A stretch of DNA of 64,000 nt, taken from the NCBI RefSeq assembly GCF_001691555.1, contig NZ_MAYN01000008.1:514617-578616 (forward strand), in the 5' to 3' direction. This document shows positions 1-64,000 of this stretch, in pieces (within the stretch, counting starts at the first letter, position 1; each line of letters opens with the position of its first letter). Position numbers and translations under genes: made by a program. Below the pieces are notes generated by a model. The model was not told the DNA's origin, did no database searches, and worked only from the letters and a program-made list of their open reading frames with translations. Source of the DNA: Pantoea eucrina (GTDB taxonomy: Bacteria; Pseudomonadota; Gammaproteobacteria; Enterobacterales; Enterobacteriaceae).

Positions 1-340
1 CATCCGGGCGAAGAAGCTGAAGCCGTTCAGTCGCCAGACCCCTACGGCGGCGCCTGCGTTTTACACCCAAACCGTTAAAGTGATAAATGCGGTAAACCCG
101 CTTGTGGTTGACGTGAAGGCCCTCCCGGCGCAATAACTGCCAGATGCGCCGGTAACCAAATCGCCGGCGTTCGAGTGCCAGATCTGTGATCCGTAGAGAC
201 AGTTGCTCGTCAGCGGTCGGACGCTGAGCCGAATAACGGCAGGTTGAAAGTTACAGACCGGCCAGACTGCAGGCACGGCGTTGAGACAGACCCGTTGTCT
301 CACTCATGACCTCCACGGCTTCCCGCTTCTGGTCTGTCAT
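1..340 (-). pseudogene. IS3-family orfB (transposase), internal stop, partial
   Basis: Starts at ATG 338-340, overlapping the orfA stop. The frame reads SETTGLSQRRACSLAG, then an in-frame TAA at 251-253, and continues with LALERRRFGYRRIWQLL and NHKRVYRIY, which are strongly conserved at the N-terminus of IS3-family orfB (the HTH_21 region before the DDE integrase core). The frame leaves the window at position 1 still open, so the rve/DDE domain is not visible. The stop codon and the orfA frameshift together indicate a nonfunctional copy. Confidence 0.75.
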
Positions 341-603
341 CAGAACTTTCGGCCTAGAGCTACCTGAAGCGCCTCCTTATCCAGCATGGTTTCAGCGAGC
401 AGCTTCCTGAGACGAGCATTCTCCTCTTCAAGCGACTTAAGCTGCTTCACTTCGGGAACTTCCATGCCGCCGAACTCCTTGCGCCAGGATAAAAGGTGGC
501 GTCTAAAATGGCATGCTTGCGGCAGAGTTCCCGGGCTGAAACCCCGGCTTCTGCCTCGCGGAGAATACTAACGATCTGTTCGTCGGAAAATCGCTTCTTC
601 ATG
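340..603 (-). pseudogene. IS3-family orfA (HTH protein), frameshifted
   Basis: Reading from 603 leftward gives MKKRFSDEQIVSILREAEAG and onward, the classic N-terminus of IS3-family orfA, up to about residue 37 (the DATFY motif). One base appears to be missing near 486-488. Shifting frame there restores the tryptophan after DATFY and a leucine-zipper-like segment (KSLEEENARLRKLLAE) that ends at GRKF and a TGA at 340-342. Without the shift the frame stops after about 51 residues. The intact protein would bind terminal repeats and supply the N-terminal part of the frameshift-fused transposase. Confidence 0.75.
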
Positions 604-871
604 AGGATGTCCTCATGTGGCTTATGAAGACATTACTAACATCACGGTGTATTAATCAACGGGGAGCAGGTCAATATGAGGTGCGAGCCTGAAACAGGCC
701 ACGCATATAAGGTAGGATCGTTACTTTGCTATACCAGATTCCATCTGGCGAAAGATACAAGTAAGCGTTTCTTCGATCTTTATCATCTGTTTCTTTACTT
801 TTGATCGGGCAGTTTACATAGTAAATTCTCCAGATGTGGGAGAATGCTTTGCATTTAAGCTACTGAATAGT

Positions 872-947
<76 letters not shown>

Positions 948-1156
948 AATCTTTGTTGTTATCTGACTCTTTTCCTCTGATTTCCAGTTTCTTCCTGCGT
1001 AACGCTTCTCTGTCAGTTCTGGCTGCAACTCTGCTGTCTGCAACGCACGCTTTATAGCGGCGGCTATTCCGTTTGCGAAAATGAAGGATGCGCAGAAAGC
1101 GCGGAGAAAAGCGGGACGTGTTGCACTGAGGGCAGGCTGGCAGGCACAAGAGAGCA

Positions 1157-1176
1157 GGGCGGGCCGAAGCCCGCCC
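1157..1176 (-). terminator. Stem-loop downstream of nupC
   Basis: Perfect 8-bp stem GGGCGGGC/GCCCGCCC with a CGAA loop, seven bases past the nupC stop. The following bases on the minus strand are only moderately T-rich, so this may be a weak intrinsic terminator or a transcript-stabilising hairpin. Confidence 0.55.
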
Positions 1177-1182
1177 GGAGAA

Positions 1183-2373
1183 TCAGAACGCGAGTACCAG
1201 ACCGGCAATCGCAGCAGAGAGTACGCTGACCAGCGTAGAGCCGTAGAGCAGCTTCAGACCAAAGCGGGATACCACATTGCCCTGTTCTTCGTGCAGGCCT
1301 TTGATCGCGCCGGCAACAATGCCGATGGATGAGAAGTTAGCGAACGACACCAGGAACACCGAAAGGATGCCCTCAGCGTTCGGTGACAGCTGGCCCGCGA
1401 CTTTCTGCAGATCCATCATCGCCACAAATTCGTTAGAAACCAGTTTGGTAGCCATGATACTGCCAACCTGCAGCGCTTCATGAGCCGGAACACCCATTAC
1501 CCAGGCAAACGGATAGAAGACATAGCCCAGCACACCCTGGAAGCTGATGCCGAAAATCAGGTCAAACAGCGCATTCAGCCCGGAGATCAGGGCGATAAAG
1601 CCAATCAGCATAGCGGCAACGATGATCGCTACTTTAAAACCGGCAAGAATATATTCACCCAGCATCTCAAAGAAGCTCTGACCTTTATGCAGGTCCTGCA
1701 GCTGCAGATCTTCTTCGTTTTCTACGCGGTAAGGGTTGATCAGCGACAGAACAATAAAGGTACTGAACATATTCAGCACCAGTGCGGCGACCACATATTT
1801 CGGCTGCAGCATGGTCATGTAGGCGCCAACAATCGACATCGATACGGTCGACATAGCGGTAGCCGCCATGGTGTACATACGGCGCTGCGACATTTTGCCA
1901 AGAATATCTTTATACGCGATGAAGTTTTCTGACTGTCCCAGAATCAGAGAACTGACGGCGTTGAAAGACTCCAGCTTGCCCATGCCGTTTACTTTTGACA
2001 GCACGGTTCCGATACCGCGTATGATCCACGGCAGAATACGAAAATGCTGCAAAATACCGATCAGCGCAGAGATAAAGACGATAGGGCATAAAACATTAAG
2101 GAAGAAGAAGGCGAGGCCCTTTTCATTCATGCCGCCAAAAACAAAGTTAGTGCCTTCCCCGGCATACTTCAGCAGGTAATCAAACATGCTGGCAAAGCCT
2201 TTAACAAAGCCCAGACCGGCTTCAGAGGTCAGGAAAAACCACGCCAGCAGGAGTTCAATCACTAAAAGCTGTGCAATATAGCGAAAGCGAATACTTTTAC
2301 GGTCGTGACTGACCAGCAGGGCCAGCACGCCGACGACCACCAGTGCTAAAAGGAAATGCAAAATATGGGACAT
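1183..2373 (-). CDS. nupC: Nucleoside:H+ symporter NupC
   Basis: A 396-residue protein of the concentrative nucleoside transporter family, close to the 400 residues of E. coli NupC and readable along it nearly end to end. Family role: proton-driven uptake of nucleosides across the inner membrane. The sequence has the N-terminal hydrophobic helices, then the Gate and C-terminal domains with the characteristic motifs [13 protein letters not shown] and [10 protein letters not shown] that form the nucleoside and cation site. The start at 2371-2373 is preceded by GGAGCC. It is divergent from mntH across a 365-bp intergenic region. No frameshift or odd composition seen. E. coli nupC is controlled by CRP and CytR; I did not find a convincing CytR/CRP site here. 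Confidence 0.96.
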
Positions 2374-2738
2374 ATCGGCTCCAAATTTGAGGAGGGTTGT
2401 ATTTTGCTGCGTATTCTATGTAACACGTTACTTAAAAACGAGATCAAACCCGCATTATAAGTATTCAGTATCGCAATTTTTTCCGGATAACTCTGCCTGC
2501 TCACATCACCGTAACAAACTGCTCACACAATTTATCCACACAGAGATTGTTTATAATTTGTTCCGGGCGTAGAGTAAAACCGGGCTATGCTTTGCCTGTG
2601 GCCGATCTTTGCGTTGATGTATAGCATTGGCTATACTTTATAGCACCATCTATTACTGCGATAAATATAACCAGATTTACTCGCCTGTAAGCCTCTTTAA
2701 ACTCAACGGGTCTACACGCGTCAGGACAGGATCACACT
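2374..2738. other. Divergent nupC/mntH intergenic region
   Basis: This 365-bp stretch between the two divergent starts is AT-rich in its left two thirds. It contains a clear MntR-like palindrome near 2619-2636 (entered separately), overlapping a plausible -10 TATACT at 2632-2637 with TTTGCG at 2608-2613 as a possible -35 for mntH. No convincing open frame, RNA gene or repeat was seen in it. Confidence 0.6.
2619..2636 (+). promoter_or_regulatory. MntR-box-like operator upstream of mntH
   Basis: Perfect palindrome GTATAGC-ATTG-GCTATAC. Its 7-4-7 geometry and core match the manganese-responsive MntR site of E. coli mntH (ACATAGC-N4-GCTATGT, from memory). It overlaps the putative -10 hexamer of mntH, as expected for repression by Mn-loaded MntR. 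Confidence 0.75.
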
Positions 2739-3980
2739 ATGTCAGAAAGCCGCACCGCAGAGCGCGCCGCCCGCGGAGCCAGAAAACTCAAGCTTGCCCT
2801 GCTTGGACCGGCATTCATTGCCGCTATCGGTTATATCGATCCGGGTAATTTTGCCACCAATATTCAGGCAGGAGCGGCTTACGGCTATAAGCTGCTGTGG
2901 GTGGTGGTGTGGGCAAACGTAATGGCCATGCTGATCCAGCTGATGTCAGCCAAACTGGGGATCGCCACCGGTAAAAATCTGGCGGAGCACATACGCGACC
3001 GTTTTCCACGTCCCGCCGTCTGGTTCTACTGGGTGCAGGCCGAAATCATCGCGATGGCGACTGACCTGGCGGAGTTTATCGGCGCGGCACTGGGCTTTAA
3101 ACTGCTGCTGGGCATCTCACTTCTGCAGGGCGCGGTACTGACGGGAATTGCGACATTTTTGATCCTGATGCTGCAAAGCCGTGGACAGAAACCCCTGGAG
3201 CGGGTGATTGGTGGCCTGCTGCTGTTTGTCGCCGCAGCCTATATTGTGGAACTCTTTTTTTCTCAGCCCAGCGTCAGTCAGCTCCTCACCGGTATGGCTC
3301 TGCCTTCGCTGCCGGGCTCTGATGCGGTATTTCTGGCAGCCGGTGTACTGGGTGCAACCATTATGCCGCACGTTATCTATCTGCATTCAGCGCTGACTCA
3401 GCACGGTAATAAAGGCACTAAAGCAGAACGTTACTCCTCTACCAAGCTGGATGTGGCGATCGCCATGACCATTGCCGGTTTCGTTAACCTGGCGATGATG
3501 GCTACGGCAGCGGCGGCGTTTCACTTCAGCGGACACACCTCCATTGTTGATCTCGATCAGGCGTACCTGACGCTGGAACCGCTGCTCGGGCAGGCCGCGG
3601 CAATTGTCTTTGGGCTGAGCCTGGTGGCGGCCGGACTCTCTTCCACGGTGGTCGGCACCCTGGCAGGGCAGGTAGTGATGCAGGGCTTTATCCGGTTTCA
3701 TATTCCGCTGTGGGTCCGGCGGGTAATTACCATGCTGCCCTCGTTTATTGTTATCTGGGCTGGCTGGGACCCGACGCGCATTCTGGTGATGAGTCAGGTG
3801 CTGCTGAGCTTTGGCATCGCGCTGGCGCTGATCCCGCTGCTGGCATTTACCGGTAATCGTGAACTGATGGGAGATGAACTGGTGAACTCCCGCCTGATGC
3901 AGAACACCGGCCGGCTGATTGTGATGCTGGTGGTGGCACTGAACATCTATTTACTGGTGGGGGAGGCGCTCGGCTGGTAG
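2739..3980 (+). CDS. mntH: Manganese/proton symporter MntH (Nramp family)
   Basis: 413 residues against 412 in E. coli MntH, with near-continuous similarity. Nramp proteins import Mn2+ (and some Fe2+) with protons through the inner membrane. The metal-site motif DPGNFATN follows the first helix, and the second metal-binding segment is visible around [11 protein letters not shown]. About eleven hydrophobic helices are present. It is preceded by an MntR-like palindrome about 100 bp upstream, so repression by manganese is likely. Its right-hand neighbour in the opposite direction is a YpeC-like secreted protein, the same neighbourhood as in E. coli. Nothing unusual in length or motifs. Confidence 0.97.
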
Positions 3981-3982
3981 CG

Positions 3983-4006
3983 TAAAAACCGGCGCGAAAG
4001 CGCCGG
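3983..4006 (-). terminator. Intrinsic terminator of ypeC-like gene
   Basis: CCGGCGC-GAAA-GCGCCGG stem-loop at 3989-4006. On the minus strand it is followed at once by TTTTTACG, a standard rho-independent terminator for the leftward gene. It may also help end mntH from the other side. Confidence 0.8.
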
Positions 4007-4014
4007 GAGAGGGA

Positions 4015-4374
4015 TCAGTGATGGTGGTCATGATGATCATGATGATGATGCGGCGGGCCACCGTGTCGCCAGTGCTCGCGACGTTCCCGCTCATGCCGGC
4101 GTCGTTCATGTTCGCGGTCGCGCTCCCACGCTTTATGACGCTTCCACTCTTCATGACGCCACCAGCGATGCTCATTATACTGGTAGCGATCGTTCCACCA
4201 GCGCGGTTCACGCCAGTTGCCGCCATCCCAGTAATAGCCGCGACGGTCGCGTTCACCCAGCTGTAAACTGACGCCGGGAGCAAGATTGATGGTAGCGCTG
4301 GTAGCATGGGCTGTGTGTGGCACCAGCGGCGATAATGTTGCCAGCAAAACGGCAACGAAAAGTGCAGATTTCAT
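4015..4374 (-). CDS. DUF2502 (YpeC-like) secreted His/Arg-rich protein
   Basis: 119 residues from the ATG at 4372-4374, which has an ideal AAGGAGA ribosome site; an in-frame start 17 codons upstream has no such support. Residues 1-23 form a signal peptide (MKSALFVAVLLATLSPLVPH, then a typical AHA cleavage region), so export to the periplasm is likely. The middle carries the family pattern LQLGERDRRGYYWDGGNWRE followed by Trp/Arg-rich segments. The C-terminus is a His run (GPPHHHHDHHDHHH). E. coli ypeC sits at the same place beside mntH. The function of the family is unknown. The His tail suggests metal binding, but that is inference. Confidence 0.82.
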   Translation of the reverse strand: MKSALFVAVLLATLSPLVPHTAHATSATINLAPGVSLQLGERDRRGYYWDGGNWREPRWWNDRYQYNEHRWWRHEEWKRHKAWERDREHERRRHERERREHWRHGGPPHHHHDHHDHHH

Positions 4375-4522
4375 GTTATCTCCTTGCGACAGCTTATCAC
4401 TGCTGTCGTCAGGCCAGTGTGCCACATCGGACCAGCTTAGCCTTGAGATTTAGTCTGAAAAAACACGACGGCAGCAGATTATGTGGGCTGTTAATAGTCT
4501 CTGCTGCCGTAAAAGAGAGCGG

Positions 4523-5512
4523 TTACATCAGGATCTGATCAATGGACTGCAGCTCTTCAGAGGTAAGCGCCGGCTGGCTCAGCATGGCTACTGCATCGTC
4601 AATCTGCGCGGTTTTGCTGGCACCAATCAACACAGAAGTGATGCGTGGATCGCGTAATACCCAGCTGAGCGCCATCTGCGCCAGTTTCTGCCCGCGCTGC
4701 TGCGCCAGCGTCTGCAATTGCCGGACTCTTTCCATTTTCTCTGCGGTAAGCTGGTCCTCATTCAGAAATTTACTGCCGCTGGCGGCGCGTGAATCCTGCG
4801 GAACACCCTGTAAATAGCGATCGGTCAGTATGCCGCCCGCCAGCGGCGAAAAGGCGATGCAGCCGGTTCCCTGTTCGCCCAGCACATCCAGCAGACCCTG
4901 TTCAGGACCGCGTTCAAACAGAGAATAACGTGGCTGATGAATCAGACACGGCGTGCCCAGTTCACGCAGCAGCGCTATGGCGCGTGCGGCCTGCTCAGCC
5001 GGATAATTAGAAAGCGCAACGTAGAGCGCTTTCCCCTGACGCACGCAATGGTCGAGCGCGCGCATCGTCTCTTCCAGCGGCGTATGCGGATCGGGACGAT
5101 GATGATAAAAGATATCCACATACTCCAGTCCCATGCGTTTCAGGCTCTGATCGAGACTGGCAATCAGGTATTTACGCGAACCCCAGTCACCATAGGGGCC
5201 ATCCCACATGGTGTATCCCGCTTTAGTCGAAATCACCAGCTCATCGCGCAGACCGGAAAAATCCTCCCGTAAAATACGGCCAAAGTTACTCTCTGCTGAG
5301 CCGGGCGGCGGACCATAGTTATTGGCCAAATCGAAATGGGTAATACCGCAATTAAAGGCGTGACGCAGCAGTTCGCGACTGGTATCAACGCGCGTCGCAT
5401 CACCAAAGTTGTGCCAGAGTCCCAGTGAAATAGCGGGCAGTTTCAGGCCGCTTTGGCCACTGCGGCGATAGTGCATCTGCTGATAGCGATCGGGATAAGG
5501 AAAAACAGGCAT
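4523..5512 (-). CDS. Aldo/keto reductase, YghZ/Gpr type
   Basis: 329-residue NADPH-dependent aldo/keto reductase. The N-terminus YRRSGQSGLKLPAISLGLWH and the phrase FDLANNYGPPPGSAESNFG are hallmarks of the YghZ (L-glyceraldehyde 3-phosphate reductase) subfamily, related to potassium-channel beta subunits. The (alpha/beta)8 catalytic tetrad is represented by Asp and Tyr in FDLANNYG, Lys in VISTKAGY and His in YHHRPD. Late GASK-type residues bind cofactor phosphate. YghZ relatives detoxify methylglyoxal and related aldehydes. It is divergent from ipdC with about 215 bp between the starts. The exact substrate cannot be read from sequence, so no symbol is given. Confidence 0.85.
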   Translation of the reverse strand: MPVFPYPDRYQQMHYRRSGQSGLKLPAISLGLWHNFGDATRVDTSRELLRHAFNCGITHFDLANNYGPPPGSAESNFGRILREDFSGLRDELVISTKAGYTMWDGPYGDWGSRKYLIASLDQSLKRMGLEYVDIFYHHRPDPHTPLEETMRALDHCVRQGKALYVALSNYPAEQAARAIALLRELGTPCLIHQPRYSLFERGPEQGLLDVLGEQGTGCIAFSPLAGGILTDRYLQGVPQDSRAASGSKFLNEDQLTAEKMERVRQLQTLAQQRGQKLAQMALSWVLRDPRITSVLIGASKTAQIDDAVAMLSQPALTSEELQSIDQILM

Positions 5513-5557
5513 GGCTTGAGGTTATCCTGTAATAAAAAAGCGTATTCTGGCCGCTCA

Positions 5558-5573
5558 GTGTATGCGTTTACAC
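5558..5573. promoter_or_regulatory. Palindrome between AKR and ipdC, possible regulator site
   Basis: GTGTA-N6-TACAC inverted repeat in the divergent intergenic region. TyrR regulates ipdC in relatives and prefers TGTAAA-N6-TTTACA. Here the half-site spacing is shorter, so this is not a proper TyrR box. Reported as a palindrome of unknown use. Confidence 0.3.
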
Positions 5574-5727
5574 TGCGTTAAAAAGCGTGAAAGATCCCAT
5601 TCTGCAGAGAGATATCATGCCGTAACGAATGCTTGCCATTGCGCCCGGTGCGATCGCGATGAAAAAGTCGCTTCATTTCAGACCCATCACTGATACTCCA
5701 GAACATTCCCCCTGGAAGGAGCATCAG

Positions 5728-7383
5728 ATGAAGACGTTCACCGTAAGCGACTATCTGTTACAGCGGCTGGAACAGGCTGGCATCCGTCACCTGTTTGGGG
5801 TGCCGGGCGATTATAATCTGCAGTTTCTCGACAGCGTGATCGCCCATCCGGCTATTACCTGGGTAGGCTGTGCCAATGAGCTTAATGCCGCCTATGCCGC
5901 TGACGGCTATGGTCGCTGTCAGGGAGCGGCGGCGCTGCTGACCACCTTTGGCGTAGGCGAACTGAGTGCCATCAACGGTATTGCCGGCAGCTACGCCGAG
6001 TATGTGCCGGTGATCCAGATTGTCGGTGCGCCGGCGCTGACGGTGCAGCAGCAGGGGGAGTGCGTACACCATTCGCTGGGTGACGGCGACTTTCATCCTT
6101 TCCTGCGTATGGCACAGGAGGTGAATGCGGCAACAGCGGTGCTGACGGCAGAAAACGCTGCAGCGGAGATTGACCGCGTGGTGAGCGTTGCGCTGCATGA
6201 ACACCGGCCTGGTTATCTGCTGCTGGCAGTGGACGTCGCCGCGGCTGCGATAGATCCGCCATTAGCACGCGCTGAGCCGCACAGTGAAAACGCAGATGCC
6301 GCCGCCGCGTTTGCGGCGGCGGCTGAGCGTCTGCTGGCACCGGCACAGCGCGTGGCGCTGCTGGCTGACTTTCTCGCCGCTCGCTGGGGCGTAGCCGCGC
6401 AGCTGGCCGGATTGCGCGAGCTGCGCGCGATCCCGGCAGCGACGCTGCTGATGGGCAAAGGGGTCCTGAATGAGCAGCAGGCCGGTTTTGTCGGCACGTA
6501 CGCGGCGGCGGGCAGCAGCGTGGCCATTCGGCAGGCAATTGAGGCGACGGATGTCACGCTGTGCGCAGGCGTGCGCTTCACCGATACCCTGACCGCTGGC
6601 TTCACCCAGCAGCTGCCTTCTGAGCGCCTTATCGATATTCAGCCGTTTTATACCAGCGTGGCGGGTGAACGCTTTGTGCTCACGATGAAAGAGGCGCTGG
6701 CCGCGCTGCAGCCGGTTTATCAGCGTCACTGCCAGCGCTGGGCAACCGGAGAGAGCATGAAGTGCGAGGAAAACCAGCAGATCGCTGCAGGGATAATCAC
6801 TCAGCAGGCATTCTGGCAGGCAATACAGCACTTCCTGCTGCCGGGTGATATTATCCTCGCCGATCAGGGCACGGCGGCATTTGGCGCTGCGGCCCTGCAG
6901 CTGCCGGAAGGGGCGCAGCTGCTGGTACAGCCGCTGTGGGGCTCGATTGGCTATACGCTGCCTGCGGCGTTTGGTGCACAGACAGCACGGCCCGACCGCC
7001 GGGTGATCCTGATCATTGGCGATGGCTCAGCGCAGCTGACTATTCAGGAGCTGGGCTCCATGCAGCGGGACGGCCAGCGCCCGGTTATTTTCCTTATCAA
7101 TAACGATGGCTATACCGTAGAGCGAGCCATTCACGGCCCGGAACAGCGTTATAATGACATTGCGCGCTGGAACTGGACCGCACTGCCGCAGGCAATGAGC
7201 CTGGAAGGGGCGGCGCAGAGCTGGCGGGTCAGTGAAACCGCGCAGCTGGAGGCCGCGATGGCGGTAGTCAGCGAAACCGCGCGTTTGTCGCTGATTGAAG
7301 TGGTAATGGAGAAACAGGATCTGCCGCCGCTGCTGCGTAAAGTCACCGCAGCCCTGCACCAGCGTAATAGTGGTGCAGTTTAA
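5728..7383 (+). CDS. ipdC: Indolepyruvate decarboxylase IpdC
   Basis: 551 residues starting at ATG 5728 behind GGAAGGAG; an upstream in-frame start would add 33 unrelated residues. Belongs to the thiamin-diphosphate-dependent 2-keto acid decarboxylases. The enzyme converts indole-3-pyruvate to indole-3-acetaldehyde, the committed step of the indolepyruvate route to the plant hormone auxin in Pantoea and Enterobacter. Visible: N-terminal HLFGVPGDYN, catalytic Glu51 in CANELNAAYA, the double-His region HHSLGDGDFH, and the C-terminal ThDP motif GDGSAQ...NNDGYT. It reads near-continuously along characterised IpdC proteins of about 550 residues. A phenylpyruvate decarboxylase is a less likely alternative. 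A clear terminator follows. Confidence 0.92.
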   Translation: MKTFTVSDYLLQRLEQAGIRHLFGVPGDYNLQFLDSVIAHPAITWVGCANELNAAYAADGYGRCQGAAALLTTFGVGELSAINGIAGSYAEYVPVIQIVGAPALTVQQQGECVHHSLGDGDFHPFLRMAQEVNAATAVLTAENAAAEIDRVVSVALHEHRPGYLLLAVDVAAAAIDPPLARAEPHSENADAAAAFAAAAERLLAPAQRVALLADFLAARWGVAAQLAGLRELRAIPAATLLMGKGVLNEQQAGFVGTYAAAGSSVAIRQAIEATDVTLCAGVRFTDTLTAGFTQQLPSERLIDIQPFYTSVAGERFVLTMKEALAALQPVYQRHCQRWATGESMKCEENQQIAAGIITQQAFWQAIQHFLLPGDIILADQGTAAFGAAALQLPEGAQLLVQPLWGSIGYTLPAAFGAQTARPDRRVILIIGDGSAQLTIQELGSMQRDGQRPVIFLINNDGYTVERAIHGPEQRYNDIARWNWTALPQAMSLEGAAQSWRVSETAQLEAAMAVVSETARLSLIEVVMEKQDLPPLLRKVTAALHQRNSGAV

Positions 7384-7446
7384 GAAAGTTGCCTCTATAC
7401 AGATGGCCTGACAATCGCCAGGCTGTGCATCACACTGGATTAACCG

Positions 7447-7478
7447 CGTCCGCCTCACCGGCGGGCGTTGTTGTTTTA
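7447..7478 (+). terminator. Intrinsic terminator of ipdC
   Basis: Eight-base-pair stem CGTCCGCC/GGCGGGCG (one T-G pair) with loop TCACC at 7447-7467, followed by TTGTTGTTTT. It lies 63 bp past the ipdC stop and before the glk promoter region. Confidence 0.8.
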
Positions 7479-7535
7479 TTGGCAGGCTTCTATAGTGTTT
7501 GCCACTATTTATGACCCAAGCGGAGCAGCAGAAGA

Positions 7536-8501
7536 ATGACAAAATACGCCCTGGTCGGCGATGTGGGCGGCACCAACGCTCGTCTCGCGCTGTGTGAGGT
7601 TGAGACCGGCGCCATCTCACACGCCAAAACATTCTCCACATCAGACTACGACAATCTTGAAGCCGTTATCCGTTTTTATCTGGCGGAGCAGCAGCAGGCA
7701 GTGACGGATGGCTGTATTGCTATCGCCTGTCCGATCACCGAAGACTGGGTCGAGATGACCAACCACGACTGGGCATTCTCAACGCGTCAGATGAAACAGA
7801 ATCTGGGCTTCAGCACGCTGGAAATTATCAACGACTTCACCGCCGTCTCCATGGCGATCCCGATGCTGACAGACAATGAAGTGATCCAGTTTGGCGGAAA
7901 AGCGCCGGTTAAAGATAAGCCGATTGCCATTTACGGCGCGGGCACCGGACTGGGCGTCAGCCATCTGGTACATGTGAATCAGCGCTGGGTCAGTCTGCCG
8001 GGCGAGGGCGGACACGTCGATTTCGCACCAAACAGCGAAGAGGAAGATCAGATCCTTGAAGTGCTGCGGGCAGAAATGGGCCACGTTTCGGCCGAGCGCG
8101 TGCTGTCAGGTGCCGGACTGGTTAATCTTTACCGCGCGATTGTGAAATCAGACGCGCGTGAGCCGCAAAACCTCAAGCCAAAAGATGTGACCGAGCGTGC
8201 ATTGCAGGATACCTGTATCGACTGCCGCCGCGCGCTGACGCTGTTCTGCGTGATTATGGGACGCTTTGGCGGGAACCTGGCGCTGAATCTCGGCACTTTT
8301 GGTGGCGTCTATATTGCGGGCGGCATCGTGCCGCGTTTCCTGGAGTTTTTCAAAGCCTCCGGCTTCCGCGCGGCATTTGAAGACAAAGGGCGCTTCCGCG
8401 ACTATCTGGTCGATATTCCGGTGTATATGATCACACACGATCAGCCCGGCCTGCTGGGTGCCGGTGCGCATCTGCGTCAGGCGCTGGGTCGCGTGCTCTG
8501 A
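7536..8501 (+). CDS. glk: Glucokinase
   Basis: 321 residues, exactly the E. coli Glk length. Phosphorylates cytoplasmic glucose with ATP to glucose 6-phosphate. The phosphate-binding motif [12 protein letters not shown] is at residues 8-19. The glucose-contacting NDFTAV and the GEGGHVDF segment (catalytic region with the conserved His-Glu environment) follow, and [11 protein letters not shown] provides the ATP-side loop. It is the bacterial hexokinase-like Glk type, not the ROK type. Convergent with ypdB; a shared hairpin lies between the two stops. Confidence 0.97.
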
Positions 8502-8507
8502 GGTACC

Positions 8508-8531
8508 GGCGGACGGCGCGGGTCGTCCGCC
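8508..8531. terminator. Bidirectional hairpin between glk and ypdB
   Basis: GGCGGACG/CGTCCGCC 8-bp perfect stem with an 8-base loop immediately after the glk stop and touching the ypdB stop. No long T-run on either strand. It probably serves both convergent genes. Confidence 0.6.
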
Positions 8532-9254
8532 TTACAGCCGCATCAGCTGCCGGAACGGTCTGGCTTTACTGCGGCTTACCGGAACCTGCGCCTCCAGATC
8601 GCGCAGCTTCACCAGATAGGTATTATTAAACCACGGCTCTATCTCGCGAATTTTACTCAGATTCACGCAGTAAGAGCGATGACAGCGAAAAAACAGCGTC
8701 TCCGGTAGCCGGCTGCAGAATTCACTGATGGCCACCGACATGACGTAAGCTTCCCGCCGCGTATAAACAAACGTCAGCTTCTCATGCGCTTCCACATAGT
8801 AAATATCGTTGATATCGGTAACGATAATGCGCTCATCTTTCTGCAGATTTACCGTCTGTGGCGTGACTGCCAGGCTGCTCTGCAGCGGCGGCGGCTGCGT
8901 GGCGGCCTCCAGCTTGTTCAGCATGGTGATAATGCGCGCCTCATGATAGGGCTTAAGGATGTAATCAAAGGCGTCGAGTTCGAATGCCTCCACCGCATGA
9001 TCTTTCCAGGCGGTGATAAAAACAATCAGGGGCTTGTGGGTAAACTGATGAATATTCTGCGCCAGCAGCATGCCGTCCAGCGACGGAATATTAATATCGA
9101 GAAAAATCACGTCAACCCGATGCGTCTGCAGATATTTCAGTACATCCAGCCCGTCATCAAAGCTTGCTTCTACGGTGATCTGACTGTGCTGCTGAATCAT
9201 CCAGCTAAGCTCCTGGCGCGCCAGAAACTCATCTTCCACAATTATGGCTTTCAT
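8532..9254 (-). CDS. ypdB: LytTR-family response regulator YpdB (PyrR)
   Basis: 240 residues, strongly similar to E. coli YpdB (244). The receiver domain (1-120) has the acidic pocket VEDE at the start, the phosphoacceptor Asp53 in [12 protein letters not shown] and the Lys of DYILKPY. A linker precedes a LytTR DNA-binding domain (about 135-240) with [18 protein letters not shown] and [12 protein letters not shown]. In E. coli YpdA/YpdB responds to external pyruvate and activates yhjX. A yhjX homologue with a matching upstream direct repeat lies 10 kb away at 19542-20759. The start overlaps the ypdA stop by ATGA, so the pair is translationally coupled. A histidine kinase partner is adjacent. 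Confidence 0.95.
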
Positions 9255-10960
9255 ACTGTCATTTCCGGTTGAACGCTGAGGGCGGCAGGCAGAGGCTGGC
9301 TGGTTTTCGGCAGGCTAAAGGCGATTTCTGTCCCCGGCTGGTGACGCACAATCATTAGCCCCTGGCCGGTCAGTAATCTGACACGGTGGTGGACATTCAG
9401 CAGGCCAATTTTATTGCCCGGCATCTCATTGCGCGCAACGCGACTGACCACCTCGTCGCTGATCCCCGGGCCGGTATCGCGTACTGCGATACGCACCCGG
9501 TCGCCAAGATCTTTCACGCTGAGTGTTACCACACCTTTGCCGCGGCACGGCTGAATACCGTGCACGATGGCATTCTCCACCAGAGGCTGAATCAGCAGGC
9601 TGGGCAGACTGAAGTGCAGATCGTCGTCGATATCGTAGATCATCGACAATTTATCGCCGAAACGCGCCTGCTCGATGGCAATATAATCTTTTACCTGCCA
9701 GAGCTCTTTCTTGATATCGATCAGTTGATCCTCATTGAGTTCCAGGTTGTAGCGCAGGTAACGCGACAGGTTGATAACCAGCTGACGGGCGGTATCGGGA
9801 TTCATCCGGATTGATGCCGAGATCGCGTTCAGAGCGTTAAACAGAAAATGAGGGTTAATTTTGCTCTGCAGCGCGCGCAGTTCAGCTTTATTCGCCATCT
9901 CGCGCAGCTGTTCAGCGCGCGACACCTCCAGCTGGGTCGAGATAATCTGCGACAGCCCGATGGCCATCTCTTTCAGCGAGCCAGTAATGCGGTGCGCCCG
10001 GCGATAGTAAATTTTCAGCGTGCCGGTCACCTGGCCCTGTTCCCAGAGCGGGATCACCAGCATAGAGTGAATATCGCGCGTGCGGTGCGCTTCATCATTG
10101 TTTTTAATAATGATTTTTCCGCTGGCAATCGCCTGCGCGGTGGTAGGGCTGATGCCATCGTCGCCATTGTGATAGTTCTGTTCGCCATAGCCGACATACG
10201 CCTGGATTTGCTGCGTATTGGTAATTGCCACCGCGTCAGCGTGGATGTCGCGCCGGATAATATCGCACACTTCGCGCAGTGCATCGCTGTTTACCTGACG
10301 AAACAGCGGCAGCGTTTTATTCGCTATCTCCAGCGCCAGTTTGGCCTGCCGGGCGGCAATCGCCTCTTTTTCACCTTCTACGCTCTGCACCAGCAGCACA
10401 ATCAGTCCGATACTGGAGGCGCCCAGAATCATCGGCAAGGCGATTTCAGAGACAATCGTCAGGCCGAGCGCTGCAGGCTTTGCCCAGAACAGGATCAGCA
10501 GCATGGTCAGCCCCTCGCACAGCATGCCGCCCACGATGCCAGCGCCCCAGCGCTGCTCCTTGCTGACCCGGCGATTAATTACGCCTGAAGCGATACCGGC
10601 AATAATACTGGTGATCAGGCAGGGGACTGACGTGACGCCATCGATGTCGATCAGGAAACGGTGCACCCCGGCAATGACGCCGGTGGTCACGCCTACCCAG
10701 GGACCAAACAGAATACCGCCCGCCATCACCGCAATCACCCGGACGTTCAGCAGCGAGCCATCTACCGCCACGCCGGACCAGGTGCTGAATAGCGCAAACA
10801 GCGAGAAAATCAGGGTGACGATCGCTTTCTCGTTCAGCGTGTGCTCATCTTTCTGCAGCAGCTGGCGCAGCACGCGGGTGCGGGTAAGGAAAAACAGGCA
10901 AATCAGCATCAGCGCTGCGCGATCAAACACCGCCAGCAGCATGTCAAAATGGAAGGGCAC
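9251..10960 (-). CDS. ypdA: LytS-family pyruvate-sensing histidine kinase YpdA (PyrS)
   Basis: 569 residues with a GTG start at 10958-10960, aligning with the N-terminus of E. coli YpdA (565). Domain order: a 5TM-LYT membrane sensor (about residues 1-200, several helices with [10 protein letters not shown]), a GAF-like domain (about 220-355, [13 protein letters not shown]), then the LytS-type His-kinase region with [17 protein letters not shown] (phospho-His near residue 370) and an HATPase domain with N, G1 and G2 boxes ([28 protein letters not shown]). It phosphorylates YpdB. The 4-bp overlap with ypdB supports an operon. No missing catalytic residue seen. Confidence 0.95.
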
Positions 10961-11040
10961 AGGCGTTTCCGGGACAGAACATTCATGGTGTCATGATAAA
11001 AAATGCGCGCGCAATGTGCCAGCATGGCGCTGGGGGTTTA

Positions 11041-11431
11041 ACGGGCCGCATAAATGCGGCCCCTGCGGATTTCTGTAGGGGCGCCATTAATGGCGCCCTG
11101 GTTTTAACGGGCCGCATGAATGCGGCCCCTACGGGATTTGTGTAGGGGCGCCATTAATGGAGCCCTGGGTTAACGGGCCGCATAAATGCGGCCCCTGCGG
11201 GATTTATAACGCCGTGGATTTAACGGGCTGCATAAATGCGGCCCCTACGAACGCCGTGGCCCCAACGGAGGTGCGTAGGGGCGCCATTAATGGCGCCCTG
11301 ATTTAATGGGCCGCATAAATGCGGCCCCTACGGGATTTGTGTAGGGGCGCCATTAATGGCGCCCTGGTTTAACGGGCCGCATCAATGCGGCCCCTGCGGA
11401 TTTCTGCAGGGACGCCATTAATGGCGCCCTG
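11041..11431. repeat. Array of two alternating 20-bp palindromes (6 A units, 5 B units)
   Basis: Unit A is GGGCCGCATAAATGCGGCCC with small variants, at about 11043, 11109, 11175, 11225, 11308 and 11374. Unit B is GGGCGCCATTAATGGCGCCC, a perfect palindrome, at about 11079, 11146, 11279, 11345 and 11409. They alternate A-B-A-B-A-A-B-A-B-A-B, joined by short conserved linkers such as CCTGCGGATTTCTGTAG and TGGTTTAAC. One B unit is missing between the third and fourth A. The array fills the ypdA-acetyltransferase gap and carries no supported gene. REP-like clusters behave this way, but these units are not the E. coli REP/BIME sequence. Confidence 0.9.
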
Positions 11432-11486
11432 GCTGTCTCTGCGGCAGTTTGCTATGTTGCACTATTCCCCGCAGCGGAGCGCCGCC

Positions 11487-12011
11487 ATGCAACTTCTGAC
11501 CCCGCGATTAACCCTGAGCCGGTTGCAGCCGGAAGACTGGCAGATTTTCAAAGCGGTACATGAAGACAGTGACACCATGACCTGGGTAGGCGAAATTCCT
11601 GACGAAAACGATATTCGTCAGCGTTTCACTGAGCGGCTGGCGCCCTGGCAGCCTGCCAGCTTTCATATGCTGTGCCTGGTGGCGCGCCTGCAAAAAAATC
11701 AGGAACCGATAGGCCTGTTTGGCTGCAGCGCCGAATGGCACCCTTATCGACAGGCAGAAGTTGGCTATATGTTGCGCCATAGCCACACCGGGCAGGGCTA
11801 CGGCAGCGAAGCGCTGGCAGCGCTGGTCCGTTTTCTGTTCAGCGCAGAATTTCATAAGCTGAAAGCGCTGGTGATTGAGGGTAACTGGCCATCCAGACGC
11901 ATTCTGGAAAAGAATAATTTTATGCTGGAGGGGACGTTGCGGGATAATTATCTGTTAAACGGACAGTGGGTAAACGATTGGGTATTTGGTTGCCTGAATC
12001 CCGAAAAATAA
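11487..12011 (+). CDS. GNAT-family N-acetyltransferase (RimJ/RimL-like)
   Basis: 174 residues from ATG 11487 with a nearby GGAG. Longer in-frame starts run into the palindrome array and are unlikely to be used. The opening LLTPRLTLSRLQPEDW is the standard RimJ/RimL-like beginning. The acetyl-CoA loop appears as RHSHTGQGYGSEAL, and the late IEGNWPSRRILEKNNFMLEG pattern (Asn-x-x-Ser then Gly) is typical of the fold. Substrates range from ribosomal protein N-termini to drugs and cannot be read here. Single gene between the repeat array and alaC; same strand as alaC but 119 bp apart. Confidence 0.82.
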   Translation: MQLLTPRLTLSRLQPEDWQIFKAVHEDSDTMTWVGEIPDENDIRQRFTERLAPWQPASFHMLCLVARLQKNQEPIGLFGCSAEWHPYRQAEVGYMLRHSHTGQGYGSEALAALVRFLFSAEFHKLKALVIEGNWPSRRILEKNNFMLEGTLRDNYLLNGQWVNDWVFGCLNPEK

Positions 12012-12130
12012 AAAAATATTCTGCTGCTCTCGACAGTGCAGGGCTCTGCGCGCTATGTTCGGGATAAGGTCACAGCGAGTGATCTGCGTCGCTCGGACGG
12101 TCCGGGCGCTCACGTAATCCTGAGGACACC

Positions 12131-13366
12131 ATGGCTGATAACAGCATACCCCGTCGTTTCTCGCGTATAGAACGCCTTCCCCCTTACGTATTCAATATTA
12201 CCGCTGAACTGAAGATGGCTGCACGCCGGCGCGGCGAAGATATTATCGACTTTTCAATGGGGAATCCGGATGGCGCTACGCCACCGCATATTGTGGAAAA
12301 ACTCTGTCAGGTGGCGCAGCGGGAAGATACGCATGGCTATTCCACCTCAAAAGGTATCCCGCGCCTGCGCCGGGCGATTTCGCGCTGGTACGCTGAGCGC
12401 TATGAAGTAGATATCGATCCGGAGTCAGAAGCGATTGTGACTATCGGCTCCAAAGAGGGGCTGGCGCACCTGATGCTCGCCACGCTCGATCACGGCGACA
12501 CCGTGCTGGTGCCGAACCCCAGCTATCCTATCCATATTTATGGTGCGGTGATCGCCGGGGCGCAGGTTCGCTCCGTGCCGCTGGTGGCGGGCGTGGATTT
12601 CTTTACTGAGCTGGAGCGTGCGATTCGCGAAAGCTATCCGAAGCCGAAAATGATGATCCTCGGCTTTCCTTCCAATCCCACCGCTCAGTGCGTCGAACTC
12701 GACTTCTTTGAACGGGTGATTGCGCTGGCAAAACAGTATAACGTGCTGGTGATCCACGATCTCGCCTACGCTGACATCACCTACGACGGCTGGAAAGCGC
12801 CCTCAATCATGCAGGTGCCGGGCGCGCGCGACGTGGCCGTAGAGTTTTTTACGCTCTCCAAGAGCTACAACATGGCGGGCTGGCGTATCGGTTTCATGAC
12901 AGGGAACAAAGAGCTGGTAGCTGCCCTGGCGCGCATCAAAAGCTATCACGACTACGGGACATTTACGCCGCTGCAGGTGGCAGCCATTGCCGCGCTGGAG
13001 GGCGATCAGCAGTGCGTGCGCGATATCGCTGAGCAGTATAAGCGCCGGCGTGATGTGCTGGTAAAAGGGCTGCATGAAGCGGGCTGGATGGTGGATTTGC
13101 CTAAGGCTTCCATGTACGTCTGGGCAAAAATTCCGGAACGCTATGCGCATCTTGGCTCGCTGGAGTTTGCCAAACTGCTGCTGCAGGAGGCGAAGGTTTG
13201 CGTGTCGCCAGGCATCGGTTTTGGTGAATATGGTGATACACATGTGCGCTTTGCGCTGATTGAAAACAGCGATCGCATTCGTCAGGCGGTGCGGGGGATT
13301 AAAGCGATGTTCCGTGCCGACGGTATCTTACCGGGAGCGATGAAAGAAGCAGAAGAGACGCGTTAA
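12131..13366 (+). CDS. alaC: Alanine transaminase AlaC
   Basis: 411 residues, near-identical in layout to E. coli AlaC/YfdZ (412). PLP-dependent class I aminotransferase making L-alanine from pyruvate and glutamate. Recognisable: the N-terminal [21 protein letters not shown], substrate/PLP segment [10 protein letters not shown], the Asn-Pro-Thr of FPSNPTAQ, and the Schiff-base lysine in [16 protein letters not shown]. Start ATG 12131 is preceded by TGAGGACACC. It lies a few kb from the pyruvate-sensing YpdAB, as in E. coli, and is followed by a hairpin at 13376-13398. Confidence 0.96.
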
Positions 13367-13375
13367 GCGTGAGTC

Positions 13376-13398
13376 GGGGCGACTGGTATGGTCGCCCC
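13376..13398. terminator. Hairpin between alaC and ypdK
   Basis: GGGGCGAC/GTCGCCCC perfect 8-bp stem, loop TGGTATG, 9 bases after the alaC stop and 9 bases before the ypdK stop on the other strand. No T-run follows. Probably a shared terminator or stabiliser. Confidence 0.55.
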
Positions 13399-13407
13399 GT
13401 CCGGTAC

Positions 13408-13479
13408 TCAGAGCATCAGCACAAAGGTGCCGACCCAAAGCAACACGAAAAAAGAAATGCCCATCAAAGCGTATTTCAC
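13408..13479 (-). CDS. ypdK: Small membrane protein YpdK, GTG start
   Basis: A 23-residue frame: V(M)KYALMGISFFVLLWVGTFVLML, read from GTG at 13477-13479. It lines up residue for residue with E. coli YpdK (MKYFFMGISFMVIVWAGTFALMI, from memory), which also sits next to alaC. The peptide is a single hydrophobic helix expected to insert in the inner membrane; its function is unknown. A good AGAGGAG site lies about 8 bases upstream. The ATG overlapping the GTG (ATGTTGTGA) is out of frame and stops at once, so GTG must be used. Too short for normal gene finders. Confidence 0.85.
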   Translation of the reverse strand: MKYALMGISFFVLLWVGTFVLML

Positions 13480-13679
13480 AACATAACTCCTCTGTGCGGT
13501 TACCGTGATGGCGATCCCAGACCAGCGTAACCCGAACAGAATAAGAGAAAGGTGGAGTTCATCACCGCTACACGCTTTCTACTCAGGTGGTCCCGGCCAG
13601 ACCGGAACAGGATCGGGCGCTAATTTACGCGGAATCGATCCAGAAATAAATAGGCCGGTTCTGAGATATTGCTCACAAT

Positions 13680-14708
13680 TTAATGGGTCTCAATATGCGG
13701 GATCGCCGACATGCCGACGCGCAGCTGTGCCAGATCGGGCTGACCTGCATCAAGCATGATCTTCACCGGCAGACGCTGAACCACTTTAGTATAGTTGCCG
13801 GTTGCATTATCAGGTGAGATGGCAGAGAAAGTTGCCCCTGTTGCCGGCGCAATGCTGTCAATCTGCCCGGTAAAGGTTTTACCCGGTAGTGCATCAACAG
13901 TAACGCTGACCTTTTGCCCCGGCCGCACGTCGGTCAGCTGGGTTTCCAGATAGTTAGCCGTAATGTAGAGCTGCTGCAGCGGCACCACTGCCAGCAGACG
14001 GCTGCCGGCGCTGACATAGGCGCCCGGACGTACCGTACGCTGCCCTACCATGCCCTCAACCGGGGCAACAATACGGGTATAAGAGAGATTAAGCTGCGCC
14101 TGGTCGACATTCGCCTGCGCGGCTGCGACATCCGCCTCTGCCTGACGCACGGCTGCCTGCAGGACACTAACCTGCTTACGCGCCGCGTCCAGCGCTGCTT
14201 CACTCTGTCGTACTGTGGCCGAAGCGGAACGCTGATTAGCGTCTGCTTTTTGCTGATCGTCAGCCGCAATAGTGCCGCTCTTATAGAGCTGATTATAACG
14301 TGCAGCGTTCTGACCGGCGTAGCGGGCCGCTGCCTCACTGGCTGCCAGCGTCGCTTTTGCCTGATTGATGGTCGCCTGCTGCTGCGCCAGCTGCGCCTGG
14401 GTGCTCAGCCGTTTAGCTTCGCTCACCTGCAGCGAGGCGCGCGCGGTTTCCAGCGCCACGCGAAAATCGCGATCGTCAAGCGTTGCCAGCAGATCGCCTG
14501 CCCGGACGTGCTGATTATCCTGCACGCTGACCCGGGCGATATAGCCTGAAACTTTAGGGGCGACCAGGGTGTAATCCGCATTGACCCAGGCATCGTCGGT
14601 GCGATGATCGTTGGCGGTCATTGCACGCCAGACAAAGAAGGCGAGCGCGAGCAGCAGCACTAACAGGGCGCTTAGCAGCGCCGTTCTTTTTACAGCAGAG
14701 AGTTGCAT
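13680..14708 (-). CDS. HlyD/EmrA-type membrane fusion protein of a multidrug efflux pair
   Basis: 342 residues: a short cytoplasmic N-terminus, one transmembrane helix (about 10-30, LLSALLVLLLALAFFVW), the first lipoyl half ending DDAWVNADYTLVAPKVSGYI, a long Ala/Gln-rich coiled-coil hairpin (about 85-195), then the second lipoyl half with NLSYTRIVAPVEGMVGQR and a beta-barrel. This is the EmrA/HlyD family, which bridges an inner-membrane pump to an outer-membrane channel. It starts one base after the stop of the upstream DHA2 transporter gene, so the two form an operon. No TolC-like gene is nearby; the chromosomal TolC would presumably be used. Confidence 0.88.
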   Translation of the reverse strand: MQLSAVKRTALLSALLVLLLALAFFVWRAMTANDHRTDDAWVNADYTLVAPKVSGYIARVSVQDNQHVRAGDLLATLDDRDFRVALETARASLQVSEAKRLSTQAQLAQQQATINQAKATLAASEAAARYAGQNAARYNQLYKSGTIAADDQQKADANQRSASATVRQSEAALDAARKQVSVLQAAVRQAEADVAAAQANVDQAQLNLSYTRIVAPVEGMVGQRTVRPGAYVSAGSRLLAVVPLQQLYITANYLETQLTDVRPGQKVSVTVDALPGKTFTGQIDSIAPATGATFSAISPDNATGNYTKVVQRLPVKIMLDAGQPDLAQLRVGMSAIPHIETH

Positions 14709-14709
14709 A

Positions 14710-16314
14710 TCAGTTTTCCCGACGTGACGTAACAGGTTGAATCAATGTTTGTGGCGGCCAGACGCGATGCGCCAGGCAGAGCGTGAGCAGCACCAGCAGG
14801 GCGCCAAAGCCGGTCAGCATCAGCCAGGCATCGCTTAGGCTGAGTACCAGCGCCTGATGTTTCAGCAGAGCGGCAAATCCGCTCAGGTTCTGCACGCTGC
14901 TGGCGCTGCCATCCGGCAGCAGAGGCGTGCTGCTGTCTGCCTGCGCGCTGCTGGTCGCGGTCATCAGCCAGCTGCGGCTGGCGGCCTGATCCACCAGCAC
15001 ATGGGAGTGAAACTGTTCGCGATGGCTGATAAACCACTCCACCAGGGTGCTGGCCGCGATGCTGGAAAACCCGCGCACGGTGTTAAACATGGCTGAAGCA
15101 AAAGGCCCTTCCGGCGGGGCCACCACGCTGGTGGCGCTCATCAGTACCGGCAGGATCACCATCGGCTGCCCGAACGCCTGCAGGATCTGCATCAGCCAGA
15201 AGTTCTGCCGCGCCCAGTCAGTGGTGACCTGCGTGCCCAGCAGGCAGGCAGTGACCAGCAGCAGCACGCCGCAGCACAGTACCCAGCGGCAATCGACCCG
15301 GCGAATATTCAGAATGGCAGCGACCAGCGGGGCAATCAGCAGCTGCGGCAGGCCCACCGTCAGCGCCAGCGGGGCAAACTGCAGCGTACGGAATCCCTCA
15401 ACCTGACCAAAATAGACTGAAGGAAGCGCAGAACCGGAGAGCGCCAGAATCAGCACCGCCATCAGCGCCAGCAGGCCGTGTGCCAGGTTGGGACGACGCA
15501 GCATCTGCAGCCTGAACAGCGGCAGCGGATGAAACCACTCGTTGATCAGAAATACCGTCAGCAGCGCCAGCGCGCTCAGCAGCAGCGCGGTAAACAGCGG
15601 CGAGCTGAGCCAGTCCAGCCGCTCTCCCTGCGTCAGAGCCAGAATCAGCAGCGCCATGCCGGTGCAGCCGGTGAGCATGCCAAACAGATCGATCTGACGA
15701 AAGCGCTCCAGGCGCAGCGGATCCTGTGGCAGCCCCCACGCAATCAGCGCCATCGCCAGCAGCATTGCCGGGATCACCTGCCAGAATACAAACGCCCAGC
15801 CCACCTCATCGGTCCAGAACGCGGCCAGCGAAGCCGCCATATTGGGGCCAAAGGTAGCGGTAAGCGCATAGGCGCCCAGGCCATAGAGTTTGATCGGCGG
15901 CGGCAGAAAGCGCAGCGCTACCGTCATCAGCAGCGGCGGCAGCGCACCGCCAAATATCCCCTGCAGCACGCGCAGTGTAATAAACAGTGCCGTATCCTGG
16001 GTCAGCGGCAGCACGAGGCCGCACAGCATAAAACCGGCAGCAACCGCCAGCGCAAAACGGCGCAGAGAAAAGGTAACGGCAAACCAGGGGGCAATCATCA
16101 TCGCGGCGACTTCAGCTGCCTGATAGCCGGAGACAATCCAGCTGCCGCGATCGTGACTGATACCGATCGCAGCGCGGATATCTGCCAGGGCAATATCCGT
16201 GACCCGATCGTTGAGTCCTGACGTCAGTGCCGCGATCAGCACGCCCACCAGCCCGAGAGCCAGGCGCAGTGTAAACGGGTGCGGAGCTGGCGGAGCAGCG
16301 GGCGAAGCGGTCAT
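14710..16314 (-). CDS. DHA2-family MFS drug exporter (EmrB-like)
   Basis: 534 residues with about 14 hydrophobic helices, the size and layout of EmrB/QacA (DHA2) drug:H+ antiporters. Motif C-like glycines and the helix-5 region (ALTATFGPNMAASLAAFW) are visible. The N-terminal ALTSGLNDRVTDIALADIRA replaces the usual LDxTIVNVALP, which places it in the variant EmrB-like branch often annotated as MFS transporter paired with HlyD. First gene of a two-gene operon with the fusion protein. Divergent from an IclR regulator across an intergenic region carrying two repeated operator-like boxes. Substrates unknown. Confidence 0.87.
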   Translation of the reverse strand: MTASPAAPPAPHPFTLRLALGLVGVLIAALTSGLNDRVTDIALADIRAAIGISHDRGSWIVSGYQAAEVAAMMIAPWFAVTFSLRRFALAVAAGFMLCGLVLPLTQDTALFITLRVLQGIFGGALPPLLMTVALRFLPPPIKLYGLGAYALTATFGPNMAASLAAFWTDEVGWAFVFWQVIPAMLLAMALIAWGLPQDPLRLERFRQIDLFGMLTGCTGMALLILALTQGERLDWLSSPLFTALLLSALALLTVFLINEWFHPLPLFRLQMLRRPNLAHGLLALMAVLILALSGSALPSVYFGQVEGFRTLQFAPLALTVGLPQLLIAPLVAAILNIRRVDCRWVLCCGVLLLVTACLLGTQVTTDWARQNFWLMQILQAFGQPMVILPVLMSATSVVAPPEGPFASAMFNTVRGFSSIAASTLVEWFISHREQFHSHVLVDQAASRSWLMTATSSAQADSSTPLLPDGSASSVQNLSGFAALLKHQALVLSLSDAWLMLTGFGALLVLLTLCLAHRVWPPQTLIQPVTSRREN

Positions 16315-16343
16315 AACAGAACTCTCATGAATTTATGATGCAG

Positions 16344-16407
16344 TGTATTACGATGTGATACAGGACGCGCATCTTACATGCCGGTATGATGTATTGCAAT
16401 GTGATAC
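16344..16407. promoter_or_regulatory. Two 18-bp repeated boxes in the efflux/IclR divergent promoter
   Basis: TGTATTACGATGTGATAC at 16344-16361 and TGTATTGCAATGTGATAC at 16390-16407 differ at two positions and lie 46 bp apart, between divergent genes. Each is a rough inverted repeat (GTAT..ATAC around ATTGCAAT). The placement is ideal for the adjacent IclR-family regulator to control both itself and the efflux operon; that link is inference. Confidence 0.65.
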
Positions 16408-16466
16408 CCGGGTACAAAAGTGCGATCATTCGCGCTACAGTAAAGCAGGCTCAGAAGGAACGCATC

Positions 16467-17252
16467 ATGGTGGGATCTGCCTCAGGCCGTGAGGATGAAA
16501 AAGCGGGTGGCATTCAGGTCATTGCGCGTGCGGCAAAAATTTTACATGCGCTGGGCGAACACCCCGGCGGTATGAGTCTGGGCGAAATAGCACAGGTGGT
16601 GAACCTGCCGCGCTCTACGGTACAGCGTATTGTGGCAGCGCTCGACAGCGCTCAGCTGGTGCGCAGCAGCGGGGCAAGGGGACTGAGACTGGGTCCGGCT
16701 TTGCTGAAACTGATCTCCAGCGTCCATACGGACGTGGTGGAGCTGGCGCGTCCGCTGCTGGAACAGCTCTCAGCAACGGTTAACGAAACCGTTTCACTGG
16801 CGCGCGCCAGCGGGACGCAGCTGGCGATCGTACACTATGTCGTGGCGCCGCGTGAGCTGCGGGTCGTACCGCGTATGGGGCTTAATCTGCCGCTCTACAG
16901 TACGTCCGGCGGCCGGGCGCTGCTGGCGCTGGAGAGCGATGAAGATGTGCAGCTGCTGGTGGGCAATGCCTGGCAGGAGCTGACAGATAAAACGGTAAAA
17001 ACGCTGCCGCAGCTGATGGCGCTGATTGCCGACGTACGCAGCAGCGGTCTGGCGATCGATCGCGGTGAAACGCTTGAAGGGATCACCACTCTGGCGGTCG
17101 CCATCGACACCCTGTTTGGACGCTTCTCTATCTCCCTGCTGGTGCCCGGCGCGCGCTTTTCGCAACATGAAGCGCGCTATCGCAAAGAGATCATCACCTG
17201 TAAAGAGGCGCTGCTGCGCGAAATTGGCAAAATAACCGCTGTGGAGAGGTAA
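16467..17252 (+). CDS. IclR-family transcriptional regulator
   Basis: 261 residues from ATG 16467 behind AAGGAA. N-terminal winged helix-turn-helix (about 18-75: MSLGEIAQVVNLPRSTVQRI then a wing segment), followed by the IclR effector domain with characteristic MGLNLPLYSTSGGRALLA and the late SISLLVPGARF. It is transcribed away from the EmrAB-like pair and is followed after 6 bp by a Usp gene and an uncharacterised membrane protein gene. It probably represses the divergent efflux genes through the repeated boxes at 16344-16407. Effector unknown. Confidence 0.88.
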   Translation: MVGSASGREDEKAGGIQVIARAAKILHALGEHPGGMSLGEIAQVVNLPRSTVQRIVAALDSAQLVRSSGARGLRLGPALLKLISSVHTDVVELARPLLEQLSATVNETVSLARASGTQLAIVHYVVAPRELRVVPRMGLNLPLYSTSGGRALLALESDEDVQLLVGNAWQELTDKTVKTLPQLMALIADVRSSGLAIDRGETLEGITTLAVAIDTLFGRFSISLLVPGARFSQHEARYRKEIITCKEALLREIGKITAVER

Positions 17253-17258
17253 CGGCAC

Positions 17259-17711
17259 ATGAAAATGTTGTTAATGGCTATCGATAACTCGCCGGTCGCA
17301 GAAAAGGTCATCGCGCTGACAATCGAACAGGCGCTGGCGCTCAGCGCACCGGTTACGGTGCTGTGCTGTATCGATCCCGCCTATTCGGTCTGCAATCAGC
17401 CCATTGAAATTGACGCCGGTGAAGATCCGGATGATTTTGTCGCGGCACAAGATGAGCAGAATACCGCCGAGATGGTGGTGCGTCATGCGCTGGCCCCCCT
17501 GCTGCGGGCAGGCGTCGATGCCAGAGGCATTATTCTGGCCGGTGAAGCTGCTGAAACCATTGTGGCGCAGGCTGCGGCACTGCGCGCCAGTATGATTATC
17601 ATGGGACGCCGGCACCTCTCGCCGCTTAACCGGCTGCTGAAAGGCTCGGTCAGCGCGGCAGTGATCGAACGCGCAACCTGTCCGGTTTTGCTGGATGTGC
17701 GTAAGGATTAA
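17259..17711 (+). CDS. UspA-family universal stress protein
   Basis: 150 residues of the UspA fold. The N-terminal strand MKMLLMAIDNSPVAEKVI carries the conserved Asp. The ATP-binding glycine loop near the end reads IIMGRRHLSPLNRLLKGSVS, followed by the conserved CPVLLDV C-terminus, so this is an ATP-binding-type Usp. It starts 6 bp after the IclR gene and lies 9 bp before the next gene, implying one transcript. Usp proteins act in stress survival; the specific role here is not evident. Confidence 0.9.
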   Translation: MKMLLMAIDNSPVAEKVIALTIEQALALSAPVTVLCCIDPAYSVCNQPIEIDAGEDPDDFVAAQDEQNTAEMVVRHALAPLLRAGVDARGIILAGEAAETIVAQAAALRASMIIMGRRHLSPLNRLLKGSVSAAVIERATCPVLLDVRKD

Positions 17712-17720
17712 CGCTGCGCT

Positions 17721-18524
17721 ATGACTTTGCTTTTTATGTTAGTGCTGGCGGCGTTTGCATTGCTGGCGCTGGTGATCGTGATGCTGGTACGCACCACGGC
17801 GCTGCGTGCCTGGCAGGGTGTGCTGCTGTTTATGCTGCCGCTGGTGGCGGCTAATGCGATCTGGTTTAGCTGGCTGCATCCGCGCCAGGCAGAGAAGGTG
17901 CAGGCGGAGGCAGTTGCGCGGCAGCTTAGCGAGGCACCGGGCTACCGTCTGCTGAAGGTTCAGGAGCCGGAGCTATGGCAATTACTGAATCGTGAATTGC
18001 TGCACAAGCTGCAGCAGGGTACCTCTGCCGAACGGGCGCTGGGCGACCTGCGGGGCTGGCTGGCTGACATCGTCAATAAACGCATGGCCCGCGCCAGTGA
18101 TGAGGCGGTCATTGCGTATGTTCAGGTTTCGGTGGAAGAGATGCGTGCGCTGCAGCAGCAGAATCCGCAACGCTGTTTTCAGTTTCTCTATCCGCAGGTC
18201 ACCGGCGGGATTAATCTGCAGGAGGTGCTGGATCCGGCACTCTATCAGCGCGACAGCGACGCGCTTGAAGCCCTGCTGCTGAGCAGTCAGGGGGCGGAGC
18301 AGCAGATTGACCGGCCGCTGGCCCGGCGCGATCTGCGTCAGGTAGTTGACCAGCTATACGGTAAATGGGGCAATAAACTTCAGCAGCTCAATCAGCCAGC
18401 TGATACCGCCGTTGATCGCAGTGCGTTATGTGCAATGTCTATCGATCTCTACAGCGCTATTCTCGCATTGCCAGCTAAGCGCGCCGCCGGTCTTTTACGT
18501 AATATGGTGCACAGTAACGGATAA
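17721..18524 (+). CDS. Uncharacterised two-helix membrane-anchored protein
   Basis: 267 residues that I do not recognise. The N-terminus has two hydrophobic helices (about 2-23 and 32-51) with a short basic link, then a soluble, Gln/Leu-rich alpha-helical region (52-267) with charged heptad-like stretches and no catalytic motif I can name. Topology is probably a small hairpin anchor with the bulk on one side. It is the last gene of the IclR-Usp run (9-bp gap) and ends at a strong terminator. Base and codon use resemble the neighbours. The operon suggests a stress-linked or efflux-linked envelope role, which is speculative. Confidence 0.8.
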   Translation: MTLLFMLVLAAFALLALVIVMLVRTTALRAWQGVLLFMLPLVAANAIWFSWLHPRQAEKVQAEAVARQLSEAPGYRLLKVQEPELWQLLNRELLHKLQQGTSAERALGDLRGWLADIVNKRMARASDEAVIAYVQVSVEEMRALQQQNPQRCFQFLYPQVTGGINLQEVLDPALYQRDSDALEALLLSSQGAEQQIDRPLARRDLRQVVDQLYGKWGNKLQQLNQPADTAVDRSALCAMSIDLYSAILALPAKRAAGLLRNMVHSNG

Positions 18525-18537
18525 CCGATGAAAAAAA

Positions 18538-18580
18538 GCCCGCTCAGCGCGGGCACAAAGGTCACTTTGTTACTTTTTTA
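18538..18580 (+). terminator. Double hairpin terminator after the IclR-Usp operon
   Basis: GCCCGC-TCAGC-GCGGGC at 18538-18554 is directly followed by ACAAAG-GTCA-CTTTGT at 18555-18570 and then TACTTTTTTATT, giving a convincing rho-independent end. Confidence 0.8.
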
Positions 18581-18777
18581 TTATTGATATTACCTGGTGT
18601 GGAGCAGACATCGTGTGGTCTGACTGCACTATCGCAGTTGTCATATGATAAGAAAAGCCGTTTGGTTTTATTGATTCAATTGGTAAAATCACTGGTATCA
18701 AGACTATTTCGCGCGTTTTCCTATAGTCGCGCAGGGGCATCGTTGTTTACACTGCGACGCCTGAAGAGGACACCTGA

Positions 18778-19059
18778 ATGAAAAATATCGTTACCGGCGC
18801 GTTAGCGCTTATTATGCTGGCTGGCTGCAGCGTTAATCAGCCTGGCGGATTTGAACGTGTAGATGAAGATAACACGTCGAACACTGTTCAATATCGTTAC
18901 GATCCGCATAGCCTTAATCGGGATGCCATGAATGTTGACCTGGCAAATTACTGCAGTGAACGGGGTTTTGATAAAGTGGATTCACTGCCTGCTCAGGACA
19001 GTCATCTGCCAGGATTAAAGAAAGCCTGGTATCAGTGTAATTACGCGATTAAAAGCTAA
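18778..19059 (+). CDS. Small lipoprotein of unknown function
   Basis: 93 residues with a clean lipoprotein signal: MKNIVTGALALIMLAGC, lipidated Cys at residue 17. The residue after it is Ser, which predicts outer-membrane sorting. The mature part is short and polar (QYRYDPHSLNRDAMNVDLANYC) with two further Cys that could pair in the periplasm. I do not recognise the family. Preceded by GAAGAGGACACCTG and followed by an intrinsic terminator, so it is a single-gene unit. Confidence 0.82.
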   Translation: MKNIVTGALALIMLAGCSVNQPGGFERVDEDNTSNTVQYRYDPHSLNRDAMNVDLANYCSERGFDKVDSLPAQDSHLPGLKKAWYQCNYAIKS

Positions 19060-19063
19060 AAAA

Positions 19064-19110
19064 AGGGCGGGATATATTCCCGCCCTGGTTCCTTCTATTT
19101 CTTTTTTTAT
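19064..19110 (+). terminator. Intrinsic terminator of the 93-aa lipoprotein gene
   Basis: AGGGCGGG-ATATATT-CCCGCCCT stem-loop at 19064-19086 followed by a pyrimidine-rich tract with TTTCTTTTTTTATT. Confidence 0.75.
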
Positions 19111-19134
19111 TAGTGCTGTGTGAGCTTTGCCCAA

Positions 19135-19281
19135 TTATCCGTGACGATGCCCGTAGTGGCCATGGTGCCAGCCGCGGTCATGACCCCAGCCAGCGCTGCG
19201 GCCACGGTCGTGCTCAATAATACATCCGCTGAGCAAACTGATCATGACTGCCATCGACGTTAATGAAATAAGCTTCTTCAT
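19135..19281 (-). CDS. Tiny His/Gly-rich lipoprotein
   Basis: 48-residue frame from ATG 19279-19281 with a strong AGAGGAGG ribosome site 7-8 bases upstream. Residues 1-20 are a lipoprotein signal (MKKLISLTSMAVMISLLSGC, Cys20). The 28-residue mature part is dominated by His, Gly, Arg and Trp (HDRGWHHGHYGHRHG), a pattern suggesting metal or nucleic-acid/anion contact. Small lipoproteins of this kind are known in enterics but I cannot name the family. Single gene, convergent with the 93-aa lipoprotein. Easily missed because of length. Confidence 0.75.
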   Translation of the reverse strand: MKKLISLTSMAVMISLLSGCIIEHDRGRSAGWGHDRGWHHGHYGHRHG

Positions 19282-19498
19282 GGAAAGACCTCCTCTTTTC
19301 CAATGAGGTCAGATTACGCCAGAATAGTGGAGTGAAGATGCAGCAAATGTAGATTTATTTATATAAATATTGCCAGATGTGTCAAAATAAAAGAACAGCG
19401 AGGCAAATATATCTATTTGAATCGGAATAAGCTGAATAGCGCTTTATAATAGCGCGACAATTCTGAAAGGCAATAACCTGGTAACGCTAATGACTTAA
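19282..19498. other. AT-rich intergenic stretch, no gene seen
   Basis: Unlike its GC-rich surroundings, this stretch is strongly AT-rich (for example ATTTATTTATATAAATATTG). It probably holds the promoter of the tiny lipoprotein gene. No frame with a ribosome site or conserved RNA was found. Confidence 0.5.
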
Positions 19499-19535
19499 TA
19501 AAAAATGCGGGCGCGGTCTGCTGACCACGCCCGCA
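19499..19535 (-). terminator. Intrinsic terminator of yhjX
   Basis: Stem TGCGGGCG-GGTC / GACC-CGCCCGCA (one internal mismatch) at 19506-19535. On the minus strand it is followed by TTTTTTATT. It lies just beyond the yhjX stop. Confidence 0.8.
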
Positions 19536-19541
19536 CATTAA

Positions 19542-20759
19542 TCAATTATGCAGAGCCGGTCTGTTAATTGTCTGACGTCGCGGCTGACGAACACTCAGTG
19601 AAAGCAGCAGCGAGATAACCAGCAGCGTCATGATTAAACTAAAGGTAACGGTAAAGCCGCCGAACAGTGAGGCGACCAGCGAACCGAGCACGCTGCCAAT
19701 ACCAAAACCCAGGTAGATTAGCCCGTAATTTTTTGTCAGATTATTCAGACCAAAGAAGTCACTGATCAGCGCCGGGAAAACGGTGATTGTGCCGCCAAAG
19801 CTGAAGGCTACGCAGGCCAGCGAGACAAAAAAGGTGGTTTCATTCATACGGGTAAACAGCAAAATACTCATGCCTGCGAGCGCAATGCATTGTGCCAGTG
19901 AGATCACCCGGATACGGGCCATTTTGTCTGACAATACGCCCAGCGTTAACCGGCCGCTAAGGTTGGCAATCGCGATAACCGTTACGGCGCTCGCTGCTAT
20001 CTGCGGCGTGAGATGCACCATCCCTTCACCGATATCTTTCGCTACGCCAATTACATACAGGCCGCTCATACAGGCAGTAAGAAACATCAGCGCCAGCATC
20101 CAGTATTGCGGCAGGCGTATCGCCTGCGCCAGCGTAAAATCGCGGCCGGCATGGTGCGGATTACTGCTGGCAGTGCGCACCGGCGCATCGCGCATGAGCA
20201 GCGCACCGCAGAACATCATGCTCATTGCCAGCACGCCCCAGATCATAAAGGTGTGTTCCAGGCCGACCGCATCCAGCAGGGTGCCGCAGACAAATTTGAA
20301 ACCCAGACTGCCCAGGCCATAAGCACCGATCGAACAGGCAGAGATAAGACCTTTGCGTTCAGGAAACCACTTTACGCAGTTTGACAGCGTCATCAGGTAG
20401 CCTGCGCCATCCGCCAGGCCTACCAGAATACCGGCGCTCAGATAAAGCATCATCAGGTTATCGGCCTGAGCGGTCAGCCAGAATCCGGCTGCCATCAGAA
20501 TACCGGCTCCGATAGTCACATTACGCACGCCAAAACGCTCCTGCAGTTTGCCTGCCAGCGAGGAGGCGATAGCCAGCCCCAGACTCAGCAATCCAAATGA
20601 GAACGCGACCTGACTGACAGATTCGTGCAGTTTATGCGCCAGCGCGCCGTTAAAGAGACTCCAGGTATACACGGAGCCCAGCGCAAGCTGGGTAATGACA
20701 GTGCCGATCAGAGTCAGTGTGCGGGTACGCCGGTAGTGCGCCGTTGAAGCTGTGGTCAT
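19542..20759 (-). CDS. yhjX: MFS transporter YhjX (pyruvate-inducible, oxalate/formate antiporter family)
   Basis: 405 residues from ATG 20757-20759 (GGGAGA ribosome site). A longer in-frame start would add 45 non-membrane residues and cross the regulatory repeat. It reads along E. coli YhjX (402) throughout, including ITQLALGSVYTWSLFNGAL, VGLADGAGYLMTLSNCVKWF and FGGTITVFPALISDFFGLNN; twelve helices expected. In E. coli yhjX is the main known target of YpdA/YpdB and is induced by extracellular pyruvate. Here the ypdAB genes are 10 kb away and a matching operator lies about 100 bp upstream. Substrate not firmly established; pyruvate-related or formate/oxalate-type anions are suspected. Confidence 0.92.
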   Translation of the reverse strand: MTTASTAHYRRTRTLTLIGTVITQLALGSVYTWSLFNGALAHKLHESVSQVAFSFGLLSLGLAIASSLAGKLQERFGVRNVTIGAGILMAAGFWLTAQADNLMMLYLSAGILVGLADGAGYLMTLSNCVKWFPERKGLISACSIGAYGLGSLGFKFVCGTLLDAVGLEHTFMIWGVLAMSMMFCGALLMRDAPVRTASSNPHHAGRDFTLAQAIRLPQYWMLALMFLTACMSGLYVIGVAKDIGEGMVHLTPQIAASAVTVIAIANLSGRLTLGVLSDKMARIRVISLAQCIALAGMSILLFTRMNETTFFVSLACVAFSFGGTITVFPALISDFFGLNNLTKNYGLIYLGFGIGSVLGSLVASLFGGFTVTFSLIMTLLVISLLLSLSVRQPRRQTINRPALHN

Positions 20760-20856
20760 TGTTAATCTCCCGTCCGGGAATATGAAGTCTGCTGGCAGCT
20801 TAGCGCGCACGCGCGAGGCAGTGGCCGGATCCCGCCTCAGCCGCCGGGAACAGAGA

Positions 20857-20887
20857 ATGAAATGCCATTTTTCCGGTATGAATAGCA
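20857..20887 (-). promoter_or_regulatory. YpdB-box-like direct repeat upstream of yhjX
   Basis: On the minus strand TGCTATTCAT, then 11 bases, then GGCATTTCAT. The E. coli YpdB site at yhjX is, as I recall, GGCATTTCAT-N11-GGCATTTCAT. Here the promoter-proximal half is exact, the distal half matches 7 of 10, and the spacing is exactly 11. Confidence 0.75.
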
Positions 20888-21016
20888 GCGGCATGACAAT
20901 TCACGTCACGCTGTTTCGCCTGATGAACATATGTAAGCAGGTGTGTTGAGCGCGGCGATTTTCCTGCAGAGTCCGGGAGGTTTGCCAGGCTTACATTTCA
21001 ACCAACGGGAGGAAAT

Positions 21017-21256
21017 ATGAAAGACCGGGCATATGAATCCGTATCGAGTGGAGATGAGGTCTGCTGTCTTATCGGTCAGGCGGTGATCGAATTAAGCGAT
21101 GAACATCAGCCTGTCAACAAAGCCACGCTGTCGTTAAAGCTGCTGGCTATGGCCGATCGTGACAGCGATGATGAGCGGGTAATGCTGTACTGGATCGCCA
21201 GAAAAGCCCTTAATCAGCCACAGCAGCTTCAGTCCGGCGCAGGTGGCTGGCGCTAG
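21017..21256 (+). CDS. YmgB/AriR-like small regulatory protein
   Basis: 79 residues with a strong GGGAGGAAAT ribosome site. The pattern LIGQAVIELSDEHQPVNKATLSLKLLAM, ending in an Arg/Lys-Ala-Leu helix, resembles the YmgB/AriR/YcgZ family of small all-helical dimers that affect biofilm and acid resistance. Assignment is from this pattern alone; overall identity to YmgB is modest. Single gene between yhjX (divergent) and a DMT transporter gene (convergent). Confidence 0.6.
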   Translation: MKDRAYESVSSGDEVCCLIGQAVIELSDEHQPVNKATLSLKLLAMADRDSDDERVMLYWIARKALNQPQQLQSGAGGWR

Positions 21257-21291
21257 AGGATAGGGAGCGGGCTGCAGGCCCGCTTCTGCTG

Positions 21292-22191
21292 TCAGGCTGT
21301 GCGCAGCGCACGGCTGACTGGCCAGCGTACAAACATGACAAGGTTGCCCAGTAAAATCAGTGCCAGTCCTGACACGGCATTAGCGTGCCACTGATAGCCT
21401 TCATATATTGTCGAGAGCGTCAGCGCGACCAGCGGAAACAGCAGCGTACTGTATGCTGCCTGACTGGCGCCGATGCGCCCCACCAGCGTGAAGTAAGCAC
21501 CAAATCCAATCACAGAACCAAACAGCGCCAGATAACTCATCGCGCCCAGCCACTGCAGATTAGACGGCAGCTGCAGCGCATCCCCGTTAAGCCACGCCAT
21601 TGCTGCCATGATCAGCGCGCCGTAAAGCATGGCATAGCTGTTGGTGGTCAGAATATCGCGCTGGCGGCGCTGATGCCGGGCCGAAATCATATTACCCAGG
21701 GAAAAGCCGAAGGTGCCCAGGGCACTCAGGCCCGCGCCCCATAACAGCTGCGGTGAAGGGTGCGCCGCACGGATATCAGTCCAGAAGAGCGCGACGATAC
21801 CGCTCATACCGAGCAGCGCGGCAGGCAGCAGGCGCAGCGGCGGGCGCTGACCAAAAAAGAGCCAGCCGTTAAGCGCGTTGAAGATCACCGCCATGGAAAA
21901 AATCACCGACTCCAGACCGGTGCTAATCCACGCCGCCGCATGATAGAAACAGACAAAGTTAAAGCCAAACACGCAGCCTCCCTGCAGCAGACAAAACAGA
22001 TGATCGCGCGTATCCAGCGATCGCAGACGGCGGCAAAGCGTCAGCAGCACCAGCATCAGCAGCGAAGCAAAGAGAAATCGCCAGAATACCGCGACATAAA
22101 CCGGCGTAGTGGCCGCGTCCTGCTGCAGAAAGATCGCCAGCCAGGTGGTGCCCCAGATCAGCACCACGCTCAGATACAGCACTATATTCAT
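21292..22191 (-). CDS. EamA/DMT-family transporter
   Basis: 299 residues with ten hydrophobic helices in two EamA repeats (about 1-135 and 145-290). Typical opening LYLSVVLIWGTTWLAIFLQQ and the first-repeat end ALLGMSGIVALFW. Family members export amino acids or other metabolites. It is divergent from an AraC-type regulator gene (starts 181 bp apart), which most likely controls it, a common RhtA/YdeD-like arrangement. Substrate unknown. Confidence 0.88.
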   Translation of the reverse strand: MNIVLYLSVVLIWGTTWLAIFLQQDAATTPVYVAVFWRFLFASLLMLVLLTLCRRLRSLDTRDHLFCLLQGGCVFGFNFVCFYHAAAWISTGLESVIFSMAVIFNALNGWLFFGQRPPLRLLPAALLGMSGIVALFWTDIRAAHPSPQLLWGAGLSALGTFGFSLGNMISARHQRRQRDILTTNSYAMLYGALIMAAMAWLNGDALQLPSNLQWLGAMSYLALFGSVIGFGAYFTLVGRIGASQAAYSTLLFPLVALTLSTIYEGYQWHANAVSGLALILLGNLVMFVRWPVSRALRTA

Positions 22192-22372
22192 TGTTATTAC
22201 TCCGGCAGGGAGGGGAGTGCAGTATCCTCACTTGCGCGTACGGACGCTTGCACCGTATTGCGCAGCACTTGCAAAAACTTGCGCTTTTTCACTCACAGAC
22301 CGGCTGCAGCGCTGTTTTCCGTCGTGCGGACGCGTAAACTGCTGTTTAACCGCTGCAGATGTGATGTGCGCC

Positions 22373-23245
22373 ATGTCCGATTACCAGACTTTTACCATGC
22401 TAAAAAACCGCAAGGCTCAGCTGCGCGACAGCGTACCGCTCTCGGGCGGTATCCGGCTGGCAGCCTGGTTTAATAGCGGTGACCGCGTCACCAACCACAG
22501 CGATCATCATACCCTGAGCCTGTATACCGAAGAGGGTTATGATACCTGGCATAAAACGCCACACGGGTGGCGCAACGGCGGCGCGCCGGATCGTTTCTGC
22601 CTGATGCCGTCCGGTATGGAGTCAACCTGGGATTTACGGGCCGATCTTTCATTTGTGCATCTCTACTGCACCGATACACATTTACGTCAGCTTGGTGAAC
22701 AGATCTGGGATCGCTCGCCGGCCAGCCTGAATCTGCAGGAAAAGATTTTTGCTGATGACGATCGTATTACCCAGCTTTACCGCCATTTTTTACTCAGCGT
22801 CAGCTGGCAGCAGCCCGCCAATCAGCTGATGCTGAGCAGCGCATCGACGCTGCTGCTGACGCACCTGCTGCAGCGCTATAGTGATGTGGAGTGGCAGCTG
22901 CCCGCTGTGCGCGGTGGGCTGGCACCCGCCGTGCTGCGGCGTATTATTGCCCTGATTGATGCGCAGCTTGATCAGCCGCTGACGCTGGCGCGGCTCGCCG
23001 CAGAAGCTGCGCTCAGTGAATACCATTTTGCCCGTATGTTTCGCAGCAGCACCGGCAGCGCGCCGCACCAGTATGTTATGCAGCGCCGTATGGCAGTGGC
23101 GAAAGAGCTACTGATGCACAGCACGCTGCCGCTGACTGAGATTGCGCTGCGCTGCGGCTTTCATTCTGCCAGCCATTTCAGTAACCGGTTCCGTCAGCTG
23201 CATGGCGTGGCCCCGTCAGCGTGGCGGCAGGGCTATAGCCGGTAA
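22373..23245 (+). CDS. AraC-family transcriptional regulator
   Basis: 290 residues from ATG 22373, where similarity starts; longer in-frame starts extend over the divergent promoter. The N-terminal half (1-170) is an AraC-like sensor domain with a cupin-type pattern (WHKTPHGWRNG). The C-terminal 100 residues are the paired helix-turn-helix: first LARLAAEAALSEYHFARMF, second LTEIALRCGFHSASHFSNRF with the signature APSAWR end. Probably controls the divergent DMT exporter. Convergent with the LacI-type gene, 11 bp between stops. Confidence 0.88.
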   Translation: MSDYQTFTMLKNRKAQLRDSVPLSGGIRLAAWFNSGDRVTNHSDHHTLSLYTEEGYDTWHKTPHGWRNGGAPDRFCLMPSGMESTWDLRADLSFVHLYCTDTHLRQLGEQIWDRSPASLNLQEKIFADDDRITQLYRHFLLSVSWQQPANQLMLSSASTLLLTHLLQRYSDVEWQLPAVRGGLAPAVLRRIIALIDAQLDQPLTLARLAAEAALSEYHFARMFRSSTGSAPHQYVMQRRMAVAKELLMHSTLPLTEIALRCGFHSASHFSNRFRQLHGVAPSAWRQGYSR

Positions 23246-23256
23246 AAAACGCGTTA

Positions 23257-24285
23257 TCAGGGGATCACTTCACCCCGCACGATAACTTTGCCCGGCTTAC
23301 TGTCACTCTCATTGATGCGCCGGATAGCCAGATTCAGCGCCTGCCAGGCGATGCTCTGCAGATCGTGTGCGATGCAGGGAAAGTGAAAGCCATAAATATC
23401 CGCCTGCGTAACCTCGTCAATGCTGAAGAGTTTTACCTGCTGCTGCAGACTGAGTGAATGATCGATGCAGGCTTTAATAATGCCGAGTGAGATCTGATTG
23501 TTACAGCCCACAAAGTAGTCAGGGGCAGGGTGATGGTTCAGCCAGCGGCGGGTCTCCTGCCAGGCTGCATCCATAAAAAAGTCAGCATAGAGCACTTCCA
23601 GCGAGGCAGCTTTGCCCTGCAGCGCGGCCTGCAGACCGAGCACCCGCTCACGTGCAACGTTCGACTTTTCGGGACCGGAGACCACCACAATACGCTGTGC
23701 CCCCTGTTCCGCCAGCCAGCGACCGGTCTGCAGGCCACAGTCGAGGTTATCAATATAGACACCGCTGCAGTGAGAAACCTGCAGTTCACGATCGACCAGC
23801 ACCACCGGTATATTCAGCGTCTCCAGCCGCGTCATATAGGCCGGATGATAGTGAAGATCGTTGGAAATCACCGACAATATAATGGCATCAACGTTGTACC
23901 CGATTAGCCTGTCGATGATACGGTTCTCATTTTCCTGCGACTCACAGGAGTCAAACACCAGCGTATCGTAGCCCAGCTTATTTGCCTCCAGCGTCATTAG
24001 ACGCGTCAGGCCGCCAAAGAAGGGGTTAGCCATATCGGGATTAACGATGCCAATAGTTTTGCTGCTCTTTGCCCGCAGGCTGCGCGCCGCCGTATTCATC
24101 ACATAGCCTAACTGCTCTGCGGTAGCATGAATGCGCTGCAGCGTCTCCGGATGCACTTTTTCCGGCTGTGAAAAGGCGCGTGAGGCGGTAATTTTGCTCA
24201 CGTTTGCCTGGGCAGCAACGCTTGCCAGCGTTGCCTTGCGTCCCCGTCCTGCTGCCAAGTCTGGCTCCTTAATCAACCCTGTCAT
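23257..24285 (-). CDS. LacI-family repressor of the pentitol/pentose cluster
   Basis: 342 residues. The helix-turn-helix near residues 19-40 (TLASVAAQANVSKITASRAF) and hinge helix (NTAARSLRAKSSKTIGIV) are standard, followed by a periplasmic-binding-protein-like effector domain. It lies 55 bp downstream of the lyxose isomerase gene on the same strand, so the two are probably cotranscribed. The identical operator-like palindromes at 24898-24918 and 25056-25076 face both arms of the cluster and fit a LacI-type dimer. The inducer is probably a pentitol or pentose; not determinable. Confidence 0.9.
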   Translation of the reverse strand: MTGLIKEPDLAAGRGRKATLASVAAQANVSKITASRAFSQPEKVHPETLQRIHATAEQLGYVMNTAARSLRAKSSKTIGIVNPDMANPFFGGLTRLMTLEANKLGYDTLVFDSCESQENENRIIDRLIGYNVDAIILSVISNDLHYHPAYMTRLETLNIPVVLVDRELQVSHCSGVYIDNLDCGLQTGRWLAEQGAQRIVVVSGPEKSNVARERVLGLQAALQGKAASLEVLYADFFMDAAWQETRRWLNHHPAPDYFVGCNNQISLGIIKACIDHSLSLQQQVKLFSIDEVTQADIYGFHFPCIAHDLQSIAWQALNLAIRRINESDSKPGKVIVRGEVIP

Positions 24286-24340
24286 TTTGTATCATGAGTC
24301 AATCATGGCAGATCGTTTAGCGTTAAGCGATCTCGCTGCG

Positions 24341-24883
24341 TTATGCGAGTCGTCTGACGCGCGGGTCCGTGAAAATATCCAGGTCGTCGCGGCTTTCTGA
24401 TGAAAACTCCGAGACAACGGCCCCCTGGTCACCCGCCTGAAACCAGTGCCGCGTATCGGGTTTAATCGTGTACTGTTCGCCCGGACGCAACAGAATATAG
24501 CGGCTGCAGGTATAGGCGGTTTCGCTGCCGGCAGGCACCTGACAGCGCGGAGAGCCCGCCGCATCGTTTGGCGTGAGCTGCTCATCATCGACAAACAGAT
24601 AGACTTCGCCCCAGCGACAGCGAAAGGTCTCCTGCTTGCCTGGCGTACCGTTAAACGGCGGATGCCGATGCTCAGGGCAGGTCTGGCGGGGAAACAGCAC
24701 CAGTTCTTTAGCGCAATAGCGCGGTTCATTGATATAGGTTAACAGCTGCAAACCTGAAGCGGGGTAGTCGTCCAGGCCGAAAGTGGCAATTTCAATTTTC
24801 TCCTGCTCTGCAGGGGTAAGAACAATATTCGCCTGCTGCAGAAATGTCAGGGTGCGCTCAATCGCCTGCGGATAATCGGTCAT
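24341..24883 (-). CDS. D-lyxose ketol-isomerase (cupin type)
   Basis: 180 residues of the cupin-fold D-lyxose isomerase family, which interconverts D-lyxose and D-xylulose (and D-mannose/D-fructose in some members) with Mn2+. The metal-binding segment CPEHRHPPFNGTPGKQETFR supplies the His-His-Glu set, and RPGEQYTIKPDTRHWF the later His; FSSESRDDLDIF near the end is also conserved. The product xylulose is the substrate of the kinase encoded in the divergent operon, which supports the assignment. Start ATG 24881-24883 behind CAGGAGAAACC. Confidence 0.85.
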   Translation of the reverse strand: MTDYPQAIERTLTFLQQANIVLTPAEQEKIEIATFGLDDYPASGLQLLTYINEPRYCAKELVLFPRQTCPEHRHPPFNGTPGKQETFRCRWGEVYLFVDDEQLTPNDAAGSPRCQVPAGSETAYTCSRYILLRPGEQYTIKPDTRHWFQAGDQGAVVSEFSSESRDDLDIFTDPRVRRLA

Positions 24884-24897
24884 GCGGTTTCTCCTGT

Positions 24898-24918
24898 AAT
24901 GATATCGATACCATTAAA
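24898..24918. promoter_or_regulatory. LacI-type operator, copy 1
   Basis: A 21-bp box centred on TGATATCGATACCA, an imperfect palindrome with central CG as preferred by LacI/GalR proteins. It is 15 bases upstream of the lyxose isomerase start and identical in all 21 bases to the box at 25056-25076. Confidence 0.8.
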
Positions 24919-25055
24919 GCGTGTTCCGCTTATGATCTTCTGTGATCCCGATCCGCAATTCGTCGGGTCAGTGACGAGAGCATGGTTTCAGATCGGGATT
25001 ATTGAGTCTGCATCACAGTTTTAGCGTTTTTTTTACGTCACTATCGCCGCATTGA

Positions 25056-25076
25056 AATGATATCGATACCATTAAA
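25056..25076. promoter_or_regulatory. LacI-type operator, copy 2
   Basis: Second identical copy of the 21-bp box (core TGATATCGATACCA), 18 bases before the dehydrogenase start. The two copies are 158 bp apart in the same orientation, which would permit repression loops by a tetrameric or paired dimeric regulator. Confidence 0.8.
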
Positions 25077-25094
25077 ATGAATCCGGGGGCATTA

Positions 25095-26129
25095 ATGAAA
25101 GCGTTAGTTCTGAGTCAGGCAGGCCACATTGCGATTGAAGATCGGGAATTTGATGAGGTGCTGGGCGATGACGATGTCAAAATCAAAATTCACTCAGTAG
25201 GCATTTGCGGCAGCGATGTTCACTACTACAAACATGGCCGGATTGGTCCGTTTGTGGTGGAGGCACCCATGGTGCTGGGCCATGAAGCTGCCGGCATTGT
25301 GCTGGAGACCGGAAAAAACGTCACGCACCTGAAAGCAGGCGATCGCGTCTGTATGGAGCCCGGGATCCCGGATTTGAATTCCGATCAGTCGCGTGCGGGT
25401 CTCTACAATCTCGATCCCGCCGTACGCTTCTGGGCGACGCCGCCGGTGCACGGGTGCCTGCGTGAAACGGTCATTCATCCCGCGGCGTTCACATTTAAAC
25501 TGCCGGAAAATGTCAGCTTCCGCGAAGGAGCCATGGTTGAGCCGCTGGCGGTGGCAATGCAGGCCGCGACCAAAGCCGGGATCAAACCCGGCGATATTGG
25601 CCTGGTGCTGGGTGCCGGGCCCATCGGCGTGGTGACTGCGCTGGCAGCGCTGGCAGGTGGCTGTTCTGATGTGATCATCTGCGACATGTTTGATGAAAAG
25701 CTGGCCGTGGCGGCGGAGTATGAAGGGCTGCACGCCATCAATATCAAAACCGGCGATCTGGCCGGCAAAGTCTCTGAACTCACCAGCGGTAACGGTGCGG
25801 ATGTGGTGTTTGAATGCAGCGGGGCTAAACCTGCTATTGCCACGCTGGCAGAACACGCGGCGCCGGGTGCGACGGTGATTCTGGTGGGTATGCCGGTGGA
25901 CGCCGCACCGATGGACATTGTTGCGGCCCAGGCCAAAGAGCTGACCTTCAAAACCATTTTTCGCTACGCCAATATGTATCCCCGCACGCTGCGCCTGTTG
26001 AGCAGCGGCAAGCTGCGGGTAGAGCCGCTTATCAGCCACACCTATAAATTCGCCGACAGCGTTGAAGCGTTTGATCGCGCCGCCGCGGGTCATGCGGCAG
26101 ATATCAAAATCATGCTGGAGATGGAGTGA
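25095..26129 (+). CDS. Zinc-dependent polyol dehydrogenase (xylitol/sorbitol dehydrogenase type)
   Basis: 344 residues from ATG 25095, which has GGGGG just upstream; the ATG at 25077 abuts the operator and is less likely. Medium-chain dehydrogenase of the sorbitol dehydrogenase branch. Catalytic zinc ligands are Cys in [10 protein letters not shown], His-Glu in VLGHEAAG and Glu in VEPLAVAM. The four-Cys structural zinc loop is absent, as in animal SDH ([15 protein letters not shown]). The NAD fold is marked by [16 protein letters not shown]. With xylulokinase 3 bp downstream, the likely reaction is xylitol (or D-arabitol) to D-xylulose. The exact substrate is inferred from context. Confidence 0.87.
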
Positions 26130-26132
26130 CGC

Positions 26133-27650
26133 ATGGCGCTCTATGCAGGCATTGATTGCGGCACGCAGGGAACGCGTGTGGTCATTGTGAATAGCGAGCA
26201 GGGGGCGATTGTCGGCGAAGGCAGCGCGCCGCACCGGCTGCAGAGCGACGCAGATGGCACACGTGAACAGCATGCCAGCGAGTGGATTGACGCGCTGGTC
26301 ACGGCATTCCATCAGGCAGCATCAGACGCCGGTATCGATACACAGCAGATTACTGCGCTGAGTGTCTCTGGTCAGCAGCACGGCTTTGTAGCGCTGGATG
26401 AAGCCGGAGCAGTGCTGCATCCGGTAAAGCTGTGGTGCGACACCGCCACCGATGCGCAGAACAGCTGGCTGCTGCAGCAGCTGGGAGGGATCAGCGGTGC
26501 GCTGGCGCAGCCAGGGCTTGTTCCGGCGACCGGCTACACCGCGTCGAAAATTCTCTGGCTGAAGCAGCAGCATCCGGCGCTGTGGGCGCGTTTACACACC
26601 GTGTTACTGCCGCACGATTACCTTAATTTCTGGCTGACCGGCGAACGGGTGATGGAGTATGGCGACGCCTCCGGCACCGGCCTGCTGGATATCCGCCGCC
26701 GCCGCTGGGATCGGCACACGGTGGATCTTATCGATCCGGATGGCCGGCTGTGGCAGGCGCTGCCGCCGCTGGCTGCTGCGCACGACTGTATCGGCACCCT
26801 GCAGCCGGAAGCCGCGCAGCGTCTGGGATTACGCCATGCGGTGCGGGTGGCGACAGGCGGCGGCGATAATATGATGGCCGCCATCGGGTCCGGCAATATT
26901 GCGCCGGGCACGGTAACGCTAAGCCTCGGCACATCCGGCACGCTGTTCGCCTGCAGTGACACGCCTGTAATCGACGAGCACGGGCTGATTGCCAGCTTCT
27001 GCTCCAGCACTAACCGCTGGCTGCCGCTGATTTGCACCATGAATGTTACCTCTGCAACCACGCTGATCCAGACGCTGCTGGCAGAGGATATTGCCGGCTT
27101 TAATCAGCTGCTGAATCAGGCAGAGCCGGGAGCGGAGGGCATTGAGATGCTGCCGTTTTTTAATGGCGAGCGCACGCCGCCTCTGCCCCATGCGCAGGCG
27201 AGTCTGCATAACCTGAATGCCGTGAATTTTACCCGCGCGAACCTCTGCCGCGCCGCCGTGGAGAGTGCGACCTACGGATTACGTTACGGACTCGACCTGT
27301 TCCGGCAGCAGGGCATCAGCGCGCAGGAGATCCGCCTCACTGGCGGCGGCTCACGCAGCAGCGGCTGGCGGCAAATTGTTGCCGACGTCATGAATTGTCC
27401 GGTGGTCTCGCTGCGCATCCCTGAAACCGCCGCGCTGGGCGCAGCAATTCAGGCGATGTGGGCCAGCGCGCTGCTGGATAACCCTGCACAGCAGCCGGAT
27501 GCGTTACTGCAGTCGCTGTGTCAGCGCTTTGTCACGCCGGATGAAAGCACCCGCGCCGTGCCGGATCCCGCTCGCCATCAGGCCTATGAAACGCATTATC
27601 AGCGCTATCTGAACCGTCTCAGCAGTACTTATCCGGAGGTGGCATTGTGA
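26133..27650 (+). CDS. xylB: Xylulokinase
   Basis: 505-residue FGGY-family sugar kinase. Phosphate-binding IDCGTQGTRVVI at the start, substrate segment SVSGQQHGFVALDE and KLWCDTAT (Trp and Asp typical of xylulokinase), and the ATP-domain motifs GGGDNMMAAIGSG, SLGTSGTLF and TGGGSRSSGWRQI. Converts D-xylulose to xylulose 5-phosphate, feeding the pentose phosphate pathway. It follows the dehydrogenase by 3 bp and overlaps the ABC ATPase start by 4 bp, so it is in the middle of a tight operon. The symbol follows the enzyme name; this is a cluster-specific copy and a second xylB may exist elsewhere. Confidence 0.9.
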   Translation: MALYAGIDCGTQGTRVVIVNSEQGAIVGEGSAPHRLQSDADGTREQHASEWIDALVTAFHQAASDAGIDTQQITALSVSGQQHGFVALDEAGAVLHPVKLWCDTATDAQNSWLLQQLGGISGALAQPGLVPATGYTASKILWLKQQHPALWARLHTVLLPHDYLNFWLTGERVMEYGDASGTGLLDIRRRRWDRHTVDLIDPDGRLWQALPPLAAAHDCIGTLQPEAAQRLGLRHAVRVATGGGDNMMAAIGSGNIAPGTVTLSLGTSGTLFACSDTPVIDEHGLIASFCSSTNRWLPLICTMNVTSATTLIQTLLAEDIAGFNQLLNQAEPGAEGIEMLPFFNGERTPPLPHAQASLHNLNAVNFTRANLCRAAVESATYGLRYGLDLFRQQGISAQEIRLTGGGSRSSGWRQIVADVMNCPVVSLRIPETAALGAAIQAMWASALLDNPAQQPDALLQSLCQRFVTPDESTRAVPDPARHQAYETHYQRYLNRLSSTYPEVAL

Positions 27651-29140
27651 CACGAAATAACCAGGAGATGCTGCTGGAGGTTACGGGGATCCGCAAAGCG
27701 TTTGGCCCGGTTGTGGCGCTGAAAAACGCGGAGTTTGCGCTGCGCCCCGGGTCAATTCATGCGCTGTGCGGCGGCAACGGTGCCGGAAAATCGACCTTTC
27801 TCAGCATCCTGATGGGGTTTATCCAGCCCGATGCCGGAGAGATTTTTATCCGCGGCAGGCGCTGCAGCTTTGCCCATCCGCGCGACGCGCTGGCTGCCGG
27901 TATCGCGATTGTGCAGCAGGAGCTAAGCGCGATTCCGGACCTGACGGTGGCCGAGAATATCTGGCTGGGACGCGAACCGCGCCGGTTTGGTTTTGTTGAC
28001 TTTGCCACGCTCAATCAGCGCACCCGCGTGCTGCTGGAGGAGCTCGATTTTGACATCTCTGCTACCGAAAAAATGCGTAACCTCAGCGTTGCCGGGCAGC
28101 AGCTGGTGGAGATCGCCAAAGCGCTCTCTCACGCGAATGCTGACATCATCATCATGGATGAACCGACTTCAGCGATTGGCGAAGAGGATGCGCAAAAAAT
28201 CTTTCAGACTCTCGCCCGGCTGGCGCAAAAGGGCAAAGGCATTATTTATGTCTCCCACCGCCTCTCTGAGATTTTTCAGATTGCCGACAGCTATACCATC
28301 TTTCGCGATGGCGCCTGGGTGCAGGAGGGCATGCTGGCCGACATCACGCGTGAACAGCTGATTGAACAGATCATTGGCGGAGAATATGAGAGTGAGTTTG
28401 CCAAGTTCAATCAGCCGGGCGATGAGGTGATGATGGAGGTAAAAAACCTGCGCTGGCGTAACAAAATCAACGATATCAGCCTGCACCTGAAGCGGGGCGA
28501 AATCCTCGGCATCTACGGGCTGGTCGGCTCCGGGCGCAGCGAGTTTCTCGATTTGCTGTTTGGTATTGAACACGCAGACAGCGGCACCATCCGGCTGGGC
28601 GAGGTAGTACTGGGTCGCCATTCACCGAAAGAATCGATCCGGCACGGCATCGCTTATGTCACTGAAGATCGCAAAGCGACCGGCCTGGTGCTCTGTCGTT
28701 CGATTCGGGAAAACATCAACATCGCCTCATTTGGCGCCATCTCCCGCGCCGGCTTTATCAGTGAGAAGCAGGAGCAGGCGCGCAGCCTGGAGATGATCAA
28801 ACGCTTTAACGTCCGAACGCCGGATGCCGAACAGCTGGTGGGCAATCTCAGCGGCGGCAATCAGCAAAAAGTCGTGCTGGGGCGCTGGGCGTTACTCAAT
28901 CCGGAGGTACTGCTGCTGGATGAGCCTACCCGGGGTATTGATGTCGGTGCAAAGAAAGAGATTTACCGCTTTATGTCTGAGTTTGCATTGAAAAACAAGG
29001 GGATCGTAATGGTCTCCTCAGAGCTGTCGGAAATCATCGGCATGAGCGATCGCATTCTGGTGTTCCGCGACGGGCAGCTGGCGGGAGAATTAAGTGCGGC
29101 TCAGGCAACGCAGAGTGAACTGATGAAGCTGGCGGTTTAA
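27647..29140 (+). CDS. Sugar ABC transporter, dual ATPase (RbsA/XylG type)
   Basis: 497 residues with two ATPase domains, the layout of CUT2 sugar importers. First domain: Walker A GGNGAGKST, signature LSVAGQQ, Walker B IIIMDEPTS. Second domain: degenerate Walker A GLVGSGRSE, signature LSGGNQQKVVLGRW, Walker B LLLDEPTRGID, as in RbsA. GTG start at 27647-27649 overlapping the xylB stop; an ATG 20 bases on would trim the first residues only. Energises uptake through the next-encoded permease, with the periplasmic binding protein encoded after it. Confidence 0.9.
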   Translation: MTRNNQEMLLEVTGIRKAFGPVVALKNAEFALRPGSIHALCGGNGAGKSTFLSILMGFIQPDAGEIFIRGRRCSFAHPRDALAAGIAIVQQELSAIPDLTVAENIWLGREPRRFGFVDFATLNQRTRVLLEELDFDISATEKMRNLSVAGQQLVEIAKALSHANADIIIMDEPTSAIGEEDAQKIFQTLARLAQKGKGIIYVSHRLSEIFQIADSYTIFRDGAWVQEGMLADITREQLIEQIIGGEYESEFAKFNQPGDEVMMEVKNLRWRNKINDISLHLKRGEILGIYGLVGSGRSEFLDLLFGIEHADSGTIRLGEVVLGRHSPKESIRHGIAYVTEDRKATGLVLCRSIRENINIASFGAISRAGFISEKQEQARSLEMIKRFNVRTPDAEQLVGNLSGGNQQKVVLGRWALLNPEVLLLDEPTRGIDVGAKKEIYRFMSEFALKNKGIVMVSSELSEIIGMSDRILVFRDGQLAGELSAAQATQSELMKLAV

Positions 29141-29155
29141 CAGAGAGACAACGTT

Positions 29156-30193
29156 ATGAACACCACACATTCCATGCCTTCCGGCATCTCATTTTTTACA
29201 CGCAATAAAAGACGTATGCACAAATACGGCATCATCATCGCGTTTTTTGTGCTTTGCCTGATTGTGGCAGCCGTCGGCGAGCTGCAGGTCGCTAATGGCG
29301 CCTGGAGCAGCAACTATTTTCTCAGTAATGAAAATATGCTGATTGTGCTGCGCCAGGTCTCTATCAACGGCATTTTAGCGATCGGTATGACCTTTGTAAT
29401 TATCACCGCCGGCGTCGACCTGTCGGTGGGATCGGTGCTGGCGCTGAGCGGCATTGTTGCTGCGCGTTTTGCCACTAACAACAGCGGCATGGCAATCGGC
29501 GATACGGCGCATGCCGTGATGGTCCCGATGATTGTCGCGTTAGGCATTGGCATTGTCTGTGGCCTGATCAACGGTACCGTGCTGGCGCGTTACCGCCTGC
29601 AGCCGTTTATCGTCACTATGGGCATGCTCTCTGCTGCCCGCGGCCTCACGATGCTGACCACCGGCGGCAACCCGGTTTCACAGCTTAACAGTGATTTTCG
29701 CTGGCTCGGCAATGGCTACATGGCCGGCATACCCGTACCGGTCATTATCTTTGTTGTGCTGTTTGGCCTCGCCTGGCTGCTGCTCAATAAAACCTTACTC
29801 GGGCGCTACGTCTATGCCGTTGGCGGCAACCCGAAAAGTGCCCGTACGTCAGGCATCAGCGTCGTGGGCATAAAAGTCATGGTTTACACCCTGTGCGCCG
29901 CGCTGGCCGGGATCGCCGGGCTGATCCTCACCGCACGCACCGGATCGGCACAGACTAACGCGGGCGCAGGCTATGAACTCGATGCGATTGCTGCGGTAGT
30001 GATTGGCGGCACCAGTATGGCTGGCGGTGTCGGTACGCTTGTTGGCACCTTTTTTGGTGTGCTGATCATCGGCGTAATGAATAACGGCCTGGATTTGCTG
30101 GGGGTGCAGTCTTACTACCAGCAGATTATTAAAGGCGCCCTGATTGTAGTGGCTGTACTGCTCGACCCGTCGCGTAAACAACAGCGCGATTAA
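29156..30193 (+). CDS. Sugar ABC transporter permease (RbsC type)
   Basis: 345 residues, about ten hydrophobic helices, CUT2 permease family. Family motifs are visible: ILAIGMTFVIITAGVDLSVG (the ATPase-contact EAA-like loop region), MGMLSAARGL, VYAVGGNPKSARTSGI and AVVIGGTSMAGGVGTLVG. Forms the inner-membrane channel for the sugar. 15 bp after the ATPase gene with GAGAGACAAC ribosome site. Confidence 0.92.
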   Translation: MNTTHSMPSGISFFTRNKRRMHKYGIIIAFFVLCLIVAAVGELQVANGAWSSNYFLSNENMLIVLRQVSINGILAIGMTFVIITAGVDLSVGSVLALSGIVAARFATNNSGMAIGDTAHAVMVPMIVALGIGIVCGLINGTVLARYRLQPFIVTMGMLSAARGLTMLTTGGNPVSQLNSDFRWLGNGYMAGIPVPVIIFVVLFGLAWLLLNKTLLGRYVYAVGGNPKSARTSGISVVGIKVMVYTLCAALAGIAGLILTARTGSAQTNAGAGYELDAIAAVVIGGTSMAGGVGTLVGTFFGVLIIGVMNNGLDLLGVQSYYQQIIKGALIVVAVLLDPSRKQQRD

Positions 30194-30227
30194 CCTCTGA
30201 ATAGATAAACCCTGCCAGGAGAGAACA

Positions 30228-31235
30228 ATGAAAATAAGATCTATCGCTCTGTTAACTTCAGCCCTGACGCTGGGCGCGATTAGCATAGCGCAGGCTGCCC
30301 CCGTAAAAATCGCTGTGCTGATGTATGGCAATAAGGCGGAATTCGTTCAGCTGATGGAGCGCTACGGTAAAGCGCATCCGGCAGTAAAAAGCGGCGAAGC
30401 TGTACTCACCTTTTACGATGGTCGTTATGATGCGTCGGTGCAGAATGACCAGGCGGCGACCGCTATCCAGACGCGCGCAGACGCCATTATCGTGAACCCG
30501 ATGGACTATGAAGCCAACATCGATATTGTGACCAATGCTAACGAAGCCAAAATTCCGGTGGTGGTCACCAACGCCCGTCTGAACACGGAAGAGATGACGT
30601 CAGAAGTGGTCTCTAATGATGAGCTGGGCGGCTATCTGGAGGCCAAAGCGGTTCTGGATAAGCTGCAGTGCAAAACCAAAAAGGTCAATGTCGTCATCAT
30701 CGAAGGACCGAAGGGCGGCAGCGGTGAGATCCAGCGCGGCAAAGGCAATGACAAAGCGATAGCGGAGTGTGGTCCGGGACAGGTTACCGTACTGGAGAGA
30801 AAAACAGCCAACTGGTCACGCGCAGAGGCACAGCCGCTGATGGAGAACTGGCTGCAGAAGCATCGCGGTAAAATCAACGGTGTGATCGGCCAAAACGATG
30901 AGATGGCGCTGGGTGCTATTGAAGCGATTAAAGGCGCGGGTCTGAACGTTAACGATTTCGCGATTGCCGGTGTGGATGGCGTGTCTGATGCAATTCATGC
31001 CGTTCAGGCGGGTGAAATGGTCTCTATTCTGCAGGATGCGAAAGGCCAGATGCAGGGCGCCATTGATGTCGCGCTGCGCGCAGTAAAAGGCGCAGGCTAT
31101 CAGCCGCAGTCTGACATCTGGCAGCAGTATGCCAAAGATCTCGCCTGGGACGGCGGCACGAAAAAACACTACTACATTCCGTGGACCACGGTCACTGCGG
31201 ATAATGCGCAGCAGCTGCTGGATGCACGTAAGTAA
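30228..31235 (+). CDS. Periplasmic sugar-binding protein (RbsB type)
   Basis: 335 residues with a signal peptide (MKIRSIALLTSALTLGAISI then AQA cleavage near residue 23). Two-lobed type I periplasmic binding fold: lobe 1 VKIAVLMYGNKAEFVQLM, a hinge near INGVIGQNDEMALGAIEAIK, and AIAGVDGVSDAIHAVQAG typical of CUT2 proteins. Captures the sugar or polyol and delivers it to the permease. The ligand is not readable; pentitol or pentose is inferred from the neighbouring enzymes. Last gene of the operon, followed by a hairpin. Confidence 0.92.
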   Translation: MKIRSIALLTSALTLGAISIAQAAPVKIAVLMYGNKAEFVQLMERYGKAHPAVKSGEAVLTFYDGRYDASVQNDQAATAIQTRADAIIVNPMDYEANIDIVTNANEAKIPVVVTNARLNTEEMTSEVVSNDELGGYLEAKAVLDKLQCKTKKVNVVIIEGPKGGSGEIQRGKGNDKAIAECGPGQVTVLERKTANWSRAEAQPLMENWLQKHRGKINGVIGQNDEMALGAIEAIKGAGLNVNDFAIAGVDGVSDAIHAVQAGEMVSILQDAKGQMQGAIDVALRAVKGAGYQPQSDIWQQYAKDLAWDGGTKKHYYIPWTTVTADNAQQLLDARK

Positions 31236-31251
31236 TCAACGCCACGGTGAG

Positions 31252-31277
31252 CAGGCTGTCTGCCTTCAGACAGCCTG
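31252..31277. terminator. Strong hairpin between sugar operon and ymjA
   Basis: CAGGCTGTCTG-CCTT-CAGACAGCCTG, an 11-bp perfect stem between the convergent genes; a weak T-rich tract follows on the plus side. Likely bidirectional. Confidence 0.7.
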
Positions 31278-31287
31278 TTAACATCGT

Positions 31288-31533
31288 TTACTCGTTGCCC
31301 CATTCGTTCAGGAAGTTCGCCACATCATCAATGCGCGCGTCAGCAATTCCCGCCTCGCGCGCCATCTCATGCTGCGCTTCTTCACTGATCTCCTGATGGT
31401 TATTCAGGCGGGTGATCAGCAGCTGGAAGTAGTGCGCCAGCGGGTCGCGCTCGGCTTCACTCACCGGTTTTTCACACTCTTCAGCGTAAGTGTCAGCGAT
31501 ATCGTAATACTTCAGATCAATCTCATGTTTCAT
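31288..31533 (-). CDS. ymjA: DUF2543 protein YmjA
   Basis: 81 residues, the same length as E. coli YmjA and similar along its whole length (for example [32 protein letters not shown], and the NEWGNE end). An acidic, all-helical cytosolic protein of unknown function. It is not in this neighbourhood in E. coli, so its position here is a rearrangement relative to that genome. Confidence 0.88.
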
Positions 31534-31824
31534 GGTGCGCTCCGGAAACGGGGGAGGGTTCAGATGCCAGCGGCATCATTTAGCGTAAATCATACCACTC
31601 CTGCCCGCATTTTCCCGCCTGCCGGAAAAGGCCGCGGAATGCCCGGTAAATCAGAGGCGTTATTACCCTCAGAATAAATATATTTCTGACCCGCCATTAT
31701 CAGAATAACAGCAGCGTAATAAACCGGCACAGGGTAAAACGGCATAACATCGTATTCTAAACTTTTAATAGCGGTGTTATCGTTGTGTTGCGCTGATGTA
31801 CTTTATATACATGGATACTGTTTT

Positions 31825-33684
31825 ATGGCGAAATTAATGACCTCCCTGACGCTGTGTTCAGGGCGAATGACGCACGGAGAGCGACGCGTCGCCCAGCGGC
31901 TTGAATCGCATCTCGGCGACGATTGCCTTATCTGGTATGACATTCCGGTTGGACGCCAGTACCGGCATCCTGACTTTGTTATTATCGATCCCGACAACGG
32001 ACTGATTTTCCTTGAGGTCAAAGACTGGAAGCTAAATACATTGCAGCATGCGGATCCGCAGCGGGTGACGCTGAGAAACGCCCAGGGCGAAACGCAGGCG
32101 CAAAATCCGCTGCTGCAGGTCAGAGAGTATGCCTGTGCAACCGTCGAACAGTTATCTCAGGATCCGAAACTGCAGCAGAAAACAGGCCTGTATAAAGGAA
32201 AGCTGAATATGGCCTGGGCCTATGGTGTGGTGTTTACCAATATTACCCGCCAGCAACTGACATCACTTTCAGCCGATGGCGTGGTTGAATCTATATTTCC
32301 GCAGGCGCTGACGATTTGTCAGGATGAAATGACAGAGTCTGTCTCTGTTTCTGCGTTTCGCGCTAAAATTTCCGGACTGTTTACTACCCGTTTCAGACCC
32401 GCAATAACACCCGCTATGCGGGATATACTGCGCCGGCATCTTTTTCCGGAGATCGCTATTACGGTAAAAAATAAGCGCAGTAATATTTACCGGGTAATGG
32501 ATCTGCAGCAGGAGGTGCTGGCGCGTAATCTTGGCGAAGGGCATCGTGTCATACATGGCGTGGCCGGTTCCGGTAAAACGCTGATCTTACTCTACCGCTG
32601 TTTATATCTTTCCGAGACCACCACGCGCCCTGTACTGGTACTCTGTTTTAATATCATTCTGGCTAACTATATCCGTGAGTGCATCGCGGCCAGAGGGCTA
32701 TCGGATAAAGTACACGTCTATCATTTTCATGACTGGTGCGCGACGGCCGCCCGGACCTTTAAGCTGAATATGAGCGGGGAAGGGCGCTATTATGATAACT
32801 GCTTCGCGGCGCTGGAAAATGCGGTTAACAGCGGCACCGTCGGGGATGCGGGGTACGATGCGGTGCTGGTGGACGAAGGGCATGATTTCGACCGGCGCTG
32901 GCTTTCACTGATTGCCCGGCTGTTTGATAACACCCGCCGCTCGCTGCTGCTGATGTACGATGATGCCCAGTCTCTGTACCGGCGTGAAAAAGCGCTGAAC
33001 TTCTCGCTGGCAAGCGTGGGCATCCAGGCGCAGGGGCGTACCTCTATCCTTCGGGTAAACTATCGCAATCCGCGGCGCATCCTCAATTTTGCCTATGCTT
33101 TTTCACGCGACTACTTTGACCGGCATCATAATCAGGAGCTTCCGCTGGTACTGCCGGAAGCCTGCGGCGAAGAAAACAGCGACATTCCCGATATCGAACA
33201 GTGTCAGTCTGCAACAGATGAAGCGCGTCGCGTTGTGGCATGGCTGAGAGAAAAATATGCGTCTGCAGGCCGCTGGGGCGACATGGCGGTACTGTGTCCC
33301 ACGCATTTTTCAGCAGACAGACTCATCGATCTGCTGAAGCAGCATGCGATCCCTGCCGCCGTGAGCTTTACGACAGAAGACAAAAAACGCTATTCGCATC
33401 GGGAGGATGTGGTACATCTTCTGACCTTTCAGAGCAGCAAAGGGCTGGAGTTCCCTTACGTTGCCGTGATCAATGCTTCATTTGTTCATAAAGGGGCTGA
33501 AGATGAGTCTGAGGCTATTCCGGCGCTGTATGTGGCCTTTACACGTGCCACCCAGGCGCTACTGGTCACCTGCTACAAAGAAAACAGCATCAGTCAGCAG
33601 CTGTCGAAATTTGCCGGTATGGATTTGCAGGATGAGGGGGATATGGCGTCCCCTGCAGGAATCGAACCTGCAACTAGCCCTTAG
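31825..33684 (+). CDS. NERD-nuclease/UvrD-type SF1 helicase fusion, ending inside argW
   Basis: 619 residues from ATG 31825; the longer frame from 31774 lacks a convincing start. Residues 10-125 are a NERD nuclease-related domain with the PD-(D/E)xK-like set in HPDFVIIDPDNGLIFLEVKD. A UvrD-type helicase core follows from about 235: Walker A GVAGSGKT, Walker B VLVDEGHD, motif near TFQSSKGLEFPYVAV and motif VI LYVAFTRAT. Such fusions occur among defence or mobile-element genes and may cleave or unwind foreign or damaged DNA; that role is inference. The last dozen residues (PAGIEPATSP) are merely antisense to tRNA-Arg, so the natural C-terminus is uncertain. Upstream DNA is AT-rich. Confidence 0.85.
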   Translation: MAKLMTSLTLCSGRMTHGERRVAQRLESHLGDDCLIWYDIPVGRQYRHPDFVIIDPDNGLIFLEVKDWKLNTLQHADPQRVTLRNAQGETQAQNPLLQVREYACATVEQLSQDPKLQQKTGLYKGKLNMAWAYGVVFTNITRQQLTSLSADGVVESIFPQALTICQDEMTESVSVSAFRAKISGLFTTRFRPAITPAMRDILRRHLFPEIAITVKNKRSNIYRVMDLQQEVLARNLGEGHRVIHGVAGSGKTLILLYRCLYLSETTTRPVLVLCFNIILANYIRECIAARGLSDKVHVYHFHDWCATAARTFKLNMSGEGRYYDNCFAALENAVNSGTVGDAGYDAVLVDEGHDFDRRWLSLIARLFDNTRRSLLLMYDDAQSLYRREKALNFSLASVGIQAQGRTSILRVNYRNPRRILNFAYAFSRDYFDRHHNQELPLVLPEACGEENSDIPDIEQCQSATDEARRVVAWLREKYASAGRWGDMAVLCPTHFSADRLIDLLKQHAIPAAVSFTTEDKKRYSHREDVVHLLTFQSSKGLEFPYVAVINASFVHKGAEDESEAIPALYVAFTRATQALLVTCYKENSISQQLSKFAGMDLQDEGDMASPAGIEPATSP

Positions 33685-33718
33685 GAGGGGCTCGTTATAT
33701 CCATTTAACTAAGGAGAC
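33644..33718 (-). tRNA. argW: tRNA-Arg(CCT)
   Basis: 75-nt cloverleaf with encoded GCCA end. Acceptor GTCTCCT/AGGGGAC, D-arm GTTA/TAAC, anticodon arm AGCCC-CTCCTAA-GGGCT (anticodon CCT at 33683-33685), T-arm GCAGG-TTCGATT-CCTGC. It corresponds to argW, which is next to yfdC in E. coli too. Its 3' 41 bases overlap the end of the helicase gene on the other strand. argW is a well-known integration site for prophages and islands in enterics. Confidence 0.96.
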
Positions 33719-33758
33719 ATCCGGAGCGCAGTATACCCGGATGCGTTCCGGATGTTAA

Positions 33759-33804
33759 CCGGGCGCGGCGTGATTGCTCATTCTGTCAGCAGCGCCGCGC
33801 CCGG
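33759..33804. terminator. Long-stem hairpin downstream of yfdC
   Basis: CCGGGCGCGGCG / CGCCGCGCCCGG, a 12-bp perfect stem with a 22-base loop, between the yfdC stop and argW. No T-run, so transcript stabilisation or factor-assisted termination is as likely as intrinsic termination. Confidence 0.5.
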
Positions 33805-33812
33805 GGAGCGGG

Positions 33813-34751
33813 TTACTCCGTCTGCTCTCCGGCAGCGTTCTTCTCTTCTGCTTTCTCGCGGCGTTTTTGATCCGCCCGCGCCTTCGCTTTCGCCTCTTCG
33901 CTCATGTCGTTGCGGATCTGCGCATGGCTGATCAGGGCAAAAATCAGCGTGCCGCCGGTGATGTTACCGAGCAGCGTGGGCAGCGCAAATGGCCAGAAAA
34001 ACTCCTGCCACGGCACCGTGCCCGCAAAGACCAGATAGAGCACCTCGACTGATCCGACCACGATATGCGCCAGATCGCCCAGCGCCACCAGCCACGTCAT
34101 CATAATGATGATCAGCAGTTTGGCATTTTCCGCATGCGGGATCATCCAGACCATGGTGGCGATGATCCAGCCGGAGATCACGGCATTCGCGAACATCTCG
34201 CCCGGCGTGTTTTCCATCACCTTTTCACTGATGGCCGTGAACGCCTGGCGCGTCGCCTCATCAAAAATGGGCATGTAGTTAAAGGCCAGCGCCGCCAGCC
34301 CGGTACCAATCAGATTGCCCAGCAGCACCAGCCCCCACAGGCGCAGCAGCAGCATAAAATTGCTGCCGGTGGGCTTGTGCATAACCGGCAGCACCGCTGT
34401 CACGGTGTTCTCGGTAAACAGCTGCTGCCGCGCGAGGATCACAATCACAAAGCCAAAGGTGTAGCCGAGGTTCTCCAGCAGAAAGGCGCCGGGGACCCCT
34501 TCAAGGTGAACCTGAAAAATCCCTTTCGCCATCAGCGACGCGCCCATTGAGAGGCCTGCGGCGATGGCTGACCACAGCAGCGCCATGCCGTCACGCTCTA
34601 ACTCTTTCTCTCCATCCTGCCGTATCTCTTCATGAATCGCCGCTGCCCGCGAGGGCAGGGCCTCTTCATCAACTTCAATCTCAGTGCCTTGCTCTTTTTC
34701 TTCGCTGTCTACGTCATTGTCGTGTTCAGCATGTGATGGCGATGGCTTCAT
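33813..34751 (-). CDS. yfdC: Formate/nitrite-transporter-family inner membrane protein YfdC
   Basis: 312 residues from ATG 34749-34751 with an AGGAG site. Highly similar to E. coli YfdC (310): acidic N-terminal tail (SEEKEQGTEIEVDEEALPSRA), a FocA/NirC-like six-helix core (about 65-285) with LMAKGIFQVHLEGVPGAFLL and GWIIATMVWM, and a charged C-terminal tail (KARADQKRREKAEE). FNT proteins form pentameric channels for small monovalent anions, but the transported species of YfdC is not known. Neighbour of argW as in E. coli. Confidence 0.93.
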   Translation of the reverse strand: MKPSPSHAEHDNDVDSEEKEQGTEIEVDEEALPSRAAAIHEEIRQDGEKELERDGMALLWSAIAAGLSMGASLMAKGIFQVHLEGVPGAFLLENLGYTFGFVIVILARQQLFTENTVTAVLPVMHKPTGSNFMLLLRLWGLVLLGNLIGTGLAALAFNYMPIFDEATRQAFTAISEKVMENTPGEMFANAVISGWIIATMVWMIPHAENAKLLIIIMMTWLVALGDLAHIVVGSVEVLYLVFAGTVPWQEFFWPFALPTLLGNITGGTLIFALISHAQIRNDMSEEAKAKARADQKRREKAEEKNAAGEQTE

Positions 34752-34994
34752 GTTTGCTCCTGGTGATAGTGCCAATGCGTAATAAGCGTAGACGGTTTTA
34801 GCAAGCCTGAAATGTTACGAAGAGTTTCTTTAAGCGTAACAAAATTTTAACCGCGCCGCTTTTTTACACAGTTTTCGGATTTAAAGACCGTAAACAGGTG
34901 CGTGGAGCGAAATGAGAGCACAGTCACACTCTTCGGCGGACTGCAACAGTGTGATATTATCGCCGCCTCATTTTTTGCGGTGATGCGCCCCTCT

Positions 34995-35603
34995 ATGTTC
35001 GACGTCATTAATCTCTCATGCGTTCGCGATGAGCGAATGCTGTTTCATGGGCTGAGCTTCCATGTCCGGCCGGGTGACCTCGTGCAGATAGAAGGGCCGA
35101 ACGGTGCCGGCAAAACCTCACTGCTGCGTCTGCTGGCCGGTCTAAGCCGGGCAGAAGAGGGCGAAGTGCGCTGGCAGGGCGAAACGCTGCAGCGACAGCG
35201 TGAAATATGGCAACAAAACCTGCTCTATCTTGGCCATCAGCCTGGCGTAAAAGCGGTACTCTCCCCGCTGGAAAATCTGCGTTTCTGGCACGGCGACAGC
35301 AGCCAGGCGGCGCTGTATGCAGCACTGGAGCAGGTCAGCCTGACCGGCTATGAAGAGGTACCGGTGGCGCAGCTTTCTGCCGGGCAGCAGCGGCGCGTCG
35401 CGCTGGCACGCCTCTGGCTCAGTTCAGCCCGACTGTGGATCCTGGATGAACCGCTGACTGCGATCGATAAAGCTGGCGTGGAAACACTGATGGCACGCTT
35501 TAATCAGCACGCCAGTCAGGGCGGGGCGGTGATCCTCACCACGCACCAGGAGCTGCCCGCCGCCGCGCTACGTAAAATACGCCTGAGCGGGGAGTGGCAA
35601 TAA
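34995..35603 (+). CDS. ccmA: Heme exporter ATPase CcmA
   Basis: 202 residues from ATG 34995, which matches where E. coli CcmA similarity begins; an ATG at 34983 is equally possible. Compact ABC ATPase with Walker [11 protein letters not shown]-loop region LYLGHQPGV, signature LSAGQQRR and Walker [13 protein letters not shown]. With CcmB, CcmC and CcmD it forms the complex that drives release of holo-CcmE during cytochrome c maturation. First gene of the nine-gene ccm operon; it overlaps ccmB by one base. Confidence 0.93.
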
Positions 35604-36262
35604 TGCTGCTGCGTATTATCCGGCGTGAACTGAAAATTGCGTTTCGCAGCGGGGCTGAAGTGATCAATCCGCTGTGGTTCTTTCTGATTGTCATTACGCT
35701 GTTTCCGCTCGGCATCGGGCCGGAACCGCAGCAGCTGGCGCGTATTGCGCCCGGCGTGGTCTGGGTCGCCGCTCTGCTGGCTTCGCTGCTGGCGCTGGAG
35801 CGCCTGTTCCGCGACGATTTCCTTGATGGATCGCTGGAGCAGCTGCTGCTGTTGCCGGCGCCGCTACCGGTCACGGTGCTGGGTAAAGTGATCGCACACT
35901 GGCTGGTCACCGGCCTGCCGCTGATCCTGCTGTCGCCGCTGGCGGCCCTGCTGCTGTCGCTGGACATGGCAGGCTGGCGCGCGCTGGCGCTGACGCTGCT
36001 GCTGGGTACGCCGACGCTGAGCTTTCTTGGTGCTATCGGCACCGGTCTGACAACGGGATTACGGCGCGGCGGCGTGCTGCTCAGCCTGCTGGTGCTGCCG
36101 CTGACCATTCCGGTGCTGATTTTTGCCAGTGCGGCTATCGATGCCGCCGGGCAGGGGCTGCCAGTTGGCGGCTATCTGGCAGTTCTGGGTGCGATGCTGA
36201 CGGTGAGTGCGACGCTCTCGCCGTTTGCCACCGCGGCGGCGCTGCGAATCAGCCTGCAGTAA
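35603..36262 (+). CDS. ccmB: Heme exporter membrane subunit CcmB
   Basis: 219 residues, six helices, readable along E. coli CcmB (220): NPLWFFLIVITLFPLGIGPE, RLFRDDFLDGSLEQLLLL and GGVLLSLLVLPLTIPVLIFA. Permease partner of CcmA. ATG overlaps the ccmA TAA (TAATG), indicating coupled translation. Confidence 0.95.
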   Translation: MLLRIIRRELKIAFRSGAEVINPLWFFLIVITLFPLGIGPEPQQLARIAPGVVWVAALLASLLALERLFRDDFLDGSLEQLLLLPAPLPVTVLGKVIAHWLVTGLPLILLSPLAALLLSLDMAGWRALALTLLLGTPTLSFLGAIGTGLTTGLRRGGVLLSLLVLPLTIPVLIFASAAIDAAGQGLPVGGYLAVLGAMLTVSATLSPFATAAALRISLQ

Positions 36263-36316
36263 TGCGCTTCCTCAGAGAAGCCATTCCGTCTTTATTATTA
36301 AGTGTGAGCAATGCAA

Positions 36317-37057
36317 ATGTGGAAATGGATACATCAGTGGGCAAGGCCGGAGCGCCTTTATCAGCTATGCGGGCGCCTTATTCCTGGCATGGCGATTGCC
36401 GCAGCCGGCGCGCTGCTGCTTGGCTGGGGATGGGGGGTTGGCTTCGCACCGGCTGATTATCAGCAGGGCAACAGCTTCCGGATTATGTACCTGCACGTAC
36501 CCGCTGCCATGTGGTCAATGGGGATCTACGCCTCCATGGCGATTGCCGCCTTCACCGGTCTGGTATGGCAGCTGAAAATGGCTGACCTGGCCGCCGCCGC
36601 CATGGCGCCGGTGGGCGCTGCGTTTACCTTTATTGCACTGGTCACCGGCTCTGCGTGGGGCAAGCCGATGTGGGGAACCTGGTGGATCTGGGATGCGCGC
36701 CTCACCTCAGAGCTGGTGCTGCTGTTCCTTTATATGGGCGCGATGGCACTCTGGCTCGCCTTTGACGATCGCCGCACAGCGGGCCGCGCCGCCGGTATCC
36801 TGATCCTCGTCGGCGTGGTGAACCTGCCGATCATTCATTTTTCCGTACAGTGGTGGAACACGCTGCATCAGGGCTCATCCGGTCTGCTGCAGCAGGCGAT
36901 CGATCCCGCTATGCGCACGCCGCTGCGCTGGTCAATTCTCGGCTATCTGCTGCTGTTTATCACGCTGACGCTGATGCGGCTGCGTAATTTGATTTTACTG
37001 ACTGAACGGCATCGTCCGTGGGCTATCGCGCTGGCGCAGCAGGGGGAAAAAGCATGA
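36317..37057 (+). CDS. ccmC: Heme-handling WWD protein CcmC
   Basis: 246 residues from ATG 36317 (MWKW, matching the E. coli start; an ATG 6 bases earlier adds two residues). Six helices with the periplasmic tryptophan-rich WWD motif WGTWWIWDARLT and flanking conserved His (YLHVPAAMWSMG and HFSVQWWNTLHQG), which bind heme and load it onto CcmE. About 54 bp separate it from ccmB; it overlaps ccmD by 4 bp. Confidence 0.95.
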   Translation: MWKWIHQWARPERLYQLCGRLIPGMAIAAAGALLLGWGWGVGFAPADYQQGNSFRIMYLHVPAAMWSMGIYASMAIAAFTGLVWQLKMADLAAAAMAPVGAAFTFIALVTGSAWGKPMWGTWWIWDARLTSELVLLFLYMGAMALWLAFDDRRTAGRAAGILILVGVVNLPIIHFSVQWWNTLHQGSSGLLQQAIDPAMRTPLRWSILGYLLLFITLTLMRLRNLILLTERHRPWAIALAQQGEKA

Positions 37058-37284
37058 GTCCGGCCTTCTCCTCCTGGAGTGAATTCTTTGCCATGGGCGG
37101 CTACGCCTTTTTTGTCTGGCTGTCGGTGGCCTGCACCCTGATCCCGCTGCTGGGTCTGGTGCTGCATACGCTGCTGCAGCGTCGTCGTTTGCTGGCGGAG
37201 ATCCGTCAGCGTCAGGTGCGGGAACAGCGTGTGCGTGCGGCACAGACTAAACAGCGCGCGCACGCTGCCGGGGAGGCAGGATGA
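37054..37284 (+). CDS. ccmD: Heme exporter protein CcmD
   Basis: 76 residues from ATG 37054, which overlaps the ccmC stop as ATGA. One transmembrane helix (about 15-35, [19 protein letters not shown]) and an Arg/Gln-rich cytoplasmic tail. CcmD stabilises CcmC-CcmE in the CcmABCD release complex. The family is short and variable; the call rests on position and topology. Confidence 0.9.
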
Positions 37285-37766
37285 ATATCCGTCGTCGTAA
37301 CCGTCTTTTGGTGGTGCTGGCTATTCTGACCGGCCTTGGCCTGGCGACCGCCCTGGTGATGTATGCCCTGCGCTCAAACATCGATCTGTTCTATACGCCA
37401 GGTGAGATTATCAATGGCAAAGGCGACGCGCAGCTGAAGCCGGAAGCGGGACAGCGCCTGCGCGTGGGCGGTATGGTCATGCCTGGCAGCGTAAAGCGCG
37501 ATCCGCAATCGCTGGCGGTGACCTTTAGCCTTTATGACGCCCGAGGCGTGGTCAGCGTCAGCTATAACGGCATCCTGCCCGATCTGTTCCGTGAAGGGCA
37601 GGGGGTCGTGGCGCAGGGAGTGCTGCAGGCAGGTAATGTCATCAGCGCCCGGGAAGTGCTGGCAAAGCACGATGAAAAATATACGCCGCCGGAAATTCAG
37701 GACGCGATGAATAAAAACCATACCGGCGCGGCAGCGCGCTATCAGCCGGCGGGTAATCAGCCATGA
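37281..37766 (+). CDS. ccmE: Periplasmic heme chaperone CcmE
   Basis: 161 residues: N-terminal membrane anchor ([19 protein letters not shown]), a beta-barrel OB-type domain, and the covalent heme ligand His130 in [12 protein letters not shown], with Tyr134 alongside as in E. coli. Carries heme from CcmABCD to the CcmF/H ligase. ATGA overlap with ccmD, and a 4-base overlap with ccmF. Confidence 0.97.
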
Positions 37767-39721
37767 TGCCGGAAATCGGAACCTTTCTGCTCTGCCTGGC
37801 GCTGGGCCTGGCGCTGCTGCTGAGTCTTTATCCGCTGTGGGGGGCCGCGCGTCAGGATGCGCGGCTGATGGCCCTCGCACGACCGCTGACCTGGGGCATG
37901 TTTTTAAGCATTGCCGCCGCCTTTATGGTGCTGGTGCACGCGTTTGTGGTGAACGATTTCACCGTCGCGTATGTTGCGACTAACTCGAATACGCTGCTGC
38001 CGGTCTACTATCGCATCGCCGCAACCTGGGGGGCGCATGAAGGCTCGCTGCTGCTGTGGGTACTGCTGCTCAGCAGCTGGTCGCTGGCGGTAGCGATTTT
38101 CAGCCGTGAGATGCCGCGCGATGCGCTGGCGCGCGTGCTGGCGGTAATGGGGATCATTAATGCCGGCTTTCTGCTGTTTATCCTGCTGACCTCCAATCCG
38201 TTTGCCCGCACGCTGCCTGACTTCCCTGTCGACGGACGCGATCTCAATCCGATGCTGCAGGATATCGGCCTGATTTTCCATCCGCCGCTGCTTTATATGG
38301 GCTATGTCGGTTTCTCGGTGGCGTTTGCCTTTGCCATCGCCTCGCTGATGACCGGGCGACTGGATACCGCCTGGGCGCGCTGGTCGCGACCCTGGACCAC
38401 CGCCGCGTGGGTCTTCCTTACGGTGGGTATCGTGCTGGGATCGGCGTGGGCCTATTATGAGCTGGGCTGGGGCGGCTGGTGGTTCTGGGACCCGGTGGAA
38501 AACGCTTCATTTATGCCGTGGCTGGCCGGAACCGCGCTGATGCACTCGCTGGCGGTTACAGAAAAGCGCGGCAGCTTTAAAGCCTGGACCGTGCTGCTGG
38601 CGATCGCGACGTTCTCGCTCAGCCTGCTCGGCACCTTTCTGGTGCGGTCCGGGGTGCTGGTTTCGGTGCATGCCTTTGCCTCCGATCCGGCGCGCGGGAT
38701 GTTTATTCTCGCTTTTCTGATCATCGTGATTGGCAGCTCGCTGCTGCTCTATGCGCTGCGCGGCGGGCAGGTACGCAGCCGCGTGCAAAGCGAAATCTGG
38801 TCGCGGGAATCGTTTCTGCTGGGCAATAACGTGCTGCTGATTGCGGCAATGCTGGTGGTGCTGCTCGGTACGCTGCTGCCGCTGGTGCATAAGCAGCTGG
38901 GGCTGGGCAGTATTTCAGTGGGAGAACCCTTCTTTAATACCCTGTTTAGCTGGCTGATGGCGCCGTTTGCGCTGCTGCTCGGTATTGGTCCGCTGGTACG
39001 CTGGCGGCGCGATGAGCCGCAGAAACTGTGGAAGCGGCTGAGCGCCGGGCTGGTGGTCACGCTGCTGCTTTCTGTTCTGCTGCCGTGGCTGCTGGAAGAT
39101 CGTATCGAAGCGATGACGGTAACCGGCCTGCTGATGGCCATCTGGGTCACGCTGCTGACGCTGATGGAGCTGCATGAGCGCGCGACGCACCGGCATAGCC
39201 TGCTGAAAGGATTGCGTCATCTGTCGCGCAGCCACTGGGGCATGGTGCTGGGGCATCTGGGCGTGGCGGTAACGGTGGTGGGCATCGCATTCAGCACCCA
39301 GTACAGCGTTGAGCGCGATGTACGGATGAAGGCGGGCGACAGCATCGATATTCATCGCTACCACTTTGTATTCCGCGACGTGCATAACCTGCAGGGCCCT
39401 AACTACAGCGGCGGCGTGGCGATCATTGACGTGACCCGTGATGGCAAACCGGAAGCTGAACTGCGGGCGGAAAAACGCTTTTATACCGCGGCGCGCACCA
39501 TGATGACCGAAGCGGCGATCAGCGGCGGGTTTACCCGCGATCTCTATGCGGCGCTCGGTGAAGAGCTGGATAACGGTGCCTGGGCTGTGCGCCTCTACTA
39601 TAAACCCTTTGTCCGCTGGATCTGGTTTGGGGGACTGTTTATGGCGGCAGGCGGCCTGCTCTGCCTGCTGGATCCGCGTTATCGCGCGCGGAAAAAAGTT
39701 GCGCGTGAGGAGCGGGCATGA
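37763..39721 (+). CDS. ccmF: Heme lyase CcmF
   Basis: 652 residues with around fifteen helices; the WWD heme motif [20 protein letters not shown] is intact, with conserved His in the surrounding periplasmic loops ([22 protein letters not shown]). Core of the system I heme lyase that attaches heme to apocytochrome c CXXCH sites. Length and order agree with E. coli CcmF (647). ATGA-type overlap with ccmE and ccmG. Confidence 0.97.
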
Positions 39722-40275
39722 ACAAAAAAATTCTTTTTATTCCCCTGGTGCTGTTTCTGCTGCTGGCGGCGGCGCTGCTGTGGCAGCTGTCGCGCAATGC
39801 GCAGGGTGACGATCCCTCCCGGCTGGAGTCAGCCCTGACGGGCAAGCCGGTGCCGCAGTTCAGACTGGAAGCGCTGGATAAGCCGGGCAAAATCTACAGC
39901 CAGCAGATCCTTACCGATGGCCAGCCGCTGCTGCTCAACGTCTGGGCGACCTGGTGTCCGACCTGCCGCGCTGAGCATCACTATCTGAACCAGCTGGCAG
40001 AGCAGGGCGTACGCGTGGTCGGTCTCAACTATAAAGATGATCGTACCAAAGCGATAAACTGGCTTAATACGCTGGGCAACCCCTACGCCCTGAGCCTCTA
40101 TGATGGCAACGGCATGCTGGGACTCGATCTCGGTGTGTATGGTGCGCCGGAAACCTTTCTGATCGACGGCCACGGTATTATCCGTTACCGCCACGCCGGC
40201 GATATGAACGAGCGCGTCTGGAATCAGGAAGTTAAACCGCTGTGGGAAAAATATAGCCGTGAGGCAGGATCATGA
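39718..40275 (+). CDS. ccmG: Thiol:disulfide interchange protein CcmG (DsbE)
   Basis: 185 residues, same as E. coli. Single N-terminal membrane helix (about 5-22) and a periplasmic thioredoxin fold with the reductive active site WCPTC (Cys80 and Cys83) and the Glu-containing insertion typical of CcmG. Reduces CcmH or apocytochrome cysteines with electrons from DsbD. Confidence 0.96.
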   Translation: MNKKILFIPLVLFLLLAAALLWQLSRNAQGDDPSRLESALTGKPVPQFRLEALDKPGKIYSQQILTDGQPLLLNVWATWCPTCRAEHHYLNQLAEQGVRVVGLNYKDDRTKAINWLNTLGNPYALSLYDGNGMLGLDLGVYGAPETFLIDGHGIIRYRHAGDMNERVWNQEVKPLWEKYSREAGS

Positions 40276-40727
40276 GCAGGCTGCTTCTCGCCCTGACGGG
40301 GCTGCTCCTTGCGCTCAGCGTGCAGGCCACCACGGATACCCTGCAGTTTGCCTCGCTGCAGCAGGAGGATCAGTATCGTGCGATCACCGCCTCGCTGCGC
40401 TGCCCGAAATGCCAGAACAACAGCATCGCAGATTCAAACGCCATGATTGCCGCTGATATGCGCCTGAAAGTCTATGAGCTGATGCAGCAGGGCAAGAGCC
40501 GGCAGCAGATAGTGGATTACATGGTGGCGCGTTACGGTCACTTTGTCTCTTACGATCCACCGCTTACCCCCTCGACGCTGATTTTATGGGCCGGTCCGGC
40601 GCTGTTTGTGCTGCTGGGTGGCGGGGTGATCCTGCGGCGTAACCGCCGCGTGCGTGAGCCGGGTGAACTGAATGATGATGAACAACAGCGCCTGGCGGCG
40701 ATTCTGGAACGTAACGGGAAGCCGTAA
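40272..40727 (+). CDS. ccmH: Cytochrome c maturation protein CcmH (stand-alone)
   Basis: 151 residues with a signal sequence (MSRLLLALTGLLLALSVQAT), the redox motif LRCPKCQNNSIADSNA (Cys44, Cys47), and one C-terminal membrane helix. It equals only the N-terminal half of E. coli CcmH (350), the rest being encoded by the next gene, as in most alpha- and gammaproteobacteria outside E. coli. One-base overlap with ccmI (TAATG). Confidence 0.95.
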   Translation: MSRLLLALTGLLLALSVQATTDTLQFASLQQEDQYRAITASLRCPKCQNNSIADSNAMIAADMRLKVYELMQQGKSRQQIVDYMVARYGHFVSYDPPLTPSTLILWAGPALFVLLGGGVILRRNRRVREPGELNDDEQQRLAAILERNGKP

Positions 40728-41938
40728 TGACCGCATTTTGCACGATTCTGATAATTTTACTGACGGCTGCGATGGCGCTGTTTTTGGCTGCGGGATGGCG
40801 CCAGCGTGAATACCATGCTGACGAACGCGACCGTCTTAACACCGCCTTTTACCAGCAGCGCCTGCGCGAGCTGCAGCGTGATGAAACGGAAGGCGTGGTA
40901 GCCAACCGGGCGGAGATGGAGCGCGATCTGCAGCAGATGCTGCTGACGGACGTACCCGACGGGCAGACTCTCCCGGCGCGGCAGAGCAGCCGCTGGATCC
41001 TGCTGCCGGGCGTGATCCTGCTGCTGCTGGTGACAACCGGGGTCTATCTGCAAACCGGCGGCTACGCACAGCTCGCGGGCTGGCTCGCCGTTCAGCGTGA
41101 CTATCCGGCGCTGCGCGCGCGCGTAATGGACCCGGCTGCAAAGCCGCTGACGATGGAGGAGCTGGCGCGCCTGCAGCTGGGCCTGCGCACGGCGCTGCAG
41201 CAGACAAGCGGCAGCGCCGATGAGTGGGCGATGCTGGGGCGGCTTGGTATGGTGCTGAACAATGCGACTGCGGCCGGGCAGGCGTTTGAGCGCGCCCTGC
41301 AGCGCGCACCCGGCAACCTGGAACTGCAGCAGGATTATGCGGAAGTCCTGACACGCTCCGGCGATCCGCAGGATAACCGGCAGGCGGGACTGCTGCTGCA
41401 TGCGCTGCTGAAGCGCGACAGCGCGAATCTTCGCACGCTTAGCCTGCTGGCATTCAACGCGTCCGGGCAGCAGAACTATACTGAGGCGATCGATGCGTGG
41501 CGCGCCATGCTGGCATTACTGCCTGCCGGCGATCCGCGCATCACGCTGATTCAGCGCAGCATTGAACAGGCAAAAACCGATGCCGGACAGCAGGCGGTCG
41601 CGCTGAGCCTGACGGTAAAGCTGTCGCCGCAGGCAGAAAAAATGTTGCCGCCGGACGGAGTGTTGTATATTTCTGTATCTGACGGTGTTTCACCGGTGCC
41701 CGTGGCCGTTAAGCGCCTGCCGCTTAGCCACTTTCCGCTATCGCTTACGCTGGATGACAGCAACGCTATGATGCCCGATCGCCTGCTTTCGGCGCAGCAT
41801 CAGGTTCAGGTCAGAGTGCGCATTGCCCGCGACGGCAGCGCAAATCCTCAGGCCGGGGACTGGTTCGGGATCAGTGCTATTACCTCGTGGGAGGGTCACC
41901 AGCCGCTGACTGTTGAGATTAATCAGCAGCAGCCCTGA
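40727..41938 (+). CDS. ccmI: Apocytochrome chaperone CcmI
   Basis: 403 residues: two membrane helices (about 5-25 and 89-108) bracketing a basic cytoplasmic loop with a Leu-zipper-like segment, then TPR-like repeats (about 145-280: DEWAMLGRLGMVLNNATAAG, LELQQDYAEVLTRSG) and a periplasmic beta-rich domain. CcmI holds the C-terminus of apocytochrome c for ligation. Split from ccmH in this organism. Last gene of the operon; mlaA follows after 35 bp. Confidence 0.92.
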   Translation: MTAFCTILIILLTAAMALFLAAGWRQREYHADERDRLNTAFYQQRLRELQRDETEGVVANRAEMERDLQQMLLTDVPDGQTLPARQSSRWILLPGVILLLLVTTGVYLQTGGYAQLAGWLAVQRDYPALRARVMDPAAKPLTMEELARLQLGLRTALQQTSGSADEWAMLGRLGMVLNNATAAGQAFERALQRAPGNLELQQDYAEVLTRSGDPQDNRQAGLLLHALLKRDSANLRTLSLLAFNASGQQNYTEAIDAWRAMLALLPAGDPRITLIQRSIEQAKTDAGQQAVALSLTVKLSPQAEKMLPPDGVLYISVSDGVSPVPVAVKRLPLSHFPLSLTLDDSNAMMPDRLLSAQHQVQVRVRIARDGSANPQAGDWFGISAITSWEGHQPLTVEINQQQP

Positions 41939-41973
41939 AGCGCTACATTTATTATCCGCACAGGGAGAAGAAC

Positions 41974-42741
41974 ATGAATAACCGCCTGACCAGTCTGGCA
42001 CTGGCCAGTTTACTTCTGGTGGGATGCGCCAGCTCAAAACCGGCAGATGATGCCGCCCCGGCGCAGCGCAGCGATCCGCTGGAAGGGTTTAACCGTACGA
42101 TGTTTAACTTTAATTACAACGTACTTGATCCCTGGGTGGTGCGCCCGGTGGCGGTAGCCTGGCGCGATTATGTGCCGGTACCGGCACGTACCGGCGTCAG
42201 CAATTTTCTGGGTAACCTGAATGAACCAGCCAGTATGGTTAACGCTATTCTGGTGGGCGAGCCGCGTCAGGCCGGGATCCACTTCACGCGTTTCTTCCTG
42301 AATACCGTGCTGGGTCTGGGCGGTTTTATCGATGTTGCAGGCAAAGCGAATCCGGTGCTGGCGCGCGAGGTACCGCATCGCTTTGGCAGCACGCTGGGAC
42401 GTTATGGCGTTGGCTACGGCCCGTATGTCGTACTGCCAGGCTACGGCAGCTTCACCGTACGGCAGGATGGCGGTGACTATGTGGATACGCTCTATCCGGT
42501 ACTCAGCTGGCTCACCTGGCCGATGTCGATCGGTAAATGGGCGCTGGAAGGGGTGGAGACACGTGCTCAGCTGCTGGACTCCGACGGGCTGCTGAAACAG
42601 CAGCAGGATCCTTACTCCTTTATCCGCAATGCCTATTTCCAGCGTAACGATTTCCTGGCCAGCGGCGGCAAGCTGAAGCCGGAAGAGAATCCAAACGCCA
42701 GCGCGATACAGAATGATTTGCAGGATATCGACGCGCCGTAA
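41974..42741 (+). CDS. mlaA: Phospholipid-removing lipoprotein MlaA (VacJ)
   Basis: 255 residues, lipobox LLVGC (Cys18), outer-membrane lipoprotein that extracts misplaced phospholipids from the outer leaflet and passes them to MlaC. Family features: RSDPLEGFNRTMFNFNYNVLD, the NFLGNLNEPASMVNAIL amphipathic segment, and the donut-forming helices; the C-terminal tail is extended and acidic as in enterics. The RBS AGGGAGAAGAAC is strong. In E. coli mlaA lies between yfdC and fadL; here the ccm operon is inserted between yfdC and mlaA. Confidence 0.96.
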   Translation: MNNRLTSLALASLLLVGCASSKPADDAAPAQRSDPLEGFNRTMFNFNYNVLDPWVVRPVAVAWRDYVPVPARTGVSNFLGNLNEPASMVNAILVGEPRQAGIHFTRFFLNTVLGLGGFIDVAGKANPVLAREVPHRFGSTLGRYGVGYGPYVVLPGYGSFTVRQDGGDYVDTLYPVLSWLTWPMSIGKWALEGVETRAQLLDSDGLLKQQQDPYSFIRNAYFQRNDFLASGGKLKPEENPNASAIQNDLQDIDAP

Positions 42742-42772
42742 AAAAAAGGGCAACCCACCGGGTTGCCCTTCT
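42741..42772. terminator. Bidirectional terminator between mlaA and fadL
   Basis: AAGGGCAACCC-ACC-GGGTTGCCCTT at 42746-42770, flanked by a run of A on the left and CTTATTT on the right. A symmetrical terminator for the two convergent genes. Confidence 0.85.
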
Positions 42773-42792
42773 TATTTATGCAACTGCAGTCA

Positions 42793-44043
42793 TCAGAACT
42801 TATAGTTAAAGCTCGCACCGTAGAGCCAGGCTTTGCCTTCAGAGTTAAAGGTATAAGGGGCTTCATTAACGGTAACGTGCTGACCATGCATATAAGACAC
42901 GCCGACATCCACTGACGCTTCAGGCGTAAAGGCGTAAGACGCACCGGCACTCAGCCACAGGCGATCCTGGTCCGGAATAGAGATAGAACGTTTATCGGCC
43001 GGAACCGGGCTGTCATCGAAGGCGATACCGGTACGGAAGGTCCAGCGATCGTCATAGAAGTAGGTCGTACCCAGCGCAATGCGATAGGCATCTTTAAAGC
43101 TTTCATCTTTCTGGAACAGCGTCTGACCACGGCTGCCGGTCGCTTTCAGCTCCTGGAACTGGCTCCAGCTGGTGTAGGCAAGGCTGTAGTGCACTGCCCA
43201 CTGTGGCGCAACTTTATGCCAGCCGGACACTTCCCACATTTCCGGCAGGTTCAGTGTCAGGTAGCCGGGCACCGTTGAGCCGCCGGTACCGCCAAACGCC
43301 GCCGGAATATCATTTTTATAGTTGCCGTCAAAGTCGACTTTTACCTCAGAGCGATAGGTAAAGCCGAAACGGTTATTTTTATCCACTTCATACAGCACGC
43401 CGGCGTTCCAGCCATAGCCCCACTCATTGCCTTTGAGGTGCGCGACCTGCAGGTCTGACGGGAAGCCCACTGCCGGGCCGGCTTCACCGGCATAACGCTC
43501 GATTTTGGCACGGGCGTAAACCGCATCAAAACCAACGCCCACGCTCAGATGCTCGTTCAGCCGATACGCGGTGCTGAGATTAAGGTTGGCGGTCATCAGG
43601 TCGGTTTTGCCGCCGTAGCCCCCTGCGGCATAACCGTTGTTAAACTCTGTGGCCAGGCCATAGTTTGACGTTGCTGACGCGCCCACCCACCACCGATCGG
43701 TAAGTGGCTGAACGTAGTGAATATTGGGCACCCACTGATTAGGCGCAATGTTATTGGCATCCAGGCTGTTGCCGGTTAGCGGGCTGCGGCCACTGATATC
43801 CACTTCAGGATCGATATAGACCGCGCCGATCGAGAACATCGGGCTCTCCATCAGCGCCATGGTGGCGGGGTTGCGACTGGCCGATGCTGCTGTGTCACCC
43901 ATCGCGCCTTCACCTGAATAAGCGCGACCTAATCCAATTGCTGAGAATTCGTTAAGTTGAAAGCCTGCGGCGTAAACCTGGGAGGAGACGAGCGCCACTG
44001 CAGCTGCCACAGCTGACTTTGCAAACAGGTTCTTATGGTTCAT
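42793..44043 (-). CDS. fadL: Long-chain fatty acid outer membrane transporter FadL
   Basis: 416 residues from ATG 44041-44043; the frame extends upstream but a signal peptide starts here ([20 protein letters not shown] ending QVYA). Mature N-terminus [20 protein letters not shown] is the FadL hatch, with the NPA motif after it ([10 protein letters not shown]); 14-strand barrel ending in aromatic [10 protein letters not shown]. Imports long-chain fatty acids. FadR-like boxes lie in the upstream region. Somewhat shorter than E. coli FadL (446 precursor). Confidence 0.95.
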
Positions 44044-44131
44044 GACCACAACCTCATCAAAATTATTATTAAACGTTGTCACGTCGCGTAACAAAGGACG
44101 GCGGATTGTAGGGACTGAGACTAAACAGACA

Positions 44132-44168
44132 TATCAGACCAGTGCGACGAGTATAGGTCTGACCTGTG
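44132..44168. promoter_or_regulatory. FadR-like sites upstream of fadL
   Basis: TATAGGTCTGACCTGTG at 44152-44168 has the GGTC-N-GACC core and outer TGT of FadR sites. A second, weaker ATCAGACCAGT at about 44134-44144 is next to it. Position, 90-125 bases upstream of the fadL start, suits repression as in E. coli fadL. Confidence 0.6.
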
Positions 44169-44403
44169 TGTAAGTTGCAATAATGTTTTTCAAATATTAC
44201 AGACTTGATCGATAAAATCAGATCTGCTTAACAATTTCTTTATGCTGCGCCGTCAGCATACCGGCTCAGATTTGTTTTGGATCAAATTTTATTGTGATAT
44301 TCGTCACTTAGCGACGCAATCATAGAGGAAAACGGCCCGCAGGCGTACACTTTCTGACAGAAAATCACCCCAACAGCGCCCGCTTTTTAGCCGGAGAAAC
44401 TTC
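44169..44403. other. fadL/yfcZ intergenic remainder
   Basis: The 360-bp gap between the divergent genes fadL and yfcZ contains the FadR-like boxes listed separately and, in this remainder, AT-rich DNA with promoter-like hexamers for yfcZ. No additional gene or repeat was seen. Confidence 0.5.
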
Positions 44404-44700
44404 ATGAGTCATACCATTAATAACTGCAGAACCCGCGAGACCGCAGCCTGCTGCTGTGTGGATACAGGTATCGTGATTGATAACAGTGACTGCAGCGCCC
44501 GCTGGTCAGCACTGTTTCCCGATCGCCAGGCTGCCGAAGCGAAGCTGGCCGCGCTGACGGAGAAAGCACAGCACACCGCTTCTGAACCCTGTCAGATAGC
44601 ATCGCATTTTATCTCAGAGCCGGATGGCATACGCCTGAACGCTGAATTTACCTTTGCCTGTCAGGCTGAAGCGCTGATTTTTCAGCTCGCCCTGCGTTGA
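44404..44700 (+). CDS. yfcZ: DUF406 protein YfcZ
   Basis: 98 residues, close to E. coli YfcZ (94), with conserved CCCVDTGIVIDNSDC and the ending FTFACQAEALIFQLALR. A Cys-rich cytosolic protein of unknown function that always lies between fadL and fadI in enterics. No ribosome site stronger than CGGAGAAACTTC. Confidence 0.93.
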   Translation: MSHTINNCRTRETAACCCVDTGIVIDNSDCSARWSALFPDRQAAEAKLAALTEKAQHTASEPCQIASHFISEPDGIRLNAEFTFACQAEALIFQLALR

Positions 44701-44806
44701 TCCTGCCGCCGTCGGCCAGCGACGGCGAATTGCCATTTTCGTGTTTTTCCTCGCACTTTTTTCTCTTTGCTATTGGCGCGCAGTCGCCGGATGGTTAACA
44801 CTGACG

Positions 44807-44823
44807 ATCAGGTCAGACCTGTC
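44807..44823 (+). promoter_or_regulatory. FadR site upstream of fadI
   Basis: ATCAGGTCAGACCTGTC, with the central palindrome AGGTCAGACCT, agrees with the FadR consensus (AGCTGGTCCGAYNTGTT type) and lies about 40 bp before the fadI start, in the expected place for repression of fadIJ. Confidence 0.75.
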
Positions 44824-44861
44824 TGGCAATGGTGTCAGATCGTCGGTTACAGGGGAAAATA

Positions 44862-46172
44862 ATGAGCAGAGCGCAGCCATTGCTGACGCGTCAGGGCGAA
44901 CGTATCGCGATTACTCACGGGCTGCGTACGCCTTTTGCCCGTCAGGCGAGCGATTTTCACGGCATTCCGGCGCTGGAGCTGGGGCGTATGGTGGTCAGCG
45001 AACTGCTGGTGCGCAGCGAACTGCCGGTTGAAGTCATCGATCAGCTGGTGTTTGGCCAGGTGGTACAAATGCCTGAAGCGCCAAATATTGCGCGCGAAAT
45101 TGTGCTGAGCAGCGGGCTGAGCGTACACACGGACGCCTACAGCGTCAGTCGCGCCTGTGCGACCAGCTTTCAGGCCGTCGCTAACCTTGCTGAAAGCCTG
45201 ATGGCGGGCACCATTGATGCGGGTATTGCCGGCGGCGCCGACTCCTCCTCCGTATTACCGATTGGCGTCAGTAAAACGCTGGCGCGCGCGCTGGTGGATC
45301 TTAACCGGGCGCGAACCTTACCTAAAAAGTTGCAGATCCTGCGGCGTCTGCGCCCGCGCGATCTGCTGCCGGTGCCACCTGCTGTAGCAGAGTATTCAAC
45401 CGGTCTGCGCATGGGGGATACGGCTGAACAGATGGCTAAAACGTACGGCATCACGCGTGAGCAGCAGGACGCGCTGGCGCTGCGCTCACACCAGCGTGCC
45501 GCGCAGGCCTGGCAAAGCGGCGTACTGCAGCAGGAAGTGATGCCCGCCTTTGTGCCGCCGTGGAAAGCGCCGGTTGAGCAGGATAACACCATCCGTTTTA
45601 ACGCCAGCGCGGCAGATTACGCCAGACTGCGGCCCGCTTTTGACCGGCGTCATGGCTCGGTCACCGCGGCAAACAGCACGCCGCTGACCGACGGCGCGGC
45701 AGCGCTTATCCTGATGCGTGAAGGGCGCGCCCGCGAACTGGGGATTGCGCCGCTGGGCTACCTGCGCAGCTACGCATTTACCGCTATTGGTGTGCATACC
45801 GATATGCTGCTGGGGCCGGCTTACGCCTCGCCGCTGGCGCTGGATCGCGCGGGCGTTACGCTGAATGACTTAATGCTGATTGATATGCATGAAGCCTTTG
45901 CCGCGCAGACGTTAGCCAACCTGAAACTGTTCAGCGATGACCGCTTTGCGCGTGAGGTACTCAACCGGCCACAGGCACTGGGTGAGGTTGATGACGCCCG
46001 TTTTAATGTGCTGGGCGGCTCCATCGCCTACGGGCATCCGTTTGCCGCCACCGGTGCACGCATGATAACCCAGACGCTGCATGAGCTGCGGCGTCGCGGC
46101 GGCGGGCTGGGGCTGGTCACCGCCTGTGCAGCGGGAGGCTTAGGTGCCGCAATGGTTCTGGAGGCTGAATAA
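44862..46172 (+). CDS. fadI: 3-ketoacyl-CoA thiolase FadI
   Basis: 436 residues from ATG 44862 (AGGGGAAAATA upstream), exactly the E. coli length. Thiolase fold with the acyl-accepting Cys99 in [11 protein letters not shown], the DMHEAFA active His region, [15 protein letters not shown] and the second catalytic Cys in [12 protein letters not shown]. Performs the last beta-oxidation step in the anaerobic-type FadIJ complex. One-base overlap with fadJ. Confidence 0.96.
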
Positions 46173-48292
46173 TGCAGAATACCGCGTTTGAATTAACCCT
46201 GCGTCCGGATCATGTTGGTGTGATCACCATTGATGTGCCGGGTGAAAAAATGAATACCCTGCGCGCTGAGTTTGCTGCGGAGATCCGTGCGGTCATAGCC
46301 GCAGCCCGTCAGCATCCGCAGCTGGCAGGTCTGATACTGATTTCCGGTAAAGCGGACAATTTTATTGCGGGTGCCGATATCAGCATGATTGACCGCTGTG
46401 ATTCACCCGCTGAAGCTCAGGCGCTGGCAAAGCAGGGCCAGGACGTGATGGCGGAAATCGCCGCGCTGCCGTTTCCGGTGGTGGCGGCAATTCACGGTGC
46501 CTGTCTGGGCGGAGGGCTGGAGCTGGCGCTGGCGTGCGACGCCCGCATCTGTTCGCTGGATGAGAAAACCCGCCTCGGGTTGCCAGAAGTGCAGCTGGGC
46601 CTGCTGCCCGGTTCCGGCGGTACGCAGCGGCTGCCTCAGCTGATCGGGGCGGAGCAGGCGCTGTCGCTGATGCTGAGCGGTAAAGCACTGCGTGCCCGGC
46701 AGGCGCTTAAGCTGGGCCTGGTGGATGATGCCGTGCCGCACGCTATTTTGCTGGCAACAGCAGTGGCGCGCGTACATAAAGGAAAAGGCGCAGCGCGTCC
46801 TCTGCCACAGCGGGCACGTTTTACACAGAGCATCGTAGGCCGGCCGCTGCTGTTTGCGCTGGCAAAGCGCCAGACGGATAAAAAAACGCACGGCAACTAC
46901 CCGGCGACTGCGCGTATTTTGCAGGTGGTGCGCACCGGGCTGGAGCAGGGCAGTCAGGCAGGACATGAGGCCGAGGCGCAGGCGTTTGGCGAACTGGCGC
47001 TGACGCCAGAGTCTGCGGCGCTGCGCAGCCTGTTTTTCGCGTCCACCGCGCTGAAAAAAGCAGCCGCGACAGAGGGGGAGGCGCGCACGCTGCAGCAGGT
47101 GGGTGTGCTGGGCGGGGGGCTAATGGGCGGCGGGATCGCCAGCGTGACGGCGCTGAAGGCGGGACTGCCGGTGCGCATCAAAGATATCCAGCTCAGCGGG
47201 GTCAATCACGCACTGCGCTACAGCTGGGATCTGCTCACGAAGAAAGTCAGGTGGCGTCAGCTGAAACCGGCGGAGCGGCAGCAGCAGATGGCGCGCATCA
47301 GCGGCGGCACCGACTATCAGGGCTTCAGCCAGCGCGATGTGATTATTGAAGCGGTATTTGAAGATCTCGCGCTGAAGCAGCAGATGGTGGCGGAAATTGA
47401 ACAGCACTGCCAGCCCGACACCATTTTTGCTTCGAATACGTCTTCGCTCGCTATCGGCGATATTGCCGCGCAGGCACAGCGGCCGCAAAACATCATCGGG
47501 CTGCACTACTTCAGTCCGGCAGATAAAATGCCGCTGGTGGAAGTGATCCCGCACGCCGCGACGTCAGCTGAAACGCTGGCTACCTCGCTGCGGCTGGCGC
47601 AAAAGCAGGGGAAAACCGCGGTAGTGGTGGCGGATCGTCCGGGTTTTTACGTAAACCGCATTCTCGCGCCTTATATTAATGAAGCATTACGCTGTCTGCT
47701 GGAAGGTGAACCGGTTGAACACATCGACCAGGCGCTGGTAAAAGCGGGTTTCCCGGTAGGGCCATTGCAGCTGCTTGATGAAGTGGGCATCGACACAGGC
47801 AGCAAAATCAGTCCGCTGCTTGAGCAGGCGTATGGCGCGCGCTTTGCTGCACCGCAGGCTGCGGTTGATGCCATTCTCGCTGACGATCGTAAAGGACGAA
47901 AAAACCGCAAAGGGTTTTATCGCTATGAGAAGAGGCGCTGGCCCGGCGCGCGTAAAGCGGATCACAGCCTCTATACGCTGCTCGCTATCAAGCCGGAGGC
48001 ACGTCAGAGTGAACAGCAGATTGCTGAACGCTGCATGCTGATGCTGTTGAATGAGGCTGCGCGTTGCCTGGATGAATCGGTGATCCGTTCGGCACGCGAT
48101 GGTGACATTGCTGCCGTATTCGGCATCGGTTTTCCGCCTTTCCTTGGCGGACCGTTCCGCTATATGGATCGCTACGGCAGCGCTGCGCTGGTGCAGAAAC
48201 TGACGGCACTCGCACAGCAGTACGGCGATCGCTTTACCCCGTGCGAGGCGTTGCTGAAGCGGGCAGAACAGGACGCGCATTTTTACATTTAA
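46172..48292 (+). CDS. fadJ: Fatty acid oxidation complex alpha subunit FadJ
   Basis: 706 residues (E. coli 714). N-terminal enoyl-CoA hydratase domain (1-190) with oxyanion glycines in [15 protein letters not shown] and the [19 protein letters not shown] stretch. 3-hydroxyacyl-CoA dehydrogenase domain from about 310 with NAD motif [13 protein letters not shown], catalytic His in [17 protein letters not shown], and the C-terminal helical repeats. Couples hydration and oxidation of acyl-CoA and feeds FadI. Translation coupled to fadI (TAATG). Confidence 0.96.
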
Positions 48293-48499
48293 TCACGTTC
48301 GGTAAGAGCAGTGCAGATTCAGCCGCTTAGCACAGCAGGCGCACGATACGTCAGCCGGTAGCGTTTTAGCGGGCGCTTATTTAATGAGCAACCGGTTGAC
48401 TATACTGAAGGCATTGGGGTAAAACACAGCCTTCATTCGCAGAATGAAGCGTCTGGTGCTGCGGTACCGGGCGATATCGACCAACAACAGCGGTGCTTT

Positions 48500-48982
48500 A
48501 TGCAAGTTTTTATCATGCGTCATGGCGATGCAGCTCTGGAAGCCGCGAGCGATTCTGCTCGTCCCCTTACGCTGTGCGGCTGTAACGAATCACGTCAGAT
48601 GGCGAGCTGGCTTAACAACCAGGCGCCGGATATCGGAAGGGTGCTGGTCAGCCCCTATCTCCGTGCCGGGCAGACGCTCGCCACGGTGCGCGAGGCACTG
48701 GATTTGCCGCAAAATCAGGAAGTTCTCCCTGAACTGACGCCGGGTGGTGACCCGGGACAGGTCGCAATGCATTTGCATGCGCTGGCGCTGCAGGGGGTGA
48801 AAGCCGTGCTGGTGATTTCGCATCTGCCGCTGGTAGGATACCTGGTTTCTGAGCTGTGCCCGCAGGAAACGCCGCCTATGTTCGCTACGTCGGCTATCGC
48901 CTGTATCGATTTTAACGCTGATGAGTGCGAGGGCAAACTTTTGTGGCAGGTGAGTCCGGCCAGGCTGGCTAAAGCTATCTGA
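48500..48982 (+). CDS. sixA: Phosphohistidine phosphatase SixA
   Basis: 160 residues of the histidine-phosphatase superfamily with the nucleophile motif MRHGDA (His8) at the N-terminus, SPYLRAGQT, and the second catalytic His in VISHLPLVGYLVSEL. Dephosphorylates phosphohistidine, in E. coli including the PTS protein NPr/ArcB. Single gene with its own 200-bp upstream region. Same place as in E. coli. Confidence 0.95.
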   Translation: MQVFIMRHGDAALEAASDSARPLTLCGCNESRQMASWLNNQAPDIGRVLVSPYLRAGQTLATVREALDLPQNQEVLPELTPGGDPGQVAMHLHALALQGVKAVLVISHLPLVGYLVSELCPQETPPMFATSAIACIDFNADECEGKLLWQVSPARLAKAI

Positions 48983-48995
48983 TTCCCCTTCATAC

Positions 48996-49211
48996 TTCAG
49001 GCCGCAGCAGCGTTGGCTGCGTGCTTTCACCCCGGTCACTTACTGATGTAAGCTCCCGGGATTCATTTACTTGCCGCCTTGCTGCAACCTGAATTATTTC
49101 GGGGAATTTGTGTGTTCAGGCTGCAGCCGCACTGGCTGCGTGCTTTCACCCCGGTCACTTACTGATGTAAGCTCCCGGGGATTCATTTACTTGCCGCCTT
49201 GCTGCAACCTG
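48996..49211. repeat. Tandem pair of about 97-bp hairpin repeats
   Basis: Copy 1 at 48996-49092 and copy 2 at 49115-49211 are nearly identical (a few substitutions and one extra G). Each begins TTCAGGCYGCAGC and ends GCTGCAACCTG(AA), which are mutually inverted. An inner palindrome is CCCGGTCACTTAC / GTAAGCTCCCGGG. Each copy could fold as one long imperfect hairpin, resembling a MITE or palindromic intergenic unit. They fill most of the 241-bp gap between sixA and smrB. Confidence 0.88.
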
Positions 49212-49223
49212 TAACCTCATCTG

Positions 49224-49772
49224 CTAAGGCAATTCAGGCGGTTGCCACTCTTCTACCTCAATCAGCACCAGTAATGCGGCGTCGCCGCCGAACAGTTTAG
49301 GTGCCTGGTGAAAAGCCATCACATGCGGGTGCTGCGCCAGCCAAAGTGGCGTCTGCTGTTTAAGAATATGTTTTCCGTGGCCGGTCATGACGCTGGCGCA
49401 AAAAATGTGTTCGCGGCGGCAGGCGGCGATCAGCGCACCCAGCTCCTGCTTCGCCTGCATCTGCGTCAGTCCGTGCAGGTCGAGAAATATTTCCGGCGTA
49501 TAGTCACCACGACGCAGCTTCTTCAGTTCATAGTGGCTGACGTCAGCGCGTACATAGCGCACCGGGCCGTCGCTGGAGAGCAGCGGCTGAAACTCGTCGG
49601 AAAAATAGTGGCTGTTGTCAGCCTGCTCGGAAAGCAGACGTTTCAGCGGTACTTCCCGGGTTTTTACCGCAGGTTTATGTACGATAGTGTCCTGTTTCAG
49701 CTTACGCGTCCCGGTCATTAACTGACGAAACAGCGCCTGATCGTCGTCGTTCAGCGGCGTCTTTTTACTCAT
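49224..49772 (-). CDS. smrB: Ribosome rescue endonuclease SmrB
   Basis: 182 residues (E. coli 183). N-terminal helical extension, then the Smr domain (about 85-180) with [20 protein letters not shown] (the DLHG motif), [18 protein letters not shown] (the TGxG motif) and the [11 protein letters not shown] end. Cleaves mRNA at collided ribosomes. Divergent from prmB, as in E. coli. Confidence 0.96.
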
Positions 49773-49926
49773 GGCGGGAAAATTCTTTCAACGTTGCAGT
49801 TTACCGGGCTGATACCTTACCGCTAAGCGCTGACAAATGTCAGCTTTTTCGCCTCGCTGCGCTGAATTCTGGTCCGCTTCATGGCAAACTATCGGCCGAT
49901 TGATTTTATGGCCTGCGGAGGGCTAC

Positions 49927-50859
49927 GTGGACAAGATTTTCGTCGATGAGGCAGTAAACGAACTGCACACTATTCAGGATATGCTGCGCTGGGCCGTCAG
50001 CCGTTTTTCGGCGGCTGGCATCTGGTACGGCCACGGCACGGATAATCCCTGGGACGAAGCGGTCCAACTGGTTCTGCCCACGCTGTGGCTGCCGCTCGAT
50101 ATTCCTGAAGATATGCGCCATGCGCGCCTGACTGCCAGTGAACGGCATCGTATTGTTGAGCGGGTCATCCGCCGCGTGAATGAGCGTATTCCGGTCGCTT
50201 ATCTGACCAACAAAGCCTGGTTCTGCGGACATGAGTTTTATGTTGATGAGCGAGTGCTGGTCCCGCGTTCACCGATTGGTGAGCTGATTGAAAACCGTTT
50301 TGCCGGTCTGCTCGCCAGCCAGCCGCAGCATATTCTGGATATGTGCACCGGCAGCGGCTGCATCGCTATCGCCTGCGCCTATGCGTTTCCTGAAGCGGAA
50401 GTGGATGCAGTGGATATCTCCCACGATGCGCTGGCCGTGGCGGAGCAAAACATCGAAGAGCATGGCCTGCTGCATCACGTGACGCCGATTCGCGCCGATC
50501 TGTTCCGCAACCTGCCACCGGTTAAATATGACCTGATCGTCACCAATCCGCCTTACGTTGACGCGGAAGATATGGGCGATCTGCCTGGCGAATATCATCA
50601 CGAACCGGAACTTGGTCTGGCAGCCGGCAGCGATGGCCTGAAGCTGGTACGCCGCATTCTCGCCTGTGCGCCTGACTATCTGAGCGAACAGGGCGTGCTG
50701 ATTTGCGAAGTCGGTAACAGCATGGTGCATATGATCGAGCAATATCCTGACGTGCCGTTTACCTGGCTGGAGTTTGATAACGGTGGCGACGGCGTCTTTA
50801 TGCTGACGCGCGAGCAGATCGTTGCAGCACAGCACCATTTCTCCTTTTTTAAAGATTAA
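49927..50859 (+). CDS. prmB: Ribosomal protein uL3 glutamine methyltransferase PrmB
   Basis: 310 residues from GTG 49927 with a GGAGG site; E. coli PrmB is also 310 and starts [13 protein letters not shown]-terminal helical domain, then a SAM-binding Rossmann core with [14 protein letters not shown] and the catalytic NPPY motif ([12 protein letters not shown]). Methylates glutamine 150 of ribosomal protein L3. aroC follows after 46 bp in the same direction. Confidence 0.97.
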
Positions 50860-50905
50860 TTTGCGGCGCGCCTGAGCGCCCGCACTATGGCAACAAGGAG
50901 CCATC

Positions 50906-51991
50906 ATGGCCGGAAACAGCATTGGACAACTTTTTCGCGTTACCACGTTTGGCGAGTCGCACGGTCTTGCGCTGGGCTGCATCGTTGACGGCGTGCCACC
51001 CGGTATTCCGCTGACCGAAGCCGATATCCAGCACGATCTCGACCGCCGCCGTCCCGGCACCTCGCGCTATACCACCCAGCGTCGCGAGCCGGATCAGGTG
51101 AAAATTTTGTCTGGTGTGTTTGAAGGGGTGACCACTGGCACCTCTATCGGCCTGTTAATTGAGAATACCGATCAGCGTTCGCAGGATTACGGCGCAATCA
51201 AAGATCTGTTCCGGCCTGGCCACGCGGACTACACCTACGAGCAGAAATATGGTCTGCGCGACTATCGCGGTGGCGGACGCTCCTCAGCGCGCGAAACCGC
51301 CATGCGCGTGGCCGCCGGTGCTATCGCCAAAAAATATCTGCAGCAGCAGCACGGTGTTGTGGTGCGGGGTTATCTGGCGCAGATTGGCGACGTCGCCTGT
51401 GAGCTGAAAGACTGGAGCATCGTGGAAGAGAACCCGTTTTTCTGCCCGGACGCCAGCAAGCTGGAGGCGCTGGATACGCTGATGCGCGCTCTGAAGAAAG
51501 AGGGCGACTCTATTGGCGCAAAAGTCACCGTCATGGCGGAAAACGTCCCACCAGGCCTCGGTGAGCCGGTGTTTGATCGTCTTGATGCCGATCTGGCGCA
51601 TGCGCTGATGAGCATCAACGCCGTTAAAGGCGTGGAGATTGGGGATGGCTTTGCCGTCGTCAACCAGCGCGGCAGCGAACATCGCGACGAAATCCGCACA
51701 GATGGCTTTCAGAGCAACCACGCCGGCGGCATCCTCGGCGGCATCAGCAGCGGGCAGACCATCAGCGCCAATCTGGCGATGAAACCGACCTCCAGCATTA
51801 CCGTACCGGGTAACACCATCACCCGCACGGGCGAGGAGGTAGAGATGATCACCAAAGGGCGGCACGATCCCTGCGTGGGCATTCGCGCCGTACCCATTGC
51901 GGAAGCGATGATGGCGATAGTGCTGATGGATCACCTGTTACGCCAGCGCGGGCAAAACGCTGACGTTAACAGCAGCGTGCCGCGCTGGTGA
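50906..51991 (+). CDS. aroC: Chorismate synthase
   Basis: 361 residues as in E. coli. Signature regions: [20 protein letters not shown] at the start, [26 protein letters not shown], and the late [19 protein letters not shown]-dependent enzyme converting 5-enolpyruvylshikimate 3-phosphate to chorismate, the branch point of aromatic synthesis. AAGGAGCC upstream of the ATG. The neighbouring mepA start overlaps or abuts its stop. Confidence 0.98.
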
Positions 51992-51996
51992 GCCTG

Positions 51997-52824
51997 ATGA
52001 TGCGCCGCGCTCTGCTCACTCTCGCCGCGCTGCTGGGTAGCGCGGTCGCCGTTGCCGCCACGCCGTGGCAGCAGATCCAGCACCCGGTTTCCGGGGCGCC
52101 GCAGTCGATTGGCGGCTTCGCCAATGGCTGTATCATTGGCGCACAGGCGCTGCCGCTTGACGCACCGGCCTATCAGGTCATGCGTCAGGACCAGCGCCGC
52201 TACTACGGCCATCCCGATTTGATCGCCTTTATTCAGCGCCTCAGCACTCAGACCCGTCAGCTGCAGCTGGGGCAGGTGCTGATTGGCGATATGGGAATGG
52301 CGGCCGGTGGACGTTTCAGCAGTGGCCACGCCAGTCATCAGACCGGACTGGATGTGGACATCTGGCTGCAGCTGCCAAAGAGCCGCTGGAGCGCGCAGCA
52401 GCTGCTGAAGCCGCAGCCGCTGGATCTGGTGGCGCCGGATGATAAACAGGTGATCGCCCGCCACTGGCAGCCGCAGATCGACAGCCTGATCAAGCTGGCC
52501 GCGAAAGACAGCGACGTCACGCGGATTTTTGTGAATCCGGCGATCAAAAAGCAGCTGTGCGCCGATGCCGGCAGCGATCGCGCGTGGCTGCATAAAGTAC
52601 GTCCGTGGTTTGCGCATCGGGCGCATATGCATGTGCGCCTGCGCTGTCCGGCCGGCAGCCTGGAATGTGAAGATCAGCCGCCGCCGCTACCGGGAGACGG
52701 TTGCGGAGCGGAGCTGGAGAGCTGGTTTCTGCCGAAAAAGCCCGGCAGCACGCCGCCGGTAAAAAAAGCACCGCCGCCGCTGCCGCCATCCTGCCAGGCG
52801 CTGCTGGATAACCACCGGCTCTGA
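51997..52824 (+). CDS. mepA: Penicillin-insensitive murein endopeptidase MepA
   Basis: 275 residues from ATG 51997; a GTG at 51988 overlapping the aroC stop is the alternative. Signal peptide [20 protein letters not shown], then the LAS metallopeptidase fold with zinc ligands in [21 protein letters not shown] (HxxH-type, with Asp in LDVDIW) and [12 protein letters not shown]. Cleaves D-alanyl-meso-DAP crosslinks in the periplasm. The C-terminus is Pro-rich and longer than strictly needed. Follows aroC as in E. coli. Confidence 0.94.
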
Positions 52825-52894
52825 ATACGTCTTCCGGCGCGCAATGGCCATCGCCCCGCGCCGGGCTTGTCTGCTACCTGCTGCGAGAAGTGAA

Positions 52895-53692
52895 ATGGAC
52901 CTTTTTATCGTCAGCCCGCTTATCCTTGGCGTACTGTTTTTTGTCGCCATACTGGCCGCCTTTATTGACTCAATAGCCGGTGGCGGCGGGTTGCTGACCG
53001 TTCCTTCGCTGCTGGCGGCCGGGCTGTCACCGGCGCAGGCGCTTGCCACTAATAAGCTGCAGTCGGTCGGCGGCTCTTTCTCTGCCAGTCTCTATTTTGT
53101 CCGTCGTGGCGCTGTAAACCTGCGTGCCCAGCGGCTGAACATTGCGATGACGTTTCTCGGTGCGGTCGGCGGCACGCTGCTGATCCAGCATATCCAGGCC
53201 GATATCCTGCGGCAGATCCTGCCGCTGCTGCTTATCGCCATTGGGCTCTGGTTCCTGCTCATGCCGCGTCTGGGAGAAGTGGATCGCGAACATCGTCTGC
53301 AGGGCGTGGCGTTTGCGCTGGTGGGCGGCGGCTGTGTGGGCTTCTATGATGGCTTCTTCGGCCCGGGGGCCGGATCCTTTTACGCACTCGCCTTTGTCAC
53401 GCTATGCGGTTTCAACCTCGCCAAAGCAACGGCGCATGCCAAAGTACTGAATTTCACCTCCAACTTTGCCAGCCTGCTGTTCTTTATGTTTGGCGGCAAG
53501 CTGGTGTGGGGAACCGGCGTGGTGATGCTGCTCGGCGCATTTATCGGGGCACGGCTTGGTGCCCGGCTGGTGCTGAGCCGCGGTCAGCGGCTGATCCGCC
53601 CGATGGTCGTGACCGTTTCTGCGGTCATGAGCGCCAAACTGCTGTGGGACAGCCACGGGGCCGACATACTGACCTGGTTTGCAGCAGGATAA
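52895..53692 (+). CDS. yfcA: TauE/SafE-family membrane protein YfcA
   Basis: 265 residues from ATG 52895 with GAGAAGTGAA upstream; a longer frame from 52844 adds 17 residues that do not match. About eight helices in two TauE repeats; DSIAGGGGLLTVPSLLAAG in the first and FYDGFFGPGAGSF in the second are the family marks, both matching E. coli YfcA (269). Likely exports or imports small sulfur- or carboxyl-containing anions; the substrate is not known. Confidence 0.94.
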   Translation: MDLFIVSPLILGVLFFVAILAAFIDSIAGGGGLLTVPSLLAAGLSPAQALATNKLQSVGGSFSASLYFVRRGAVNLRAQRLNIAMTFLGAVGGTLLIQHIQADILRQILPLLLIAIGLWFLLMPRLGEVDREHRLQGVAFALVGGGCVGFYDGFFGPGAGSFYALAFVTLCGFNLAKATAHAKVLNFTSNFASLLFFMFGGKLVWGTGVVMLLGAFIGARLGARLVLSRGQRLIRPMVVTVSAVMSAKLLWDSHGADILTWFAAG

Positions 53693-53751
53693 ACCCGACT
53701 CGTCAAATCGCGCCGCCGGTGCGACAATGGCGCCAGATGATTAACTGACAG

Positions 53752-54303
53752 ATGACTATGCCGACAGAACACCACTATCAGCAGCTGATCGACATCTTCG
53801 ACGGCTGCTTTGCTGAGACTTTTAAGACACGTCTAATTAAAGGGGATGACGAACCAATTTATCTTCCGGCAGATGCGGAATCACCCTGGCATCGCGTGGT
53901 TTTTGCGCATGGATTCTACGCCAGCGCGCTGCATGAAATTTCGCACTGGTGTATTGCGGGCGACGCACGGCGTCAGCAGGTTGATTTTGGCTACTGGTAC
54001 TGCCCTGACGGGCGCGATGCGCAGACGCAGAGCCAGTTTGAAGCGGTCGAAATAAAACCGCAGGCGCTGGAGTGGTTGTTCTGCGTCGCGGCGGACTTTC
54101 CCTTTAATGTCAGCTGTGACAATCTCGAGGGCGATTGTGAACCCGATCGCATTGCGTTTCAGCGCAGAGTCCATGCCCAGGTTATGCACTACCTGGAGCA
54201 GGGGATCCCGGCTCGCCCGGCTCAGTTTATTGCGGCGCTGAACCGCTATTATGGTACGCCAGCGCTCACTGCAGCGCAGTTTCCGTGGCCGGAAACGCTT
54301 TAA
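53752..54303 (+). CDS. epmC: Elongation factor P hydroxylase EpmC
   Basis: 183 residues (ATG at 53752; a second ATG 6 bases on). E. coli YfcM/EpmC is 182. The metal-binding HEISHW motif plus the later acidic residues (PQALEWLF) are conserved. Hydroxylates the beta-lysylated Lys of EF-P, completing the modification begun by EpmA and EpmB. Same order as E. coli: yfcA-epmC-yfcL. Confidence 0.95.
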   Translation: MTMPTEHHYQQLIDIFDGCFAETFKTRLIKGDDEPIYLPADAESPWHRVVFAHGFYASALHEISHWCIAGDARRQQVDFGYWYCPDGRDAQTQSQFEAVEIKPQALEWLFCVAADFPFNVSCDNLEGDCEPDRIAFQRRVHAQVMHYLEQGIPARPAQFIAALNRYYGTPALTAAQFPWPETL

Positions 54304-54333
54304 TTCGCCTGCTTAACATGAAAGGAATGAGAG

Positions 54334-54615
54334 ATGATCGTAGAATTTGAGTCCCGCATTCTGGCGCTGATTGACGATATGGTCGACCACGCCAGTGATG
54401 ATGAACTGTTTGCCAGCGGTTATCTGCGCGGCCATCTGACGCTGGCGGTCGCGGAAATTGAGCAGAGCGGTGAACATACGCCGGAAGCGCTGCAGATTGT
54501 CGTGTCCAGAAGCCTGCAGAATGCTATCGCCGCAGGTGAACTCTCACCGCGCGATCAGGCGCTGGTGGTCGGCATGTGGGATAATCTGTTTAGCCAGGCA
54601 CGTCAGACCGCCTGA
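54334..54615 (+). CDS. yfcL: YfcL family protein
   Basis: 93 residues, matches E. coli YfcL (92) throughout ([35 protein letters not shown]). Acidic cytosolic helical protein of unknown function. GAATGAGAG ribosome region upstream; convergent with mnmC. Confidence 0.92.
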
Positions 54616-54619
54616 TACG

Positions 54620-54639
54620 CGGGGCGACCGTTCGCCCCG
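54620..54639. terminator. Hairpin between yfcL and mnmC
   Basis: CGGGGCGA-CCGT-TCGCCCCG, 8-bp perfect stem just after the yfcL stop and just before the mnmC stop. No clear T-run; probably shared. Confidence 0.55.
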
Positions 54640-54643
54640 GCTG

Positions 54644-56656
54644 TCAGCGTCCCGCCTTTTTTCCCTTCAGCAATTTACGCACCCAGTAGCGGTTTGGATT
54701 CAGCGCCGCCAGCGTTGGTGCGTCCAGCGGCTGCGGCTCACCGCTCATTTGCGCTGCCAGCACTTCAGCTGCCAGCGGCGCGCTGCAGAGTCCGCGCGAT
54801 CCCAGCGCGCCCAGCACGAACAGCCCGTGATAGTGCGGTGCTTCAGCTATCTTCTCTCCGCGGGCGCGCTGTCCCGGCAGGTCAGCATACTGCGCCAGCG
54901 TGGCAGCGTAATCCGGCAGGCTGCCGCTCATCGGCAGATGATCGCGCGTGGCGCAGCGCACGCCGACCCGCGCCTCGTTATGACTGAGATCAATCTCATG
55001 TGGCCAGGCTGCCTGCGGCAGACACGCAATCAGGCGCTGCCGGTTGCTCTGCTGGTCATCGGCACGAAAAGCGGTTGCGGTGTCACCCCGGTGATAGCTG
55101 GCACCAATGCAGTGCGTGCCAAACGTCGGGCTGACGGGCGTCAGATAGCCATCGTAACAAAGTACGCTCTGCAGCGTTGCCAGCGTTGCTGACGAGGGCG
55201 CATGGCTTACCTGACCTGCGACCGGGTAGACCGGCAGATCCTGACTCTGTTCCAGCGTCCGCAGCGCATGCCCGTTGGCCAGTACGACATTCTGATGCTG
55301 CACATCGGCCTGAGCGGAAAAGTGCAGCGTCCAGCCGGGTTCATGCGGCGTCAGCTGTGTAACCCGGTGCAGCCAGTGCAGGCGCAGGCCCTGCGTCTGA
55401 GCCTGCTCCAGCAGGTTGCTGGTAAGCTGAGAAGGGGAGATCCATCCGCCACGCGGATAACAGATGCCACCCATGCCCAGCGTGACGCCCGCCAGCTGTT
55501 CCGCTTCAGCCGGTGATACGCCGTAAGCGATATCCGGCGGCAGCGACAGGGACAGCATCTGCGCAATTTTATCTGCGCTTTTTTCATCCCACGCCAGCTG
55601 CAGCACGCCGCACCAGCTGTGTTCAGCGCTGGCCGGCAGGCTATCGTAGAGGCGACGCGCGAAGCTGAAAGCGGCAGGGAAAAACTGCGCCAGCGCAGGG
55701 TCGTGCTGATTCAGTAAGGGATAGAGCGCCGCCTGACGATTGCCGGATGCGCCCAGCGCCGGGGCCTCATCGGCGCAGTAGAGCGTGACGCGCCAGCCGC
55801 GGCGCAGCAAGGCCAGCGCCAGTAACGCACTGGCGACGCCGCCGCCAATAATGGCGACATCCTGGCCTGCTGCTTCAGGCCGCGCATACCACGGCTGCGC
55901 GGATGGCAGCGCCACGGCATGCGCCAGCGTACCGGTAAGCATTTCACGCTTATGCGCAAAACCTTTGCGTTTGCTGACGGTGAATCCCGCGTCCTGCAGT
56001 CCACGCCGGACAAAACCCGCAGCGGTAAAGGTTGCCAGCGTTCCCCCGGCACGCGCCAGCCGCGCCAGAGCGCTGAACAGCGCCGGAGTCCACATATCCG
56101 GGTTTTTAGACGGCGCAAACCCGTCCAGGAACCAGGCGTCAACCTGACCCTGCAGGCTCTCATCAAACTCTGTTATCAGCGTATTAATGTCGCCAAACCA
56201 GAGGTCTAGCGTCACCCGTCCACCGTCAAACAGCAGCCGCTGACAGCCCGGCAGCGCTGCTGGCCACTGCAGCTGCAGCTGGGTCGCCCACGGTGCCAGC
56301 TCCGGCCAGCGGGCCTGCGCCGCGGTGAGGTCTGCCTGCGTCAGCGGATACTTTTCACAGCTGATAAAGTGCAGACGCTGCAGCGCAGCCGCAGGCTGCT
56401 GCGCACGAAACTGATCGAAGGCCTGCCATAACGTGAGAAAGTTCAGACCGGTGCCAAAGCCGCTCTCCGCCACAATAAACAGATCGCGCGTATGCGTGCT
56501 GAAACGCTGCGGCAGCTGATTACCGCCGAGAAACACATAGCGGGTCTCTTCCAGTCCATTATCGTTAGAGAAATAGACATCATCGAACGCTCGGGAAACA
56601 GGTGTACCCTGATCGTTCCAGGTTAATTGCGCATGTTCAACCGGGGATAATTTCAC
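54644..56656 (-). CDS. mnmC: Bifunctional tRNA modification enzyme MnmC
   Basis: 670 residues with a GTG start (56654-56656) aligned to the E. coli beginning. N-terminal SAM-dependent methyltransferase domain (about 1-245; [16 protein letters not shown]-like motif, with [12 protein letters not shown]). C-terminal FAD-dependent oxidoreductase (about 260-end; dinucleotide motif [20 protein letters not shown]). It removes the carboxymethyl group and methylates to finish mnm5s2U34 in tRNA. Convergent with yfcL and divergent from fabB as in E. coli. Confidence 0.96.
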
Positions 56657-56733
56657 GGGAAAGGCTCATTTTTCAGGCAGTGGCGCGATTTTAGCGAGTG
56701 GCGTCACATGACGCAAATTTACAAAAGGAAATG

Positions 56734-56750
56734 GCTGATCGGACTTGTTC
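56734..56750 (+). promoter_or_regulatory. FadR activator site of fabB
   Basis: GCTGATCGGACTTGTTC matches the FadR site found upstream of E. coli fabA and fabB, where FadR activates. It sits directly left of the FabR palindrome, with the same spacing as in E. coli. Confidence 0.85.
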
Positions 56751-56768
56751 GGCGTACAACTGTACGCT
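56751..56768 (+). promoter_or_regulatory. FabR repressor site of fabB
   Basis: GCGTACA-AC-TGTACGC is a perfect 16-bp palindrome, equivalent to the FabR box of E. coli fabA/fabB. It is about 45 bp before the fabB ATG. Together with the FadR site it sets unsaturated fatty acid levels. Confidence 0.85.
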
Positions 56769-56812
56769 AGAGTGCACGTCAATCCAAAAAGATGTGGAAT
56801 GAGGACTATTGA

Positions 56813-58033
56813 ATGAAACGTGCAGTGATTACTGGCCTGGGTATCGTTTCCAGCATTGGTAATAACCAGCAGGAAGTGCTGGCTTCTCTGCGTGAAGGCC
56901 GTTCCGGTATCACTTTCTCTGAAGAGATGAAAGAAGCCGGCATGCGCAGCCACGTGTGGGGCAACGTCAAACTGGATACCAACGGGCTCATCGATCGCAA
57001 AATCGTGCGTTTCATGAGTGACGCCTCTATTTACGCTTATCTTTCTATGGCGGAAGCGGTTAAAGATTCAGGCCTGACTGATGAGCAGTATCAGAACAAC
57101 CCGCGCGTGGGTCTGATCGCTGGCTCCGGCGGTGGTTCACCGCGCTATCAGGTATTTGGTGCTGACGCTATGCGTGGCCCGCGTGGGCTGAAAGGCGTGG
57201 GCCCTTATGTGGTGACCAAAGCCATGGCTTCAGGCGTGTCTGCCTGCCTCGCGACCCCGTTTAAAATTCACGGTGTGAACTACTCAATCAGCTCTGCCTG
57301 CGCCACCTCAGCACACTGCATCGGCAACGCCGTTGAGCAGATTCAGCTGGGCAAGCAGGATGTGGTTTTTGCCGGCGGCGGTGAAGAGCTGACCTGGGAA
57401 ATGTCCTGCGAGTTTGACGCAATGGGCGCACTCTCTACCAAATACAACGATGCACCTGAGAAAGCCTCACGCACCTATGATGCGAACCGTGACGGTTTTG
57501 TTATCGCCGGCGGCGGCGGCATGGTGGTGGTTGAAGAGCTGGAGCACGCGCTGGCACGTGGTGCACATATCTATGCTGAGATTGTCGGTTACGGTGCAAC
57601 GTCTGACGGTGCTGACATGGTTGCGCCATCCGGTGAAGGCGCAGTGCGCTGCATGAAGATGGCGATGCAGGGCCTTGATGCGCCGATCGACTATCTGAAT
57701 ACGCACGGCACTTCCACGCCGGTTGGCGATGTGAAAGAGCTGGGTGCCATTCGCGAAGTGTTTGGTGACAACACGCCATACATTTCAGCAACCAAAGCCA
57801 TGACCGGCCACTCCCTGGGCGCGGCGGGCGTGCAGGAAGCGATCTACACCCTGCTGATGCTGGAGCACAGCTTTATCGCGCCGAGTATCAACATTGATGA
57901 TCTGGATGACGCCGCTGCAGGCATGAACATCGTGACGCAGCCAACGGAAAAAGCGCTGACCACGGTCATGTCCAACAGCTTCGGCTTTGGCGGTACCAAC
58001 GCCACGCTGACCATGCGTAAATATCAGGGCTGA
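56813..58033 (+). CDS. fabB: Beta-ketoacyl-ACP synthase I
   Basis: 406 residues, E. coli length. Catalytic Cys163 in [12 protein letters not shown], His in [12 protein letters not shown] and [14 protein letters not shown], Lys in the same loop, and the glycine-rich ending [13 protein letters not shown]. Elongates acyl-ACP and is needed for unsaturated fatty acids. GGACTATTGA precedes ATG; FadR and FabR sites lie upstream. Followed by two hairpins. Confidence 0.98.
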
Positions 58034-58044
58034 TTTGCCCGCGT

Positions 58045-58089
58045 CCCGTCCGCTGACGGGACATCACAGGCTGCCGGCATGGCAGCCTG
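58045..58089 (+). terminator. Double hairpin after fabB
   Basis: CCCGTC-CGCT-GACGGG at 58045-58060 and CAGGCTGCC-GGCAT-GGCAGCCTG at 58067-58089, then CCTCTCTTTGCTC. Probable terminator. Confidence 0.65.
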
Positions 58090-58201
58090 CCTCTCTTTGC
58101 TCAGCCTGAGCCGCTTTGACAACCCCGCTTTGACCTGCATACACTCCTGTTTTCCCCCATAATTTTCGTGCGCTATTGTTGCTGACAGGGAGTGCGCAAA
58201 C

Positions 58202-59374
58202 ATGACTGTTCACGCTAACGCGTCCGTATTACCGCTCGCCTGTACCTCATTTGCCGTGTTCCTCAGCTATCTGACTGCCGGACTGGCACTGCCGGTGATC
58301 CCGCTGTATGTGCATCAGGAGCTTGGCATGAGCAACCTGATGGTAGGCATTGCAACAGGCAGCCAGTTTTTTGCCACATTGCTGACGCGCAGTTTTGCCG
58401 GCCGGCGCGCGGATCAGCAGGGTGCGCGCGCCACCACCCGCTACGGTATGCTGACGATTGCGCTGACAGGGGCGGCCTATGCTGCCGCCGTGCTGCTGCC
58501 GGTCGCGCCTGGCATACGCTTTGTGTTGCTGGTACTGGCGCGTCTGCTGCTGGGCGTGGGTGAAAGCCTGCTGCTTACCGGTAATCTGACATGGGGGCTG
58601 GGACTGGCGGGGGCCAGGCACTCGGGTCGGGTGATGTCCTGGAACGGAATGGCAATCTACGGTGCACTGGCGGCAGGCGCTCCGCTGGGCGTGCTGATGT
58701 ATCAGCATGGCGGGCTGCTGGCTATCAGCGGTGCGGCGCTGCTGCTGCCGCTGCTGGCCCTGATGGTTAACGGCTGGGTCCGTGCGGTGCCGGTCGCCAG
58801 CGGCATGCGGCCGGCGCTGTGGAGCGTTATCAGCGCTATTTTTTCACCGGGGCTGGTGCTGGCGCTACAGGGCGCCGGTTTTGCGGTGATCGGGACGTTT
58901 ACCTCCCTCTATTTTGCAGCCCAGGCGTGGGGGCACGCCGGCTTTGCCCTTACCGCATTTGGCTGCGCTTTTACCGGAGTACGTATCCTCTTTGGTCATC
59001 TGCCGGATCGTTATGGCGGGATCCGGGTGGCGCTGGCGTCACTGCTGGTGGAGGCGCTGGGCCTGCTGCTGCTTGCCTTTGCCACCTCAGGCTGGCTGGC
59101 GCTGGCAGGGGCGGCGCTGACCGGCTGCGGCTGCTCGCTGATATTTCCGGCGCTGGGAGTTGAAGTGGTGCGTCGCGTCGCCCCGCAGGTACGCGGCACC
59201 GCGCTGGGCGCATTCTCTGCTTTTCAGGATATCGCCTATGCCATCAGCGGCCCGCTAACCGGCCTGCTGGCGACGGCGTCGGGCTATGGCGCTGTCTATC
59301 TCGCCGGCGCGCTCTGCGCCGTGGCCGGTTCCGTGATTACCGGGTGCTGCGCGCGCCGCGTGCCAGCAGCATAA
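58202..59374 (+). CDS. yfcJ: MFS transporter YfcJ
   Basis: 390 residues with twelve helices, similar to E. coli YfcJ (392) in segments such as [36 protein letters not shown] and [19 protein letters not shown]. Member of the YhhS/YfcJ drug-exporter-like branch; arabinose and glyphosate-related export have been proposed for relatives. Neighbour of fabB as in E. coli. Its last 38 bases overlap the end of a convergent MocR-type gene. Confidence 0.88.
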
Positions 59375-60773
59375 CCAGCGTGTCGCAGGCGCTGGCGATC
59401 TCAGCCGGCGTCAGCGCTGCGAAACCGAGCAGCCAGCCAGGCTGCGGCGCAGCCGCATGGTATAGCGGTGAGAGGCGCGGCAGCAGCAGACCTGCAGCCT
59501 CAGCCTGCTGCGTCAGCGCGGCCTCATTGCCCTGCAGTAGCGCGACAGTCAGTTGCAGACCACCGTTTGCCGGGAACGGCCGCAGCCACGGCTGCATACG
59601 GGTGCAAATCTCGTCCAGAAGCCGGTCGCGCCGGTAGTGATAGAGCTGACGCATCAGACGCAGATGGCTGGCAAAATGGCCCTGCTGCATAAATTCAGCG
59701 GTGATAGCCTGAGGCAGCAGCGCGCTGTGACCATCCAGCACGCTGCGCGCCCGACCCAGCGGCTCAGTCAGCTGCGGCGGCACTACCATCCACGCCAGGC
59801 GCAGGGAAGGAAACAGGGTTTTGGAAAAGGTTCCCAGCGAGATCACTCTGCTATCACGCGCCATGCCCTGCAACGCCGGCGCAGGTCGTTCACCGTAATG
59901 AAATTCGCTGTCGTAATCGTCTTCAATCAGCCAGCTGTTATGCTGCTGCGCCCATGCCAGCCACTCCAGCCGTCGCGGCAGGCTCATTGCTATACCGGTT
60001 GGATAGTGATGCCCCGGTGTCAGGTAAACCAGCCGGGCGCGACCGGAGAAGGGGATCGCGCCGTTTTCATCCAGCGGCATCGCCCGGCAGTGCGCGCCTG
60101 CGGCAAGAAAGGCGTTACGTGCCCCCGGATAGCCAGGATCCTCCAGCCAGACTTCATCGTCCGGATCCAGCAGCAGCAGCGCCAGCAGCTGCAGCGCCTG
60201 CTGAGAACTGGTCAGGATGATGACCTGTTCCGGGCGACAGCGCATACCGCGTGACAGACTCAGATACTCCGAGACCGCCTCACGCAATGGCAGGTAGCCG
60301 AGCGGATCGCCGTAGCCCATTACGCGGCTGCCGAGCCGGCGCTGTACGCTGCTGCTGATGCGCCGCCACTGGGCGTGCGGGAAAGCCCGCAAATCGGGCG
60401 ATCCGGCGGCAAACGCCGCAGGGAAGGGTGGATCCTGACAGCCGCCGGTCGCCAGCAGCTGCAGGCCACGCTGCGAGAAGTGCGGCGCCTGACGGGTTGA
60501 TTGCGCTTCTGACGGCATAGCCAGCGTAATCGCGACGAAAGTACCGCGTCCGGTGTGGCGCTGCAGATAGCCCTCGCTCTCCAGCTGCGCGTAGGCCGCT
60601 TCCGTAGTGACGCGCGCGACTGAGAGCTCTGCGGCCAGCTGACGGCTGGAGGGCAGCTTCTCACCGTGGCGCAGCTGGCCGCTGATTATCGCCTGACGCA
60701 GAGCGCGGCAGAGGCGCTCGCGTCGTCCTCCCTGCACCTGCTGCTGAAAAAGCGCGATCAGTTCCTGATACAT
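59337..60773 (-). CDS. MocR-family regulator (GntR HTH plus aminotransferase-like domain)
   Basis: 478 residues. N-terminal GntR winged helix (about 15-80: [20 protein letters not shown] and [18 protein letters not shown]), linker, then a PLP-binding fold-type I aminotransferase-like domain with the Schiff-base Lys in [18 protein letters not shown] and Asp/Tyr in IEDDYDSEF. Such regulators sense PLP or amines (PdxR, GabR, TauR). It overlaps the yfcJ end by 38 bp and is divergent from a rhodanese gene, the likely target. Effector unknown. Confidence 0.9.
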
Positions 60774-60775
60774 AA

Positions 60776-60807
60776 TGGTCTTATCACTCTGACAGAAAGG
60801 GTCTCAT
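60776..60807. promoter_or_regulatory. Direct-repeat boxes in MocR/rhodanese promoter
   Basis: TGGTCTTAT at 60776-60784 and GGGTCTCAT at 60799-60807 are 9-mers sharing 7 bases, repeated at 23-bp spacing between the divergent genes. MocR-type regulators bind directly repeated GGTC-like sites in such places. Weak evidence. Confidence 0.45.
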
Positions 60808-60859
60808 GGCAGAGGCCAATTTGCCGTAAAGTAGGGGCAAATCGCAACAGGAGAAGAGT

Positions 60860-61303
60860 ATGTCCGCTGTATTACACTATCCCGCCGCCCGTGCGGAAGA
60901 GAGTTACGCGTATCTGCAGCATAAGCTGCGCTATTACACCGATGCCTGGGATCTGGCAGAGGATCTGGCACGCGGCGAGGCTGCCATTGTTGTTTTTGAT
61001 GCCCGCAGCCCTGAACACTATGCTGCAGGACATATCTGCGGCGCGCATTCGTTTCCCCACCGTACCATCAGCGCACACAGCACGGCGGCGCTCGATCGTA
61101 GCAAGGTCTATATCACCTACTGTGACGGCATTGGCTGCAATGGCTCAACCAAAGCGGCACTGAAACTGGCAGCGCTGGGATTTCAGGTTAAAGAGCTGAT
61201 TGGCGGGCTGGATTTCTGGAAGCGCGACGGACATCCGCTGGCAGGGGGAACCGCCGCGGGAGAGTGGCCACAGCACGGTGCTGCGGCCGGGTGCGGCTGC
61301 TGA
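60860..61303 (+). CDS. Rhodanese-domain protein
   Basis: 147 residues with one rhodanese domain. VVFDARSPEHYAAGHICGAH is the domain entry, and Cys88 in ITYCDGIGCNGS is the active-site loop with an extra Cys93. The C-terminus is Cys-rich (AAAGCGC). Probably transfers sulfur or phosphate-like groups from persulfide donors; its substrate is unknown. Divergent from the MocR regulator; the stop is one base from the flk stop. Confidence 0.86.
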   Translation: MSAVLHYPAARAEESYAYLQHKLRYYTDAWDLAEDLARGEAAIVVFDARSPEHYAAGHICGAHSFPHRTISAHSTAALDRSKVYITYCDGIGCNGSTKAALKLAALGFQVKELIGGLDFWKRDGHPLAGGTAAGEWPQHGAAAGCGC

Positions 61304-61304
61304 C

Positions 61305-62336
61305 TCAGGCCAGCAGCCAGAGCAGAAACAGCACCACACCCACCGCGATGATCAGCGACAGCGCCGGGCGCTGCGCCAGCGGGCGCGGCAGAATCTCTGT
61401 AAACGGCGCCCATATAGGCTGTGGCTGGCGCGCACTGTCAGCCAGCGGCAGCGTATCACCGCGCTCAGCCCGGCGGCTGAAAAGCTGATTCAGCAGGTCC
61501 TGACACTGCGTCGCGGTCAGCACGGTTTGTGGCATCGCCTGAAAACGCTGCTGGCTGTAATCCTGCAGCAGCTGCTGTTCATCACGGCTCAGCGGCTGCT
61601 TCAGCGAGCTTTCCAGCAGCTGCAGCGTGGGGGCGCTGTGCTGCCCCAGCGTCTGGCGCACCTGCAGATACTGCGTCAGCAGCGGAAAGTGCCGCGACGG
61701 CACCGGATCGCCGCTTTTAAGATTCACCAGTTTCAGCGCGTCGGTCAGCAGTTTTACCGGCGACTCGCCGGTTGTGGCCGCCAGCCGCGTCACCTGCTGG
61801 TTCAGCGCCTGCTGCTCCGCCGGCAGCAATGTCCGATCGGTACTGCGGCTCTGCTGCGGCTGCGGGATCGCCATCTGACCGTTCTGCAGCATGGTCAGAA
61901 CCTGCCGCAGCTGATCCTGGCTCAGTGCACTTAACACCGTCTGATTAAACTGCTGGCGTATAAAGTCGCTTACCGCCTGACGGTTATTGCCCTGCGGCAG
62001 CTTATCCTGCAGCTGCTGAAGCAGCTGGCGCGTGGCGTGACTGTCCTGCACCTGGCTCAGACGACGGTTGAGGTGCTGTTCAGCGGCCGGAAAATGGCGC
62101 GACTGAAAGTCAGCATCGCTCTTCACGCCCACTTCGTGGCGTACGCCAGCCCACAGCTCAGGCGCTTTCAGGGTGCTGAGAGACATAATGCGTACAATAA
62201 GCCGTTCCAGCGTAGTGCGCTGCGCCGGAGAGAGAGGCTGTTCGCCGGCCGGACCACCGGGGCGAGCCGGGCCGGAAGCACCGGTAAGCGCAGAACGATC
62301 GCCCGCGGGCACACCGGGACCGCTGAGAGGTTGCAT
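61305..62336 (-). CDS. flk: Flagellar regulator Flk
   Basis: 343 residues from ATG 62334-62336; the open frame extends 78 codons further but that part is out of register with the family. Similar to E. coli Flk (331): LIVRIMSLSTLKAPELWAGV, RHFPAAEQHLNRRLSQ, GNNRQAVSDFIRQQFNQT, QNGQMAIPQPQQ, ending in a C-terminal membrane helix (LSLIIAVGVVLFLLWLL). It couples flagellar ring assembly to hook-filament gene expression. Also located near fabB/yfcJ in E. coli. Confidence 0.94.
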   Translation of the reverse strand: MQPLSGPGVPAGDRSALTGASGPARPGGPAGEQPLSPAQRTTLERLIVRIMSLSTLKAPELWAGVRHEVGVKSDADFQSRHFPAAEQHLNRRLSQVQDSHATRQLLQQLQDKLPQGNNRQAVSDFIRQQFNQTVLSALSQDQLRQVLTMLQNGQMAIPQPQQSRSTDRTLLPAEQQALNQQVTRLAATTGESPVKLLTDALKLVNLKSGDPVPSRHFPLLTQYLQVRQTLGQHSAPTLQLLESSLKQPLSRDEQQLLQDYSQQRFQAMPQTVLTATQCQDLLNQLFSRRAERGDTLPLADSARQPQPIWAPFTEILPRPLAQRPALSLIIAVGVVLFLLWLLA

Positions 62337-62399
62337 GGCGGAATCCTTGAAAAACGAGTCAGATCCGGGTGCGCCGGAAAAAGAGGCGCATATGATAGC

Positions 62400-62427
62400 A
62401 AAAGCCCCCGGGAAATCCACGGGGGCT
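62400..62427 (-). terminator. Terminator of tctA
   Basis: AGCCCCCG-N9-CGGGGGCT at 62403-62427; on the minus strand it is followed by TTTGC. It lies just past the tctA stop. Confidence 0.65.
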
Positions 62428-62455
62428 GATATCAGAAAAGCAATAACATCCGGAT

Positions 62456-63964
62456 TTATTCTGCTTCCGCCGCTCTGAAGCGGCTGCGCCGCCAGCGTTT
62501 CCAGACGAATGGCACAACCAGCACCGCGATGGCCAGCACCAGCAGCACTTTGCAGATCAGGCTCTCCCACAAAATCGGCAGATTACCGTTACTGATCGAG
62601 AGCGCACGACGCAGGTTCTGCTCCAGCATTTCACCCAGTACAAAGCCGAGGATCAGCGGCGACATCGGGAAATCCATCTTGCGCAGGATATAGCCGAAGA
62701 TGCCCAGTCCCACCATCAGCAGCAGGTCAAACGTGGTGCTGTGTACCGCATACACGCCGACGGCGGAAATAGCAGCGATAGTTGGCACCAGAAACCAGAG
62801 TGGAATGGTCAGCATGCGGGCAAAGATATTGATCATCGGGATATTCATGATCAGCAGCATCACGTTGCCGATCAGCAGTGCGGCAATCAGGCCCCAGACA
62901 ATGTCAGGCTGTTCGATAAACATCGCCGGGCCTGGCGTGATGTTATAGAGCGTCAGCGCGCCCACCATCACCGCCGTGGTGCCGGAACCCGGAATGCCCA
63001 GCGTCAGCATCGGAATAAATGAGCCACACGCCGAGGCATTATTTGCTGCTTCCGGTGCTGCCACGCCGCGAATATCCCCCTTGCCGAACTGGTCACTGCC
63101 GCTGATCTTCTTCTCCGTCATATAGGCGATAGCGCTGGCGATAGTGGCACCCGCACCCGGCAGCACGCCAACGAAAAAGCCCAGAAAGGAGGAGCGCAGC
63201 GTGGCGCCGGTTGCCTGGGCCGCTTCTTTCATATTGAACATCATGCGGCCGCTGGCGCGTGCGACTTTCTTGCCCCCGCTGGTGGACTCCAGCATCAGCA
63301 GAATTTCGCTGACCGAGAACAGGCCAATCACCACCACCACAAACTGAATGCCGTCGGAAAGGTGAATGCTGTCGAAGGTAAAACGATAAACACCGGTATT
63401 CGCATCGACGCCCACGGTAGCCATACTCAGACCGATCAGGGCGGCCAGGAACGATTTCAGCGGGTTGTGGCTCATCATGCTGCCGAGGCAGGCGATGGCA
63501 AACACCATCAGGGCAAAATATTCCGCCGGACCAAATGCCAGCGACCAGTTTGCCAGAATCGGGGCAAACAGAATGATGCCGAGAATCGCGATGGTGGAGC
63601 CGACAAACGAGCTGACGGCGGAGATAGAGAGCGCTACGCCCGCTTTACCCTGCTGCGCCATCGGATAGCCATCCAGTGCGGTCATGATAGCACCTGCGTC
63701 ACCCGGCACATTCAGCAGAATTGAAGAGATACGTCCGCCATATTCACAGCCGATATAGACAGTAGCCAGCAGGATCAGCGCTGATTCAGCCGGCAGGTGC
63801 AGAGCAAACGCCAGCGGCATCAGGATCGCCACGCCGTTAATCGGGCCCAGCCCCGGCAGTAAGCCGACAATGGTGCCGATAAAGCAGCCGATCAGGGCGA
63901 TCATCAGGTTCTCCGGCGTCATAGCGACGGCGAAGCCCTGCATCAGAAAAGACCAGGTATCCAT
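62456..63964 (-). CDS. tctA: Tripartite tricarboxylate transporter large subunit TctA
   Basis: 502 residues, about twelve helices. TctA-family hallmarks: [12 protein letters not shown] at the start, [16 protein letters not shown] in the middle and [16 protein letters not shown] toward the end. It pairs with the small membrane subunit TctB and the periplasmic binding protein TctC to import citrate or related acids. The terminal seven residues of an upstream gene, probably tctB, are visible 13 bp before it. Transcribed leftward toward flk. Substrate not certain. Confidence 0.93.
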
Positions 63965-63976
63965 TATTGACTCCTG

Positions 63977-64000
63977 TTAACTCAGCCAGCTGCCCATCGG
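63977..64000 (-). CDS. Probable tctB, last seven codons only
   Basis: The minus strand at the right edge reads PMGSWLS then TAA, in frame and directly upstream of tctA with an AGGAG site for tctA inside the 12-base gap. Known TctB genes precede tctA, so this is the likely end of tctB, but seven residues cannot prove it. Confidence 0.4.
   Translation of the reverse strand, partial: PMGSWLS

Follow-up and report, generated by a model that had tools for sequence, protein, structure and literature searches.

A NERD nuclease-UvrD helicase gene that ends inside argW in Pantoea eucrina: a candidate defence gene and probable survivor of a lost T6SS/SNIPE locus

How does an intact gene for a nuclease-helicase come to end inside a tRNA gene, and what may its product do? 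The question is raised by a 64,000-nucleotide stretch of the Pantoea eucrina genome (referred to here as the window), in which such a gene runs into the gene for tRNA-Arg(CCT). The reading that we favor, with a probability of about 0.65, is that the gene encodes a stand-alone anti-phage or anti-plasmid NERD-UvrD enzyme, that it is what remains of a lost T6SS/SNIPE locus, and that a deletion of tssA fused it to argW. On this reading an odd, tRNA-overlapping gene would have a readable history, that of a candidate defence gene that has outlasted a T6SS cluster and a proven phage-entry nuclease.

The gene and its tRNA-coded end

The open reading frame (31825..33684, forward strand) is intact. It runs from the ATG at 31825 to the TAG at 33682-33684, and its 619 codons give a protein of 619 residues with the C-terminal sequence ...DMASPAGIEPATSP. 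The single tRNA gene that ARAGORN finds in the window is tRNA-Arg(CCT), at 33644-33718 on the reverse strand. The two predictions agree with the sequence-only reading that preceded this analysis, which had described a 619-residue gene ending antisense to this tRNA. As the tRNA spans 33644-33718 on the reverse strand, its complement accounts for codons 608-619 and for two of the bases of codon 607. The tRNA-coded tail (33643..33684, forward strand) therefore consists of codon 607 (two of its three bases), 12 codons for the residues ASPAGIEPATSP, and a stop codon that is located inside the tRNA gene.

The tRNA gene is named argW here by synteny, because yfdC (33813..34775, reverse strand; Pfam Form_Nir_trans), the conserved neighbor on its 5' side, adjoins it as in E. 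coli K-12 MG1655. In the segment of the MG1655 chromosome that was opened (2463000-2470000), the prophage CPS-53 (intS) is located on the 3' side of argW. The DNA directly upstream of the nuclease-helicase gene (31640-31824) is AT-rich, as the earlier reading had pointed out, with a GC content of 38.9% compared to 57.8% for the window. No promoter-like site was found before the gene, with 0.8 expected.

Domain organization and conserved residues

The NERD domain covers residues 17-113 (31873..32163, forward strand; Pfam, 46.6 bits). The SF1 helicase part covers residues 223-599 (32491..33621, forward strand), with a structural fit to UvrD and with its motif residues kept. The UvrD_C (53 bits) and UvrD-helicase (36.4 bits) models are also matched, all three above the Pfam cut-offs. 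Moreover, the PADLOC candidate family C3a187 ('NERD+UvrD') is matched at 459.7 bits (E 3.9e-138), with residues 1-596 on positions 1-556 of the 559 in the profile. The identity first proposed from the sequence, a NERD nuclease and UvrD-type helicase, is borne out by these domains and by the full length of the C3a187 match, and the search for NERD-helicase defence families suggested at that time finds its answer in the same profile.

The NERD and UvrD models and C3a187 are each matched by all 32 aligned homologs, and the Pfam Schlafen helicase model is also matched by three of the 32. Residues D50, E64 and K66, which we take from general knowledge of the fold to be the PD-(D/E)xK triad, are identical in all 32. 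The same is true of the SF1 motif residues G248-T252, D350, E351, Q382, R414, G540, E542 and R574, which include the Walker A and Walker B motifs.

Predicted structure

An AlphaFold2 model was built from 32 sequences, with a mean pLDDT of 79.2. The helicase half of the model (residues 223-602) is similar to UvrD (2is6_B), with a Z score of 34.1 and an rms distance of 2.9 over 358 residues. The NERD domain, modeled alone (pLDDT 85.6), aligns with the nuclease Cdn1 with a Z score of 8.8, with the linker of human SLFN14 (residues 401-554) with a Z score of 8.6 (rms distance of 3.4, 139 residues aligned), and with chains of Can2, McrBC, NucC and Shedu with Z scores of 5 to 8; values under about 8 are common. 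A Foldseek search with the NERD domain alone gives no match at E<=0.001, and a sequence search with it against solved structures has 0.37 as its lowest E value.

With the whole model, the top Foldseek match is human SLFN11 (7zel_A, E 3.5e-15), with residues 12-585 of the model aligned on residues 414-899. The similarity to the human Schlafens SLFN11 and SLFN14 covers their linker and SF1 helicase half. On the other hand, the sequence identity is 7-14%, the rms distance over the whole chain is about 20, and the window protein does not have the N-terminal Schlafen core. As a lead only, the model raises the prospect that bacterial NERD-helicases may share ancestry with the linker-helicase part of mammalian Schlafens, which are antiviral proteins.

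Comparison with known systems

The NERD-UvrD family is already in PADLOC as a candidate defence family. The window protein has the same architecture as C3a187 and matches its profile over the full length; it differs in that its gene stands alone beside argW and carries a 12-residue tRNA-coded tail, and C3a187 is itself a candidate family. The candidate defence gene of the earlier reading is thus a full-length member of a family that has candidate status still.

Like Nhi and Nhi-like systems, the protein is a single-chain nuclease-helicase. In the table of a review (PMC10952713), NERD (PF08378) is entered for Nhi-like systems and for Mokosh type I, and the comparison with Nhi-like systems made here is by NERD content in that table only. 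For Nhi-like systems, phage methylases are the reported activators (PMC12409349). The PADLOC Nhi model, however, is matched at 21 bits and not over the full length, the best stretch being residues 227-274 on positions 190-234 of 470.

The UvrD-like motor is shared with the Gabija GajB/UvrD, PcrA and Rep helicases, although with 13-24% identity in structure alignments, and the GajB models match the window protein only in part, with at most 50.4 bits. In contrast to Gabija, nuclease and motor are parts of one polypeptide, and no GajA (OLD-type ATPase/TOPRIM) adjoins the gene, whose neighbors are ymjA and yfdC.

An accessory gene with patchy distribution

Full-length orthologs (67-100% identity) are present in 5 of 61 genus genomes and adjoin argW in two of these, the genome of the window and G016, whose contig is a Pantoea eucrina LMG 5346 sequence. 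Although 58 of the 61 genomes match at E<=0.001, 52 of these do so by weak helicase matches only (18-40 bits) and are excluded from the five, as is G024, with a partial 42% match at a contig end. At E<=1e-60, the gene is found in 6 of 295 genomes sampled from the family and 3 of 394 sampled from the order, the own genome being counted each time. The accessory status proposed earlier therefore stands, and the gene is not core in all related genera.

Relatives are common in E. coli, where 1036 of 5426 complete genomes match, 589 of them over at least 80% of the query; most of the full-length E. coli entries among the matches listed are named just '3'-5' exonuclease'. Among plasmid records 75 match, and in 26 of these at least 80% of the query is covered; three phage records match as well, none of them to that extent.

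A slot between tssE and tssA in Enterobacterales

The Enterobacterales branch comprises 18 of the 44 rows of the tree. In most of the close Enterobacterales relatives the gene is located in a T6SS cluster, in the order tssE - SNIPE - NERD-UvrD - tssA. Directly downstream there is tssA, whole or in pieces, in 11 of the 18 rows, and a GIY-YIG gene (SNIPE) or part of one is upstream in 10. In several slot loci the end of the nuclease-helicase gene overlaps or touches the start of tssA. The branch of the window is nested within the rows with the T6SS slot (SH-aLRT 99). The slot is common rather than universal, since seven of the 18 rows have no adjacent T6SS gene (the window, G016, G026, two E. 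coli plasmids, Salmonella diarizonae and Citrobacter braakii). In G026 (L064 5870-7048), a Tle1-like T6SS phospholipase-type gene is directly upstream of the nuclease-helicase, with no other matched T6SS genes.

Two copies of the GIY-YIG protein were scanned, and both match PADLOC PD-Lambda-1, with 292-295 bits. PD-Lambda-1 has been renamed SNIPE and is reported to cut phage DNA during injection (PMC13190303). SNIPE is tied to the window gene by its position, as the neighbor of NERD-UvrD in the T6SS slot and as a relic upstream of the gene (see below), but it is a separate, membrane-bound protein with DUF4041 and GIY-YIG domains (PMC13190303). Literature titles and abstract openings on NERD-UvrD, on T6SS with defence and on T6SS with GIY-YIG contain no description of this slot, and T6SS and NERD are absent from the main text of the papers on PD-Lambda-1/SNIPE.

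Pieces of the arrangement are found elsewhere in Pantoea. The argW locus of G032 has the order argW - tssA - SNIPE - tssE followed by more T6SS genes, some in two pieces. At argW, G002 has tssA and a SNIPE remnant and G057 has a broken SNIPE; on a second contig of G057 the nuclease-helicase gene is located between tssE and tssA. In G017, SNIPE, the nuclease-helicase and a broken tssA are beside selC. None of the Pantoea genomes examined has the nuclease-helicase gene inside a T6SS at argW itself, which counts against the survivor reading.

The slot also suggests that the gene could be a T6SS accessory, for example a guard against DNA-damaging effectors or a handler of the DNA of killed neighbors, with no anti-phage role. 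Its place within T6SS clusters, with its end touching the start of tssA, and the Tle1-like gene in G026 are in keeping with this. We consider it very unlikely, as the gene is intact where the T6SS is gone or broken (the window, G016, Enterobacter sp. kpr-6 and all 10 E. coli loci with a full-length gene, described below), its partner SNIPE is reported to be anti-phage (PMC13190303), and only one of 71 non-enterobacterial loci has a T6SS-query match, a weak one to VgrG.

No partner gene is conserved across 80 loci, and no neighbor family beyond the family itself occurs in more than five of them. For the 71 non-enterobacterial relatives, at 1e-30, 129 adjacent ORFs match 81 PADLOC families and 94 distal ORFs match 29; this contrast is just a hint, because families rather than genes were counted, the models overlap and the ORFs are mechanical.

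Loci in E. coli and on plasmids

The E. coli loci opened were taken from the best-scoring and spread lists and are not a random sample. Ten of the 11 chromosomal loci have a full-length gene, and the gene in the other is cut by IS66. Broken or truncated pieces of tssA are downstream in all 10 loci with a full-length gene; upstream there is SNIPE in five (one frameshifted) and tssE or its remnant in six. The nuclease-helicase has thus repeatedly outlasted the decay of a T6SS. A scan of the neighbors at three of these loci gave QatA, QatB, QatC, Old and weak KwaA matches. In EPEC E2348/69 (L226 5908-8074), the nuclease-helicase is interrupted by an IS66 element, and many E. coli records, O157:H7 among them, have 37% of the query matched, with the same pattern. 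With so many shortened or interrupted copies the gene appears dispensable there, a point against the favored reading. Four plasmid loci were opened. The one from Citrobacter has the order tssE - small gene - GIY-YIG - nuclease-helicase - small gene - VasL-type tssA, with the nuclease-helicase matched in three pieces and unannotated.

An accessory DNA-repair helicase-nuclease with no immune role is the least probable of the readings weighed here. The UvrD/PcrA-like motor would suit it, and so would the purifying selection described below. It is opposed by the patchy presence of the gene and its carriage on plasmids (the 75 records), by the SNIPE, Qat and OLD-like genes in its company, and by the interrupted copies in E. 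coli.

The argW site and the extra DNA

argW is matched in 60 of the 61 genus genomes, and 42 loci were opened, those of the window and G016 included. yfdC adjoins argW in 34 of the 42. The 3' side is variable, with an integrase-type ORF within 500 bases in six of the 42 loci (one member was Pfam-tested) and Pantoea T6SS genes near argW in eight (the stretch read being up to 14 kb). SNIPE or its remnants are present in three of these eight, and tssA is the T6SS gene closest to argW in seven. These loci support the earlier description of argW as a variable site.

In the window, about 10.4 kb of extra DNA (23235..33643) is located between argW and the core AraC/EamA genes. It was recognized as extra because, in 15 of 16 relatives (chosen for the core AraC gene near argW), homology to the window ends at 23,208-23,234 and resumes at argW. 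The genes identified in this DNA are those for a LacI regulator, a lyxose-isomerase-like protein, a dehydrogenase, a sugar kinase, a sugar ABC transporter, ymjA and the nuclease-helicase. The first five form a pentose-type catabolic set (23257-31235); six of the 61 genus genomes have its binding protein, which in four is encoded away from this argW locus, as judged from contig positions. As 44 of the 61 genus genomes have ymjA (DUF2543; 31288-31533), its place next to the nuclease-helicase gene is probably the result of a move or of retention by chance.

It has to be asked whether an integrase element at argW brought the gene as site-specific island cargo, with the insertion replacing the C-terminus and the rest of the element later lost. 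Such elements do use argW in the genus, as the six integrase-type ORFs indicate. A small argW-integrated element is present in G034 (L083 7582-7605, 14119-14188) between the tRNA and the T6SS, where 24 bases of the argW 3' end recur about 6.5 kb from argW, with T6SS genes beyond. The 10.4 kb of extra DNA itself would also fit. So would the base before CCA in argW. Most of the 42 loci have an A at this position; the window and G016, with some others, have a G. This discriminator G may be the mark of past recombination at the tRNA end, but it occurs at other loci as well.

Nevertheless, we regard cargo of this kind as unlikely. The window differs from an argW-integrated genomic island in two respects: the argW 3' end is not repeated at the far boundary, and none of the genes identified within the 10.4 kb encodes an integrase. 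A search of the window for exact repeats of at least 11 bases, and for 23- and 16-base patterns with up to three mismatches, recovers argW itself only, so that the att repeat anticipated near 31.5 kb is found neither there nor elsewhere in the window. Moreover, a SNIPE relic, a spacer match and an intermediate arrangement in kpr-6 explain the position of the gene without it. Loss of the argW terminator was also considered and set aside: in a rough hairpin-plus-T scan, the window and G016 are not distinct from 13 other loci.

A SNIPE relic and an intermediate arrangement

The favored reading, survival of the gene from a lost T6SS/SNIPE locus, is supported by the DNA upstream of it. The segment at 31646..31747 (forward strand) resembles a decayed 3' end of a SNIPE gene (PD-Lambda-1 type GIY-YIG) with an internal stop, in an alignment with the SNIPE gene of L114 that is colinear with the adjacent spacer. 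It is identical to the last 102 bases of that gene, one target being tried, at 56 positions without gaps, the highest count among 127,796 placements in the window and equalled at no second one (mean 25.7, sd 4.8). For local alignments outside the spacer, the observed score is not reached by any of 1000 shuffles with L114 or G017 as target; it is reached by 3 with Cedecea, by 21 with kpr-6 and by 209 with Serratia. The alignment to the Serratia target is thus no better than chance, which counts against the reading, as does G016, where none of the five targets recovered the relic.

The spacer that follows (31742..31817, forward strand) is homologous to the spacer between SNIPE and NERD-UvrD in T6SS-slot loci. 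Over its 76 bases it is 72-75% identical to that of four of the six slot loci compared (L112, L114, L116 and L062).

In Enterobacter sp. kpr-6 (L112), the order is SNIPE - NERD-UvrD - frameshifted tssA piece - argW - yfdC. Besides the tssA piece, there is no T6SS-query match in the 21.8 kb read at this locus.

With respect to the tssE-tssA slot, the window therefore has a SNIPE remnant upstream (31646-31747), for which the shuffle support is mixed, but no T6SS remnant was found in it, and in particular no tssA, whole or in pieces, such as 11 of the 18 branch rows have after the gene. A protein search of 23.2-33.7 kb gave no convincing T6SS or SNIPE remains; the lowest non-self E value is 0.001 (an OLD-type ATPase query) and the next 0.007 (a second TssA-type query). 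TssF, searched in 12 genomes, is matched in 10, the exceptions being the genome of the window and G024.

Given the slot in the relatives, the T6SS genes at argW, the gene order in kpr-6 and the SNIPE relic, the gene has most likely outlived a T6SS/SNIPE locus to which it once belonged. The relic indicates, from its sequence, that SNIPE has been lost in the lineage of the window; we infer the T6SS ancestry and its loss at this copy of argW. The earlier suggestion of island cargo or a relic is accordingly upheld in its second half, by the SNIPE remnant and the spacer, and lacks support in its first, cargo of an argW integrase island, for want of an att repeat and an integrase.

Origin of the C-terminus, and selection

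Natural C-termini of the family extend about eight residues beyond the helicase fold, that of kpr-6 ending in ...KFAGVDLQERQDGYA. The window and G016 proteins follow the natural C-terminus as far as DLQDEG and then enter the tRNA. Only the last few codons and the stop would therefore have been replaced, and not a domain. The fusion junction can be located to about 15 bases at best. Residues 603-619 have pLDDT values below 50 in the AlphaFold2 model. The proposal that the original C-terminus was lost or replaced during an insertion holds for the replacement, of only about eight natural residues, and the tail probably arose from a deletion running to argW rather than from an insertion.

The fusion is probably older than the split of the window and G016 lineages, as the tail is common to both species. 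The dN/dS ratio between the two genes is 0.055, and those for five neighboring genes are 0.005-0.111. This ratio suggests purifying selection since the fusion, and with it a nuclease-helicase that still works.

A possible mode of action

From the domains, the conserved residues and the company of the gene we infer a candidate defence function. The protein would be a single chain in which a NERD-type PD-(D/E)xK nuclease is joined to a UvrD-like SF1 motor. By analogy with UvrD-type motors and with defence proteins that combine a nuclease and a helicase, the motor could load where invading DNA has a free end, a gap or a fork, and then move and unwind with ATP while the nuclease degrades a strand. 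In the lineage of the window, T6SS and SNIPE would have been lost, and a tssA deletion up to argW would have placed the end of the reading frame within the tRNA gene. The tail so acquired would lie beyond the folded protein, and the gene would have been kept by selection since.

A broader and more tentative possibility, to which we give less than an even chance, is that NERD-UvrD and SNIPE are a built-in anti-phage cassette of enterobacterial T6SS clusters, that the two nucleases act in sequence, and that the cassette outlives the T6SS, reduced in one lineage to a lone gene that takes its C-terminus from a tRNA gene. Speculatively, SNIPE would make DNA ends that the nuclease-helicase uses in turn. 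In several slots (L106 5913-6314, L112 8198-8602, L228 2917-3318), SNIPE is preceded by a small gene, of roughly 134 codons, that is named 'YdcA family' or hypothetical. The kpr-6 copy of this gene has no Pfam match, and the cassette may include it as a third component.
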